DNA from: Oscillospiraceae bacterium
Lineage (GTDB): Bacteria; Bacillota; Clostridia; Oscillospirales; Oscillospiraceae
Assembly (NCBI GenBank): GCA_009783555.1
Contig: WRDH01000019.1
Location: 1 to 50,490 of the forward strand
Reading direction: 5' to 3'
Length of the DNA stretch: 50,490 nucleotides
Shown piece by piece: positions 1-50,490 of this stretch. Below the pieces are notes generated by a model. That model did no database searches. It saw nothing but the letters and a program-made list of their open reading frames with translations, and had not been told where the DNA came from. The stretch's first letter is position 1. Every line of letters begins with the position of its first letter. Made by a program: the position numbers and the translations under genes.

Positions 1-849
1 GAAGGCGGAGCTTATCATGTCGCTCATTACATCGCCGTCGTAGTTTTTGCATGCCCAGATGAAGCCACCTTTTGAACGCACGACACGGGCGACGGCATCG
101 TCTATCAATGTGTAAAAATACTCGATTCCAAGGTTGTCAAAGTCTTGCTTAAAGTTTTCAAACTCATCTTCAAATACAGCTTTGAAGTGTCCGTCGTATG
201 TTTTTGAAATCGTATCTTTTGTTGAAAACCAAAGGTCTTGTTTTGTATCTATTGCATAGCGGAAGCACGAACGCGCAAAGCTGCGTATGCTATCATCCGT
301 ATTATGTTGTGAAAGCCATACTGCCGCACTATCAGCATTATGTACGGTTATGCGTTGTTCTTTGCCGCTTTTTCCTTTGAATATCATGATACATTCGCCC
401 GGTTCGTCTGTCACCAGTTCAGCGGCTTTGTACACGTCACCGTAGGCGTGGCGTGCGATTGTAATGGGTTTTTCCCATGTTCTGACAGTGGGTTTTATGC
501 AGTCGAGTGTAATCGGTGCTCTGAATACGGTTCCGTCAAGGATGGAGCGAATAGTGGCGTTTGGGGATTTCCACATTTCAGTAAGCTCGGGGTATTCTTC
601 CATACGCTGCCGGTTTGGGGTTATGGTTGCACACTTTACGGCGACTCCGTACTTTTTTGTGGCATTAGCCGAGTCGATAGTGACTTGGTCTTGTGTTTTG
701 TTGCGATGCTGCAAACCAAGGTCATAATACTCGGTTTTCAAGTCAATATACGGCAGTAGAAGCTTGTCTTTAATAAGCTGCCATAAAACACGGGTCATTT
801 CATCGCCGTCCATCTCAACGAGCGGTGTTGTCATTTTAATTTTTTGCAT
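1..849 (-). CDS. icd: NADP-dependent isocitrate dehydrogenase, N-terminal 283 codons (runs off the window)
   Basis: Oxidative decarboxylation of isocitrate to 2-oxoglutarate with NADP, in the cytoplasm (TCA branch, glutamate supply). Read from the reverse strand, the protein begins MQKIKMTTPLVEMDGDEMTR, the usual start of the eukaryote-like (type II) IDH, and reaches the GGFIWACKNYDGDV block near residues 260-275 before the window edge. The substrate-site block SIRSFARSCFRYA is present. The family is about 400 residues, so roughly 120 C-terminal residues lie outside. The ATG at 849 is preceded by AAGGA at a normal distance. No neighbour on the same strand is close; a large inverted repeat lies upstream. 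Sequence shows the motifs; the function follows from the family. Confidence 0.93.
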   Translation of the reverse strand, partial: MQKIKMTTPLVEMDGDEMTRVLWQLIKDKLLLPYIDLKTEYYDLGLQHRNKTQDQVTIDSANATKKYGVAVKCATITPNRQRMEEYPELTEMWKSPNATIRSILDGTVFRAPITLDCIKPTVRTWEKPITIARHAYGDVYKAAELVTDEPGECIMIFKGKSGKEQRITVHNADSAAVWLSQHNTDDSIRSFARSCFRYAIDTKQDLWFSTKDTISKTYDGHFKAVFEDEFENFKQDFDNLGIEYFYTLIDDAVARVVRSKGGFIWACKNYDGDVMSDMISSAF

Positions 850-888
850 ACTTGTTGTTTCCTTAACTTTTTTCTATTTATATCGTGC

Positions 889-1017
889 AGCGCAGCTTGA
901 TGACTATATTTTATAGTTTCTACCGCCAAAGAGTACGTCCTGTACTCTATTGTCGGACGCTCCACCGTCCGTGGCTACACTTGACGAAATTATAAAATAT
1001 AGCCATCAAGCCGCGCT
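889..1017. repeat. Large imperfect inverted repeat with two internal hairpins
   Basis: Arms of 32 nt (889-920 and 986-1017) are inverted copies with only a few mismatches: AGCGC.GCTTGATG.CTATATT against its reverse complement. Between them lie two smaller hairpins: GAGTAC/GTACTC (931-947) and CGGAC/GTCCG (954-971). It fills most of the 212-bp gap between icd and the gene ending at 1062. It could be a small non-autonomous repeat element or a structured RNA; no transposase motif is present. Confidence 0.6.
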
Positions 1018-1061
1018 TTTCATGTTTCCTAAACCCCAACACCAAGTCACGCATATTATTC

Positions 1062-1403
1062 TTAATAATGCCTCAACAGCGTAAACGTCAGATTTGCGCC
1101 ATCGTAGTCAACTCGGGCTTCGTCGCATGACATTCCGACCAATGTGAGTTCTGAGAAGTCTTCGGATTCTCCCAGAAGTTCCCAGTATTCCTGTTCGACG
1201 TCTCTTTGTCTTGGTGCATTTAGCTTTTTTGTAAGGTTTTTGAGTTGTTCATCTGACATGGTTACCGGATATGCCTGTATTATGTACATTATTGCTTCTT
1301 CGCCGTTAGATATAATTGATTCGTATTCTGTTGCACCGTGATGGTGGCAATATGTCATTAAGTCGCTTGATACTCTTAGTGCTACTTCAAAATTACTCTT
1401 CAT
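1062..1403 (-). CDS. Hypothetical protein, 113 aa, coupled to the DUF1576 gene
   Basis: I do not recognise the family. The product is an acidic soluble protein with no signal peptide or membrane segment; it has a His cluster (YCHHHGATEYES, about residues 18-29) and a strand-rich C-terminus. Its ATG at 1403 overlaps the last 11 bp of the upstream DUF1576 gene, which indicates translational coupling and probably a shared transcript from the promoter at 2720-2748. Codon use looks like its neighbours. A role linked to the membrane protein is inference from the overlap only. Confidence 0.7.
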   Translation of the reverse strand: MKSNFEVALRVSSDLMTYCHHHGATEYESIISNGEEAIMYIIQAYPVTMSDEQLKNLTKKLNAPRQRDVEQEYWELLGESEDFSELTLVGMSCDEARVDYDGANLTFTLLRHY

Positions 1404-2688
1404 GACCTTTACGCATCCTTTCAGATACCGTGATAACGGGTATGAGGAACATCGCTACGAGTCCTGCTGCAAAGCCGTTATTATATAGATTGAGTCCGCC
1501 GTTTATTTCTCCTACAAACATTGCAACACTTACGTGCAGAAAGCCTGCGACTATGCCCCATATCCATCCGAACTGACCAGCGATTGGTGCAAGTGCAGTT
1601 GAGAATAGTATTGCGGCTACGTTTGAGGGCGATGTCAGCTCCCATATATTGAGGTATGCCGACAAGAGTGAGCCGATCATTATCGGGATTATATTTAAAG
1701 CATGCTTGCCGAAGCAGGCAAATCCTACTATGGTAAATATTCCGGCGATTACTATTCCCGCCAGTTGTGCGCCCAGCAGCAAAACTACTGTTGTAGCGAA
1801 TGCGCAAAGCAACCCCATGTTTATGTAGATGCTGTACTTATACAGGAAAAAGTAGTCGGTGATAAGCCGTCCGGAGTGCTTGTGGAATTTTAGGTATTCC
1901 TTGAAGTTTGTCTTAATATTTTCTGAAATACTGTCTTCGTCACCTGCAAAAAGTCCGCATAAAATCATTGCCAGTGAAAATGAGTAGAGCATTATCGACA
2001 ATGGGAGATTGTTTCCGCTGCTTGTAAATGTGGCGGGTACAACTTCGTGTCCCATGCTGTGCGCTGTTGTTGCGACAATTGTTGCTATGAGTCCTCCTGC
2101 AAAACCCATGCTATACAGGTCGTATCCGCTATGCGCACGTACAACATGAGATGATATCGGGGGGAAGATGAAGCCGACGACGAATCCGATAACGATTCCG
2201 AGAATCAGCTCGATCGGCAGACTGAGAGCTCCGAAAAAGCTCATTTCGCTGACTACAGGAGAGAGTGTTGCAACCAGCAGTGAAGCGAGCGTATAGTTGG
2301 TGAATGGTTCTTTTCTGTACTTTGCATACAGCCAGACACCTATTGTCAGCGGTATCATGTTGAATACGTTTTTGCCGAAAAATGCAAAACCCGCAGTCAG
2401 CCAAAGAGCCATGATAACTGCGCCGCTTGGCTTAATGCGTGATGTAATGAGCATGGTTAGGCTGCAAAGCCCCGTAATCGCAACGTTGAGGAGCGCAGCA
2501 CCGACTCCGCCGATTGCAATGTAGTCCGTGACAAGTATCGAGCGTGATGAAATTATCCGTATGAATCCTTCAAAGATTTCAATGGGTCTGTCAAGCGAAA
2601 ATGCCATTGCAATAAATGTCAGGTTAACAACAAGCATGATAGCATAAGGAAGCGGCAACAGATTACGTTGTTGAGTCTTTTGATCCAT
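1393..2688 (-). CDS. DUF1576 family multi-spanning membrane protein
   Basis: This is a 431-residue polytopic membrane protein of the DUF1576 family, whose function is not established. About ten to twelve hydrophobic segments are visible, arranged as two similar halves: the motif around FAFFGKNVFNMIPLTIGVWL (about residues 100-119) recurs as FACFGKHALNIIPIMIGSLL (about 325-344), which indicates internal duplication as in many transporters. A second duplicated motif is YSMGFAGG near 190 and YNNGFAAG near 405. The ATG at 2688 is preceded by a strong GGGGGTGG site, and a promoter lies just upstream. The next gene overlaps its end by 11 bp. Transport is a reasonable guess from the two-fold topology, but no substrate can be read. 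Confidence 0.82.
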   Translation of the reverse strand: MDQKTQQRNLLPLPYAIMLVVNLTFIAMAFSLDRPIEIFEGFIRIISSRSILVTDYIAIGGVGAALLNVAITGLCSLTMLITSRIKPSGAVIMALWLTAGFAFFGKNVFNMIPLTIGVWLYAKYRKEPFTNYTLASLLVATLSPVVSEMSFFGALSLPIELILGIVIGFVVGFIFPPISSHVVRAHSGYDLYSMGFAGGLIATIVATTAHSMGHEVVPATFTSSGNNLPLSIMLYSFSLAMILCGLFAGDEDSISENIKTNFKEYLKFHKHSGRLITDYFFLYKYSIYINMGLLCAFATTVVLLLGAQLAGIVIAGIFTIVGFACFGKHALNIIPIMIGSLLSAYLNIWELTSPSNVAAILFSTALAPIAGQFGWIWGIVAGFLHVSVAMFVGEINGGLNLYNNGFAAGLVAMFLIPVITVSERMRKGHEE

Positions 2689-2719
2689 ATGCCACCCCCT
2701 ATAATGTTATATGCCAACA

Positions 2720-2748
2720 AGTATAACATGAATGATTTGTGCCATCAA
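2720..2748 (-). promoter_or_regulatory. Sigma-A-like promoter for the DUF1576 gene
   Basis: On the minus strand TTGATG (2748-2743) is followed after 17 nt by TATACT (2725-2720), about 32 nt before the ATG at 2688. The -35 box touches the 3' end of the metallopeptidase gene upstream. Confidence 0.5.
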
Positions 2749-3128
2749 GAGAAGTTGTGTCTTCCGAGATATTTGTCCATGTCGAGTTCGTCTTTTATTT
2801 CGAGGCCGCGTTCGCCTGCGAGTGATTCCCAGTGGTGTGTGAGTTCGTGGGCGAGAACGTCTTTTAAATGCTTACGGTATCTTTCCCGTGAACTGTTGCC
2901 ATAAACAGCGCAAAGAGAGCCGTAATACAAAACGATGTATCGGCCCATTTGATCGCGGCGGTATTCGCCGAGCGTGTAGAGTCTGCCGTTTGGGTCTTTT
3001 ATGCTTCGTTTGGCTTCGTCAAGCAAGCTGACACCGCCGTTTAAGTCCTTAAAAATTTCGTCCGGCAGTTCTGCCGCTACTTCATCCAAAATGATACTCA
3101 TCTCATCAATAGTAATCAATAACAACAC
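2745..3128 (-). CDS. Minimal zincin-like metallopeptidase family protein (PF06262-like)
   Basis: A small 127-residue protein with an HEXXH zinc-protease motif (AHELTHHWE, about residues 97-105) and a following acidic region that could give the third zinc ligand. Length and layout fit the minimal metallopeptidase family described as zincin-like (formerly DUF1025): helix-rich N-terminus with LPDEIFKDL, then YRRDQMGRYIVLYYG strand-forming region, then HEXXH. No signal peptide, so it is cytosolic. Family substrates are unknown. The start is taken as GTG 3128 with AAAGGG just upstream; TTG 3125 would also be compatible. An internal ATG ten codons in has no good site and would cut into the family N-terminus. 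Confidence 0.72.
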   Translation of the reverse strand: MLLLITIDEMSIILDEVAAELPDEIFKDLNGGVSLLDEAKRSIKDPNGRLYTLGEYRRDQMGRYIVLYYGSLCAVYGNSSRERYRKHLKDVLAHELTHHWESLAGERGLEIKDELDMDKYLGRHNFS

Positions 3129-3213
3129 ATCCCTTTCATGCGCTTGATTATTGTAGAGAATTGTATCAAACGTATATCATTTATACAAGTATTGCCTTAA
3201 ATAAGGAACAAGC

Positions 3214-3259
3214 CAGATGAACCGTCCCCCTGTCTTACAGATGAACCATCCCCTGTCTT
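3214..3259. repeat. Two tandem copies of the GGGGACGG dispersed repeat
   Basis: CAGATGAACCGTCCCCCTGT (from 3214) and a slightly degraded copy with CCATCCCCTGTC (from 3238) lie head to tail between the metallopeptidase and lipoprotein genes. The same core recurs at 18486, 18519, 26830 and 37980, with variants elsewhere. Confidence 0.8.
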
Positions 3260-3281
3260 GCTCCTGTCTTTATTGTCTGCA

Positions 3282-3827
3282 CTACCTGTGGAGACGGTTT
3301 TCGAGGGATTGGACTTTTCCTTCAAGGCTTGTTAAAAGATCGTGAAATTCAGAAACAGCATCGCCTTCAAGCTCCCCGGCCTTGTCCTTTATTGTGCTTA
3401 ATTCGCTTTTCATGTTTGCAACAGCAATTTTGGCTTCGTCAACACCATCCTGCGTTGCTCTTCCTACAGCACTCTCGGCTTTGGAAAGCTCATCTTTTGC
3501 CGCAGCAATCGCTCTATGGATATCAGCGTTTGCGTCATGCTCAAGCTCCAGAGCTTTAGCTTCAACACGGCCAAGCTCGGCTTTTGCATCTGCAAGCAAA
3601 GTATTTGCTTCATTCAATGCGTCTTGACCCAATCCTTGAGCACCTTGAGCAGCGTGCTGTCCTAATGTCTCAATTTGTTGTCCAAGTCGCTCAACCTCTG
3701 CGCGAAGACGGGTAACTTCTTGTTCGAGATCTTTTGCCGCTCCACTATCACAGGCTGCAAGTAATATGACGGGCATAAGAATTGCAACTGTAATGATAAG
3801 CAGTCTGGTGTTAATAGTTCTTTTCAT
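3282..3827 (-). CDS. Coiled-coil lipoprotein
   Basis: The 181-residue product has a lipoprotein signal (charged MKRTINTR, hydrophobic stretch, lipobox LLAAC with Cys26) and is then almost entirely predicted coiled coil: heptad-like Leu/Ala patterns in LEQEVTRLRAEVERLGQQI and later Ala/Glu/Lys-rich segments to the end. It should be anchored to the outer face of the membrane. This resembles Lpp-like or apolipoprotein-like coiled-coil lipoproteins, but I assign no family. The ATG at 3827 has a strong GGAGGAG site. A 25-bp inverted repeat lies in the upstream region (3866-3890), and divergent kinase promoter signals follow at 4057. Localisation is well supported; function is unknown. Confidence 0.75.
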   Translation of the reverse strand: MKRTINTRLLIITVAILMPVILLAACDSGAAKDLEQEVTRLRAEVERLGQQIETLGQHAAQGAQGLGQDALNEANTLLADAKAELGRVEAKALELEHDANADIHRAIAAAKDELSKAESAVGRATQDGVDEAKIAVANMKSELSTIKDKAGELEGDAVSEFHDLLTSLEGKVQSLENRLHR

Positions 3828-3865
3828 TTTTCTCCTCCAGTTTTATTTAATCAGGTTTTCGTTAC

Positions 3866-3890
3866 TTGGTGTCTCACTATTTGACACCAA
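3866..3890. promoter_or_regulatory. Inverted repeat upstream of the lipoprotein gene
   Basis: TTGGTGTC (3866-3873) and GACACCAA (3883-3890) form perfect 8-bp arms around a 9-nt centre, about 40 bp before the lipoprotein start. It could be a regulator site or a leader hairpin; no known operator is recognised. Confidence 0.4.
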
Positions 3891-4056
3891 TTTTGAGTCT
3901 ACATAGCAAACAGCGTCAATAAAGTGTCAATTACGTATCAATTGCGTACCTGTATCAATATATTCCAACAAAAAATTACACACATGAAATTTGCATACGA
4001 AAATCAAGCGTGTTATTTTTGGGTGTATTTTTGTAGATTCAACTCGTAAAAACTGC

Positions 4057-4085
4057 TTGTAAATACACGTATATAGAAGTATAAT
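4057..4085 (+). promoter_or_regulatory. Sigma-A-like promoter for the hybrid kinase gene
   Basis: TTGTAA (4057-4062), 17-nt spacer, TATAAT (4080-4085), about 50 nt before the kinase start. Confidence 0.6.
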
Positions 4086-4136
4086 CACATTAATACATAA
4101 TAATGGGCATATAAGCGCAGGATTACAGGAGGTGTG

Positions 4137-7100
4137 ATGAGTATGGGATTGTTGATTGGCTTGTCTGTCGCCTTGCTGCTTGCGGTTATTTTTATTATTC
4201 TTCTTTTATTGCGATATCGTCATTCGGGTAAACGGTTTGAGCGAATTATTGCACAACGCACACAAGAGCTTACTCTGCAGACAACTACCATGAAAACAAT
4301 GTTTAACTCAATACCGGATATCATTTTTGTCAAGGATTTGGAATTGCGTTTCAGCCATGTTAACAAAGCGTTTCTGACTCATTTCGGTAAAAAAGAAGAA
4401 GACGTTATCGGCAAAACGGATGTCACCAGTCTGGGGATACCGCTTGAGCTCGCGGAACGGTTTAACGAAATTGACCGCAGAATTATCAATAGTAATGAGC
4501 CGTTTGTGGAAGCAGAAATCGTAGCCGATGCCGAAGGGGCGGAGTTACTTTTTGAAACAAAGAAAGTACCGCTCAGTACAAACGGCTCACCAATCGGAGT
4601 TATCGGCATAGCGCGGGATATCACGGAACGCGAAAAGGCCGAACAAGAACTTGCTTTACATACAGCCATGTTGAGTACGCTGCTGGACTCAATTCCCGAT
4701 TTGTTTTATGCCAAGGATCTGGATTTGAAGTTTCTGCATATAAGTAATGCAATGGCTGAGTATTATGACATTAGCAGGGAAGGTGTATATGGTAAAGTAG
4801 AAAGCGAGATATGGACGAGAGGCGCACTGGATGCAGATTATGATTATTACAATCGTTTAGTTATAAACGAAGGGCAACCACTTATGCAGGATGAGGATAT
4901 CAGGAGTCATGACGGGAGTATCCGCACCTTTGAAACGATTAGACTTCCTGTAAAGTCAAACGGTGAAATCATAGGAGTAATGGGCATTGCACGCGACATC
5001 ACAGACCGCAAGGAGCAGGAGCGTCAAGCGGCAGAAACTTATGAGTATGCGAAAATGTTAAGCGATGCGCTGGCAAGGATTACTAAGTCGCCCTCTATAT
5101 CATTCGGCGACCTTGGTACTGCATCCAACATTATCGCAATGGAAGGAAGCGATGCTTTAAACGCGGATATCGTTGCTGTTTGGAACTATATTGAAGAAAA
5201 GAACATTCTGGAATGTGCAGCAGCTTATAATGCTCACGGAGATAAAATTGATATCAATGATTATGATATGTCATGTGATGAGGAGTATGTAAACCGTCTT
5301 TTGACTGAAAGACTAATTATTCTTTATGAAAACACAGATGATTTCCCCGATTCGTATCGTGAACACAATCCCGACCTGTGCGGATTACTTGAAGCACCTA
5401 TACAAATCAGCGACAAGCTATACGGTATAATCAGTGTTGAACAGATACGAAATCAGAAATACCCCGACGGGCGTAAATGGACGGTTGAAGAGCAAAACTT
5501 CACATCGTCTCTTGCTGATTTGATGGCTCTTGCTGTTTCCGGGTTTGAGTTGGGCAAAGCTCGTGAGGAAGCTGAGATGGCAAATCAGGCAAAGACAGCA
5601 TTTCTCGCCAATATGAGCCATGAGATACGCACTCCAATGAACAGTATCATTGGTTTTTCGGAGCTGGCATTAGATGATATTATTTCTTCGAAAACGAGAG
5701 ATTACCTTTCAAATATACGGGATAACTCTGTTTGGCTGCTGCAAATAGTAAATGATATTTTAGATAGCACTAAAATTGAATCGGGTAAAATGGAGTTGGA
5801 AAATGTTCCGTTCGACCCGCATACCCTGTTTTCATCCTGTCATTCAATGGTTGCGCCGAAAGCCAGTGAGAAGGGCTTAAAGCTTAACTTTTATGCAGAG
5901 CAGGCAGCAGGCAGAATTCCGCTGGGAGACCCTACAAGGCTTCTTCAAATTCTGATAAATCTTCTCTCAAATGCTGTGAAATTTACAATAACAGGAAAAA
6001 TTTCACTTATTGCGACTGTCAAAGAAGTAGGAGAAAATACTGCTACGTTATACGTTGAAGTAAAAGATACGGGAATAGGTATGACGTCTGAACAGATTGA
6101 GAAGATTTTTTCACCGTTTGTACAGGCAGAGGCAGGCGCAAACCGTCAATACGGCGGCACCGGTCTGGGTCTCCCGATAGCGAAAAACCTGCTGTCAATG
6201 ATGGGCAGCACGCTTTGTGTAGATAGCACTCCGGGTGTCGGAAGCAGGTTCTATTTTGATTTGACATTAGATACAATCGCTTCTGAAGATTTTGTTGAAG
6301 AGAACACGGATAATCTGATTGAAAAACCCCTCTTCGAGGGAGAAGTCCTCATATGTGAGGATAACGCAATGAATCAACAAATTATTATTGAGCATCTGGA
6401 AAGAGTCGGGTTAAATACAGTCGTGACAGATAACGGCAGAAGCGGCGTAGACTTGGTTAAAGAACGTTTAGCAACAGGAACCCGACAGTTTGATTTGATT
6501 TTTATGGATATGCATATGCCGATCATGGACGGCTTTGAAGCAGCTACTGAAATACTTGAGTTACAGACAGGAATTCCGATTGTGGCAATGACAGCAAATG
6601 TTATGGTACGTGATAAAGAGTTGTATGAATCGCATGGTTTAAGCGGTTTTCTCGGAAAGCCGTATACTTCTCAGGAGTTGTGGCGCTGTTTGATGAAATA
6701 TCTCCCTGTCATAGGCTATACAAGTATAAGCAGAAGTGCCAAGAATATGGAAGATGAAAAAGCGATTCAAAAACTACGGTTTGACTTTGTTAAGAACTAT
6801 CAAAATATTACTGAAGATATTGTTAAAGCGGCAGATGACGGTGATACTAAGCTGGCGCACAGATTGGCACATACACTCAAAGGGTATGCAAGTCAAATCG
6901 GCGAAAAATCATTGACAAACCTGGCTGCTGCAGTGGAGGACAGACTGTATACAGATAAACAAATTCAAAACGATGAAATACACCGCCTCAAAGAGGAACT
7001 AAAGAGTGTCATAAAGCGGCTGGAGCTATTGACCGCAGATATAATGGTTATGCAGGTATCACAAGCAAACGAACCTGTTTCTGCGGGAAAACAGCTAATC

Positions 7101-7274
7101 ATTTTAAAAGTGTTGGAATCATTGCTAAAAGAAAAAAGTGCCGATTGCCTTCAGTACACGAGCACATTACGCGGGATGCATGATATGGATGATTTGGCAG
7201 AGTTAATCGAGGACTATGAATTTACAAAAGCACTGCAAATGCTGGAAGACATAACTAAACATTTAAAGGAATAG
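4137..7274 (+). CDS. Hybrid histidine kinase, TM-PAS-PAS-GAF-HisKA-HATPase-REC-HPt
   Basis: A membrane-tethered phosphorelay kinase of about 1045 residues. Order: one N-terminal membrane helix (about 5-27), two PAS domains (about 50-165 and 170-290, each closing with GIARDIT), a GAF-like domain (about 310-480), HisKA with the phospho-acceptor in MSHEIRTPMNSIIG, HATPase with NLLSNAVKFT, DTGIGM and GTGLGLPIAKNL, a receiver with acceptor Asp in DLIFMDMHMPIMDGF and Lys in GKPY, and a C-terminal HPt domain with His in AHTLKGYASQIG. The short N-terminus means no extracellular sensor; input is cytoplasmic through PAS/GAF. AGGAGG at 4127-4132 could serve GTG 4134, ATG 4137 or ATG 4143; 4137 is a compromise. 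The next gene, 3 bp downstream, is a lone receiver and probable output. Confidence 0.93.
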   Translation: MSMGLLIGLSVALLLAVIFIILLLLRYRHSGKRFERIIAQRTQELTLQTTTMKTMFNSIPDIIFVKDLELRFSHVNKAFLTHFGKKEEDVIGKTDVTSLGIPLELAERFNEIDRRIINSNEPFVEAEIVADAEGAELLFETKKVPLSTNGSPIGVIGIARDITEREKAEQELALHTAMLSTLLDSIPDLFYAKDLDLKFLHISNAMAEYYDISREGVYGKVESEIWTRGALDADYDYYNRLVINEGQPLMQDEDIRSHDGSIRTFETIRLPVKSNGEIIGVMGIARDITDRKEQERQAAETYEYAKMLSDALARITKSPSISFGDLGTASNIIAMEGSDALNADIVAVWNYIEEKNILECAAAYNAHGDKIDINDYDMSCDEEYVNRLLTERLIILYENTDDFPDSYREHNPDLCGLLEAPIQISDKLYGIISVEQIRNQKYPDGRKWTVEEQNFTSSLADLMALAVSGFELGKAREEAEMANQAKTAFLANMSHEIRTPMNSIIGFSELALDDIISSKTRDYLSNIRDNSVWLLQIVNDILDSTKIESGKMELENVPFDPHTLFSSCHSMVAPKASEKGLKLNFYAEQAAGRIPLGDPTRLLQILINLLSNAVKFTITGKISLIATVKEVGENTATLYVEVKDTGIGMTSEQIEKIFSPFVQAEAGANRQYGGTGLGLPIAKNLLSMMGSTLCVDSTPGVGSRFYFDLTLDTIASEDFVEENTDNLIEKPLFEGEVLICEDNAMNQQIIIEHLERVGLNTVVTDNGRSGVDLVKERLATGTRQFDLIFMDMHMPIMDGFEAATEILELQTGIPIVAMTANVMVRDKELYESHGLSGFLGKPYTSQELWRCLMKYLPVIGYTSISRSAKNMEDEKAIQKLRFDFVKNYQNITEDIVKAADDGDTKLAHRLAHTLKGYASQIGEKSLTNLAAAVEDRLYTDKQIQNDEIHRLKEELKSVIKRLELLTADIMVMQVSQANEPVSAGKQLIILKVLESLLKEKSADCLQYTSTLRGMHDMDDLAELIEDYEFTKALQMLEDITKHLKE

Positions 7275-7277
7275 ATT

Positions 7278-7667
7278 ATGGAAATGACTAATCAGAAAAA
7301 GTACAGCATATTAATCATAGATGATGAGAAATCTAATATTACGGTGCTCACGGATATTCTCCATGATGAGTATAAGATACTTGTGGTCAAAGATAGCCGG
7401 GAGGCTGTCGAGACGGCAGAAAATCAGATGCCTGATATTATACTGCTTGATATCATTATGCCCTATCTTGATGGATATGAAGTTCTTGCAGGGCTTAAAG
7501 CATCTGAATTAACAAAGGATATACCTGTTATCTTCACTACGGGGCTTGACTGTGAGAAAGAGAAGGCGAAGGGTATGGCTCATGGTATTGCCGATTATAT
7601 CGCAAAACCGTTTCACGCATCAATGGTCAAGCTGCGCGTGGCGCGACAGTTGGAAAAACTCGAATAG
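7278..7667 (+). CDS. Stand-alone response regulator receiver
   Basis: A 129-residue single REC domain. It has the acidic pair in IIDDEKSN, the phospho-acceptor Asp in DIILLDIIMPYLDGYE, the conserved Thr in VIFTTG and Lys in IAKPF. There is no output domain, so it acts by protein interaction or as a phosphate shuttle, as in CheY-like and Spo0F-like proteins. It starts 3 bp after the hybrid kinase stop, with AAAGGA overlapping the kinase 3' end, so co-translation and function with that kinase are likely. Its specific target is unknown. Confidence 0.9.
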   Translation: MEMTNQKKYSILIIDDEKSNITVLTDILHDEYKILVVKDSREAVETAENQMPDIILLDIIMPYLDGYEVLAGLKASELTKDIPVIFTTGLDCEKEKAKGMAHGIADYIAKPFHASMVKLRVARQLEKLE

Positions 7668-7698
7668 CTTCAGTTTAAACAAATTTAGGGGAGGAAAA

Positions 7699-7971
7699 AT
7701 GATGAGCAAGAAAAAACAGAAGAAAGCAAAAATGACTAATGTTACGAAAACTCTCATTGCTGTAGTTGCTGTTTTATCAGTCGCAGTAATCGTTCTATTG
7801 GTTTTGTTATTGCACAATATGTCTCATGGGGATGATAATAATCACAGTCACGGCCACGGTCACGAGTATAATCCGTGCGATATATCTTGTGAAAGCCATC
7901 CGGAGAGTGGTGATTGTCATTGTCACGGACATTGTAACACTGATGGTTGCGGATGTCACGGAGCTCATTAA
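7699..7971 (+). CDS. His/Cys-rich membrane-anchored mini-protein
   Basis: The 90-residue product has a very basic N-terminus (KKKQKKAK), one membrane helix (about residues 19-41) and an external tail of about 45 residues rich in His and Cys: HSHGHGHEYNPCDISC, then CHCHGHC and CGCHGAH. The tail has roughly ten His and eight Cys, so divalent metal or heme binding is likely. It is not a recognised family. The ATG at 7699 has GGGGAGG seven nt upstream; the longer frame opening at 7546 lies inside the response regulator gene and is not used. It follows the kinase/receiver pair by 31 bp and may belong to the same transcript. A metal-sensing or storage role is inference from composition. Confidence 0.8.
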   Translation: MMSKKKQKKAKMTNVTKTLIAVVAVLSVAVIVLLVLLLHNMSHGDDNNHSHGHGHEYNPCDISCESHPESGDCHCHGHCNTDGCGCHGAH

Positions 7972-7976
7972 TAGTC

Positions 7977-8486
7977 TTACCTTAACTTAAACCTTTTTGG
8001 AGCCAGCAACAGCAGCAGGACTGTGCCGATTGTGAAGTACAGGAAGGTTGCTATTGCGACGGCTATTGAATATGCGATGAAGTCGAGGCGCAAGCTGAAG
8101 TTTATCCAGGCTACTATGTAAATAGCATAGTTTATAATCGTGTAAATTATGCTTTTTCCTTTTCCGGCTGAATCATATGGCTGAATGACATAATACAGGA
8201 ACAGATCATTAAATGCGAAAAACACTCCGATAACTGTGAGTAATGCAAAGAATACTGCAGCATTTAACCAGTCCATATATCCGTAAATCAACCGGACCGC
8301 AAAGATGAGAGAAACGCTCATGATTGCGGTGATTACTATGTTATACTGTAAAACCACCTTTAACCTTGCTTTGAAGGATGCGAATATTGTTTCGCGGGTT
8401 CGGTAATACCGGTAATGCAGCATGTTAATATCACAGTTTGTGAAAATCGATGCTGTTATCACTCTTACTCCATTTTTTTGCATCAT
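7977..8486 (-). CDS. Small polytopic membrane protein, 169 aa
   Basis: About four hydrophobic helices (roughly residues 50-70, 77-100, 112-134 and 138-162) with a basic end (APKRFKLR). The N-terminal 45 residues are polar with an RYYRTRETIFASFKARLK stretch. I do not recognise the family. It converges with the His/Cys-rich gene, the two stops being 5 bp apart. Its double ATG (8486/8483) overlaps the stop of a 41-codon hydrophobic frame upstream, so it could be the second cistron of a coupled pair or the 3' part of a longer gene broken by a frameshift. Confidence 0.55.
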   Translation of the reverse strand: MMQKNGVRVITASIFTNCDINMLHYRYYRTRETIFASFKARLKVVLQYNIVITAIMSVSLIFAVRLIYGYMDWLNAAVFFALLTVIGVFFAFNDLFLYYVIQPYDSAGKGKSIIYTIINYAIYIVAWINFSLRLDFIAYSIAVAIATFLYFTIGTVLLLLLAPKRFKLR

Positions 8487-8608
8487 AAAAGTTCATACCC
8501 GATTGGTATCGAAACAAAGGCAACAACCGGATTTGCCAGTATCGCGGTGATGTTTGGTAAGTTTATGAGGGCGGGTACGAGCGCTGCTACTGTCTTCCAT
8601 GATATCAT
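8483..8608 (-). CDS. Possible 41-aa hydrophobic peptide, coupled to or broken from the next gene
   Basis: Reading from ATG 8608 gives MISWKTVAAL followed by a hydrophobic, Pro-containing segment ending IPIGYELL, then a TGA that overlaps the next ATG. The membrane-like composition and stop/start overlap argue that it is more than noise, but no convincing ribosome site precedes the ATG. It may be the N-terminal fragment of the adjacent membrane protein. Confidence 0.3.
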   Translation of the reverse strand: MISWKTVAALVPALINLPNITAILANPVVAFVSIPIGYELL

Positions 8609-8662
8609 GAATTCGTTTTAGAAACAACACAAGGTATAGCATATTTTGTTATTTTATTCGGA

Positions 8663-8691
8663 TTGACTAATGCACGGAATGTTATTATACT
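8663..8691 (+). promoter_or_regulatory. Sigma-A-like promoter of the Rnf operon
   Basis: TTGACT (8663-8668), 17-nt spacer, TATACT (8686-8691), about 45 nt before the rnfC start. It is the only strong match seen ahead of the cluster, and the genes that follow are closely spaced. Confidence 0.65.
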
Positions 8692-8736
8692 TGTTTTATT
8701 GTCAGATTGCGTAGCACTTGATTGGAGATATTGTTT

Positions 8737-10035
8737 GTGAGGAGAAGCAGAGGGATTTCGCCGCCTTATAATAAGAATACTGCCAGCAGTACCGTGCTCA
8801 GGCTTCCGATTCCTGCTCAGGTGCATATTCCCATGAAAATGCACTCGGGTAAACCTGCCATTCCCGTTGTTAAGGTTGGCGAGGATGTAAAGCTTGGTCA
8901 GCTAATAGGTGAGATGGGCGGCTATGTTTCTTCGCCGATTCATGCAAGTGTTTCCGGCTGTGTTCAGAGTATAAATGACCGTGACCCTGTGACCGGACAA
9001 AAAGCGGTATCTATCACAATTGCATCTGACGGGCTTAATACATTATGTCCTAATATCAAGCGTCCCAACGTCAGAACGTTGCAGGAGTTCTATGACGCAG
9101 TCAGGGATTCAGGCGCTGTCGGGCTTGGTGGTGCGGGTTATCCTGCTGCGCCTAAGCTTGCTATCAAAAATCTTGAAGAACTTGATTATATGTTAATAAA
9201 TGGTGCTGAATGTGAGCCGTATGTCACATCGGATACCAATACAATGGTAGCGGATGCCAAGCATGTTTACGTTGGCGTAAAGCTCTTAATGGAGTTTATG
9301 ATGCCAAAAAAAGTATGCATTTGCATAGAAGATAACAAAACCAAAGCTATCCAAATAATGCAAGAAACCTTTGCATATGACAGTAATGTTGAAGTTTGCG
9401 TTTTGCCAACGTTATATCCGCAAGGTGAGAGAAAGGTTCTTGTGCAGAATATAACAGGGCGGATTGTACCTGAGGGTGCCCGTCTTGCTGACGTGGGCGT
9501 AAACGTGACGAATGTTACAACTGTCGCGGTTTTTGCCAGATACATCGCCACCGGTCTGCCACTTATCAAAAAGGTTGTAACTGTTGATGGTCCGGCAGTT
9601 AAAAGTCCCAGCAATGTGCTCGCCCCTATCGGAACTCCGATTCGTGAGTTATTTGATATATGCGGCGGTTTCGTAGATGAAATGCCAAAAATAGTATTGA
9701 TGGGCGGTCCGATGATGGGATATGCACAACCAAGCCTGGATGTACCTGTCGTCAAAACCACAAACTGTTTGATAGCATGTACTGATTCATCTTCACTCAG
9801 GAAAAAGGTAACAGCATGTATTAAATGCGGCAGATGTCTTTCTGTTTGTCCCATGCGGTTAATGCCGCCGGGTATTGAGACTTCGTACAGAACAAAAAAC
9901 TATGAAGCGTTGAAGCGCTTAAGGGTAAATATGTGCGTAGAGTGCGGCTGTTGTGCTTATGTTTGCCCCGCACAAAGGCATTTGGTTCAGGTAATCCGGC
10001 TGGCAAAGGAAAGGCTGTGGCTGGAGGGTAAATGA
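8737..10035 (+). CDS. rnfC: Rnf electron transport complex subunit C
   Basis: RnfC is the peripheral NADH/FMN- and Fe-S-binding subunit of the membrane complex that couples ferredoxin:NAD oxidoreduction to Na+ or H+ pumping. The N-terminus carries the family motif GISPPYNKN and the HSGKPAIPVVKVGEDVKLGQ barrel-sandwich region. Mid-protein has GLGGAGYPAAPKL and NGAECEPY (nucleotide/flavin site). The C-terminus has two 4Fe-4S motifs, CIKCGRCLSVCP and CVECGCCAYVCP. Length (about 432) is normal. GTG 8737 is chosen because GGAG at 8724-8727 lies 9 nt upstream; TTG 8722 or 8731 are alternatives. First gene of the operon; a 113-bp repeat-containing gap separates it from rnfD. Confidence 0.95.
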   Translation: MRRSRGISPPYNKNTASSTVLRLPIPAQVHIPMKMHSGKPAIPVVKVGEDVKLGQLIGEMGGYVSSPIHASVSGCVQSINDRDPVTGQKAVSITIASDGLNTLCPNIKRPNVRTLQEFYDAVRDSGAVGLGGAGYPAAPKLAIKNLEELDYMLINGAECEPYVTSDTNTMVADAKHVYVGVKLLMEFMMPKKVCICIEDNKTKAIQIMQETFAYDSNVEVCVLPTLYPQGERKVLVQNITGRIVPEGARLADVGVNVTNVTTVAVFARYIATGLPLIKKVVTVDGPAVKSPSNVLAPIGTPIRELFDICGGFVDEMPKIVLMGGPMMGYAQPSLDVPVVKTTNCLIACTDSSSLRKKVTACIKCGRCLSVCPMRLMPPGIETSYRTKNYEALKRLRVNMCVECGCCAYVCPAQRHLVQVIRLAKERLWLEGK

Positions 10036-10080
10036 GAAATGATAAATGAGAAATGATGAATATTATGAAGAACAATGTAT

Positions 10081-10148
10081 TTCGTCATGCCGGGCTTGAC
10101 CCGGTATCCCGTGGGTGTTGAATTATCTGTAGAGGTTAGGACTATTAG
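10081..10148. repeat. GTCAT...GAGGTTA mini-repeat, copy 1 (before rnfD)
   Basis: A 68-bp element starting TTCGTCATGCCGGGCTTGAC with a small hairpin (CCGGG/CCCGG) and ending GTAGAGGTTAGGACTATTAG directly at the rnfD start. A diverged copy lies at 14922-14990. The GAGGTTAGG end may act as the rnfD ribosome site. Confidence 0.7.
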
Positions 10149-11096
10149 ATGGACAAGTTGACCGTTTCGGTATCGCCGCATATTCATTATAAGATCAATA
10201 CCAGTAGAATAATGCTTGATGTATTGATTGCGCTTATTCCGGCGTTTATTACGTCTGTTATTGTATTTGGTGCCAGGGCTGCTGTGGTTACTTGTGTCTG
10301 TGTTATTTCATGTATACTATGTGAGTGGGGTTTTGAAAAAATCACAAAGAGGGAGAACACTATTGGTGATTACAGCGCATGCATTACGGGTGTTCTTTTG
10401 GCATTTAACTTACCTGTTACTATTCCCATATGGCAAGCAGTGTTCGGAAGTGCTGTCGCCATCATTCTTGTGAAGCAGCTTTTTGGCGGGCTGGGGAAAA
10501 ACTTTGCTAACCCTGCAATAACAGCGCGTATTGTTATGTTTCTTGCGTTTTCAGTGTCTATGACTAATTGGTATTCGCCTTATGAGAGCACTTCGCTCTG
10601 GGTTTATCCGATTGACGGTGTTGCGGGTGCGACTCCGCTTGCGCTGATGAATAGTGGTAACACCGATTCGTTGCCAAGTATAATGCAAATGTTTCTGGGG
10701 GTCAGGGGTGGCAGTCTTGGCGAAACCGGCAACCTTGCACTGCTTATTGGCGGTATCTATCTTATGATTCGCAAGGTAATCACATGGCATGCTCCTGTGT
10801 CGTTTATAGTTGTGGTTTTCGGGCTTTCGGCACTGATTGGTCAAGACCCGGTGTATCACTTATTCGCAGGCGGATTGTTTCTGGGTGCAATCTTTATGGC
10901 AACAGATTATGTAACGACACCGTACACTAATTTCGGTAGACTGATATTTGGTATCGGTGCAGGACTGCTAACGGTACTATTTCGTGTCTATAGCAGCTAT
11001 CCCGAAGGTGTCTCATTTGCGATATTGCTTATGAACATCCTGACACCGTACATAAACAGGTTTACTGAGACGAGACCGCTGGGGAGAGTTAAATGA
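10149..11096 (+). CDS. rnfD: Rnf complex subunit D
   Basis: A 315-residue integral membrane subunit of the Rnf complex, with about nine to ten membrane helices. It carries the flavinylation motif DGVAGATPLA (about residues 157-166), in which the Thr takes covalent FMN through ApbE. The family N-terminal pattern (VSPHIHYKINTSRIMLDVLIAL) and the FANPAITARIVMFLAF region are present. The ATG at 10149 directly follows the mini-repeat. The stop overlaps the rnfG start (ATGA at 11093-11096), so the two subunits are translationally coupled. Confidence 0.96.
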   Translation: MDKLTVSVSPHIHYKINTSRIMLDVLIALIPAFITSVIVFGARAAVVTCVCVISCILCEWGFEKITKRENTIGDYSACITGVLLAFNLPVTIPIWQAVFGSAVAIILVKQLFGGLGKNFANPAITARIVMFLAFSVSMTNWYSPYESTSLWVYPIDGVAGATPLALMNSGNTDSLPSIMQMFLGVRGGSLGETGNLALLIGGIYLMIRKVITWHAPVSFIVVVFGLSALIGQDPVYHLFAGGLFLGAIFMATDYVTTPYTNFGRLIFGIGAGLLTVLFRVYSSYPEGVSFAILLMNILTPYINRFTETRPLGRVK

Positions 11097-11632
11097 CAAA
11101 TGATATTAAGAGAACATATGTAATGCCGTTGGTTGTTTTGACAGCAATATGTCTTGTTGTTTCAGGAGCGCTTGCGTTTATGGATAGTATTACGGGTCCG
11201 GTTATTTTGGCTGCCGCTGAGGAGCGGGCACAGATGACGATGGCCGATATGATCCCGAATGCAACAAGCTTTGAACGTGTCGAGCTTGACGATGTTGGAG
11301 GGCTTCCTACGACGATAAGAGAGATTTACAAGACTTCAAACGGGGTTGGTTTTATATTTATCGCTGCGGTCAACGGATTTAGCGGGGATATTACTGTTAT
11401 TTGCGCTGTTGCCATGGATGGCAGTATTATCGAGACATTGACACTTTCGCATACAGAAACAAAGGGCATAGGGACTATTCTTGAGCAAGAGTCGTTTTTA
11501 TATCCGTTTACGGGGCTTGACAGCAGATTAGAAGGGATTGACACAGTAGCGGGAGCAACAATTTCAACACGTGCGTTTATTCGTGCGATTGAGGATATAA
11601 TGGAAGCTTTCTATTTAGTAGAAAAAGGATGA
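11093..11632 (+). CDS. rnfG: Rnf complex subunit G (covalent FMN protein)
   Basis: The 179-residue product has one N-terminal membrane helix (about residues 8-30) and an extracytoplasmic FMN-binding domain. The flavinylation motif DTVAGATISTRAF (about residues 150-162) holds the Thr that ApbE modifies. ETKGIGTILEQESFLYPF is the usual conserved block before it. It passes electrons between RnfD and RnfC/B in the complex. It overlaps rnfD by 4 bp and is followed by rnfE after 4 bp. ApbE is encoded in the same cluster. Confidence 0.95.
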   Translation: MTNDIKRTYVMPLVVLTAICLVVSGALAFMDSITGPVILAAAEERAQMTMADMIPNATSFERVELDDVGGLPTTIREIYKTSNGVGFIFIAAVNGFSGDITVICAVAMDGSIIETLTLSHTETKGIGTILEQESFLYPFTGLDSRLEGIDTVAGATISTRAFIRAIEDIMEAFYLVEKG

Positions 11633-11636
11633 TTCT

Positions 11637-12302
11637 ATGAAAACGGATAAAAAAAGCATATTAACCCGGGGGATTATTAAAGAGAATCCCGTTCTTGTTC
11701 TGGTGCTGGGGTTATGTCCTGCGCTTGCTGTTTCGACGCAGGCGGAAAATGCTATCGGGATGGGGCTTGCCACAACCTTTGTTCTTCTTGGCTCTAATGT
11801 TGTTATTTCACTTTTAAGAAATATCATTCCGGGCAGGACGCGTATTCCTTGTTACATTGTACTTATTGCAAGCTTTACGGTGCTCGCTAAAATGGCGATT
11901 GAGGCTTATGCATATCCGTTGTATCAAGCACTCGGTATTTTTCTGCCGCTTATTGCGGTAAATTGTATTATCTTTGCCCGTGCGGAAATGTTTGCAAATA
12001 GAAATAATGTGTTAGATTCGGTATTGGATGCACTCGGCTCCGGTGCAGGGTTTACACTGGCACTTCTTGCGATTGCATCAATACGTGAAATATTTGGCAG
12101 CGGCACATGGTTTGGATTAGAACTGCCGTGGCTGGCGGATAACAACATTATGATATTTTCACTTGCGCCGGGGGGTTTCATTGTTTTTGCTTGTCTTCTT
12201 GCTATAGTCAATAAGATATCGAAGGATCGTAAGGTCAGGACTGAACACGACTGCACAAGCTGTCCGGCGGCTGTTGCGTGCGGCAAGCGCAACGAGAGGT
12301 AG
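11637..12302 (+). CDS. rnfE: Rnf complex subunit E
   Basis: A 221-residue polytopic membrane subunit with about six helices. The family motifs NPVLVLVLGLCPALAVST near the N-terminus and PLIAVNCIIFARAE (about residues 102-115) are present, including the Cys residues that in RnfA/RnfE bind a membrane-embedded iron-sulfur centre. The soluble C-terminal tail has an extra Cys cluster (CTSCPAAVACGK). The ATG at 11637 lies 4 bp after rnfG. It pairs with the homologous RnfA encoded next. Confidence 0.95.
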   Translation: MKTDKKSILTRGIIKENPVLVLVLGLCPALAVSTQAENAIGMGLATTFVLLGSNVVISLLRNIIPGRTRIPCYIVLIASFTVLAKMAIEAYAYPLYQALGIFLPLIAVNCIIFARAEMFANRNNVLDSVLDALGSGAGFTLALLAIASIREIFGSGTWFGLELPWLADNNIMIFSLAPGGFIVFACLLAIVNKISKDRKVRTEHDCTSCPAAVACGKRNER

Positions 12303-12336
12303 AACACCGGGTCTACGCTGAGAAAAGGGGTAAGCT

Positions 12337-12933
12337 ATGGATTTTAGAGCATTAGTTATAATTATGATGAGCGCAGTGCTTGTTAACAACTATGTGCTGC
12401 GGCAGTTTCTTGGTGTTTGCCCGTTTCTGGGTGTTTCCAAAGACTTAAAGAGTTCTGTCGGTATGGGGCTTGCGGTAATGTTTGTAATGCTGATGGCGGC
12501 TTCCGTGACATGGCCGATTCAGGTGTTTCTGCTGGATGCCAACGGGCTGGATTTTATGCAAACCGTGGTGTTTATTCTGGTTATTGCGTCAATGGTTCAA
12601 TTGGTTGAGGTCGTTCTGAAGAGATTTTTACCTGCATTATTTGCTTCGCTTGGTGTATACTTGCCGTTAATGACAACAAACTGTGCCGTGCTTGCGGTCA
12701 CCATTTCAAACATTAACAATGGGTATACATACATAGAAGCACTCGTTAGTGCTCTCGGTGCGGGGCTTGGCTTCTTTATCGCTATGGTAATATTCACCGG
12801 TGTAAGGTCGCAGGTAGCTGCAGCAGATCCGCCGGAGGCTTTCAAGGGAATACCGATAACGCTGATTTCGGCGGCAATTTTATCGCTTGCCTTTTTCGGA
12901 TTTGATGGTGTGATTGAGAATTTGTTTAGATAG
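12337..12933 (+). CDS. rnfA: Rnf complex subunit A
   Basis: A 198-residue membrane subunit homologous to RnfE, with about six helices. Typical features are NNYVLRQFLGVCPFLGVSKDL near residues 16-36 and PLMTTNCAVLAV (about 109-120); both Cys positions match the pair that, with RnfE, ligates the intramembrane iron-sulfur cluster. The ATG at 12337 has AAGGGG upstream in the 34-bp gap after rnfE; rnfB follows after 12 bp. Confidence 0.96.
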   Translation: MDFRALVIIMMSAVLVNNYVLRQFLGVCPFLGVSKDLKSSVGMGLAVMFVMLMAASVTWPIQVFLLDANGLDFMQTVVFILVIASMVQLVEVVLKRFLPALFASLGVYLPLMTTNCAVLAVTISNINNGYTYIEALVSALGAGLGFFIAMVIFTGVRSQVAAADPPEAFKGIPITLISAAILSLAFFGFDGVIENLFR

Positions 12934-12945
12934 GTTTTAAGGTTT

Positions 12946-13731
12946 ATGAACACAATACTTATTGCTATAATTTCATTATCAGGCATTGGGCTTCTTTGTG
13001 CAGCACTCATTACTGTTGCTTCAAAGCTGATGTTTGTTAAGGTTGATGTTCGTGTTGAGAAGATAAACAATTGTTTGCCAGGTGCTAACTGCGGGGCTTG
13101 CGGGTTCAGCAGTTGTGAGGGGTATGCCAAGGCACTTGCTGCCGGAGAGGTTGCTTCTAATCTTTGTCTTCCGGGCGGGGAGACTGCGCTTGAGCAGATA
13201 AATATGATTCTTGGGCAGGATTCCGGTGAAGGGCTTGCGAAAAATATCGCAATTGTACAGTGCCGCGGCGACTCATTGACCGTAGAGGACAAAATGGATT
13301 ATACCGGGGAGAAGACGTGTTTTGCGGCAAAACAATTGTTTGGCGGTCAGAGGACTTGTACATTTGGGTGTATCGGTTATGGCGATTGTGTGAAGGTTTG
13401 TCCGAGTGACGCAATTTGTCTGGAAGATAGTCTTGCCCGCATTGATCCCCGTAAGTGCAGCGGCTGTGCCGTGTGTGCCAAAATCTGCCCGACCGGAGTT
13501 ATTGCAATTGAAAAAGAACCGCTCTATGTTGCGGTCCTGTGTAAAAATACCGAAAAGGGTGCAAAGACGAAAGCAAAATGCTCGAAAGGTTGCATAGGCT
13601 GCAAGAAATGTGAAAAAGCTTGTCCCGCGAAGACAATAAAAGTTGAAGATTCACTGGCATTAATTGATTATACCGTATGCTACGGGTGCAGGGAATGCGT
13701 GGATGTATGTATAGCGAAATGCATAGTATAA
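12946..13731 (+). CDS. rnfB: Rnf complex subunit B (polyferredoxin)
   Basis: RnfB is the ferredoxin-docking subunit. The 261-residue product has one N-terminal membrane helix (about 5-28), an Fe-S domain with CGACGFSSCEGYAKAL (about residues 50-65), and several further 4Fe-4S motifs: the CTFGCIGYGDCVKVCP type, CSGCAVCAKICP, CIGCKKCEKACP and CYGCRECVDVC at the C-terminus. The multi-cluster arrangement is the clostridial type. It starts 12 bp after rnfA and ends the core rnfCDGEAB set; apbE follows after 90 bp. Confidence 0.95.
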   Translation: MNTILIAIISLSGIGLLCAALITVASKLMFVKVDVRVEKINNCLPGANCGACGFSSCEGYAKALAAGEVASNLCLPGGETALEQINMILGQDSGEGLAKNIAIVQCRGDSLTVEDKMDYTGEKTCFAAKQLFGGQRTCTFGCIGYGDCVKVCPSDAICLEDSLARIDPRKCSGCAVCAKICPTGVIAIEKEPLYVAVLCKNTEKGAKTKAKCSKGCIGCKKCEKACPAKTIKVEDSLALIDYTVCYGCRECVDVCIAKCIV

Positions 13732-13821
13732 TACAGAAGTAATAATGCAGAATGCAGAAATAGAGGCTTTATTCATTGCTGCTTGTATCTTGGATATTAC
13801 AAGAAGGAGGATCATTGCTAA

Positions 13822-14859
13822 ATGCGCTTTAAGAGCAAGGATACTTCAGCCGTAAGGTTCTCTTTAAAAGACGAAGTTGCGAAATTTTTTCTTCTGCTAT
13901 TGTTTGTGTTATTCATTTTGTTTTCGGTTGGGTGTAGTGATAACAGATCTGATGAGCGTTTAAGTGAGACGCGTTTGCTTCTTGATACTTACTGTACCAT
14001 TACGGTTCATGGCGATGTTGATAATGCTCTGCTGGATGAGGCATTTTTGTTGTTAACGGAGCTTGAAGCTTTATTTAGCATAACCATTGAAGGCAGTGAT
14101 GTATGGCGTATAAACAACGCCGGTGGTGAACCTGTTGCTGTTGATCCCAGAACAGCGGAGCTTATCGAGGTTGGGTTGAAGTTTAGCGAGTTGTCACATG
14201 GGATGTTTGATATAACGGTTGGGTGGTTAAGCCGTTTATGGGATTTCAGTGGTACGCCAAATGTCCCGGCACAGTCGGAGATAGAAGAAGCACTTGCAAC
14301 CGTTGATTACAGGCAAGTTATAGTTGTCGGAAACACTGTGCAGCTTGTAAATCCTAACGCATGGATAGATCTGAGTGCAATCGCGAAAGGCTTCATGGCA
14401 TATGAGATAGCGGAGTTTCTTGCAGCAAACGGTGCTGAGGGTGCTTTGGTAAACTTAGGCGGAGATATTGTGGCTGTGGGTAATCGGTATGATGGCAGCC
14501 CTTGGCGCGTTGCTTTACGGAAGCCGTTTGGCGACGAAGGCGAGTGGCTTGGAGTAATCGAGGTATCATGGGCTTGCGTTTTAAGCTCCGGCGTTTATCA
14601 GCGTCAGTTTGAAATGGATGGCGGTCACTATCATCATATCTTGGATCCGAATACAGGAATGCCTGTCATCAGTGATGTTGTGAGTGCGACTATGATTACG
14701 CACACAGCCGTTATCGGCGAAGGCTTTTCAACAGTTGCGGTTCTGCTTGGCAGTGAAAGAGCGAAAGCATTGATGGAAAATATTCCCGGATTTGTTGGTG
14801 CAGTGTTGGTGCTGGAAAACGGGGATGTGCTGACTTTAGGGGATGTGGAGCTTAAGTAG
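13822..14859 (+). CDS. apbE: FAD:protein FMN transferase (ApbE), lipoprotein
   Basis: It transfers FMN from FAD to Thr in the motifs of RnfG and RnfD outside the cytoplasm. The 345-residue protein has a hydrophobic N-terminus ending in a lipobox-like FSVGC (about residues 33-37). ApbE landmarks are LLDTYCTITVHG, IDLSAIAKGFMAYEIAEFL (about 187-205) and ALVNLGGDIVAVG, plus HHILDPNTGMPV in the FAD/Mg2+ region. A strong AAGGAGG site lies about 9 nt before the ATG at 13822. Placement directly after rnfB, with both flavinylation targets upstream, gives a coherent maturation unit. Confidence 0.95.
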   Translation: MRFKSKDTSAVRFSLKDEVAKFFLLLLFVLFILFSVGCSDNRSDERLSETRLLLDTYCTITVHGDVDNALLDEAFLLLTELEALFSITIEGSDVWRINNAGGEPVAVDPRTAELIEVGLKFSELSHGMFDITVGWLSRLWDFSGTPNVPAQSEIEEALATVDYRQVIVVGNTVQLVNPNAWIDLSAIAKGFMAYEIAEFLAANGAEGALVNLGGDIVAVGNRYDGSPWRVALRKPFGDEGEWLGVIEVSWACVLSSGVYQRQFEMDGGHYHHILDPNTGMPVISDVVSATMITHTAVIGEGFSTVAVLLGSERAKALMENIPGFVGAVLVLENGDVLTLGDVELK

Positions 14860-14921
14860 TTGAAAGTTGAAAGTTAATAATGCTATTAATCAAACATAGT
14901 TCGGAAATAGATACAAAATCC

Positions 14922-14990
14922 TTCGTCATTGCGGACTCGATCCGCAATCTCGTGTGTGTTACGTTGTTTGCGGAGGTTAAGATTATTGGA
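14922..14990. repeat. GTCAT...GAGGTTA mini-repeat, copy 2 (before the NusG-II gene)
   Basis: It starts TTCGTCATTGCGGACTCGAT with a hairpin TGCGG/CCGCA, continues CTCGTGTGTGTT and ends GCGGAGGTTAAGATTATTGG. It is collinear with copy 1 at 10081-10148. It lies 11 bp before the next coding start, again at an intergenic position of the Rnf cluster. Confidence 0.7.
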
Positions 14991-15001
14991 AGGTAGGGAA
15001 G

Positions 15002-15394
15002 TTGAAGACAAATAAGTTTTGGATTTTTGTATTTGGCGGTGTAGTCTTAGTTGCATCCGTTGCAGCTGTGCTTCTTTGGAGAACACCTGCCACTTATGCT
15101 CGAATTTATAAGGATGGAGAATTGACCGAAACGGTCAACTTGGCTGCGGGTACTGAACCGTTCGGATTGCTCGTTGAATGTGGCAATTATGATACTTCCG
15201 GCAAGAATTTTAACTATCTGGAAGTAGAACATGGGCGAATGCGTGTTTCAAGTGCTGACTGCCCTGACGGTATATGCATACGCCAAGGCTGGGTAAGCGG
15301 AGGATTGCTGCCGATAGTGTGTTTGCCAAATCGACTGGTGGTTACATTTGATGGTGGTGGGAGCGGACTTGATGTCGATGCAGTCGCAGGGTAA
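15002..15394 (+). CDS. NusG domain II-containing protein
   Basis: A 130-residue protein with one N-terminal membrane helix (about residues 6-25) and an extracytoplasmic NusG_II-type beta domain. The family pattern near the C-terminus, SADCPDGICIRQGW followed by LLPIVCLPNRLVV, is clear and contains three Cys. The family commonly sits beside ApbE and a Gx transporter gene in clostridial redox clusters; its role is not established. The start is TTG 15002, with GGTAGGGAAG directly upstream and no in-frame ATG nearby. Downstream, the expected Gx transporter gene is displaced by a 2.9 kb insertion. Confidence 0.85.
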   Translation: MKTNKFWIFVFGGVVLVASVAAVLLWRTPATYARIYKDGELTETVNLAAGTEPFGLLVECGNYDTSGKNFNYLEVEHGRMRVSSADCPDGICIRQGWVSGGLLPIVCLPNRLVVTFDGGGSGLDVDAVAG

Positions 15395-15416
15395 GGTAAC
15401 AGTGTGGAACCTGCTT

Positions 15417-15493
15417 CAAGTGGTCATTTTGACCACTTGGAAGAAACCGTTGCAAATACAGCACTCTCTCCAAGGGGTCAAAATGACCTCTTG
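15417..15493. repeat. Two AAGTGGTCA palindromes
   Basis: CAAGTGGTCA-TTT-TGACCACTTG (15417-15439) is a perfect 10-bp dyad. CAAGGGGTCA-AAA-TGACCTCTTG (15471-15493) is a one-mismatch relative. The same palindrome recurs at 17589-17611, beyond the ATPase and ORF6N genes. The 170-bp gap 15395-15564 contains no other feature I can see. Confidence 0.75.
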
Positions 15494-15564
15494 CGGAAAT
15501 GAAGCGAGTTAGCAATTCAATTGAAACATGACTTTCAGTTGTCTTGTCTGTCGTGATATAATAG

Positions 15565-16791
15565 TCAAAACAAGTTGCAAGGTATAAAGCAATTGATCGA
15601 ATCAATCGGTATAACTTCCTCACACATACATATTATACCGCCGTCGCCTTGCTCAGCAGCGGCTTTTTCCAAGATAGCGAACTTTTTTACTTCTCTATTG
15701 CTCGGGTTAGCTGCTTTTTTTATTTCCAGCGGGTGAATAACAGCATAGCGTTCAACTAGCAAATCGATTTCTTTTGTGTTGGAATCCCGAAAATACATCA
15801 TGTTTACTTTCTCGCGGGAGTATGCGTAATTTCTTAATATCTCTGTGACAACGAAATTTTCAAAGAACCGCCCGCTAGCCGCACCATTCATTATCGTCTC
15901 TCTTGTCGGCCACATAGACAAAAAAGCGGCAAGACCGGTGTCGCAAAAATAAAGCTTCGGAGTTTTTGCGAGCCTTTTTAATGCGTTATTTGCGTAGGGG
16001 TATAATAAATAAACAATTCCAAGGCTTTCTAAAATCCGTAACCATTCTTTTGCTGTTGGCTGAGAAATCTCCGTAACATCAGCAAGTGTTTTATAGTTAA
16101 CTTGTTCAGATATCAGAGATGCGCATGCTCTAAGAAATTTTGAAAAACGAGATGCATCTGTTATACCGCCGTATTCGGTTACATCACGCATCAAATATGT
16201 ATCTGTATATGCCTCAAAGTATTCATTTCTCTGCTCAGAGTCGGCAACGAGCACCTGCGGCATACCGCCTCGCCATATATATTCAAAGATATTAGTAATA
16301 TCGTTTTTCGGAACTTTTAAACTTCTTTTTTTTAAGCATTGCAATGAAAAATCTAAGTCATCGTCAAACAAAACACCATCAACTTCGTTCTTTGACATGC
16401 TGTAGAGTTCAAGAATACCAATTCTGCCGGCAAGCGATTCGCGGACATTTTTCATCATATTAAACTGTTGTGAGCCTGTCAGCCAAAACCTCCCTGTTTC
16501 TTCACTCTCATCACACATAATTTTGATGTGGCTGAATAACTCCGGTGCATATTGCACCTCGTCGATTATTATTGGCGGCTTATAGGTTTGGAAAAACAAC
16601 ACGGGATCAGTCTTTGCTAAATCCCGCGCCATTGCGTTATCAAGCGATATATAGGTACGCTCGTGACTTCCTGCTAAATGCCTGAGCATTGTAGTTTTTC
16701 CCACCTGCCTGGCACCGGTGACGAGAACAACCTTAAAAAAGTCGTTCATACGAGTGAATTTGCGTTCTAATCGGCGAGAGATATATTCCAT
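15565..16791 (-). CDS. AAA ATPase with C-terminal DUF4143 domain
   Basis: A 408-residue ATP-binding protein of the AAA_14/DUF4143 family. Walker A is GARQVGKTTML (about residues 26-36), Walker B is PIIIDEVQYAP (about 93-103), and sensor-like LTGSQQ follows. A middle winged-helix region (ADVTEISQPTAKEWLRIL) precedes a C-terminal PD-(D/E)XK-like segment (KEIDLLVERYAVIHPLEIKKA), so nuclease-like chemistry is possible. The family is common and variably placed in anaerobes; its function is unsettled. It lies opposite to and inside the Rnf-associated cluster, which points to insertion. An inverted repeat at 16809-16844 sits before its ATG and may be autoregulatory. Confidence 0.9.
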   Translation of the reverse strand: MEYISRRLERKFTRMNDFFKVVLVTGARQVGKTTMLRHLAGSHERTYISLDNAMARDLAKTDPVLFFQTYKPPIIIDEVQYAPELFSHIKIMCDESEETGRFWLTGSQQFNMMKNVRESLAGRIGILELYSMSKNEVDGVLFDDDLDFSLQCLKKRSLKVPKNDITNIFEYIWRGGMPQVLVADSEQRNEYFEAYTDTYLMRDVTEYGGITDASRFSKFLRACASLISEQVNYKTLADVTEISQPTAKEWLRILESLGIVYLLYPYANNALKRLAKTPKLYFCDTGLAAFLSMWPTRETIMNGAASGRFFENFVVTEILRNYAYSREKVNMMYFRDSNTKEIDLLVERYAVIHPLEIKKAANPSNREVKKFAILEKAAAEQGDGGIICMCEEVIPIDSINCFIPCNLF

Positions 16792-16808
16792 GATTCACCT
16801 CGGCAATG

Positions 16809-16844
16809 TTATGATAATATAAAGTATGGTTTAGAATATCATAA
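16809..16844. promoter_or_regulatory. Inverted repeat upstream of the AAA ATPase
   Basis: TTATGATA (16809-16816) and TATCATAA (16837-16844) are perfect 8-bp arms, 18 bp before the ATPase start. The rest of 16845-17114 holds no gene I can support; a 66-codon plus-strand frame from GTG 16855 is considered and rejected. Confidence 0.35.
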
Positions 16845-17114
16845 AAAAGATCGTGTGTCAATCCCTATCCGTTGGGTACAGAATGTCTTTCCGGTTATGA
16901 TGAAATTATCCCCGATGGTTGCTAAGGAACTCGTTCAAAAAGTGATAGCAAATGAGATTGTTGTTTGTTTTTACACGATATGCTATGATGGGTTAGGTCA
17001 TTTTTATTTCTGCGCCAGTAAAGATTTTTCTACACAGAGTGTTAAATTTATATAATGTGCGATTGCCACTTCTTGTTATGAGATTGTCAAGGAGCACTAT
17101 TTAGAATCGGGAAG

Positions 17115-17507
17115 TTATTCAGAATGAGAGCCATCATGTTTTTTCTTTTCGCGCTTAACGACACGTTTTACTTTGAAAATAGATAAATCTAACTCAAGCG
17201 AAATCTCATCTCCAGCCACTTCCATAATATTATCTTCCAAGATATCTACGAATATATCTCCGCCTCTTTGCATTAATGCGTTTTTCATTGGCTCGTCCTT
17301 GATATCAGGAAGCTCTGTCACTATCTTTGCAAATTCACGCACTTTAGCAAATGTTTCCACAATAGCCAGTGTCGTTTGTGTTGCTGTTGGGCTCTTTAGA
17401 ATGGTAGCAAGCATATACAGACCTTTTTCTGTGAAAGCTGTAGGTAAAGCAGTTGAGTGCTTTAGTGATTTGAACCGGTCACAATTTGTGACCAGTTCAC
17501 TCATCAT
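17115..17507 (-). pseudogene. ORF6N-domain protein, 5'-truncated remnant
   Basis: The 130 residues match the middle and C-terminal part of phage-type ORF6N/KilA-N antirepressor-like proteins: SELVTNCDRFKSLKHSTALP, then TAFTEKGLYMLATILKSPTA and a helical region (VETFAKVREFAK). The N-terminal DNA-binding part that should precede it is absent. The frame stays open upstream for 14 more family-like codons (KYEQRCEVIIIRSK) to about 17549 and then meets TGA. The gene therefore seems to have lost its 5' end, though a short protein from ATG 17507 remains possible. A basic tail (KREKKKHDGSHSE) ends it. It marks the 15.4-17.6 kb stretch as inserted mobile-derived DNA. Confidence 0.65.
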
Positions 17508-17588
17508 CTTTGAGCGAATGATGATGACCTCACAGCGTTGTTCATATTTTCATAAAGCTATAATTTTTTTAAAACACAGCATTAATTT

Positions 17589-17611
17589 CAAGTGGTCAAA
17601 ATGACCACTTG
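17589..17611. repeat. AAGTGGTCA palindrome, third copy
   Basis: CAAGTGGTCA-AAA-TGACCACTTG, a perfect 10-bp dyad, identical in arms to 15417-15439. It lies just before the DUF5680 gene. Confidence 0.75.
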
Positions 17612-17641
17612 CGGGAATCCATACTAATGGGAGAGAATCTT

Positions 17642-18082
17642 ATGAATAGAAAAGTAATCGAGTTTTTGATTAGAGCGAAGAAGGCTACTTATGCGGGTAA
17701 AGGGGCAGAGGTTACTCCTTCGCGACCTGGTTCGCACGATCTGGAATTTATAGAGGGCAGTTTAAAGTACATTGACACGTATTTAGGGGGAGAGCAGTTT
17801 GCAGGGGAGGAAGCACTCTGGGAAAATGATGTTCCTTTTTGGTCAATGAACTATATGGGTAGGTTGCTTAATAATGGAGAGCTGGGTGATTTCTTAAAAG
17901 AAGCCCTATCGCGAGTGCCCGAGGATAAACCTTATAGAGGCCCTGCGGAATATTCAGATGGCGATTATTTATACAAATGCTCGGTTGAGGGTAGTTTTAT
18001 CTGGTTTACAGGATATGAAGAGATTTATAACAAAGGCATAAAAATTTACGAGTGTATATTTCACGGTGGTTCAATTAAGTAG
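17642..18082 (+). CDS. DUF5680 domain-containing protein
   Basis: The 146-residue product begins MNRKVIEFLIRAKKATYAGK and keeps the typical DUF5680 flow: SRPGSHDLEFIEG, YIDTYLGGEQFAGEEALW and PFWSMNYMGRLL, then an acidic C-terminus with GSFIWFTGYEEIY. It is cytosolic and of unknown function; in other Firmicutes the domain is also found fused behind helix-turn-helix domains. ATG 17642 follows GGGAGAGA; the frame opens earlier at 17609, but that part has no family match and overlaps the palindrome region. Confidence 0.82.
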   Translation: MNRKVIEFLIRAKKATYAGKGAEVTPSRPGSHDLEFIEGSLKYIDTYLGGEQFAGEEALWENDVPFWSMNYMGRLLNNGELGDFLKEALSRVPEDKPYRGPAEYSDGDYLYKCSVEGSFIWFTGYEEIYNKGIKIYECIFHGGSIK

Positions 18083-18271
18083 CTTGTAAGCAGCGGTTAA
18101 GTAAAGTATTATTCGTAACAAAGGAAACGATCAAAATGAGTACACAACATGGACCGGTAATTATAAAGCCAATCAGCGAAGTTGCAAAATACCAAAGAAA
18201 CTTGATACTTAAAATCGGCAAAACATAGAGACATGGCTGGATTATGAGATTCCGGAGTTGTTGAATTAATT
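18083..18271 (+). other. 189-bp spacer with a possible gene remnant
   Basis: It contains a 30-codon frame from ATG 18136 (MSTQHGPVIIKPISEVAKYQ...) and, in another frame up to TAA at about 18270, RQNIETWLDYEIPELLN. Read across a frameshift these look like the tail of a decayed gene. No family is recognised and no ribosome site is evident. Confidence 0.25.
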
Positions 18272-18901
18272 ATGACAAATACTAAAAAACTTGCGCTAAT
18301 GGCTATACTGACTGCTGTTGCTTTAATTATCTTCATAGTTGAAGCACAAATACCTTTGCCTGTCCCTGTTCCGGGTGTGAAACTTGGGCTTGCAAATGCG
18401 GTGACGTTGTTTGCATTGTTTTTCGGAGTTAGAAAACAGTCTGCTTCCTCAGAGCCGCATATTCATTTCGCAAAGAGTGCTAATAAGACAGATGAACCGT
18501 CCCCTTGTCTTGCTAATAAGACAGATGAACCGTCCCTCTGTCTTGTTCCCTACCTCACCACCGCAAATGTCTTCACCATACTCATTTGCCGAATAATTCT
18601 CGGTGCTGTTTTCTCAGGGAGGCCTGCCGCTTTTGTTTTTAGCATTACGGGCGGGGTGCTGGCTTTGACCGCACAGGTTATTATGAAGCGGTTTGTTACT
18701 TCGAGGCAAATATGGGTTTGCGGTGCTGTGGGTGCTGTGTTCCATAATATCGGGCAAATTATTGCTGCAATATTGATAACAGGAACGCCTGCAATAGCAG
18801 CATACTTGCCTGTTTTGATTGTCGTAGGTGTGTTCACCGGTGTGCTTACAGGGTTGATAGCTCAATTTACTCTGGAACGTTTGCGAAATACAAGACTTTA
18901 G
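18272..18901 (+). CDS. Gx transporter family protein (often annotated heptaprenyl diphosphate synthase component I)
   Basis: The 209-residue polytopic membrane protein has about five helices. The family signature PVPVPGVKLGLANAVTLFALFFG (about residues 29-51) is intact. The family is usually encoded next to ApbE and NusG-II proteins near Rnf genes, so the gene probably belonged to the cluster before the 15.4-18.2 kb insertion. Residues about 55-90 are odd: two copies of the dispersed GGGGACGG repeat are read in frame as NKTDEPSPCL and NKTDEPSLCL, adding a polar loop of roughly 35 residues between the first and second membrane segments. The frame remains open and family-like afterwards. Substrate unknown. 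Confidence 0.85.
   Translation: MTNTKKLALMAILTAVALIIFIVEAQIPLPVPVPGVKLGLANAVTLFALFFGVRKQSASSEPHIHFAKSANKTDEPSPCLANKTDEPSLCLVPYLTTANVFTILICRIILGAVFSGRPAAFVFSITGGVLALTAQVIMKRFVTSRQIWVCGAVGAVFHNIGQIIAAILITGTPAIAAYLPVLIVVGVFTGVLTGLIAQFTLERLRNTRL
18486..18544. repeat. Two GGGGACGG repeat copies inside a coding frame
   Basis: AGACAGATGAACCGTCCCCT (from 18486) and AGACAGATGAACCGTCCCTC (from 18519) are spaced 33 bp apart, a multiple of three. They are translated as part of the Gx transporter family protein. Confidence 0.85.
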
Positions 18902-18907
18902 CAACCG

Positions 18908-19010
18908 GTAAACAGTACTTACGAATAGAATGATATGAAGATTCGAACAATAAGTAAACAGTGTTTACGAATAGAATGATTTAAAGATTTTAACAATTGG
19001 TAAACACTTA
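18908..19010. repeat. 46-bp tandem repeat with GTAAACA palindromes
   Basis: GTAAACA begins at 18908, 18954 and 19000, an exact 46-bp period. The two full units share GTAAACAGT..TTACGAATAG and AATGAT.T.AAGATT..AACAAT; the third stops after GTAAACAC. In unit 2, GTAAACA-G-TGTTTAC is a perfect 15-nt palindrome; unit 1 has two mismatches. The array ends about 9 bp before the -35 box of the sensory kinase promoter, as expected for an activator or repressor site. Confidence 0.75.
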
Positions 19011-19018
19011 AAAAAAAG

Positions 19019-19048
19019 AAGACAAATTACACATAATTCTGATATAAT
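19019..19048 (+). promoter_or_regulatory. Promoter of the hydrogenase-like sensor kinase gene
   Basis: AAGACA (19019-19024), 18-nt spacer and consensus TATAAT (19043-19048), about 58 nt before the ATG at 19107. The weak -35 box next to the repeats suggests activator dependence. Confidence 0.55.
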
Positions 19049-19106
19049 AACTCACTGATTGTCGCTACTATTATTTTAAGTGCAGCAAATGTATCGGGAG
19101 TGAAGC

Positions 19107-22796
<3,690 letters not shown>

Positions 22797-22923
22797 CAAA
22801 ACCCTCTGAACGGTTTCCGGTAAATAATTAAGTATTTGTAAAGTTAGTCCATTTTTGTTGAACTTTTAAGCCAAATGTGTATAATGGTTAGCACATGAAA
22901 AATAATTTTAAGGAGTGGTTGAG

Positions 22924-23091
22924 ATGAAGAGTAATAAGTTTATTTTTGCGGCAATAGCAGCGGTTGTATTTATTGCTGCAGCAGTAGCGGCGATTTACAT
23001 TTTTCGCAATGAAATCGCAGATTTTTTTGTGGACATCAAAGCAAGGATTGATGAAAAACTTATGGGTGCCAACGACGAGTACGTAGAGTAA
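22924..23091 (+). CDS. Small single-pass membrane peptide, 55 aa
   Basis: MKSNKFIFAA opens a hydrophobic Ala/Ile/Val helix (about residues 5-26), followed by an amphipathic acidic tail (RNEIADFFVDIKARIDEKL). AAGGAG lies 7-12 nt before the ATG at 22924, and an intrinsic terminator follows within 12 bp of the stop. A real ribosome site, a coherent TM-plus-tail layout and a terminator make it a credible short gene. It may be the last gene of the sensor kinase transcript. Function unknown. Confidence 0.7.
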   Translation: MKSNKFIFAAIAAVVFIAAAVAAIYIFRNEIADFFVDIKARIDEKLMGANDEYVE

Positions 23092-23101
23092 TCAAGAGAC
23101 A

Positions 23102-23142
23102 AAAAACACCGGCTGCATGTAAAAGTGCAAGCCGGTTTTTTG
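23102..23142 (+). terminator. Rho-independent terminator
   Basis: The stem CCGGCT-GCA (23109-23117) pairs with TGC-A-AGCCGG (23126-23135) around a short A-rich loop, followed by six T. It closes the kinase/small peptide unit. Confidence 0.8.
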
Positions 23143-23165
23143 TTGGTGTGACACAGGAGGCACAG

Positions 23166-23193
23166 GACACAGGGGGGACGGTTCTGTTGTGTT
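23166..23193. repeat. GGGGACGG repeat, opposite orientation variant
   Basis: GACACAGGGGGGACGGTTCT followed by GTTGTGTT, a short hairpin-like unit with GACACA/TGTGTT ends. A related degenerate copy (TGTGTCCCCCTGTGTTG) lies near 23546. Confidence 0.7.
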
Positions 23194-23234
23194 AAATACT
23201 TCCTTAGTATAAGAGAACCGTTAGCTTGAAGCAC

Positions 23235-23444
23235 TTAATCCTCTTTAATATAAGATGCTATGGAAGCGGCTTCGTTTGGAACTTGGCTCTGTTCAATCTC
23301 TATCCATGCCTGCGTATGATGAGCGTCCCGAAATGCCTCCGCTTCCTCCTTTGTGCTAAAAGCCTTTAGTGAAACGGATGCTTTATCCGGTCCGGCAGAT
23401 ACCATCACATGATATTTAAAACGAAGAATCATAATCTTAATCAT
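23235..23444 (-). CDS. Hypothetical protein, 69 aa
   Basis: A short soluble protein, MIKIMILRFKYHVMVSAGPD... with ALKAFSTKEEAEAFRDAHH-like character (KAFSTKEEAEAFRDAH at about 27-42), a pattern typical of small alpha/beta domains. I do not recognise a family. The start could also be the internal ATG five codons in. It lies between two dispersed repeat copies and has no close operon partner. Confidence 0.45.
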   Translation of the reverse strand: MIKIMILRFKYHVMVSAGPDKASVSLKAFSTKEEAEAFRDAHHTQAWIEIEQSQVPNEAASIASYIKED

Positions 23445-23570
23445 CCTTGTAAAAAATGTTACACCGATTATTACCTATTGATATTAAATAACATAGCACA
23501 AACCCGGAGTACCTACAAGACCTAAGTTAAATAAAATGACTGCTGTGTCCCCCTGTGTTGCCCCTGTGCT

Positions 23571-24980
23571 CTAGAACAAATCATCCAGTGTGATTTCGGA
23601 TTGAACAGTCCCGAAGTATCCCTTTTTTGCAAGTCCGAATGATGTGATCATAGTTAGATGTATGCCATTATTGATACCGGTTTCCATACAAAATACCATT
23701 TTTTTATTGTTCAGAGTATCTGAGTAGGATTTTGTGATCTCGTAGGGATGTTTGGTGTACTTCATCTCACATAGGTTTGTTATTCCATCTTTGCGCCGGA
23801 TTACCAAATCAATTTGCGCACCGGGTTTGGAGGCTTTACTGCGCCATGATGACGTTGTTGTAGATACGCCTGAAATGCCCAACACTTTTTTTACTTGCCT
23901 TAAGTGTATCCGGCACAATAGCTCAAATGCGTAACCACGCCATGCATTGTGGCTACCACTATCCATATTATTTGTCCAGTAATTTTCATCCTCAGTTTCA
24001 CAGTCCTTCATATATTTTAAGTAGAATAATGTAAACGGGTCTGTGAGAAAAAAGTATGCTCCATTTTTCCGCTTGATAGTATCATGATTTTTGCTGATGA
24101 AATCGCTCTGTTGGAGATCGTTGAGAGCCAAGGACAGATGCCCATTTGATTTAAGCTTGCTAATATCAAGGATTTCTTCTCTTCTTAATCCACAAAGCTT
24201 GGTTGATAATGCTTCAATAACAGCAATATGACGGCTCGGATTATTGAATAGAGACTTGTATAGCTCATCAAACTCATTGCGCAAAGGTGCATTTTTAAAG
24301 AAGCAAAGGTGGTCGACATTTTGCGACAATGAAAACCCTTTTTCGAAGAGACTCATGTAGTACGGAATTCCGCCAAAGATCATATAGCACTCTGCCATCT
24401 GATAACGCGCAAACTCAATCCCCCGGCTTTTAAGGAAAGATTCGCTCTCACCAATGGTAAATGGAGCCAGATAGATTCTCCCGGTAACGCGATTGTGTAA
24501 TCCACCCCGATTTTGGAAGATATTCTTTGTGATCCAGGAAGTAGAGCTACCGCAACCAATGAAGAGTATATCAGGATTTGATGAAGCCCAACTGTTCCAA
24601 AAGTAATCAAGTGCTTGTAAAAACCCACTCTTTCTGGTATCCAACCATGGCATTTCATCTATGAAAACTACCTTTCTTTTACATGCTGAGTTACATAAAA
24701 GGTCTTTTAATTTACCAAATGCATCAAACCAATTTGTTGATGCTGTATTTACATTGCTTCCGAATTCCTTGATGGCATTGTCGAAATTTGTCAAATTAGC
24801 CTTGCTGGAGATGCCAACGCTGCCTGTGAAGTAGAAGGCAAAATTGCCTCCAAAGTGCTCTTTAACCAAGAATGTCTTTCCAACACGCCGTCTGCCATAA
24901 ACAATAATAAACTCCGGGCGTTCGGATTCATAATAATCCTCCAGTCTCCGTATCTCTTCTTTTCTGCCTATTATTGCCAC
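23571..24980 (-). CDS. ATPase with C-terminal DUF234 nuclease-like domain
   Basis: A 469-residue protein of the archaeal-type ATPase/DUF234 family. Walker A is YGRRRVGKTFLVKEHF (about residues 29-44); Walker B is KVVFIDEMPWLD (about 103-114). The middle part has a winged-helix-like region (KLCGLRREEILDISKLKSNG). The C-terminal domain shows AQIDLVIRRKDGITNLCEMKYT, the spaced Asp and Glu-X-Lys of PD-(D/E)XK nucleases. The family is widespread in anaerobes and often seems mobile; its role is unproven. The promoter and three GGGCCAAA sites upstream (25000-25151) suggest dedicated control. It is distinct in family from the DUF4143 ATPase at 15.6 kb. Confidence 0.9.
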   Translation of the reverse strand: MAIIGRKEEIRRLEDYYESERPEFIIVYGRRRVGKTFLVKEHFGGNFAFYFTGSVGISSKANLTNFDNAIKEFGSNVNTASTNWFDAFGKLKDLLCNSACKRKVVFIDEMPWLDTRKSGFLQALDYFWNSWASSNPDILFIGCGSSTSWITKNIFQNRGGLHNRVTGRIYLAPFTIGESESFLKSRGIEFARYQMAECYMIFGGIPYYMSLFEKGFSLSQNVDHLCFFKNAPLRNEFDELYKSLFNNPSRHIAVIEALSTKLCGLRREEILDISKLKSNGHLSLALNDLQQSDFISKNHDTIKRKNGAYFFLTDPFTLFYLKYMKDCETEDENYWTNNMDSGSHNAWRGYAFELLCRIHLRQVKKVLGISGVSTTTSSWRSKASKPGAQIDLVIRRKDGITNLCEMKYTKHPYEITKSYSDTLNNKKMVFCMETGINNGIHLTMITSFGLAKKGYFGTVQSEITLDDLF

Positions 24981-24999
24981 GCTCTTACCTCATTATTAA

Positions 25000-25151
25000 T
25001 ATCGGGCCAAATATAGGAGTTGTAGTTGCTGCTTTGGCCAACTATTCTCTATTGTTCAGCGTAATCCTTAGTATATCGGGCCAAATGCTAGTGTAATACA
25101 TGCCCTTTTGGCCCGTTATAGATATTATACATTGATCGAAGATAAAAGCAA
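25000..25151 (-). promoter_or_regulatory. Promoter and repeated GGGCCAAA sites of the DUF234 ATPase
   Basis: TATCGGGCCAAAT occurs identically at 25000-25012 and 25074-25086, and TTTGGCCCGTTATA (inverted) at 25107-25120. A minus-strand TATAAT (25129-25124) with TTGCTT 16 nt upstream gives a plausible promoter. The sites fall between it and the ATG at 24980, a layout suited to repression or RNA structure. Confidence 0.5.
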
Positions 25152-25182
25152 GCTAAACCTAATATTCTTTAGAAGAAAAGCA

Positions 25183-25362
25183 CAAGAGAACCGCCCCCTG
25201 TGTTAAAGAGCTTTCTGCCGAGGGGACGGGGGTGCTGACAACTCTTTTTAAGAGGCGATTATTAAATTATCGGATTGTTTTGATTTTTTAGTAGTCAATC
25301 AGCGCGTCCTGCGCTTCTTGCGGCGAGCATTGGCATGTTGCCAACACCCCCGTCCCCTCGGC
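25183..25362. repeat. GGGGACGG repeat cluster with 26-bp inverted arms
   Basis: CACAAGAGAACCGCCCCCTG (from 25183) is a lone variant. GCCGAGGGGACGGGGGTGCT (25217-25242) and its inverted copy ending CCCCCGTCCCCTCGGC (25337-25362) form 26-nt arms with two mismatches around 94 bp of AT-rich DNA. No gene is seen in 24981-25423. Confidence 0.7.
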
Positions 25363-25423
25363 GATGCTTGAGGTAAGAAACTAAAGCAATCGCATCGATC
25401 CTCCGCCGGCGTTCCTGCGGTTG

Positions 25424-26659
25424 TTACGCCAGTGCTAAATCGATATGTGAGAGTGTGCCGCTCCCGCCGCATTGTTTAATAAAGAAGCTTGTCGAGCGCA
25501 TTACTCCGAGTGTTTCATTGTTTTCTCCCTTGAATGAGAATTCCGTTGAAATATCACCGAGAAATATCGCGCCTATGCCAAGCTCCGCGAGTGTATATAC
25601 TGTATCATTTCCATCTTTATCACGTTTCCAAACGACAAGCTTATCAAAAATCTCATCATTTGCATCTATCCATCCATTACCGTCTGTATCGTATTTCCGT
25701 AGTTCGTTAAAACCGCAGCCTGTGCTGGGACCGAAAAGCTGACTGCCATCGTTTATTTTACGGTCGCCGTTGCGGTCGATTGCGAGAAATCCGCTGCCCT
25801 CGCCGAGAACAGCAAGGTTGTCCATAGTGCCGTCCATTGTCAGGTCGAATGAGAATCTCTCTCCCATCAGTGAAGCTGCCGTGCCGCCGTAGTTGATGAC
25901 CAGCGGGTCGAGAAGTGTTGTGTTTCCGCCCGGGAAACCCATAAATGACACAAATTCACGTGACATATGCATACTAATATCTACGCTGATTGTTCTGCCA
26001 TCCGCCGTATGAACAGTTCCGTTTGCTGTGTATGTGACTGTTTCTGATTCATAATGAAAGAACTCTGCACTCAATCCGCCGACACCTTGTATACGTTGTA
26101 AGGCACCAAGCCCGGTAGCTCCGCCGAAAAATCCGGATAAATCGAAACCGCGTCCGTTGCTGATGCCGTCTTCATTAAACTCATGTGTTCTTCTCAGTCT
26201 TGAAAACCGTCCTGACAGCAGTTCATAGATCATCTGTGACATTCTTGCCCGGAGCTCCTGCGGAGTTCCCGGGATTTTTGAGTTTCGCCCATGTGATAAA
26301 CGGGAAGCCGGTGTTCCTTTTGACAGTTGATTAACAGAATCTTCTCTCTCCTCCCTTGCGTTCTTAAATAACGCTTTGAAAATGTCTTCTTTGCTTTGCC
26401 CTTGATTGTTAACATTTTGCCCTTGGTTATTGTTGTTTTGCCCCTGATTGTTGACGTTTTGCCCTTGGTTGTTGTTGTTTTGCCCCTGATTGTTGACGTT
26501 TTGCCCTTGATTGCTGACGTTTTGCCCCTGGTTGTTGTTGTTTTGCCCTTGATCGTTTTGATCCTGCCGTTGGTTGCTTGTCACAGCAACCGATGCCGTT
26601 TGTGCAGACATAAATGTGTGCTGTGAACTGACGTTTACGTTGAAACCTTGGATAACCAT
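25424..26659 (-). CDS. Asn/Gln/Gly-repeat protein with EF-hand-like calcium sites
   Basis: The 411-residue product has no classical signal peptide. Residues about 37-88 are seven heptads of QGQNNNN/QGQNVNN, a low-complexity linker. The middle (about 170-270) is beta-rich. The C-terminal third holds two calcium-loop-like segments, DRNGDRKINDGSQLFG (about 297-312) and DTDGNGWIDANDEIFDKL (about 326-343). This layout resembles clostridial proteins annotated as EF-hand or dockerin-like, but I assign no family. ATG 26659 has GGAGG 10 nt upstream; the TTG six bases earlier is an alternative. Surface or secreted location is possible but unproven. Confidence 0.7.
   Translation of the reverse strand: MVIQGFNVNVSSQHTFMSAQTASVAVTSNQRQDQNDQGQNNNNQGQNVSNQGQNVNNQGQNNNNQGQNVNNQGQNNNNQGQNVNNQGQSKEDIFKALFKNAREEREDSVNQLSKGTPASRLSHGRNSKIPGTPQELRARMSQMIYELLSGRFSRLRRTHEFNEDGISNGRGFDLSGFFGGATGLGALQRIQGVGGLSAEFFHYESETVTYTANGTVHTADGRTISVDISMHMSREFVSFMGFPGGNTTLLDPLVINYGGTAASLMGERFSFDLTMDGTMDNLAVLGEGSGFLAIDRNGDRKINDGSQLFGPSTGCGFNELRKYDTDGNGWIDANDEIFDKLVVWKRDKDGNDTVYTLAELGIGAIFLGDISTEFSFKGENNETLGVMRSTSFFIKQCGGSGTLSHIDLALA
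26396..26551. repeat. 21-bp tandem repeats (coding)
   Basis: Seven full 21-bp units plus a part unit encode QGQN(N/V)(N/S)N. Units alternate NNN and VNN forms, giving a 42-bp higher-order period over most of the array. They should be prone to slippage in multiples of seven residues. Confidence 0.9.
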
Positions 26660-26829
26660 ATTCAATTATCCTCCATGAAAAAAAGACTCAATGCACGCAC
26701 GTCGTGACATAGCCACGTCCCTGCCGCTATTTCGCCTCTAATCATATTATCGTTAATAATTTATTAAAGTTAATAGGTAATATGACAGAAAAAATAACAA
26801 TGCTTTATTATAAGAAAAAACGAGAACAG

Positions 26830-26855
26830 GACAGATGAACCGTCCCCCTGTCTTG
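26830..26855. repeat. GGGGACGG repeat before the DUF3048 gene
   Basis: GACAGATGAACCGTCCCCCT continuing GTCTTG. The ATG inside this repeat (26835) opens a frame into the next gene but is unlikely to be the real start. Confidence 0.8.
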
Positions 26856-26921
26856 AACCATTTGCAATTATCTGGTATAATGCAGCCAATTCATGAGAAT
26901 AACCGAAAGCGAAATATAACA

Positions 26922-28079
26922 ATGAGTAGAGGAAGACCAAAGAGTAAAGGTAAAAACAAGCTAAAAACAGTTTTGCTGGTACTTGTAATTATACTTATAG
27001 GACTGATTGCATTTATCGTAAGAGATATAGTGGTGACCCGCGAAGGTGGTGACCCTATATTAAACATTCTACCGCCGTTTTTGGACCCCGGTGCGGGTTC
27101 GACACCGGGCTTGACGCCCGGCTCAACTCCTGACCCGGATCGGAATCTGGACGGAATAAGCCCGCTTTCGGGTCTGCCGATGGACGAACGGTTTATCCGC
27201 AACAGACCGCTTGCGGTAGTGATTAACTGCATGCCCGAAGCTCTTCCTGCAAATGGTATTTCGGAAGCAGATATTTTATATGAGTATCCGGTCGAGGGTG
27301 GTTGGACCCGTATGCTTGCGATTTTTCAAGATGCCTCTCAAGTAGAGTTAATTGGAAGTATAAGAAGCGCAAGGCACTACACTGTGCAGATAGCAGAAAG
27401 TCACGATGCTATTCTGGTGTGTGCAGGACGCAGTCCGCAGGCGCAAACAGAAATGGCATCGCTTGGAATTCCGGTTCTTAACGAAGTCGAAGGTCCTCAC
27501 AGGGATATCTTTTTCAGAGACAGAAACAGAGTACCGGGCAACAGAGTAAGTTTATTGCACAGCGTAGTTATATCAGGTGAACGGATTAGGGAATTTCTGC
27601 CGGGGTATGGATTCAGGCTCGAGCATACAAGTGATTATAAGCATTCTTTGAATTTTGTCGAGAACGTCAATATGCAAAGAGGTGAAAATGCAACAGAGGT
27701 TGCCGTTAGATTCTCCGGCGCAAAAACTACAACATTTTTTTATGATACAGCAGCAGGGGGTTATCATGTGCGTCAGTCAAATACTGATTTTGTCGACGCA
27801 AATAATAACTCCCGCCCCGTTTTTACAAACGTTTTAGTTTTAAGAACATCTGTCAGTGATATACCGGGCGATACATCAGGCAGAGTAAATGTGGAAACAA
27901 CAGGAAGAGGCACCGGTCACTTTGTAAACGGCGGGAAAGTCATTGAAATTAGTTGGATAAGAACAGATTTGTCAAGCCCGTTTGTATACACACTGCTTGA
28001 CGGAACAGCACTTGACTTCGGTATAGGAAGAACTTATATCTGCATCGTACCAACAAACGCAAGAGTAGATTTTGGGTAA
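26922..28079 (+). CDS. DUF3048 domain-containing (YerB-like) membrane-anchored protein
   Basis: The 385-residue product starts MSRGRPKSKGKNKLK, then one membrane helix (about 17-37), a Gly/Pro/Thr linker (GAGSTPGLTPGSTPDPD) and a DUF3048 region: LSGLPMDERFIRNRPLAVVINC, GISEADILYEYPVEGGWTRMLAIF, IGSIRSARHYTVQIAESHDAI. The C-terminal domain ends TYICIVPTNARVDFG as in YerB-type proteins. It should be anchored outside the cytoplasmic membrane; the family function is unknown, though a cell-envelope role is often assumed. ATG 26922 has only a weak GAAAG site, but it is the first start outside the repeat. Confidence 0.88.
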   Translation: MSRGRPKSKGKNKLKTVLLVLVIILIGLIAFIVRDIVVTREGGDPILNILPPFLDPGAGSTPGLTPGSTPDPDRNLDGISPLSGLPMDERFIRNRPLAVVINCMPEALPANGISEADILYEYPVEGGWTRMLAIFQDASQVELIGSIRSARHYTVQIAESHDAILVCAGRSPQAQTEMASLGIPVLNEVEGPHRDIFFRDRNRVPGNRVSLLHSVVISGERIREFLPGYGFRLEHTSDYKHSLNFVENVNMQRGENATEVAVRFSGAKTTTFFYDTAAGGYHVRQSNTDFVDANNNSRPVFTNVLVLRTSVSDIPGDTSGRVNVETTGRGTGHFVNGGKVIEISWIRTDLSSPFVYTLLDGTALDFGIGRTYICIVPTNARVDFG

Positions 28080-28088
28080 ACTGTTACC

Positions 28089-28739
28089 TTAAACCTCGGG
28101 ACTTAGTACATCTACAAGGTCACCCAATGCAGCCAACTTGTACTTCACTGTCTCCACGTTATTGGCATCCCCCAAGCCTGCACAGTCAAAACCCCCGGCT
28201 TCTGCGGCTTCGGCACCGGCTTCAGCGTCTTCTACTACAAGACACTCTGATGGCGGTAGTTTTAGCATTTCTGCAGCGAGAAGGAATACTTCCGGGTCGG
28301 GTTTCGAATGTGTAATGTGATTTCCGTCGGCGATGGCATCGAAGCGATCCGTTATACCGATGCGGTCAAGAATTAGCTTTGCATTTTTACTTGATGAGCC
28401 GATTGCCATTTTTATACCGTTTTTTTGCACGTAATCTATCACGTTTTCCGCTTCTTTTGATAAATCGGAAGGGCTCATATCCATCAATTTTTCTCGATAG
28501 TTCTCATTTTTTTCGGTTGCAAGCTCTATTTTCCGCTCATCACTAAGCGGTTCACCGGTGTAGTTTCGCAAAATACGATCAAGGCTCTCCATACGGCTGA
28601 CTCCGCGCAGAAGATTGTTTACCTGCTCGTCAAAATGTACATGCAGCTTGTCGGCGATTATGCTCCATGCTTCATAATGAAAACGGTCCGTATGGCATAA
28701 AACGCCATCCAAATCAAAGATTATTCCTTTATATTTCAT
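28089..28739 (-). CDS. pgmB: Beta-phosphoglucomutase
   Basis: A HAD-superfamily enzyme converting beta-glucose-1-phosphate to glucose-6-phosphate in the cytosol. Motif I is GIIFDLDGVLCHTD (nucleophile and acid/base Asp at about residues 9 and 11), followed by the cap domain with LLRGVSRMESLDRIL typical of beta-PGM, then motif II AIGSSSKNA, Lys in HSKPDPEVF and motif IV VVEDAEAGAEAA. 216 residues is the usual size. ATG 28739 has GGGG six nt upstream; a longer frame to 28784 lacks family similarity. It diverges from a GH65 phosphorylase gene whose product would release beta-glucose-1-phosphate, so the two probably form one pathway. Confidence 0.93.
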   Translation of the reverse strand: MKYKGIIFDLDGVLCHTDRFHYEAWSIIADKLHVHFDEQVNNLLRGVSRMESLDRILRNYTGEPLSDERKIELATEKNENYREKLMDMSPSDLSKEAENVIDYVQKNGIKMAIGSSSKNAKLILDRIGITDRFDAIADGNHITHSKPDPEVFLLAAEMLKLPPSECLVVEDAEAGAEAAEAGGFDCAGLGDANNVETVKYKLAALGDLVDVLSPEV

Positions 28740-28857
28740 AATTAACCCCATTTCCTTCGTTCCTATGTTTGACAAACATAGCATATTAATAATTACCCGT
28801 CAATATGTCAATAATCATCTTGAACATAGCATTGAATTTGAGTATACTTATTTATGG

Positions 28858-28938
28858 TTGTCAGGGGGACGGTTCTCCTGACAAACTATGTAGAATTTTC
28901 TACAAATGTTGTCAAGAGAACCGTCCCCCTGACAACAT
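28858..28938. repeat. Inverted pair of GGGGACGG repeats
   Basis: TTGTCAGGGGGACGGTTCTC (from 28858) and an inverted copy (28911-28938, ending CCGTCCCCCTGACAA) form arms of about 27 bp with one or two mismatches around a 26-bp AT-rich centre. It lies between the divergent pgmB and GH65 genes, where promoters must also be. Confidence 0.8.
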
Positions 28939-28957
28939 TACGAATAGGTGAGGATGT

Positions 28958-31348
28958 ATGCCAAGTTATAAATTAAGTTTTGATACTCTTGGAGAATCGA
29001 CCATGATGTACAATACAGACAGCGCGTGGTCTGTTTCCGAATCGGCCTTTAACAAGAGTTACCAAGGGAAATATGAGTCCATATTCTGTTTGGGAAACGG
29101 ATATATGGGCATTCGTTCGTCCCATGAAGAAAGTTACACCGGGCAAACACGGGGGATGTTCATTGCCGGAACCTTCAACCGTTTTGGTGAAGCCGAGGTA
29201 TCGGAGCTTCCGAACGCTGCCGACCTGATATCAATGGATATTCGCTTAAATGGAGAAGAACTTAATCTCGAAACGGGAAAAACCCTCCACTACAATCGTA
29301 GCCTAAACCTAAAAAGTGGTTTGCTTGAGCGTGATGTAAAGTGGGAGAGTCCAAAAGGTATAGCCGCTTCTTTTAGATTCGAGCGATTCGTTTCTCTTGC
29401 AAACCTGCACACACTTGCGTAGAGAGTGACCATTACACCGGATGCGGATGCGGATATTATCATTAGAAGCGGAATCAATGGTGCAGTAACAAACTCGGGT
29501 ACACAGCATTTTTCCGAAGGCGAGAAGCGTTTCTACGACAAAAAGTATTTGCAATATGTGCAAACAACAACACAGCACAGGATTGATTTTGTGTTTACAT
29601 CAGGAATTGAATTGGCATTAAATAGTAACTCTGTTGATATACAGCCATTTATCAGTATGGAACGACGCAAACTGTTTAGTGTGTACACAATTCCCGTCAA
29701 AAAAGGCGAGTCTCTTACAATAACAAAAATCTCTTACGCCGCTACTTCATTTGATAAAGAGTATACGGATAAAACCACAAGGGAGATTCAAGAAGACTGT
29801 TTAGCCAAGCTCAAAGTGCAATGTAGTAAAGGTTATAATGCTCTATTCGAAGAGAGTTGCGCAAAATGGGATGAGCTCGTTTGGGATAATGTACCGATAA
29901 CAATAGAATCCGATAATAATTTTGATCAACTTGCAATAAGGTTCGCTCAATATCATTTACAAATCATGGCTCCGGCGCATGACTCAAGATTGAGCATTGC
30001 AGCCAAGGGTTTGTCCGGCGAAGGGTATAAAGGTCATACGTTTTGGGATAACGAGATTTTTACACTGCCGTACTTCACGTTTACACAGCCGCAAATCGCC
30101 CGCAGCATGTGTTTGTACCGCTTCCTCTCATTGGAAGGTGCTCATAATAAAGCAAAAGCAAATGGTTTGACGGGAGCAATGTACCCTTGGGAATCGGCAA
30201 GGCTCGAAGAAGGTGAGGTTACACCTATCTGGGGTGCTGCCGATATTGTCACGGGCGAGCCGATAAAGATTTGGTCAGGCTTCATACAACTGCATATTTC
30301 CGCTGATGTAGCCTTCGGGATATGGCAGTATTATATGATGACAGGTGATAAAGACTTTATGCAAAAGTATGGTTATGAAGTCATCTTAGATACCGCGATA
30401 TTCTGGGCATCCAGATTTGAATATGACGAAAACGATTCTAAGTACCACATTAACGGAGTAATGGGACCGGACGAATACAAAGAACATATAGATGATAACG
30501 CATTCACTAACTATATGGCGCATTGGAATATTAAGAGAGCAATGGAGTCCTACACTTCGTTAATGAAGGAAAACCCTGAGCTGTTTGACAGCCTGAACAA
30601 GAAGCTTGATCTGGATAAGAATTACAATAAGTTTATAGAAATCATTGATAAAATATACCTGCCGCAACCAAGGCAAAAGGATTTGGTTGTTCCGCAAGAT
30701 AAAACATACCTGTCTAAAAAGGATATTGATCTTACTATATACAAAAATCAAAAAAATGTATGTGAGATTTTCAGGGATTACAACCTTGTACAGGTGAATG
30801 GAATACAGGTATCAAAACAAGCGGATATCATGATTTTGTTCTTACTGCTGGAGGATTTGTTCTCGGCGGATGTAAAAAAAGCAAATTGGGATTATTACGA
30901 ACCGCGTACACTTCACGACTCTTCTCTTTCACTGTCAACACACGCAATCCTTGCTGCTGATATGAAAGATCGTGCGCTTGCAACGGATTTGTTTAACAAA
31001 TGCGTACAAATCGACTTAGGCGAAAATATGAAATCATCAGATGCAGGAATCCACACAGCCTCCATCGGCGGAATGTGGCAGGTTGTTGTCTACGGCTTCG
31101 GCGGAGTCAGGATGATAAACGGAAAGCTGCGGATATCTCCGATACTTCCCGATGCATGGAAAAGGCTTCACTTTTATTTTTACCGGCACGGTCAAAGGCT
31201 ATCAGTAGATATAACACATGATGAAATCAACATAAAAAACCTGACAGGCACAGATGAAATCGCATTGGACTTAAACGGTGAAGAAGCTGTGCTTATTGAT
31301 GAATTCCGGAAAAGCTTAAGAAGGGTGCAACAAAAAAATGAAGATTGA
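28958..31348 (+). pseudogene. GH65 disaccharide phosphorylase (maltose/kojibiose type), interrupted by an amber codon
   Basis: The reading frame encodes about 796 residues of a GH65 family phosphorylase, which cleaves an alpha-glucoside with phosphate to beta-glucose-1-phosphate. The N-terminal part has YQGKYESIFCLGNGYMGIR; the catalytic (alpha/alpha)6 part has GHTFWDNEIFTLPYF and the general-acid motif MGPDEYKEHIDDNAFTNYM; the C-terminal part has HTASIGGMWQVVVYGFGGVR. A single TAG at 29420-29422 interrupts it in frame (LANLHTLA*RVTITPD), at the beta-sandwich/linker boundary region. Nothing else is damaged, so the mutation is recent, read through, or a sequencing error. GTG 29426 could restart translation. 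TAG ends several other genes here, so it is not recoded. Substrate specificity cannot be read. Confidence 0.85.
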
Positions 31349-32828
31349 AGATATAAAGAAAAAAACTGATGAGATTTTAGCGGAACTGGAAGCTGTGAAC
31401 AGCAAGGGGCGATATAAGGACGATTGGGATAGTTTGCAGGGCAGGGAAATGCCTTCGTGGATGTATAAGGGGAAGTTTGGCATATTCATTCATTGGGGTG
31501 TATACTCTGTGCCTTCCTTTAATAACGAATGGTATTCACGTAATATGTACATACAAGGTTCGCCGGAGTTTGAGCATCATGTTAAAACCTATGGAGCACA
31601 TAAGAATTTTGGGTATAAGGACTTTATACCAATGTTCACCGCAGAAAAATTTAGCCCCGGGCATTGGGCAAAGCTGCTTGCCGATGCCGGTGCTAAATAC
31701 TGTATTCCGGTTGCAGAGCATCACGATGGGTTCCAGATGTATAAAAGCGATTTGTCGAATTGGAATGCTTCTGAGATGGGACCCCGACGTAATGTACTCG
31801 CCGAGCTGTCATCGGCTTTAAAAAAAGAAGGTATAGTAAACGGTCTTTCTTCGCATCGTGTAGAGCATTGGTTTTTTATGGGCAATGGCAAGCAGTTTGA
31901 CAGTGATGTTAAAGACCCGATGGTGTGCGGCGATTTTTATTGGCCTGCAATGCCCGAGGCAGAACACCATGATTTGGAAAGTATCCCTGTACCAACTGAC
32001 GAATACTTGCGCGATTGGCTTGCCCGCTGCTGCGAGCTTGTCGATAAATACCGCCCGAAGGTATTTTACTTCGATTGGTGGATACAACACTTCTCTGTAA
32101 AGCCGTATCTGCGGAAGTTCGCAGCATACTATTACAACAGGGCGCAAGAATGGGGTGAAGAAGTAACGATATGCTACAAACATGATGGATTTGTATTCGG
32201 GACAGCTACCATAGATATTGAGCGCGGAAAATTTGCGGGTATACAGCCGTTTCGCTGGCAAACGGACACTTCAATCGCCAGAAATTCATGGTGCTGGACA
32301 GACAATAATACATTTAAGTCAGCAGATAGTCTGGTCAGAGAGCTTGTAGATGTTGTAAGCAAAAACGGGGTCATGCTGCTTAATGTCGGACCCAAGCCTG
32401 ATGGTTCCATATCTGAAGAGGAAACCGCTATTTTAACAGAAATTGGTGAATGGTTAAAGGTCAATGGTGAGGCTATTTACGAGACCGGCATATGGCGCAG
32501 CTATGGCGAAGGCACTGCAAAAATAAAAGAAGGGCAGTTTACCGATGGCAAGGATACGGAATTTTCCCGCAAAGACATACGATTTACAACTAAAGGCGGC
32601 AGCCTGTATGCAAGTGTATTAAAATGGCCGGAAGACGGAAAAGTGACAATAAAATCACTGGCAAAAAGTGATGATCCTAATCTGCCGGTGTTTCAAGGTC
32701 TTATTAAAGCCATTTCTGTTTTAGGGCATGGCGAAGCAGACTGGCACAGAGACAAGCATGGCTTGCATATCAACGGTCCCGCAATAAAACAAATCATGCC
32801 TGTTGTTATTAAAATCAGGGTGGATTAG
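31338..32828 (+). CDS. GH29 alpha-L-fucosidase
   Basis: A 496-residue glycoside hydrolase family 29 protein. GKFGIFIHWGVYSVPSFNNEWY (about residues 45-66), VAEHHDGFQMY (about 125-135) and the nucleophile segment KVFYFDWWIQ with Asp246 are clear. The C-terminal beta-domain begins near residue 375 after NGVMLLNVGPKPDGSI. No signal peptide, so it should act on imported oligosaccharides. The ATG at 31338 overlaps the GH65 frame by 11 bp, showing translational coupling. Together with pgmB this suggests cytosolic breakdown of glucose- and fucose-containing sugars; the actual glycan is not known. Confidence 0.93.
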   Translation: MKIEDIKKKTDEILAELEAVNSKGRYKDDWDSLQGREMPSWMYKGKFGIFIHWGVYSVPSFNNEWYSRNMYIQGSPEFEHHVKTYGAHKNFGYKDFIPMFTAEKFSPGHWAKLLADAGAKYCIPVAEHHDGFQMYKSDLSNWNASEMGPRRNVLAELSSALKKEGIVNGLSSHRVEHWFFMGNGKQFDSDVKDPMVCGDFYWPAMPEAEHHDLESIPVPTDEYLRDWLARCCELVDKYRPKVFYFDWWIQHFSVKPYLRKFAAYYYNRAQEWGEEVTICYKHDGFVFGTATIDIERGKFAGIQPFRWQTDTSIARNSWCWTDNNTFKSADSLVRELVDVVSKNGVMLLNVGPKPDGSISEEETAILTEIGEWLKVNGEAIYETGIWRSYGEGTAKIKEGQFTDGKDTEFSRKDIRFTTKGGSLYASVLKWPEDGKVTIKSLAKSDDPNLPVFQGLIKAISVLGHGEADWHRDKHGLHINGPAIKQIMPVVIKIRVD

Positions 32829-32830
32829 TA

Positions 32831-33568
32831 CTACAGTGCTGACCAGGCTTTTTCGAAGGATTCTTTTGCGTTGTGTTTTGTCAGGTTTTCAAAAAGAAGG
32901 TTATTAAACATCTCCGCCATATCTCTTGCTTCGAAAATCATCCGGTCATTGTCCGGCATATCCGCATATTCCAGCCTTGTGGCATCGGCTATCAAAATTG
33001 TTGTGATGTTTCTAAAAGCTTCTTCCAGGGATTTATCATCCTGATTGTAATTAGGGTCGCCTACCATTTCTCCTTGCACAGTTGCTAAGCTGTTGACCAT
33101 ATTCATCAGCTTTACTTGCAAGATCTGACCTTCTTCTATTTTAATGCCTTGCATAAGAAGCCGTATATACTCAAGCATTCTGAGGGTTTCCTGCCTTATT
33201 TTGTGTGCGTTTTGATATACATTAATATCAGTTCCGGTTATAGTTATCGATTCGTTTTTTACTATAGCATAAACAGGATTTTCCGGTGATGCAATGTTTA
33301 TCATTGCCCCTCCCGGACCTACAAGCCCTCCTTGATTTGATATCAGTCTATTGAAGATATCATCATACTCCTGCCCTTCTAACGAAGGGGTTATGGTAGA
33401 CGCCAGTATTAATGCTTCATCACTAATAATAGCACTGTCCAAGGCACTATTGCCTGTACTCATAACAGGCGGCATTACCGGACTATATGCATTACCGGAA
33501 ACTCCGGGCACTATTTCTGCTTCCGGAGTATAGAGTTCAACAGGATCTACACCTAAATCATATGACAT
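32831..33568 (-). CDS. Hypothetical protein, 245 aa
   Basis: I do not recognise a family. The N-terminal 50 residues are Pro/Val-rich and probably disordered (ELYTPEAEIVPGVSG). Residues about 85-120 look beta-strand rich (NPVYAIVKNESITITGTDINVY). The rest is helical and amphipathic, from AHKIRQETLRMLEYIRLLM to the C-terminus. No signal peptide or membrane helix. It starts 4 bp after the GNAT stop and has no clear ribosome site, so it probably depends on translation of the GNAT gene. It converges with the fucosidase gene with only 2 bp between stops. Confidence 0.65.
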   Translation of the reverse strand: MSYDLGVDPVELYTPEAEIVPGVSGNAYSPVMPPVMSTGNSALDSAIISDEALILASTITPSLEGQEYDDIFNRLISNQGGLVGPGGAMINIASPENPVYAIVKNESITITGTDINVYQNAHKIRQETLRMLEYIRLLMQGIKIEEGQILQVKLMNMVNSLATVQGEMVGDPNYNQDDKSLEEAFRNITTILIADATRLEYADMPDNDRMIFEARDMAEMFNNLLFENLTKHNAKESFEKAWSAL

Positions 33569-33572
33569 TGTA

Positions 33573-33998
33573 TTATAAATGCATTATATAGCAAACTTTT
33601 CTGATTGTTTCGGTAAAGCCCATGTGCTCATGGAAAATCTGGCTTCCTTCTTCATCCACTGTGCAGTCTGAAGCAAGCTCGTTGCAGCCGAATTCCTTTG
33701 ACCAGTTTTTTGCATAGTCAACCAGCTTCTCGGCAATACCCTTACGGCGAAACTCAGGTTTTACATATAAACCTTCGATATAACCTACAAGACGTGAGTT
33801 TGTACCTTCGACATAGTCGCTGCGAACAGACAGGCTTAAGAAAGCTGCCAGGTCATCGCCTTCATAATACAGAAATTCGTTTTTAAACAGCCCTTCATGA
33901 CTGAGCTTGAGCACGGAATCAACCGTAAGCTCCGGCCAAAGCGCAACACACATCTCTGCCCATACATCTTCATGTTCTTCGGTTAACGCAACAATCAT
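33573..33998 (-). CDS. GNAT N-acetyltransferase, AAC(6')-like
   Basis: A 141-residue acetyl-CoA-dependent acetyltransferase. The acetyl-CoA loop is VKPEFRRKGIAEKLVDYA (about residues 75-92). The surrounding pattern SDYVEGTNSRLVGYIEGLYV, GCNELASDCTVDEEGSQIFHEHMGF and the C-terminal RKVCYIMHL match aminoglycoside 6'-N-acetyltransferase type I proteins, slightly short of their usual length. Whether it modifies aminoglycosides is unproven; chromosomal relatives often have other amine substrates. GAGAGGA precedes the ATG at 33998. First gene of a two-gene minus-strand unit. Confidence 0.85.
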   Translation of the reverse strand: MIVALTEEHEDVWAEMCVALWPELTVDSVLKLSHEGLFKNEFLYYEGDDLAAFLSLSVRSDYVEGTNSRLVGYIEGLYVKPEFRRKGIAEKLVDYAKNWSKEFGCNELASDCTVDEEGSQIFHEHMGFTETIRKVCYIMHL

Positions 33999-34242
33999 TA
34001 TAGTCCTCTCTTTCCATTTAACGTAATGACATTAAATCTGTAAAGTATTTGCTATGAATTTAATACATAATACCACAAAATAAATAAAGATTAAACCGAA
34101 AACAGTAAAAACGTTTATTAATATGACGAATATTTCTTAAACCGTATCGGTCAACGCAAAACAGATGAACTGCTTCGTAACTGCTTCATGTTATGTATCC
34201 GTGTCCCACTTGTAAATTCAACAAAAATATGCTATCATAACA
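33999..34242. other. 244-bp AT-rich intergenic region
   Basis: It lies between the GNAT start and the DUF4956 stop (both minus-strand genes). It must hold the GNAT promoter. I see no clear hairpin, repeat or short gene; a 71-codon plus-strand frame from 34188 is a shadow. Confidence 0.5.
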
Positions 34243-34911
34243 CTACATCTGGTCGCCTGTATATTCCACCAGCGTCACGGTCTCGATACCTTCAGACTTT
34301 TTCAGGTCATCTACAAATGATGTATCCCCGCGGCGGACACGGACTTCTGCCGTGGCTTCCGTATAATCTTGAGACAGAGTTTTATTCTTTATGCTCCCGT
34401 TAACTGTCTTGAGTAAATCGGTGACAGTGCTTTCCGCTTCGGGTGCGTAGCGGACGATAATCAGGTATATGCGTTTTTCCAACCGCACCAAAGTCAAGAC
34501 AATATATACGACCGCTATAAAACCGGTGCCGATTAAAGCCACACTGTAGAGTTGCGCGCCTGCCGTCAGTCCGGCGGCTACACCCCAAAACAAGAAACCA
34601 ACATCGAGCGGATCTTTGACTGCCGCGCGGAAGCGTACAATACTGAGAGCACCAACCATACCCAGCGTCAACACAAGGTTTGTACCGATTGTTATGATAA
34701 TAAGTGATGTAATAACACAAACCATCACAATGAGCATATTAAACCGGACGCTGTAAACAACGCTTTTGTTAAAGTACCGATAAATGAGGAAAATTACTAC
34801 ACCGCATAAAAATGCGACTGACATGTTTAATAAAACCTGAGACCCTGTGAGACTTCCCAGATGCTGCGGTGTTGCCAGCAGATCCTCCAAAACTTCTATT
34901 AATTGACTCAT
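34243..34911 (-). CDS. DUF4956 domain-containing membrane protein
   Basis: The 222-residue product has about four membrane helices (roughly residues 27-45, 53-75, 80-95 and 110-140) and a cytosolic C-terminal domain (RVRRGDTSFVDDLKKSEGIETV). The family motif LGMVGALSIVRFRAAVKDP (about residues 80-98) is intact. The ATG at 34911 overlaps the stop of the VTC gene (ATGA). DUF4956 proteins regularly accompany VTC-type polyphosphate polymerase domains and CotH kinases, as here. Function unknown; a membrane partner for the polymerase-like protein is inferred. Confidence 0.9.
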   Translation of the reverse strand: MSQLIEVLEDLLATPQHLGSLTGSQVLLNMSVAFLCGVVIFLIYRYFNKSVVYSVRFNMLIVMVCVITSLIIITIGTNLVLTLGMVGALSIVRFRAAVKDPLDVGFLFWGVAAGLTAGAQLYSVALIGTGFIAVVYIVLTLVRLEKRIYLIIVRYAPEAESTVTDLLKTVNGSIKNKTLSQDYTEATAEVRVRRGDTSFVDDLKKSEGIETVTLVEYTGDQM

Positions 34912-35567
34912 ATGTTTACTACATTCCTTTCGCGTATATAACAATATTTTGAAAACTCGGTGCGCGTGAGTGGTAAGCCGCAAAGTAACATGGCAATAAC
35001 CGATGGCAGGAAGCCGCTGTATTTAACCTCCATAACACCGTCCTCACCGGAAGGAGTATTGGTGCCGGGTAAGAGGGAATCCGGTTTGAGAGCAGTATCA
35101 AAAGTGATACGGACATCACAGATATCATACACATACGCCTCGCGTATATATGAAAATGCAGCAGCAGGCCGCAAACGCCTCGTGCGATGTATAACAGACA
35201 CTTTCTGCCACAAAGGATGCTCCGACAGTTCAGCAAAGCCGAAATCGCCGGCGGTAATGCAACTCAAATCATTCTCTGTCATTTTGACCGATTGCTTATA
35301 CGCAAGCTCTCCGTCTTTGTGTTTGTTTTCCAACCTGATAAATGACAAGTCATTATTGTAGTATCGAACCCTAAGCTTGTCGCGGCTGTAACTGCCGACT
35401 TGTTTTTCGTGATAAAATGTGTCATATTGGTCATCAAGATATAAGTTGTTTACGATATAGACTCCTGATGAATGACGGTCACGGCTCATGATTGGAGAAA
35501 TACGGCGTTTTATGAGTTCCGCTGTTTGTTTGCTCAATATAAATTTCAACTCATTACGGTAACGCAT
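34908..35567 (-). CDS. VTC domain (polyphosphate polymerase-like) protein
   Basis: The 219-residue protein is a bacterial VTC/triphosphate-tunnel domain: MRYRNELKFILSKQTAELIK, YIVNNLYLDD (substrate tunnel), SRDKLRVRYYNND, FIRLENKHKDG with KQSVKM, the late basic/acidic residues RLRPAAAFSYIREAYV, VRITFD, and GVMEVKYSGFLPSVI. Such domains polymerise or bind polyphosphate in the yeast VTC complex; the bacterial role is unproven. ATG 35567 is chosen because AGGGAG lies 7 nt upstream; ATG 35573 would be only 1 nt away. It is coupled to DUF4956 by a 4-bp overlap and diverges from the CotH gene 141 bp away. Confidence 0.9.
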   Translation of the reverse strand: MRYRNELKFILSKQTAELIKRRISPIMSRDRHSSGVYIVNNLYLDDQYDTFYHEKQVGSYSRDKLRVRYYNNDLSFIRLENKHKDGELAYKQSVKMTENDLSCITAGDFGFAELSEHPLWQKVSVIHRTRRLRPAAAFSYIREAYVYDICDVRITFDTALKPDSLLPGTNTPSGEDGVMEVKYSGFLPSVIAMLLCGLPLTRTEFSKYCYIRERNVVNI

Positions 35568-35708
35568 TTCCATTCTCCCTATGTTTACAGCGTAAACTAT
35601 GAACACAAAGGGAATTGTAACATAAACAACCTACATAAACAAGGTAAATAAAAGAGACGCTCATAAAGCAAAATAAAAAAGACATTTTTAAAGGAATACA
35701 GGTGAACA

Positions 35709-37988
35709 ATGGCAACGAAGAAATGGATAATATTAATCTGTGCAATAACATTAACGATAGTTTCGGTAATCTTTCTCGAATTCAATCCGATAGCTCAGAC
35801 AGGATTGTATATGTTAGAGCAACAGCAAGATACAGGAAACGAACCAACTGACGAGGTGGAAGAAATCGCTGCAGTCAGGATTCATCTCTTTTATTCTCAT
35901 ACTGATCACTTCTACGACACTGATATCGAGGTCGCCATAACCGCGACACACCCTGATGCCGTTATCCATTTCACTACAGATGGTTCAGAGCCGACAACAG
36001 ATTCAGAAGTATATACCGACCCGCTCCTTTTCAGGGTTCCGACTACGCAGAGATTAAATGTTGTACCCCTTAAAGCCATCGCAATACTAGGTGATACATC
36101 CACACGTCCGCTGGTGCACACATACTTCTTAAACAGGGATATTGAAGAGAGATTTGATTTGCTTGTATTCTCACTTTCTACAAACGATGAATACCTTTAT
36201 GATTATGACACCGGTATATTTGTTGAAGGAGCTACGCGAGCAGCCTTCAGACGGGAAAACCCCAACAAAAATTTGGTTCCGCCCGACCCGGCGAACTTTA
36301 ACTGGCGCGGTATGGAAGGTGAGAGACCCGTCCATGTAGAGGTATTTACCGAAGACGGGACAAGAGTAATCTCGCAGGCGGCGGGTATTCGCGCTCACGG
36401 AGGGTGGTCACGGGCGGCACAGTATAAGTCTATTCGTTTAATTGCACGGCGTATGTATGAACCGGATCATGGCAGGTTTCGATTTGACTTTTTCCCGGAC
36501 GATGTGCTCAGAGACGGATTTGGTACACCATTACTCAGATACGACCAGTTGGTACTTCGAAACGGAGCTAACGACCGTGATTTCGGGATGATTCGCAATG
36601 AGGTTGGATATGAGCTTGCGCGAATGGCGGGCTTAGGCACAACTTCTCCGGTAAGAGGCGCGGCAATCTTCTTAAACGGCGATTACTATGGATTTGCATG
36701 GCTTCAAGTTCGATTTAACGAGCAATATTTGCAAGATATTTTCTCTGCACCGACAAGAGATTTTCAAATAGTTGGTATGGGTGAGAGGTGGATAGACACT
36801 GAGGACGAGGATGAGTATGAAGCGGTCAACCATTTTAACAGCTTCGCAAATAAAAATCTGAGAAATGATAACGTGTTTGCCGAGTTTTCAGATCTGGTTG
36901 ATGTTGAAGAAATGCTGTTGTATTATGCCTTGCAGACGTATCTTGGAAATCACGACTGGCCGAACAACAACCTGAAACGCTGGAGGTACGTAGGTCCTCA
37001 GGAAGAGGGGCTTGCTCCGGAGCTTGACGGACGCTGGCGGTATATTGTTTTTGATTTGGACTGGATACTGGGTTTATACGAAGATAACCCGAATCCGAAC
37101 AGACCGTCTTTTCAAGAGATGGTAAACCCCCGTAATGACAGATACAGCGGCTTGCTTGTATCACTTTTGGAGCGTTCCGACATGGCAGATAAATTTGCCA
37201 TGATGCTTTGTGATATAGCGGCAAATATTGTAACGGTAGAGAATGTACGCGATTTAATTAACAGGTTGTATGGAGAAGCAGACAGGGAAATAGGCTTTGC
37301 TTTTGCATCAAGAAAGTATGCCCACTGGGTCAGCAGAGACACAGTAGCACATAATCACGCAAATATGCTGAAAGTTGCAACCGACCGGGAAGCCTATATC
37401 ATCAACAGTTTAATGGAATACTTTGACTGGAGTGATGAAATGTTTTCAGTCAAAGTAACAGGCGGTGAGGCTGTAATCGGCACACAAACAGGAACATCAT
37501 CGAGATATTTCAGTCATCTGACCATTCCGGTAAAACCCTTTTTGCCCGGATTTTTGGTCTTTGACCACTGGATTATTAATGGAGAAGTTATATACACGCC
37601 GGAGATAACCGTATCGGTCAATGATGCACGTGACGGCATTGTTAGCATTGAACTTGTTACAAAAGAAGAGTTGCCTGTATTGATTTTTACTGATGCATAT
37701 GGTTCGTCCGAACGCAATGGTTGCGTACTTTACAATCCGGGTGAAGAAGTTGTGAATACCGACGTGTTATTTATAACTTATGACTTGTCAAATCCATTTC
37801 TTTGGCAACTCCCCCCGACCGCAATCAGTCCGGGCGGAACGCTCGAAATGGTAGGCAGAGGCAGTGCGGATGCTTCGGATTTACTTAAGATACGCATGGG
37901 CTTTAATGTCCGCGAAGGACGAATGCTCTACCTCTGCGACGAAGAGGGTAACGTAATCAACACAATACGAGTGAGACAAGACAGATGA
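35709..37988 (+). CDS. CotH kinase family protein with chitobiase-like and lamin-tail domains
   Basis: The 759-residue secreted or anchored protein has an N-terminal hydrophobic segment (about 6-25), a chitobiase/beta-hexosaminidase C-terminal-type domain (IEVAITATHPDAVIHFTTDG, about 78-97), a CotH kinase core (about 165-560) with IRAHGGWSRAAQYKSIRL, LRNGANDRDFGMIRNEV, YYGFAWLQVRFNEQYL and WRYIVFDLDWILGLY, a beta domain, and a C-terminal lamin-tail-like segment (EVVNTDVLFITYDLSNP... ISPGGTLEMVG). Spore CotH phosphorylates coat proteins; such large clostridial relatives may act on surface proteins. It diverges from the VTC/DUF4956 pair. The last codons and stop lie near a GGGGACGG repeat (37980-38005). 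Confidence 0.9.
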   Translation: MATKKWIILICAITLTIVSVIFLEFNPIAQTGLYMLEQQQDTGNEPTDEVEEIAAVRIHLFYSHTDHFYDTDIEVAITATHPDAVIHFTTDGSEPTTDSEVYTDPLLFRVPTTQRLNVVPLKAIAILGDTSTRPLVHTYFLNRDIEERFDLLVFSLSTNDEYLYDYDTGIFVEGATRAAFRRENPNKNLVPPDPANFNWRGMEGERPVHVEVFTEDGTRVISQAAGIRAHGGWSRAAQYKSIRLIARRMYEPDHGRFRFDFFPDDVLRDGFGTPLLRYDQLVLRNGANDRDFGMIRNEVGYELARMAGLGTTSPVRGAAIFLNGDYYGFAWLQVRFNEQYLQDIFSAPTRDFQIVGMGERWIDTEDEDEYEAVNHFNSFANKNLRNDNVFAEFSDLVDVEEMLLYYALQTYLGNHDWPNNNLKRWRYVGPQEEGLAPELDGRWRYIVFDLDWILGLYEDNPNPNRPSFQEMVNPRNDRYSGLLVSLLERSDMADKFAMMLCDIAANIVTVENVRDLINRLYGEADREIGFAFASRKYAHWVSRDTVAHNHANMLKVATDREAYIINSLMEYFDWSDEMFSVKVTGGEAVIGTQTGTSSRYFSHLTIPVKPFLPGFLVFDHWIINGEVIYTPEITVSVNDARDGIVSIELVTKEELPVLIFTDAYGSSERNGCVLYNPGEEVVNTDVLFITYDLSNPFLWQLPPTAISPGGTLEMVGRGSADASDLLKIRMGFNVREGRMLYLCDEEGNVINTIRVRQDR

Positions 37989-38005
37989 ACCGTCCCCCTG
38001 TCCTG
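37980..38005. repeat. GGGGACGG repeat overlapping the CotH gene stop
   Basis: GACAGATGAACCGTCCCCCT continuing GTCCTG. The TGA inside the repeat (37986-37988) is the CotH stop codon, so the repeat defines the protein end (VRQDR). Confidence 0.85.
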
Positions 38006-38015
38006 AGTTTACTAT

Positions 38016-38258
38016 CTATCGCTCAATTACTATCGTACATTCTGTCGCTAGTGCGGCGACTGCTCCTACTGCTGCGAAAACCGGAGCAAGTATCAGTCCT
38101 GCTACGCCTACAGTCACGGGAAAGCTTATGATTTCGTTGCCGTCCTTGCCTTTGATTGTTATTTTCTTTGCATTGCCTTGTTTAATGATTTCTTTGATTT
38201 TTGAAATTAAATCCTCGCCGTTGATTTTGAACTCTTCGGTATTTTTGTTTTCGTCCAT
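38016..38258 (-). CDS. DUF4342 domain-containing protein
   Basis: An 80-residue protein: ISKIKEIIKQGNAKKITIKGKDG (about residues 19-41), then a hydrophobic Gly/Ala/Val-rich segment (FPVTVGVAGLILAPVFAAVGAV) typical of DUF4342, which may be membrane-inserted. AGGAGG lies upstream of the ATG at 38258. It is the second minus-strand gene after the HD-GYP protein gene (29 bp gap), so co-transcription is likely. Function unknown. Confidence 0.85.
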   Translation of the reverse strand: MDENKNTEEFKINGEDLISKIKEIIKQGNAKKITIKGKDGNEIISFPVTVGVAGLILAPVFAAVGAVAALATECTIVIER

Positions 38259-38287
38259 TTTTGTGTATTCCTCCTATTTATTATTGG

Positions 38288-39523
38288 TTAATCATGAAAC
38301 ATATCTTCCGGATGCGGTACATCCTTGTTTGAAAATGATTCCATGGCAACGTCAAAGCTCTTTGTCATTTCGTAATCTATAAAGCCTTTCTCCGCCATGC
38401 TCCACAAAATCGGCATGGTTTCTTCATGACTTCTTCTCGGATGGTACGGGCGTTCCTCACTTACTGCCTGATAAATATCTGTACATGCAAGCATGCGATC
38501 TACGAAATCCAGTTCCTCTGCATTTTTACCGAAGGGATATCCGGTTCCGTCAAGCTTTTCATGATGTGTTGAAGCCCAGCGGCATATTTCTTCAAAACCT
38601 GTTATTTCGTTTAATAAATCATATGTACACCTTACATGGTTCTTAATGATGGTAAACTCACTATCGGTCAGTTTGCCCGGTTTGTCCAGTATTTCATTTG
38701 GTGTGGAGAGCTTTCCGATATCGTGCAGTGATGCTGCAAGGTAAACCTTCGCCCTTTTGGCGGGGTCGAAACCAAAGTACCCGCTCATAAACCACGCCCT
38801 GTTTGCAATTTGAACCGAGTGCTTTCTCGTAAACGGTGATTTAAAGTCAATAATCCCGGCGGTAAGCTTCGCAAGACCCATGATAGTTTCGCTTTCGACA
38901 TCCATTTGCCACACCGGCAACAACTGCGTTGTGGTTTCGATGATATTATCATCACTAAGTGACAGTAGTACATCCTTATCCAGAACCGCAAGCATGGCTT
39001 CTGCTGCTGTTTTTGTGTAGCGTTTCCCTGATTGCATTTCTATTTCTTTTTTGATGGCCGGAAGATTATCAGGGTGCATGCGTTGTAAATGGTATTTCAC
39101 ATCAATCATATCCGCTATGGCAATCAATGCTGCACCAAGCGGGAACTCATCTTCTTTTTTCCCGAAGGGACCGCCGCCGTCTGCTTGTTCATGGTGGTAT
39201 AAGACAAGACCGCTAACATCGTACTTGAGCGGAAGCATTTCGACGTTACGTTGACCATAGCGGCAATGCAGTTTGAAATTCGTATCATAATCGGAGTTTT
39301 CGTATTTGTATAAAATATATTCGGTAAGTGCATTATCATGCAAGAGCGCGCAAGTCGTGATTGACCTTATCGCTTCCTCATCCATACCCAGTTGTCTGCC
39401 CATCAGGGCACAAAGCGCAGAAATACGCTTTCCGTGATTTGTACTTGATCCCAGAAGTTCACATTCTACGATGTCAAGTGCCGTACCTATGACTTGTATT
39501 AGTTCATCCATGCGTATTATCAT
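38288..39523 (-). CDS. Double-HD protein with C-terminal HD-GYP phosphodiesterase domain
   Basis: 411 residues with two HD domains. The C-terminal one is a standard HD-GYP: HDIGKLSTPNEILDKPGKL (about residues 268-286) and HHEKLDGTGYPFG (about 317-329), the metal-binding signature of cyclic-di-GMP (or related) phosphodiesterases. The N-terminal copy has LLHDNALTEYIL (about 60-71) and YHHEQADGGGPFGKKEDEFPLGAALIAIADMID in place of the GYP, so it is diverged but keeps most histidines and aspartates. No receiver or membrane part. It lies 287 bp upstream of, and divergent from, the dCache hybrid kinase. Its ribosome site AAGGAG lies unusually far (about 20 nt) from the ATG at 39523. Confidence 0.9.
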   Translation of the reverse strand: MIIRMDELIQVIGTALDIVECELLGSSTNHGKRISALCALMGRQLGMDEEAIRSITTCALLHDNALTEYILYKYENSDYDTNFKLHCRYGQRNVEMLPLKYDVSGLVLYHHEQADGGGPFGKKEDEFPLGAALIAIADMIDVKYHLQRMHPDNLPAIKKEIEMQSGKRYTKTAAEAMLAVLDKDVLLSLSDDNIIETTTQLLPVWQMDVESETIMGLAKLTAGIIDFKSPFTRKHSVQIANRAWFMSGYFGFDPAKRAKVYLAASLHDIGKLSTPNEILDKPGKLTDSEFTIIKNHVRCTYDLLNEITGFEEICRWASTHHEKLDGTGYPFGKNAEELDFVDRMLACTDIYQAVSEERPYHPRRSHEETMPILWSMAEKGFIDYEMTKSFDVAMESFSNKDVPHPEDMFHD

Positions 39524-39642
39524 TTCTGTTTTCGTTGGAACGCTCCTTATTTAGTGAATCTATATATGGCTTGCTTGCTTATTGCTTCAGTATAACAAAC
39601 CCTGCGTGTTTATACAACCCCTTCTAAGCCCTCGAATTTTGA

Positions 39643-39671
39643 TTGACAAATGACAAAAAAACGAATAATAT
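39643..39671 (+). promoter_or_regulatory. Sigma-A-like promoter of the dCache hybrid kinase
   Basis: TTGACA (39643-39648), 17-nt spacer, TAATAT (39666-39671). A leader of about 130 nt follows before the ATG at 39810; I see no known riboswitch in it. Confidence 0.65.
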
Positions 39672-39809
39672 ATGTAGACTTGTGGGTCTTTATTAATATA
39701 TTAAAGACCATAATATCACAGCAAATCAGATACACATTTGACGCATTTCTTTTGCTATAGTTATGTAGTTCGGGCGTAATAGAGCAAACACAGGAGCACT
39801 CACAGGAAA

Positions 39810-42800
39810 ATGAACAAGAAAAAAGCGGTTGGAATTAACTCAAGAGGGCCGGGACGTTTGCTGAACAGGATAAACCTGAAGTTACGCCCTAAGCTGATTT
39901 TGATATTTCTGGCAGCGACGGTTGTTCCCATTGTTTTGCTTACAACCATTGCCCTGTCACAGATTATGTTCCTCGGTAATACATTGCGGGGTATTGCGGT
40001 TAACGATGCGACAAATGCGTTAAGTGACGGCTCAAGAGAGAGTAAAGAAAGATTAACAACAGATTTGACGATGGCTGTTGCCGGCTTTCTCAGGCAACGG
40101 GATAATGATATACTCTTACTGGCTGACCTTGCTTCTCAGGCATCACAAGAAATCTCTGTTCAAAGTGTCAGAGATCGAAACTTCTCCGGGTTAATAGCTT
40201 TTTCCGATAACAAGCAAGGTATGCTGGTACATCCGGGTGAATGGGTGATTTCGGATGACGGCATGACCTGGGTAGAGGTCGACCCTTTCCGGTTTGCGCC
40301 GGCAGATAATGTATCTCAGAATGTAGAAAATAACGATGAGCTGTTCGGCAGTGCTTTTCGCAACAGACCGCCCGAGTTTTTCGGCCAGTATCAGGAAAAT
40401 GTACCATTATATGACGAGATTACATTTGTTGACCTAAACGGTTATGAGATATTTAAGTATATAAATCCGGATTCAAAAAAAATCCACTATCCCTTAAACC
40501 CTAATCCGGTGGATATTTCTGACAGATATAATACTTATGTCAGAGCAGAGAACTATTGGGAAGAACTGCAAAGTCTGCAACGTGGTGGCATCTATGTTTC
40601 AAGTGTTATCGGCGCATATGTGGGAACAAACTATATCGGAATGTTCACACCCGGTGTGCTTACCAGTGAAGACCCGGCAATAATGAACCAAAACCACCCG
40701 AATCTTGAAGAACTCCGAAGAATCGGGAATCTACCCATGCATGAATTTATGGAATACGCAAGGCGTCAGTCTTTCGCCGGTTTTGAGAACCCCGTTGGAC
40801 AACGTTTTGAGGGTATCGTACGCTGGGGTACTCCGGTATATGAAAATGGTGTACGGGTCGGGTATGTAACAATGGCGTTAAACCATGACCATATAATGGA
40901 AATTGTGGATTATATAAACCCTATGCTCGGACGTTACTCCCTGCTGCCAAGCCCGCATGACGGCAACTATGCTTTTATCTGGGATTATAAGAGCCGCAGC
41001 ATATGCCATCCCAGGCATAATTCTATCGTCGGCTACAATCCCTTAACGGGTGAACCGCAAGTCCCGTGGTTGGAAGGCACGATTGAGCTTCGGAGAGATT
41101 TTGTTAACGGTGGATTTGTTTTGGATGAAAACGACAGGGTCATCCCGGTTCTTGACGCAGACGGTAATACCCGACCTGCACAAGATACACCGTTCTATTT
41201 TTGGCAAAACGCAGGCGGTGCCGAGTGGCTTGCCGCTAACTCCACGTGGGAAGATTTTAATCTGAGCAGTATAAGGAACAATGGCAAAAACTGGTGGGAA
41301 TGGGAGACGCCTGTTGACGCAACGGCAGTAAGCTGGGGCGAATTTTACGGAGAAAACGTTGACAACAGGGAAATACTGCCGCAATTCGGCGAAAGAAAAC
41401 TAAAAGACCCTGACGGTAACTATATTATAGGAGCAGACGGCAACTATATTCTTGACTATGCATCACGGGCAAAAACACCTGCTCGTGCTCTCACAGCCGC
41501 CGGTTTTGTCGGTCTTGACGGGCGTTATCTCAACAACGCCCCGCAGTGTACCGGTTGGATGAACCTGACGGAAAATGGCGGCTCCGGTTCGTTCTATATA
41601 TTATGGAGCGGTATATACAAACCGACCACAGCCGGCGCAATACCGTATTATACCGGTCAATACAGCCCCGATGTACAGGGCAACAAACGCGGGTTCGCCT
41701 TTGTAACCGTCGGCGCGGGCATTGACGATTTTATGGTGCCTGCTTTCTATATGGAGGAGAAGCTAACCTATGCGATTAACGCTGATTTGAGGCAAAGCAT
41801 AATACAGTTTGCTATGATAACAATATTACTTTGGGCATTAGTCACCATTATCGCTGTTTTTCTGTCATCATATCTCACCGGAAATATTAATCTTCTCTTA
41901 GGCGGCATATCCCGTTTCCGATCCGGTCAACGTCATTTTCGTATACGTGCGGATATCAAAGACGAATTTGGCATTCTAGCAAATTCTTTTGACGAAATGG
42001 CAGACAACATCGTTGATAGTGTAGGTGCGGTACTGGTTATCATTGATATGGACCGCAAGATTATTTATGCGAATAATCCGGCATTGACCGTAATGAACAA
42101 GACGCTTGATGAGATTGCGGGAATATCATATAACGATGTTAGCATATATCCGAAGAATTCGGAATATGACCCTATAGCTGCGCTGCATGAGGAAAGGGAA
42201 GCCGGAATTCTTTTTATAGAAGAAAACGGGAACTATTACAAAGGAACCGCCAATTACCTGTTCGGTCAACACGGTGAAAAAGCCGGATATATCATTGTGA
42301 CAAACGATGTTTCCGATATCGTGAAAAAAGAGAAGGCAGAAGAGGCGAACCGTATAAAAAGCAGTTTCCTTGCCCGTATGAGCCACGAAATACGTACACC
42401 GATGAACGCGATTCTGGGTATGGCAGAGCTTGCATTGCGCGAGGAAATGTCGGATTCTGTAAGAGATTTTACTGCGACGATTAAGCAGGCAGGTGTGAAT
42501 CTTTTAGATATAATCAATGATATCTTAGATTTGTCAAAAATAGAGAACGGGTCGTTTGATATCCTTTCGGAAGAGTATATGCTTTCATCTCTGATTAATG
42601 ATGTAATCAGTATTATAAGAACTAAAGCTCTTGATGCGCGGCTGCGGTTTGTTGTGAATGTTGACTGTGATATGCCAAGCACCTTAAAAGGCGATATGGT
42701 AAGAATACGTCAAATAATGTTAAACCTGCTTAGTAACGCCGTGAAATATACAGACAGAGGGCAAATTTCGTATTCGATTTCTCAGGAAATAATTAACGAA

Positions 42801-44489
42801 CGGGAAATGAACCTGATAGTAAAGGTTGAAGATACCGGCAGAGGGCTTAAAGAAGAGCACATAGCAACACTCTTTGACGAGTTTACCCGGTTTGAAATGG
42901 ACAAAAATGTTGATAATGAAGGAACAGGTTTAGGTCTATCCATAACACATAACTTTGTTAAGCTTATGAACGGCGACATCCGTGTTGAGTCGGAATACGG
43001 CAAAGGTTCTGTCTTTACTGTTGTTCTACCTCAAGGCATAGTCAACAATGAAAAAATAGCTGTGGTCAATGATTCTGATAAGAAAAATGCACTGATACTG
43101 GAGCGGCGTGAATTTTGCATGACATCATTAACAAATACGATGAATGATTTGGGTGTAAAATACAAGTTTGTGTCCTCACTTTCAGAGTTTCATGAGGAAT
43201 TGACCGGCAACAGGTACGCTTTTGGTTTCATTGAGGCTTCTTTATATGAAAACTTCAAAAATGAATATGGGGGTAAAAAGACCAAATCCTCAATATGGCT
43301 TATCTCGGAATTTGGTGACACAATTACGGAGCAAAACTTACATGTTATAACCACACCGATTTTTTCAATTCCGCTGGCAAACATACTAAACGGTGTTTCC
43401 GATACATTTTCCCATGTATTCGACAGAAAGACCGAAGCAGGATTTAGGGCACCGGAATCAAAGGTTCTGATTGTTGATGATATAAACATGAATTTAGTAG
43501 TGGCAAGAGGTCTTATACAGCCCTACAATATACAAATTGATCTGTGTTCCGGCGGTGCCGAAGCCATTGCAGCAATGAAAACCGGGTATTATGACTTGGT
43601 ATTTATGGATCATATGATGCCGGAAATGGATGGCGTTGAAGCAGTGGCGCATATTAGGGCGATGGCAGCCGAAGACCCGTATTACTCACAGGTACCTATT
43701 ATTGCATTAACCGCAAACGCTGTAACCGGAACAAGGGAAATGTTTTTGGAAAACGGGTTTAATGATTTTCTGTCAAAACCTATTGACACAGCTAAACTGA
43801 ATGCAATACTGCAAAAATGGATACCAAAGGAATTACAAATAGATAAGAAGGATAAATATTTACATTCGCCTGAGTATGAATCAGGTGAATGTATTGTAAT
43901 TGCCGATGTTGATGTAAAAAAAGGTATATCCATGACCGGCGGAACAATCGAAAATTACCGCAGTGCGTTAACTGTATATTGCAAGGACGGATATGATAAA
44001 ATAAAAGAAATAGAGACATGCGTAGACAACAAAAATATACAATTATTTACAACATATGTTCATGCATTAAAGGGTGCATCCGCCAGCATTGGAGCCGACA
44101 GCTTGTCCATTGCCGCCGGGGACTTGGAAACAGCGGGACTTCGTGGAGATATAGATTATATTCACGCGCAAACTCAGAAGTTCTTAACAGAATTTAATGA
44201 ACTGCTTCAGAATATTAACGATGCATTATCATGTGAAGAAGGCAGCCCCAATCTTGTGACTCCCATCGATATGTCATCTCTAAAACCCAAACTTATTAAG
44301 CTAAGAGTAGCTTTGGTTGGCTACGATACACCAACAATAAACGAGACAACAAAAAATCTTCAAAGCTTCACCAACGACCCCGTCATAGGCGATAAAATCA
44401 ACAACATTTTACAGTATATACTTGTTGGTGAATATGATGAGGCTGTTTCACTGATTAATAAGTTATTATCAGAGGGACGGGTTGTTTGA
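39810..44489 (+). CDS. dCache hybrid histidine kinase with receiver and HPt domains
   Basis: A 1559-residue membrane sensor: N-terminal helix (about 28-52), a very long extracytoplasmic region (about 55-655) of dCache type with repeated YxxNGxR-like and Trp-rich segments, second helix (about 662-690), HAMP-like linker, PAS (about 735-835), HisKA (MSHEIRTPMNAILG), HATPase (NLLSNAVKYT, DTGRGL, GTGLGLSITHNF), a pseudo-receiver without an acceptor Asp (about 1085-1205), a true receiver (VLIVDDINMN; DLVFMDHMMPEMDG; LSKPI) and HPt (HALKGASASIG). The ligand is probably a small molecule. The last residues (EGRVV) come from out-of-frame reading of a nucleoside-hydrolase gene remnant, so the native C-terminus has been replaced. 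Neighbours include the Sia-like operon downstream. Confidence 0.92.
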   Translation: MNKKKAVGINSRGPGRLLNRINLKLRPKLILIFLAATVVPIVLLTTIALSQIMFLGNTLRGIAVNDATNALSDGSRESKERLTTDLTMAVAGFLRQRDNDILLLADLASQASQEISVQSVRDRNFSGLIAFSDNKQGMLVHPGEWVISDDGMTWVEVDPFRFAPADNVSQNVENNDELFGSAFRNRPPEFFGQYQENVPLYDEITFVDLNGYEIFKYINPDSKKIHYPLNPNPVDISDRYNTYVRAENYWEELQSLQRGGIYVSSVIGAYVGTNYIGMFTPGVLTSEDPAIMNQNHPNLEELRRIGNLPMHEFMEYARRQSFAGFENPVGQRFEGIVRWGTPVYENGVRVGYVTMALNHDHIMEIVDYINPMLGRYSLLPSPHDGNYAFIWDYKSRSICHPRHNSIVGYNPLTGEPQVPWLEGTIELRRDFVNGGFVLDENDRVIPVLDADGNTRPAQDTPFYFWQNAGGAEWLAANSTWEDFNLSSIRNNGKNWWEWETPVDATAVSWGEFYGENVDNREILPQFGERKLKDPDGNYIIGADGNYILDYASRAKTPARALTAAGFVGLDGRYLNNAPQCTGWMNLTENGGSGSFYILWSGIYKPTTAGAIPYYTGQYSPDVQGNKRGFAFVTVGAGIDDFMVPAFYMEEKLTYAINADLRQSIIQFAMITILLWALVTIIAVFLSSYLTGNINLLLGGISRFRSGQRHFRIRADIKDEFGILANSFDEMADNIVDSVGAVLVIIDMDRKIIYANNPALTVMNKTLDEIAGISYNDVSIYPKNSEYDPIAALHEEREAGILFIEENGNYYKGTANYLFGQHGEKAGYIIVTNDVSDIVKKEKAEEANRIKSSFLARMSHEIRTPMNAILGMAELALREEMSDSVRDFTATIKQAGVNLLDIINDILDLSKIENGSFDILSEEYMLSSLINDVISIIRTKALDARLRFVVNVDCDMPSTLKGDMVRIRQIMLNLLSNAVKYTDRGQISYSISQEIINEREMNLIVKVEDTGRGLKEEHIATLFDEFTRFEMDKNVDNEGTGLGLSITHNFVKLMNGDIRVESEYGKGSVFTVVLPQGIVNNEKIAVVNDSDKKNALILERREFCMTSLTNTMNDLGVKYKFVSSLSEFHEELTGNRYAFGFIEASLYENFKNEYGGKKTKSSIWLISEFGDTITEQNLHVITTPIFSIPLANILNGVSDTFSHVFDRKTEAGFRAPESKVLIVDDINMNLVVARGLIQPYNIQIDLCSGGAEAIAAMKTGYYDLVFMDHMMPEMDGVEAVAHIRAMAAEDPYYSQVPIIALTANAVTGTREMFLENGFNDFLSKPIDTAKLNAILQKWIPKELQIDKKDKYLHSPEYESGECIVIADVDVKKGISMTGGTIENYRSALTVYCKDGYDKIKEIETCVDNKNIQLFTTYVHALKGASASIGADSLSIAAGDLETAGLRGDIDYIHAQTQKFLTEFNELLQNINDALSCEEGSPNLVTPIDMSSLKPKLIKLRVALVGYDTPTINETTKNLQSFTNDPVIGDKINNILQYILVGEYDEAVSLINKLLSEGRVV

Positions 44490-44520
44490 AGATTTGTTCC
44501 GTACATTAGCGGATGTTTAA
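44474..44520 (+). pseudogene. 3' remnant of a nucleoside hydrolase gene
   Basis: Read from 44476, this stretch encodes DGLFEDLFRTLADV then TAA. The intact nucleoside hydrolase downstream ends DALFEDLFRTLAEACTN (DNA 49893-49934). The two 42-nt stretches match at 34 positions, and nearly all differences are synonymous, which shows shared coding ancestry. Here the frame is overrun by the hybrid kinase, whose stop (TGA 44487-44489) lies inside it. Confidence 0.7.
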
Positions 44521-44621
44521 GTTAAGACTTGCTAACCATTGCGGCAATGGGTATATAGTGGTTGTGTTCAGAGGGAGCTGCTGCCTTTTCGGGGAGACAC
44601 TCCTGCCTTGCAGACGCACAA

Positions 44622-44656
44622 TTGACGCGTTATTTATGCTATTATAACGCAGTCAA
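44622..44656. promoter_or_regulatory. Dyad overlapping a possible promoter before the Sia-like operon
   Basis: TTGAC-GCGTTAT (44622-44633) pairs with ATAACGC-A-GTCAA (44644-44656): 12 pairs with one bulge around 10 nt. TTGACG (44622-44627) and TATAAC (44643-44648), 15 nt apart, could be a promoter covered by the dyad. The spacer is short, so the promoter reading is tentative. Confidence 0.4.
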
Positions 44657-44707
44657 AATGTATTTATTTCTACTCGCCTCCGGTGGAAACCGAAACGGAA
44701 GCACGAA

Positions 44708-44765
44708 AAGATCATTCCTTTTTCATGATCTTTTATGTCTGATGTTAAACAAAAGGAATGATCTT
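44708..44765 (+). promoter_or_regulatory. 15-bp inverted repeat in the leader of the Sia-like operon
   Basis: AAGATCATTCCTTTT (44708-44722) and AAAAGGAATGATCTT (44751-44765) are perfect inverted arms around 28 nt. The right arm includes the AAAGGA ribosome site of the lipoprotein gene, so the RNA hairpin could mask translation initiation or act as an attenuator. Confidence 0.6.
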
Positions 44766-44769
44766 CAAA

Positions 44770-45699
44770 ATGCAGAACAAAAGACAAATTCATTTTAAAC
44801 GATTTTGGTTAACAGCAGTTGCTTTGATTTTGTTCGTTATGCTAATGGCTTGTACAGAAACCGGAGTAAACACACTGCCGGCCGTTTCCGATTATATGCC
44901 CGATGAGATTGTTGAAATCAAAGACTTGAGAGTGGGAGTTGTATCAGGACCATATTGGGATATGTTCGCTGAAGCGATATTACCATCGCTTCAGCAAATG
45001 GGGTATACCGCAACCTTCGTTTATTACCATGACTACGCCAGTCCTAATTTTGCATTAGCACGAAACGAAATAGACCTGAATGTATTTCAACATTATGCGT
45101 ACTTGAATACATTTAAGCTCGAAAACGATTTGGCTTTGACGGCGGTTATGGAAATTCCGACGATTTCCATGAGTATATTCTCCAATCGTTTTTCATCACT
45201 GGACGAGATAAAAGCGGGTATAACCGAATCTATACCCACCGGTATAACCGCATCTATTCCCGATGATGCCAGCAATCTCGCCCGTGCACTGCGGGTTTTG
45301 GAAGATGCGAACCTAATCACATTATGTCCGTCTATTGATAAATCAAGAGCAGTATTAGCTGATATTTCTTTAAATCCCTATAATATACAAATAACACCGG
45401 TTTCGGCTCATCAACTGGTAGAGTTTTTTTATAACTATTGCATATCTGTTATTCCCGGAAATTTTGCAATAAGCAGCAACTTGAATCTTGCTGAAGCACT
45501 TTACAGAGAGTTACTGACCGCAAACTACTATATTGTTGCAGCAGTCCGGACTGAGGATTTAAACAAGCAATTTGTCAGGGATATTATCGACATCATTTAC
45601 TCGGAAAGTTTTCGGGATGTTATCGTAGATCCTGACGGGAGTTATGCTTTGTTTCAATGGCCGCGCTGGTTACATGATGCCGTAAGTGTTTCAAGGTAA
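44770..45699 (+). CDS. MetQ/NlpA-type substrate-binding lipoprotein
   Basis: The 309-residue lipoprotein has a signal (MQNKRQIHFKRFWLTAVALI, lipobox LMAC, Cys about residue 27) followed by an NlpA/MetQ-type binding fold: IKDLRVGVVSGPYWDMFAEAI, LARNEIDLNVFQHYAYLNTF (hallmark near residues 98-117), IPDDASNLARALRVLEDANLI and PVSAHQLVEFFYNY. No permease or ATPase gene is in the window, so it may serve as a sensor partner instead of a transporter part. ATG 44770 has AAAGGA about 12 nt upstream; ATG 44758 is too close to that site. The stop lies 4 bp before the SiaA-like gene, indicating one transcript. The ligand (methionine-like or another amino acid) is inferred. Confidence 0.88.
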   Translation: MQNKRQIHFKRFWLTAVALILFVMLMACTETGVNTLPAVSDYMPDEIVEIKDLRVGVVSGPYWDMFAEAILPSLQQMGYTATFVYYHDYASPNFALARNEIDLNVFQHYAYLNTFKLENDLALTAVMEIPTISMSIFSNRFSSLDEIKAGITESIPTGITASIPDDASNLARALRVLEDANLITLCPSIDKSRAVLADISLNPYNIQITPVSAHQLVEFFYNYCISVIPGNFAISSNLNLAEALYRELLTANYYIVAAVRTEDLNKQFVRDIIDIIYSESFRDVIVDPDGSYALFQWPRWLHDAVSVSR

Positions 45700-45703
45700 T
45701 ATT

Positions 45704-47269
45704 ATGAGTATTTCAAAAAAACTGTACTTTGGATTTGCAATTGGAACCCTGCTAACAATAATAGTGGGTATCGTCGGGATTATCGGAATGCAAAACCTGC
45801 GAATATCCGGGTTGTCTATGTATGAGCAGCAAGTCGTTGGTATCGAAAAAGCGGGAAGAGCATTATCGGCGTTTGAAAACGTGCGTTTGAATTGCAGGAC
45901 GATTGTAATTCACAGCTTTTACGATGATAAGAGGGAAGCTCTTGATGTCAAAATCCAGTTTGAAAGCAATGTGGAAGAGTTCAGGGAACTGATGAAAATC
46001 AGCAAAGAGCTTTCAACATCTGATGAACTGCTGCGCTTTAATGAAGTTATAATGGATATGTTTGATAACTCATACCTGCCGATTGCCGGACAAATAATTG
46101 AGAGAAGTATAAACGATATCCCCGATCATAATAACAGACTTCATATCAATGTTATGCTTACCCATATAAATGACATATCTGACTGGATTGCGAACTTAGT
46201 GACCGGTATGATGGAGTTAAATGTAGCTATAGCCGAGCAAACCAGTATTGAAAATGAAGTATTAACGCTGACATATATTGCGGTACAGACGGCATTGCTT
46301 GTTGTAAGTGCTGTTTTTGCACTGCTTGTGGCATTATATATTATCAGAAGCATTATGAAACCGATTAATGAATCAGCGGATGTGCTGAGTAAAATTTCGA
46401 CCGGAAACTATGAGGCAAGGATAGAAGGACAATACAACGGCGAGTTTGTTAAAATAAAGAATGCTGTTAATTCTATGGCGGTGGACATTAAAGCAAGAGA
46501 ATTGACGATTTCAGGCATCACTTATGCAGGTAAAATACAAAGAAGCCTGTTACCGCCGGATAAGGTCTATGAAAGTGCTTTTTCTGATTATTCGCTCATA
46601 TACAGACCTAAGAATATTGTGGGCGGAGATATTCATTGGATAAAAAACTTCGATGATGGTACACTCTTGTGTGTGAGCGATTGCACCGGACACGGAACAC
46701 CGGGCGCACTTTTAACAATGCTCGTCGTTTCCTCGCTTAGGTCAATTACTAATGAGAATAATTACAAAGACACTGCCGCTATTGTATGGGAACTTGAAAA
46801 ATCACTTTTAACGACACTTAATCCGAATAATGCCGGAGACGCAAAAGATGGTTGTGATCTTGCTGTATTGTTTATTGCCGATGACGGTACGATTAGTGTA
46901 TCAGCAGGGAATATTGATGTTTTCGTCTGTGACGGAGTTAAAGTTACACGGTACAAAGGTCAGGCAATTCATGTCGGCGAAGGAGAAATCCAAAATAAAG
47001 ATGAAATTAAGGTAATTACTATACCGGCTGATATACGTAACAAATACTACATTGCATCCGACGGGCTTTATGAGCAGATCGGCGGTGATGAGAAGTTGCC
47101 GTTCGGGTATGAGACACTGGAAAATATTGTCCTTAAAAACCACGATGCCGGGCAAAATGTGATAATTGAGAAAATTATGCAGGCATTTGAAAGCTACAGA
47201 GGCGAAGAGCTGCAACGGGATGATGTTTCTCTTATAGCCTTTCAGCCAAAGATAAAGGAGAAAAAGTAA
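45704..47269 (+). CDS. SiaA-like membrane PP2C (SpoIIE-type) phosphatase with HAMP domain
   Basis: 521 residues: N-terminal helix (about 8-29), an extracytoplasmic helical sensor (about 30-185), second helix (about 190-213), HAMP (about 214-268), then a PPM/SpoIIE phosphatase opening with GKIQRSLLPP and containing GGDIHWIKNFDDG, DCTGHGTPGALLTM, SDGLYEQIGGD and RDDVSLIAF, i.e. the metal-binding Asp set. This is the SiaA layout known from Pseudomonas, where SiaA dephosphorylates SiaC. The frame opens earlier (45686), but ATG 45704, with AAGG upstream, is the natural start, 4 bp after the lipoprotein stop. SiaB-like and SiaC-like genes follow directly. Sensing the adjacent binding lipoprotein is inference. 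Confidence 0.92.
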   Translation: MSISKKLYFGFAIGTLLTIIVGIVGIIGMQNLRISGLSMYEQQVVGIEKAGRALSAFENVRLNCRTIVIHSFYDDKREALDVKIQFESNVEEFRELMKISKELSTSDELLRFNEVIMDMFDNSYLPIAGQIIERSINDIPDHNNRLHINVMLTHINDISDWIANLVTGMMELNVAIAEQTSIENEVLTLTYIAVQTALLVVSAVFALLVALYIIRSIMKPINESADVLSKISTGNYEARIEGQYNGEFVKIKNAVNSMAVDIKARELTISGITYAGKIQRSLLPPDKVYESAFSDYSLIYRPKNIVGGDIHWIKNFDDGTLLCVSDCTGHGTPGALLTMLVVSSLRSITNENNYKDTAAIVWELEKSLLTTLNPNNAGDAKDGCDLAVLFIADDGTISVSAGNIDVFVCDGVKVTRYKGQAIHVGEGEIQNKDEIKVITIPADIRNKYYIASDGLYEQIGGDEKLPFGYETLENIVLKNHDAGQNVIIEKIMQAFESYRGEELQRDDVSLIAFQPKIKEKK

Positions 47270-47270
47270 A

Positions 47271-47837
47271 ATGTTTGATATGATGGAATACCACAAAATG
47301 TTGCGTGAGAACAAAATAACACTCATTTACAGCGGCCCGTTATGGGCGGAGGGTATCGGCGGAGTTGCGGGGACGGTTAAAAAACGTTTGGAATTTGATA
47401 AGCTGCCGCTGGAAGCATCACAAGAAGTCTTCTCGGTTTTTGTTGAACAAATGAATAATATGCTGATGTATTCGCAGGAAACTGAACAGTTTACTGCACC
47501 GGATGAGTTGCACTCCGAGGCTCCGAAAGGCACGTTTATCATGGGTACACAGGGTAAAGGGTATTTCATTCAGACCGGAAATGTTATGAAAACCGAAGCG
47601 GTCAACAGAGTTAAAACGCGGATAGACCACTTGAATACACTCGATAAAGACGAAGTAAATAATTATTACTGGGAACAATCCTTGCTTGATAACCATGATC
47701 CGGAGAGTAAGGGTGCAGGTCTCGGACTTATAGAAATAGCGCGTCGTATCAGTTCTAAAATTGAATATACGTTTAGACAATATGACGAACACCACACGTT
47801 TTTCACTATGTATGTTTTGATAGGAGGACAGGAGTAA
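47271..47837 (+). CDS. SiaB family protein kinase (DUF6272)
   Basis: 188 residues with a degenerate HATPase fold. EVFSVFVEQMNNMLMYSQE (about residues 45-63) occupies the N-box position, and SKGAGLGLIEIARRISSKI (about 145-163) is the glycine-rich box; no HisKA part. This matches SiaB-type kinases, which phosphorylate the STAS-like partner SiaC on Ser/Thr, opposing SiaA. The ATG follows the SiaA-like stop by 1 bp, and the last base of its stop is the first of the SiaC-like ATG (47837), so all three are tightly coupled. No membrane part. Confidence 0.9.
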   Translation: MFDMMEYHKMLRENKITLIYSGPLWAEGIGGVAGTVKKRLEFDKLPLEASQEVFSVFVEQMNNMLMYSQETEQFTAPDELHSEAPKGTFIMGTQGKGYFIQTGNVMKTEAVNRVKTRIDHLNTLDKDEVNNYYWEQSLLDNHDPESKGAGLGLIEIARRISSKIEYTFRQYDEHHTFFTMYVLIGGQE

Positions 47838-48217
47838 TGGCATTTAGATTGAAGCGTGAAAAGACCGATTTAACGCCGTACGTATTAATCGACGAAGAAA
47901 ATGGATACATGAATCTTGAGGGTGAGAGCTACCATGAGAATATTTACGAGTTTTTCAGTGAAATTAAAGAATGGCTGGATGGGTATTTAAACACGGATTT
48001 TGAATCGTTTACTTTTGACTTTGAACTAAAATACTTCAACAGCTCTACTGTGCGAATTCTTTTGGGTATGTTGCGGGACATGGATAAATCGGCGTGCGTC
48101 GGCAACATATCGGTCAATTGGATTACAGCAAAAGGTAATAAAATTATCATTGAATGCGGCGAGAAATTCCAAGAATGCTTGAAAAACTTGAAGATGAACT
48201 TTATTATTAATGAGTAG
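47837..48217 (+). CDS. SiaC family regulatory phosphoprotein (DUF1987)
   Basis: A 126-residue STAS-like protein: TPYVLIDEENGYMNLEGESYHEN, FFSEIKEWLDGYL, then FTFDFELKYFNSSTVRILLGML (about residues 60-81). The Ser/Thr pair in NSST corresponds to the phosphorylation region of SiaC. In Pseudomonas, unphosphorylated SiaC binds and activates the diguanylate cyclase SiaD. Here no GGDEF gene follows; a winged-helix regulator does, after 15 bp. The gene is coupled to the SiaB-like gene by a 1-nt overlap. Confidence 0.9.
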   Translation: MAFRLKREKTDLTPYVLIDEENGYMNLEGESYHENIYEFFSEIKEWLDGYLNTDFESFTFDFELKYFNSSTVRILLGMLRDMDKSACVGNISVNWITAKGNKIIIECGEKFQECLKNLKMNFIINE

Positions 48218-48232
48218 TTAGGATGTGAGGAA

Positions 48233-48934
48233 TTGGGAGGTTTATTCAGCAAGGAGCAGAAGATACTTGATGATGCCTTAAGCCATGTCGGCGAAATTAA
48301 GAATGGTTTGCCTGTTAATGCGGGTCATTTTGAAGCACTTGTTAATGAATACGCGTTATTCCTGGAAGAGCAGCAGCAAATTCTGGAAATCTCCGACAAG
48401 GCCTCGGTAGGATTACTTCATGAGCAAAAGAACAAAGCTGTACAGATTGACGGACTAAAAAGCGAATTGCATCAAGTGATGGAAAATCTTCATAATTCGG
48501 TAAAAACATCGCAGGAAAAGAAAGTGTATGTACAGACCTTCGGTAATTTTGAAGTGTTTGTTGATGGAAGACCTCTTCGCTTTGCCCGCACAAAGACTAA
48601 GGAATTGTTTGCATATCTTGTGATGAGAAGAGGCGCGCGATGTAATAATAATGAGATAGTTGCAGCAATTTGGGAGAACAAACCGGACTCACCCACTTTA
48701 CAAAGTCAATACCGGCATTTAGTTTCGGATTTGACGAAAACACTAAAATCTGTAAACGCTGAAGATGTGCTGATTAAACAACGCGGCTCTTTGGCAATAA
48801 TACCGGAAAAATTGTCATGCGATTTGTACGATTTCTTCACCGCTGATACTGATGCTGTAAGTAATTATATGGGTGAATTTATGACACAATACAGTTGGGC
48901 TGAATTTATTAACGCACGTCTGGATAAAATGTAA
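48233..48934 (+). CDS. SARP-type winged-helix transcriptional regulator with N-terminal stalk helices
   Basis: The 233-residue protein has two parts. Residues about 1-95 are helical: HFEALVNEYALFLEEQQQIL, EISDKASVGLLHEQ and a heptad-like stretch QIDGLKSELHQVMENLHNSV, resembling the linker helices before GGDEF domains. Residues about 98-195 form an OmpR/SARP-type winged helix (VQTFGNFEVFVDGRPLRFAR, TKTKELFAYLVMRRGA, NNNEIVAAIWE, LQSQYRHLVSDLTKTLKSV), followed by a very short BTAD-like end (GEFMTQYSWAEF). There is no receiver. In this operon position it replaces SiaD, so it is the probable output of the SiaABC-like switch. TTG 48233 is the start, with AGGA/GAGG sites upstream; no better in-frame ATG exists before the helices. 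Confidence 0.85.
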   Translation: MGGLFSKEQKILDDALSHVGEIKNGLPVNAGHFEALVNEYALFLEEQQQILEISDKASVGLLHEQKNKAVQIDGLKSELHQVMENLHNSVKTSQEKKVYVQTFGNFEVFVDGRPLRFARTKTKELFAYLVMRRGARCNNNEIVAAIWENKPDSPTLQSQYRHLVSDLTKTLKSVNAEDVLIKQRGSLAIIPEKLSCDLYDFFTADTDAVSNYMGEFMTQYSWAEFINARLDKM

Positions 48935-48973
48935 GCACTGTGTAAGCGAATAATGATTGAGAGGACAAACGGA

Positions 48974-49948
48974 ATGATATTTGAAACTCCTGATGGTTGG
49001 AACATAAAACCGGAGGTCAACGCAACCTCTGTTTCAGCACTTATACGGCGGTTGGAGAAGCCGAAAGGAACGGTCGACGTTGTTATTGACACGGACACAT
49101 TTAACGAAATCGATGATCAGTACGCTCTTGCTTATCTTATAAAGAAGGAGAAGAAACTCAATCTCAAGGCAATTTATGCTGCGCCATTTTTTAACGAAAA
49201 GTCTACCGGACCCGGTGACGGTATGGAGAAGAGCTTTAACGAGATTAATAAGGTATTATCATTGATGGGTCGCGATGACCTTAAAACGATTGTTTTCAAA
49301 GGCTCGGACAGGTATCTGCCCTCTGAAACCGAACCGGTTATTTCTGACGCTGCAAAACATCTTGCCGAATTAGCTTCAGCTTATTCTTCAGAAAAGCAAC
49401 TATATGTCATTGTTATCGGAGCTATTACGAGTATTGCTTCTGCCTTGCTTATTGAGCCTGATATTAAAGACAAAATCGTTGTTATCTGGCTCGGCGGTAA
49501 CGCACACGACTGGCATACAAATGCAGAGTTTAATCTTTCTCAAGATGTTGCGGCTGCGCGGGTTGTTTTTGGTTGCGGCGTACCTTTGGTACAGCTTCCT
49601 TGTATGGGCGTAGTGTCAGCGTTTACAACCGGTGGTCCCGAGCTTGAGTATTGGTTGCGTGGTAAAAATGATCTATGCAACTATCTTCTGGATTCTACTG
49701 TAAAACAAGCTCTTGAAGACGGAGGGCTGCCTACATGGACACGGGTAATATGGGATGTTACCGCAGTCGCATGGCTGCTTGATGGCGAGTTTATGCTTGA
49801 CCGTTTGGAGCCAAGCCCCATTCCGGAGTACGATCATCATTATGCCTTCAACAAAACGCGCCATCCGATACGATATGTGTATCACATCAATCGGGACGCG
49901 CTGTTCGAAGACTTATTTCGCACATTAGCGGAGGCTTGCACTAACTAG
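48974..49948 (+). CDS. Nucleoside hydrolase (IUNH family)
   Basis: A 324-residue cytosolic hydrolase cleaving N-glycosidic bonds of nucleosides. The calcium-binding motif is present as VVIDTDTFNEIDDQYALAYL (about residues 36-55), a variant with longer spacing than DTDxGxDD. IVVIWLGGNAHDWHTNAEFNLSQDVAAARVV (about 160-190) is the substrate region with the conserved Asn and Asp, and WDVTAVAWLL (about 257-266) holds the last ligand Asp. ATG 48974 has GAGAGG about 9 nt upstream; ATG 48953 lacks a site. The 3' end (49893-49934) is duplicated as a remnant at 44474-44520. It follows the Sia-like operon by 39 bp and could be co-transcribed. Confidence 0.9.
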   Translation: MIFETPDGWNIKPEVNATSVSALIRRLEKPKGTVDVVIDTDTFNEIDDQYALAYLIKKEKKLNLKAIYAAPFFNEKSTGPGDGMEKSFNEINKVLSLMGRDDLKTIVFKGSDRYLPSETEPVISDAAKHLAELASAYSSEKQLYVIVIGAITSIASALLIEPDIKDKIVVIWLGGNAHDWHTNAEFNLSQDVAAARVVFGCGVPLVQLPCMGVVSAFTTGGPELEYWLRGKNDLCNYLLDSTVKQALEDGGLPTWTRVIWDVTAVAWLLDGEFMLDRLEPSPIPEYDHHYAFNKTRHPIRYVYHINRDALFEDLFRTLAEACTN

Positions 49949-49955
49949 GCATATG

Positions 49956-50147
49956 CTACAATATTTCCATATCTGCAAGAAACTCACTCGGAGTCATAAT
50001 AATTGGCTCGTCCGGGAAGTGCTTTGTGTTGCCTGTTATTAAGACCGCTCCACTTGCTATTGCTGTGTCATAGAAAATACGGTCACTTCCATGTTCTGAG
50101 ATAGCTGAAGATACAAGTACATTTGTGTCAATAACGACCCGTTTCAC
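49956..50147 (-). pseudogene. PIN-family toxin with internal in-frame deletion
   Basis: Only 63 residues. The start MKRVVIDTNVLVSSAISEHG is the N-terminal strand and first acidic residue of PF13470-type PIN toxins (normally about 130-140 residues). The sequence then jumps directly to DRIFYDTAIASGAVLITGNT and KHFPDEPIIMTPSEFL, the C-terminal third. About 65-75 central residues, including conserved acidic metal ligands, are missing, though the frame is intact. GTG 50147 overlaps the antitoxin stop by one base (TAGTG). RNase activity is unlikely. It may persist because the antitoxin is kept, or be a very recent deletion. Confidence 0.75.
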
Positions 50148-50461
50148 TAATGACCTCTTTTTTCACTTCGGCCTTCTGTAATGATACTGTTGATTTCATC
50201 TAGCGACATATCAGACACTCCATTTTGTTTTGCTTGTGAACGTGCTTCACTAAGAGCTTTTTCCAAAGATGCATTCCGCTTTACTTTCGGTTGAAACGGT
50301 AGAGCTTCCTCCATCAGACATTGCTTTAGAAACATATTCACTGCGGTACTAATATTCATACCCATGCTATCAAACAGTACCTCAACATTTCGCTTTACTG
50401 TTTCATCCACTCTCACATTGATAGTAGTGGTGGTTGACACCGCTGTTGCTGCCTGTGGCAT
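50147..50461 (-). CDS. RelB/DinJ-family antitoxin
   Basis: The 104-residue antitoxin has a ribbon-helix-helix N-terminal domain: TTINVRVDETVKRNVEVLFD, then SMGMNISTAVNMFLKQCLMEEALPFQP (about residues 30-56), the classic RelB/DinJ pattern. The C-terminal tail (MSLDEINSIITEGRSEKRGH) would wrap the toxin. ATG 50461 is preceded by GGAGGTGAAATT; the longer frame from 50479 starts inside that ribosome site. It is normally autoregulatory. It is coupled by a 1-base overlap to a PIN toxin, a pairing seen in Clostridia, but here the toxin is internally deleted. Confidence 0.9.
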   Translation of the reverse strand: MPQAATAVSTTTTINVRVDETVKRNVEVLFDSMGMNISTAVNMFLKQCLMEEALPFQPKVKRNASLEKALSEARSQAKQNGVSDMSLDEINSIITEGRSEKRGH

Positions 50462-50490
50462 AATTTCACCTCCAAACAAGTGTGTATACA

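Follow-up and report, generated by a model that had tools for sequence, protein, structure and literature searches.

A Sia-type operon with a predicted DNA-binding output in an Oscillospiraceae bacterium

The known Sia switch works through c-di-GMP synthesis. The genome GCA_009783555.1 of an uncultured Oscillospiraceae bacterium harbours an operon with the genes of such a switch, which ends in a gene for a winged-helix protein. This raises the question of whether, and through which contact, a SiaC-type protein could control a DNA-binding output. The operon lies on contig WRDH01000019.1, analysed over 50,490 nucleotides and called here the window.

Operon organisation and input genes

All five open reading frames of the operon were recovered, intact and closely packed, with intergenic gaps of 4, 1, -1, and 15 bp in gene order, in agreement with an earlier note made from the sequence. 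The products named there, a binding lipoprotein, a HAMP-PP2C phosphatase, SiaB-like and SiaC-like proteins, and a winged-helix protein, also correspond to the families found here with Pfam and NCBIfam and, for the last gene, by sequence comparison (Table 1).

Table 1. Features of the Sia-type operon and its upstream region, in window positions.
Feature	Position	Strand	Evidence or remark
Inverted repeat, perfect 15-bp arms (44708-44722 and 44751-44765)	44708..44765	+	Possible RBS-masking hairpin or operator
NlpA/MetQ-type substrate-binding lipoprotein	44770..45699	+	Pfam Lipoprotein_9, E=3e-47
SiaA-like transmembrane 4HB-HAMP-PP2C (SpoIIE) phosphatase	45704..47269	+	Pfam 4HB_MCP_1, HAMP, and SpoIIE above cut-off
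SiaB-family kinase of SiaC	47271..47837	+	NCBIfam NF038262 above cut-off
SiaC-family phosphoprotein	47837..48217	+	Pfam SiaC PF09345, E=1.9e-31
SiaC Ser69, equivalent of the phospho-acceptor	48041-48043		Alignment to 6kko_C/6k4f
SiaC Lys110, changed contact residue	48164-48166		
SiaC Cys114, changed contact residue	48176-48178		
Last gene (TTG start)	48233-48934		233-aa product
SiaD-type stalk, residues 1-91	48233..48505	+	Stalk profile, E=6.5e-20
Docking motif EEQQQILEISDK, charge-swapped	48365-48400	+	Within stalk
SARP-type winged helix (residues 95-193) and short BTAD-like tail (194-233)	48515..48931	+	No receiver

The lipoprotein, which has an alternative start at 44758, matched the MetQ-type lipoprotein 7mbz in the PDB (E=7.9e-43). 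No transporter gene was found beside it in the operon, and we propose that it serves as the ligand-binding input. The second arm of the inverted repeat includes AAAGGA, the Shine-Dalgarno-like sequence of this first gene. The repeat folds with an MFE of -22.6 kcal/mol (z -2.73; 1 of 200 shuffles equally good), and a search of the genome with the repeat arm gave no further exact site and two sites with one mismatch.

The second gene encodes a PP2C/SpoIIE phosphatase with a HAMP domain and catalytic aspartate motifs. Its PP2C domain matched SiaA (6k4e, E=2.4e-27); the aspartate motifs align, and the stretches GGD, DCxGHGxPGAL, DG, and QRDD are kept. Among 25 loci, its sensor region matched only those of two other NlpA-linked phosphatases. 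The kinase belongs to the SiaB family (153.7 bits against NF038262, cut-off 85) and matched 6kko_A (E=1.7e-9); like the phosphatase, it retains its catalytic motifs in alignment to the PDB chains. The SiaC-family protein scored 108.7 bits against PF09345 (cut-off 24.5), and its N68-S69-S70 aligns with N67-T68-S69, so that the acceptor follows the conserved Asn as in N-T/S-S.

The same genome also possesses a second Sia operon on a separate contig (C33) with the usual GGDEF output, which the earlier note had overlooked. A genome search found one SiaC and one stalk protein in each of the two operons and no others.

Composition of the last protein

The last gene had been taken to encode a plain winged-helix output. 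The winged helix was confirmed, but residues 1-91 additionally form a SiaD-type stalk that had gone unnoticed, which rules out an ordinary, unlinked transcription factor. The stalk was recognised as an N-terminal SiaC-docking stalk with a profile of 21 other stalks, from which the window was excluded. The best of 5000 shuffles reached E=0.96 with this profile, and no other window ORF of at least 60 codons passed E=0.001. Stalk helices span residues 4-23 and 30-91. In the AlphaFold2 model (pTM 0.28), pLDDT was 82-92 across residues 1-80 and 38-64 past residue 90, where the winged helix is of low confidence.

The stalk shares 35-44% identity with the stalks of same-genus GGDEF operons. The same N-terminal region, directly downstream of SiaC, precedes GGDEF in the congeners G176 and G008 and in the second operon of the genome. 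The profile of the stalk set matched Pseudomonas SiaD (7e6g) weakly (E=0.1, with unrelated chains scoring better), and the link between the stalk and SiaD passes through the GGDEF relatives. Only one of the two SiaC motifs of SiaD is recognisable in the window stalk.

The winged helix is 64% identical to those of the receiver-bearing SARP regulators L004 and L117 over the aligned domain, and 60% over residues 81-233. Model residues 95-193 gave middling Z scores, up to 5.3, with OmpR/PhoB-type DNA-binding domains, the model being of low confidence there. The protein reached no Pfam cut-off; it matched NCBIfam AfsR weakly (E=2.8e-5) and, by sequence in the PDB, EmbR (E=5.2e-4) and less well AfsR (E=0.05). 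We assign this region to the SARP/OmpR-type winged helices. As the earlier note had claimed, Pfam detected no GGDEF domain in the last protein or in the operon, and the last protein has no receiver, with no Response_reg match and a negative local receiver HMM. Judged from its sequence, the last protein is not classed as SiaD, having a SARP-type winged helix in place of GGDEF, and the predicted stalk occupies the place expected of the receiver in a SARP-type regulator.

In relatives, the stalk occurs on GGDEF, on hybrid kinases, on a class III cyclase, and on a LytS-type kinase whose gene adjoins that of a SARP regulator. Across 64 loci, 59 of the 62 SARP-domain ORFs other than that of the window carry a receiver and none carries a stalk. 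As candidates for a receiver-less SARP we discarded L117 (cut by a contig edge), L015 (half a receiver), L090 (a broken kinase/regulator remnant), L188 (a stop-interrupted fragment), and L189 (a short wHTH-only ORF). No match covering both stalk and wHTH was found outside the genome itself in 300 genomes of the family, 19 of the genus, and 22 locus-bearing genomes, nor in 195 (family of Treponema G809), 295 (order of G805), and 126 genomes (class of G821); these sets overlap, larger groups were sampled, and for matches that had no locus only the query range was assessed. Linkage of the winged-helix gene to SiaABC, whose absence elsewhere the earlier note would have taken as evidence against its prediction, was indeed absent from these surveys. 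We do not count this as a refutation, since the docking domain inside the protein makes the link and relatives place the stalk on other outputs.

The fusion is seen in one MAG only, a draft of 79 contigs and 92% completeness, as would fit a chimeric contig or binning error that fused a stalk-GGDEF gene with an unrelated SARP gene. Such an artefact is highly improbable in our judgement, as the junction keeps the reading frame, falls on a domain boundary, and lies 15 bp after SiaC, and the adjacent SiaC carries a matching charge change, which would be unexpected in a chimera.

Contact charges of SiaC and the stalk

In the SiaC-SiaD structure, as reported in PMC8457831, residues D79, E110, and D114 of SiaC touch R74, R84/R80, and K77/R74 of SiaD. 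In the window pair, the charges of these salt bridges are reversed or neutralised on both partners. The net charge of SiaC 109-119 is +1 in the window and -2 to -6 in the 23 other rows of a 24-row table, while that of stalk residues 73-84 is -3 in the window and +2 to +4 in the others. The table excludes L082 (frameshifted), L084 (same scores as L083), L088 (SiaC cut at the locus end), L089 (fragmented), and the phylum loci L130, L132, and L134-L139. Of 46 non-redundant SiaCs, 45 have an acidic residue at position 110, and only that of the window has Lys. Arg at the D79 equivalent is not specific to the window and also occurs in L062, L071, L080, and L081.

Window-specific changes in SiaC were not enriched in the alpha-3 stretch 103-119 (2 of 11 conserved positions changed there and 6 of 58 outside it; Fisher p=0.38), and the charge argument thus depends on two SiaC positions together with the stalk. 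This lack of enrichment, as well as the long branch of the window SiaC (0.346, against 0.047-0.21 in L033, L058, L059, L061, L062, and L064), would also fit a loss of the interaction, the SARP gene now being a neighbour without SiaC input and both surfaces drifting. We regard such a loss as improbable. The charges are reversed, not randomised, on both partners; the stalk core ISDK, the NSS site of SiaC, and the catalytic motifs of the SiaA-like and SiaB-like proteins are retained, in intact and closely packed ORFs. We read the window SiaC and the regulator as a private, insulated pair. The prediction of the earlier note, a SiaC switch rewired to a DNA-binding output, appears supported, as the regulator has a putative SiaC-docking stalk and the contact charges have changed reciprocally.

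Proposed mechanism and related systems

We favour, with a probability of roughly 0.7, a Sia-type partner switch in which a domain swap exchanged the output enzyme for a transcription factor, with SiaC docking on the regulator. The NlpA-type lipoprotein, ligand-bound or ligand-free, would act on the SiaA-like phosphatase at the latter's 4HB sensor. Together with the SiaB-like kinase, this enzyme would set the phosphorylation of SiaC Ser69, as the families and conserved motifs of the two suggest. When unphosphorylated, SiaC would dock on the last protein at the SiaD-type stalk, a contact to which stalk homology and the reciprocal charge change point; phosphorylated SiaC would not dock. By analogy with the dimerisation of SiaD by SiaC, docked SiaC would pair two copies of the regulator, and the two winged helices would bind DNA jointly and alter transcription. 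The reversed contact charges would keep the window pair and the canonical SiaC/SiaD pair apart within one cell.

The same docking evidence would equally fit the opposite sign, which the sequence does not fix: SiaC docking would keep the winged helices inactive or off DNA, and SiaC phosphorylation would free the regulator, as in classical sequestration. We consider this unlikely. OmpR/SARP-type domains act in pairs. Moreover, SiaC binding activates SiaD by forming a parallel stalk dimer, according to PMC8457831.

Similar to SiaABCD of Pseudomonas aeruginosa, the proposed SiaC-activated switch combines a PP2C phosphatase, a SiaB kinase, SiaC, and a stalk-bearing output in one operon, with catalytic motifs and phospho-acceptor position kept. 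It differs from SiaABCD in its winged helix instead of GGDEF, the reversed charges of the docking interface, Ser instead of Thr as acceptor, the binding lipoprotein added to the input, a single recognisable docking motif where SiaD has two, and scores below the cut-offs of the narrower NCBIfam equivalogs of Pseudomonas SiaA, SiaB, and SiaC (150/700, 81.7/225, and 77.3/150 bits). The same-genus SiaABC-stalk-GGDEF operons (G008 C27, G176 C10, and C33 of the genome itself) share the core genes and the N-terminal stalk, and their SiaCs are 66-70% identical to that of the window; however, they have GGDEF, the usual interface charges, and different sensor regions. SARP-type response regulators (receiver-wHTH-BTAD-like, such as L004 and L036 in G176) share the DNA-binding domain and the C-terminal tail with the last protein, but bear a receiver where the window protein has a stalk. 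L036 adjoins a LytS-type histidine kinase. Neither a receiver-SARP regulator like L004 or L036 nor a close kinase was found in the genome of the window.

Freeing of sigma factors is a known way for partner switches to reach transcription. In RsbU/RsbW/RsbV or SpoIIE/SpoIIAB/SpoIIAA, described in PMC8256260, transcription is likewise controlled by a STAS-like protein whose phosphorylation a PP2C phosphatase and a kinase set. In those switches, however, the kinase itself serves as anti-sigma factor and sigma is freed by the STAS protein, whereas the STAS-like protein of the window would dock directly on a DNA-binding protein. Treponema locus L064 also possesses an NlpA lipoprotein, a matching 4HB sensor (E=5e-62) on a SpoIIE phosphatase, SiaC, and SiaB, with the stalk on a LytS-type kinase next to a convergent receiver-SARP gene. 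The route in L064 would use the histidine kinase and the receiver, whereas the stalk of the window sits on the DNA-binding domain itself.

In the surveyed open-access literature on Sia, DUF1987/DUF6272, partner-switch, and SARP-receiver topics, no SiaC-controlled DNA-binding protein was found, and the eLife 2021 paper (PMC8457831) makes only a general proposal that DUF1987 proteins modulate adjacent proteins. Docking of a SiaC-type protein on a DNA-binding protein, if true, would be another partner-switch route to transcription, and the reciprocal charge change would offer a natural, testable case of a duplicated signalling pair becoming insulated. We lean towards the view that the SiaD stalk is a portable SiaC socket on outputs that work in pairs, among them diguanylate and class III cyclases, hybrid or LytS kinases, and the winged helix. 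Here it would link an extracellular ligand to a promoter in one step, via a serine phosphoswitch that acts on a DNA-binding protein directly, with a charge-reversed interface orthogonal to the second Sia system. Judging from the census, the SiaC-docking stalk may be a general adaptor, and thus a domain to seek wherever a SiaC gene has no adjoining cyclase.

Gene content and input side of the Sia operon

The five tightly spaced genes described in the earlier note were found again with the same spacings (4, 1, -1 and 15 bp). The assignments of the lipoprotein, phosphatase, SiaB and SiaC hold, all four proteins exceeding the curated cut-offs of broad families, and matches to the Pseudomonas-specific equivalog models fall below cut-off. 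The last protein consists of an N-terminal SiaC-docking stalk (residues 1-91) and a SARP-type winged helix, and lacks the receiver that SARP-type response regulators normally bear. Its named matches are weak (AfsR in NCBIfam; EmbR, then weaker AfsR, in the PDB).

Genes of the Sia operon and their structural matches
Product	Position	PDB match
Lipoprotein, MetQ type	44770-45699	7mbz, E=7.9e-43
4HB-HAMP-PP2C phosphatase	45704-47269	SiaA 6k4e (PP2C domain), E=2.4e-27
SiaB-family kinase	47271-47837	SiaB 6kko_A, E=1.7e-9
SiaC	47837-48217	SiaC 6kko_C, E=2.9e-12
Winged-helix protein, 233 aa	48233-48934	

The phosphatase possesses a 4HB sensor (Pfam), a type of domain that serves as a dock for binding proteins in chemoreceptors. 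Among the phosphatases of 25 loci, the sensor region matches only those of L085 (E=1e-70) and the Treponema locus L064 (E=5e-62), which are also the two others with an NlpA-type gene ahead; the NlpA ORF of L085 is short, the middle of the protein being missing. Five of the ten phosphatases scanned with Pfam harbour the 4HB domain (window, L058, L064, L081 and L085), and a lipoprotein-like gene precedes all five, of NlpA type in three and of Bmp type in L081 (Pfam run on L140, same place) and, by likeness to L081, in L058. Because of this constant pairing, lipoprotein and sensor look like a single input cassette. No GGDEF gene was present in the sequence examined at the three NlpA-linked loci. 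Their outputs are a stalk-winged helix protein in the window, a stalk-LytS kinase adjoining a receiver-SARP gene in L064, and a stalk-hybrid kinase in L085.

A 45-nt direct repeat, 80% identical, is located at 44474-44518 and 49893-49937. The first copy, just upstream of the Sia operon, is a remnant of the nucleoside hydrolase gene's 3' end (gene at 48953-49948) and overlaps the end of a hybrid kinase ORF; insertion beside a duplicated gene end may have brought the operon here. A perfect 15-bp hairpin (44708-44765) would cover the lipoprotein gene's ribosome-binding site, as either translational control or an operator. Elsewhere in the window, inspection by eye revealed a gene resembling glycosyl hydrolase family 65 (28958-31348), split by one in-frame stop (29420-29422) into two same-frame ORFs; a 1229-aa protein (19107-22796), a possible redox or hydrogen sensor, with iron-sulfur/hydrogenase-like sequence seemingly joined to PAS, histidine kinase and receiver; and a small RelB/DinJ-like antitoxin ORF at the window end (50147-50479, minus strand).

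Outputs and distribution of Sia loci

The output census comprised 32 loci from a SiaC-alignment search of genome contigs, several of them sharing a genome with another, with output domains called by local HMMs and Pfam added for L060, L064 and L085. A stalk-GGDEF gene was found in 16 of the 32 loci, a stalk-hybrid kinase in three (two adjoin a GGDEF), and a stalk-class III cyclase and a stalk-LytS kinase in one each. GGDEF without a detected stalk occurred in two loci, and no stalk gene was found in 11 within the sequence examined. The stalk search of 30 genomes revealed thirty-one matches in 19 genomes, corresponding to 24 GGDEF proteins, four hybrid kinases, one cyclase, one LytS kinase and one winged helix. 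Matches assigned by hand were a GGDEF whose start is identical to another genome's, a kinase and GGDEF pair in the congener G176 that had been merged automatically, and a frameshifted GGDEF in genome G821. The stalk-winged helix fusion is confined to the window among the 31 matches. At ten loci elsewhere in the phylum the neighbours are GGDEF, GGDEF-HD (Pfam for L136) or kinase genes, with no SARP-domain match; in one of the ten, L132, an ordinary response regulator also adjoins the kinase.

Stalk-first hybrid histidine kinases are encoded in L034 (7488-9557; the same as L061, 7160-9229), L081 (6384-8543) and L085 (2866-5025), where the partner switch perhaps feeds a two-component phosphorelay. 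In L060, a SiaC-docking stalk is joined to a class III adenylate/guanylate cyclase (1185-2039, minus strand); the gene is convergent with SiaC, and the Sia switch possibly controls cAMP or cGMP there. On a Fibrobacteria contig (L089/L113), SiaB and SiaC pieces occur together with kinases and a receiver-SARP regulator, another Sia locus near a SARP-type pathway, with fragmented genes in a partly masked stretch.

SiaC was present in three of 400 genomes sampled from the family of the window, all three from one genus of 106, and above cut-off in ten of 398 sampled from the phylum, own genome counted. The 32 relatives all carry MAG titles, from Oscillospiraceae, Defluviitaleaceae, Clostridia, Treponema/Spirochaetaceae and Fibrobacteres. 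Isolate codes and the name Fibrimonas termitidis suggest the termite gut as source of most of them; we take codes like Emb289, Lab288, Co191 and Nt197 to be termite-gut samples, consistent with PMC7024585. Horizontal transfer likely spread Sia loci between phyla.

Charge exchange between SiaC and the stalk

According to PMC8457831, SiaC T68 touches S82 and Q86 of SiaD in the SiaC-SiaD crystal structure, with further contacts D79-R74, E110-R84/R80 and D114-K77/R74. Phosphorylation of T68 blocks binding to SiaD, and SiaC binding converts the inactive SiaD oligomer to the active dimer (PMC8457831). Compared directly, the present stalks resemble SiaD weakly (E=0.1, positions 56-100 of 7e6g); contact positions were therefore mapped through the common ISD(K/R) motif, and are as reliable as that mapping.

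The interface alignment contained 24 SiaC/stalk rows, one from the window and the other 23 from 20 loci; two rows share the SiaC of L061, two that of L081 and two the stalk of L075. The window pair has exchanged its net charges: stalk 73-84 carries -3 versus +2 to +4 in the 23 other rows, and SiaC 109-119 carries +1 versus -2 to -6. Position 110 of SiaC is D/E in 45 of 46 non-redundant sequences and K only in the window; position 114 is D/E in 42 of the 44 having a residue, the exceptions being F in one distant sequence and C in the window. The D79 equivalent is R in the window, opposite stalk E74, and also in four other loci. Both the serine core within the stalk motif and the NSS site of SiaC are retained. 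Changed conserved positions of this SiaC are not concentrated in 103-119 overall (Fisher p=0.38; single pair). Its branch measures 0.346 versus 0.047-0.21 for the close relatives L033, L058, L059, L061, L062 and L064, and equally long branches occur in the more distant L075 and L087. The genome also encodes another SiaC and another stalk protein, a GGDEF one, on contig C33; the window pair therefore has a counterpart from which it could be insulated.

Proposed signalling path

Partner switching has long been known to reach transcription through sigma factors, and the action of SiaC on a stalk is not new either. The literature searched on Sia proteins, partner switching and SARP regulators contained no description of a DNA-binding domain that bears a SiaC-docking stalk. 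Most likely, the lipoprotein, with a presumed ligand, would set the phosphatase, and phosphatase and SiaB together would set the level of SiaC phosphorylation. Unphosphorylated SiaC is predicted to bind and pair two stalks, a putative positive step, and the two winged helices would then read DNA at a presumed target.

The nearest relatives of the winged helix are regulators in G176 and one Treponema-group genome. Neither a receiver-bearing SARP regulator of that type nor a close kinase was found in the own genome (92% complete). L064, with its stalk on a kinase and the SARP regulator adjoining, is seemingly a longer version of the same scheme. The window operon would be a short circuit of an L064-type pathway.
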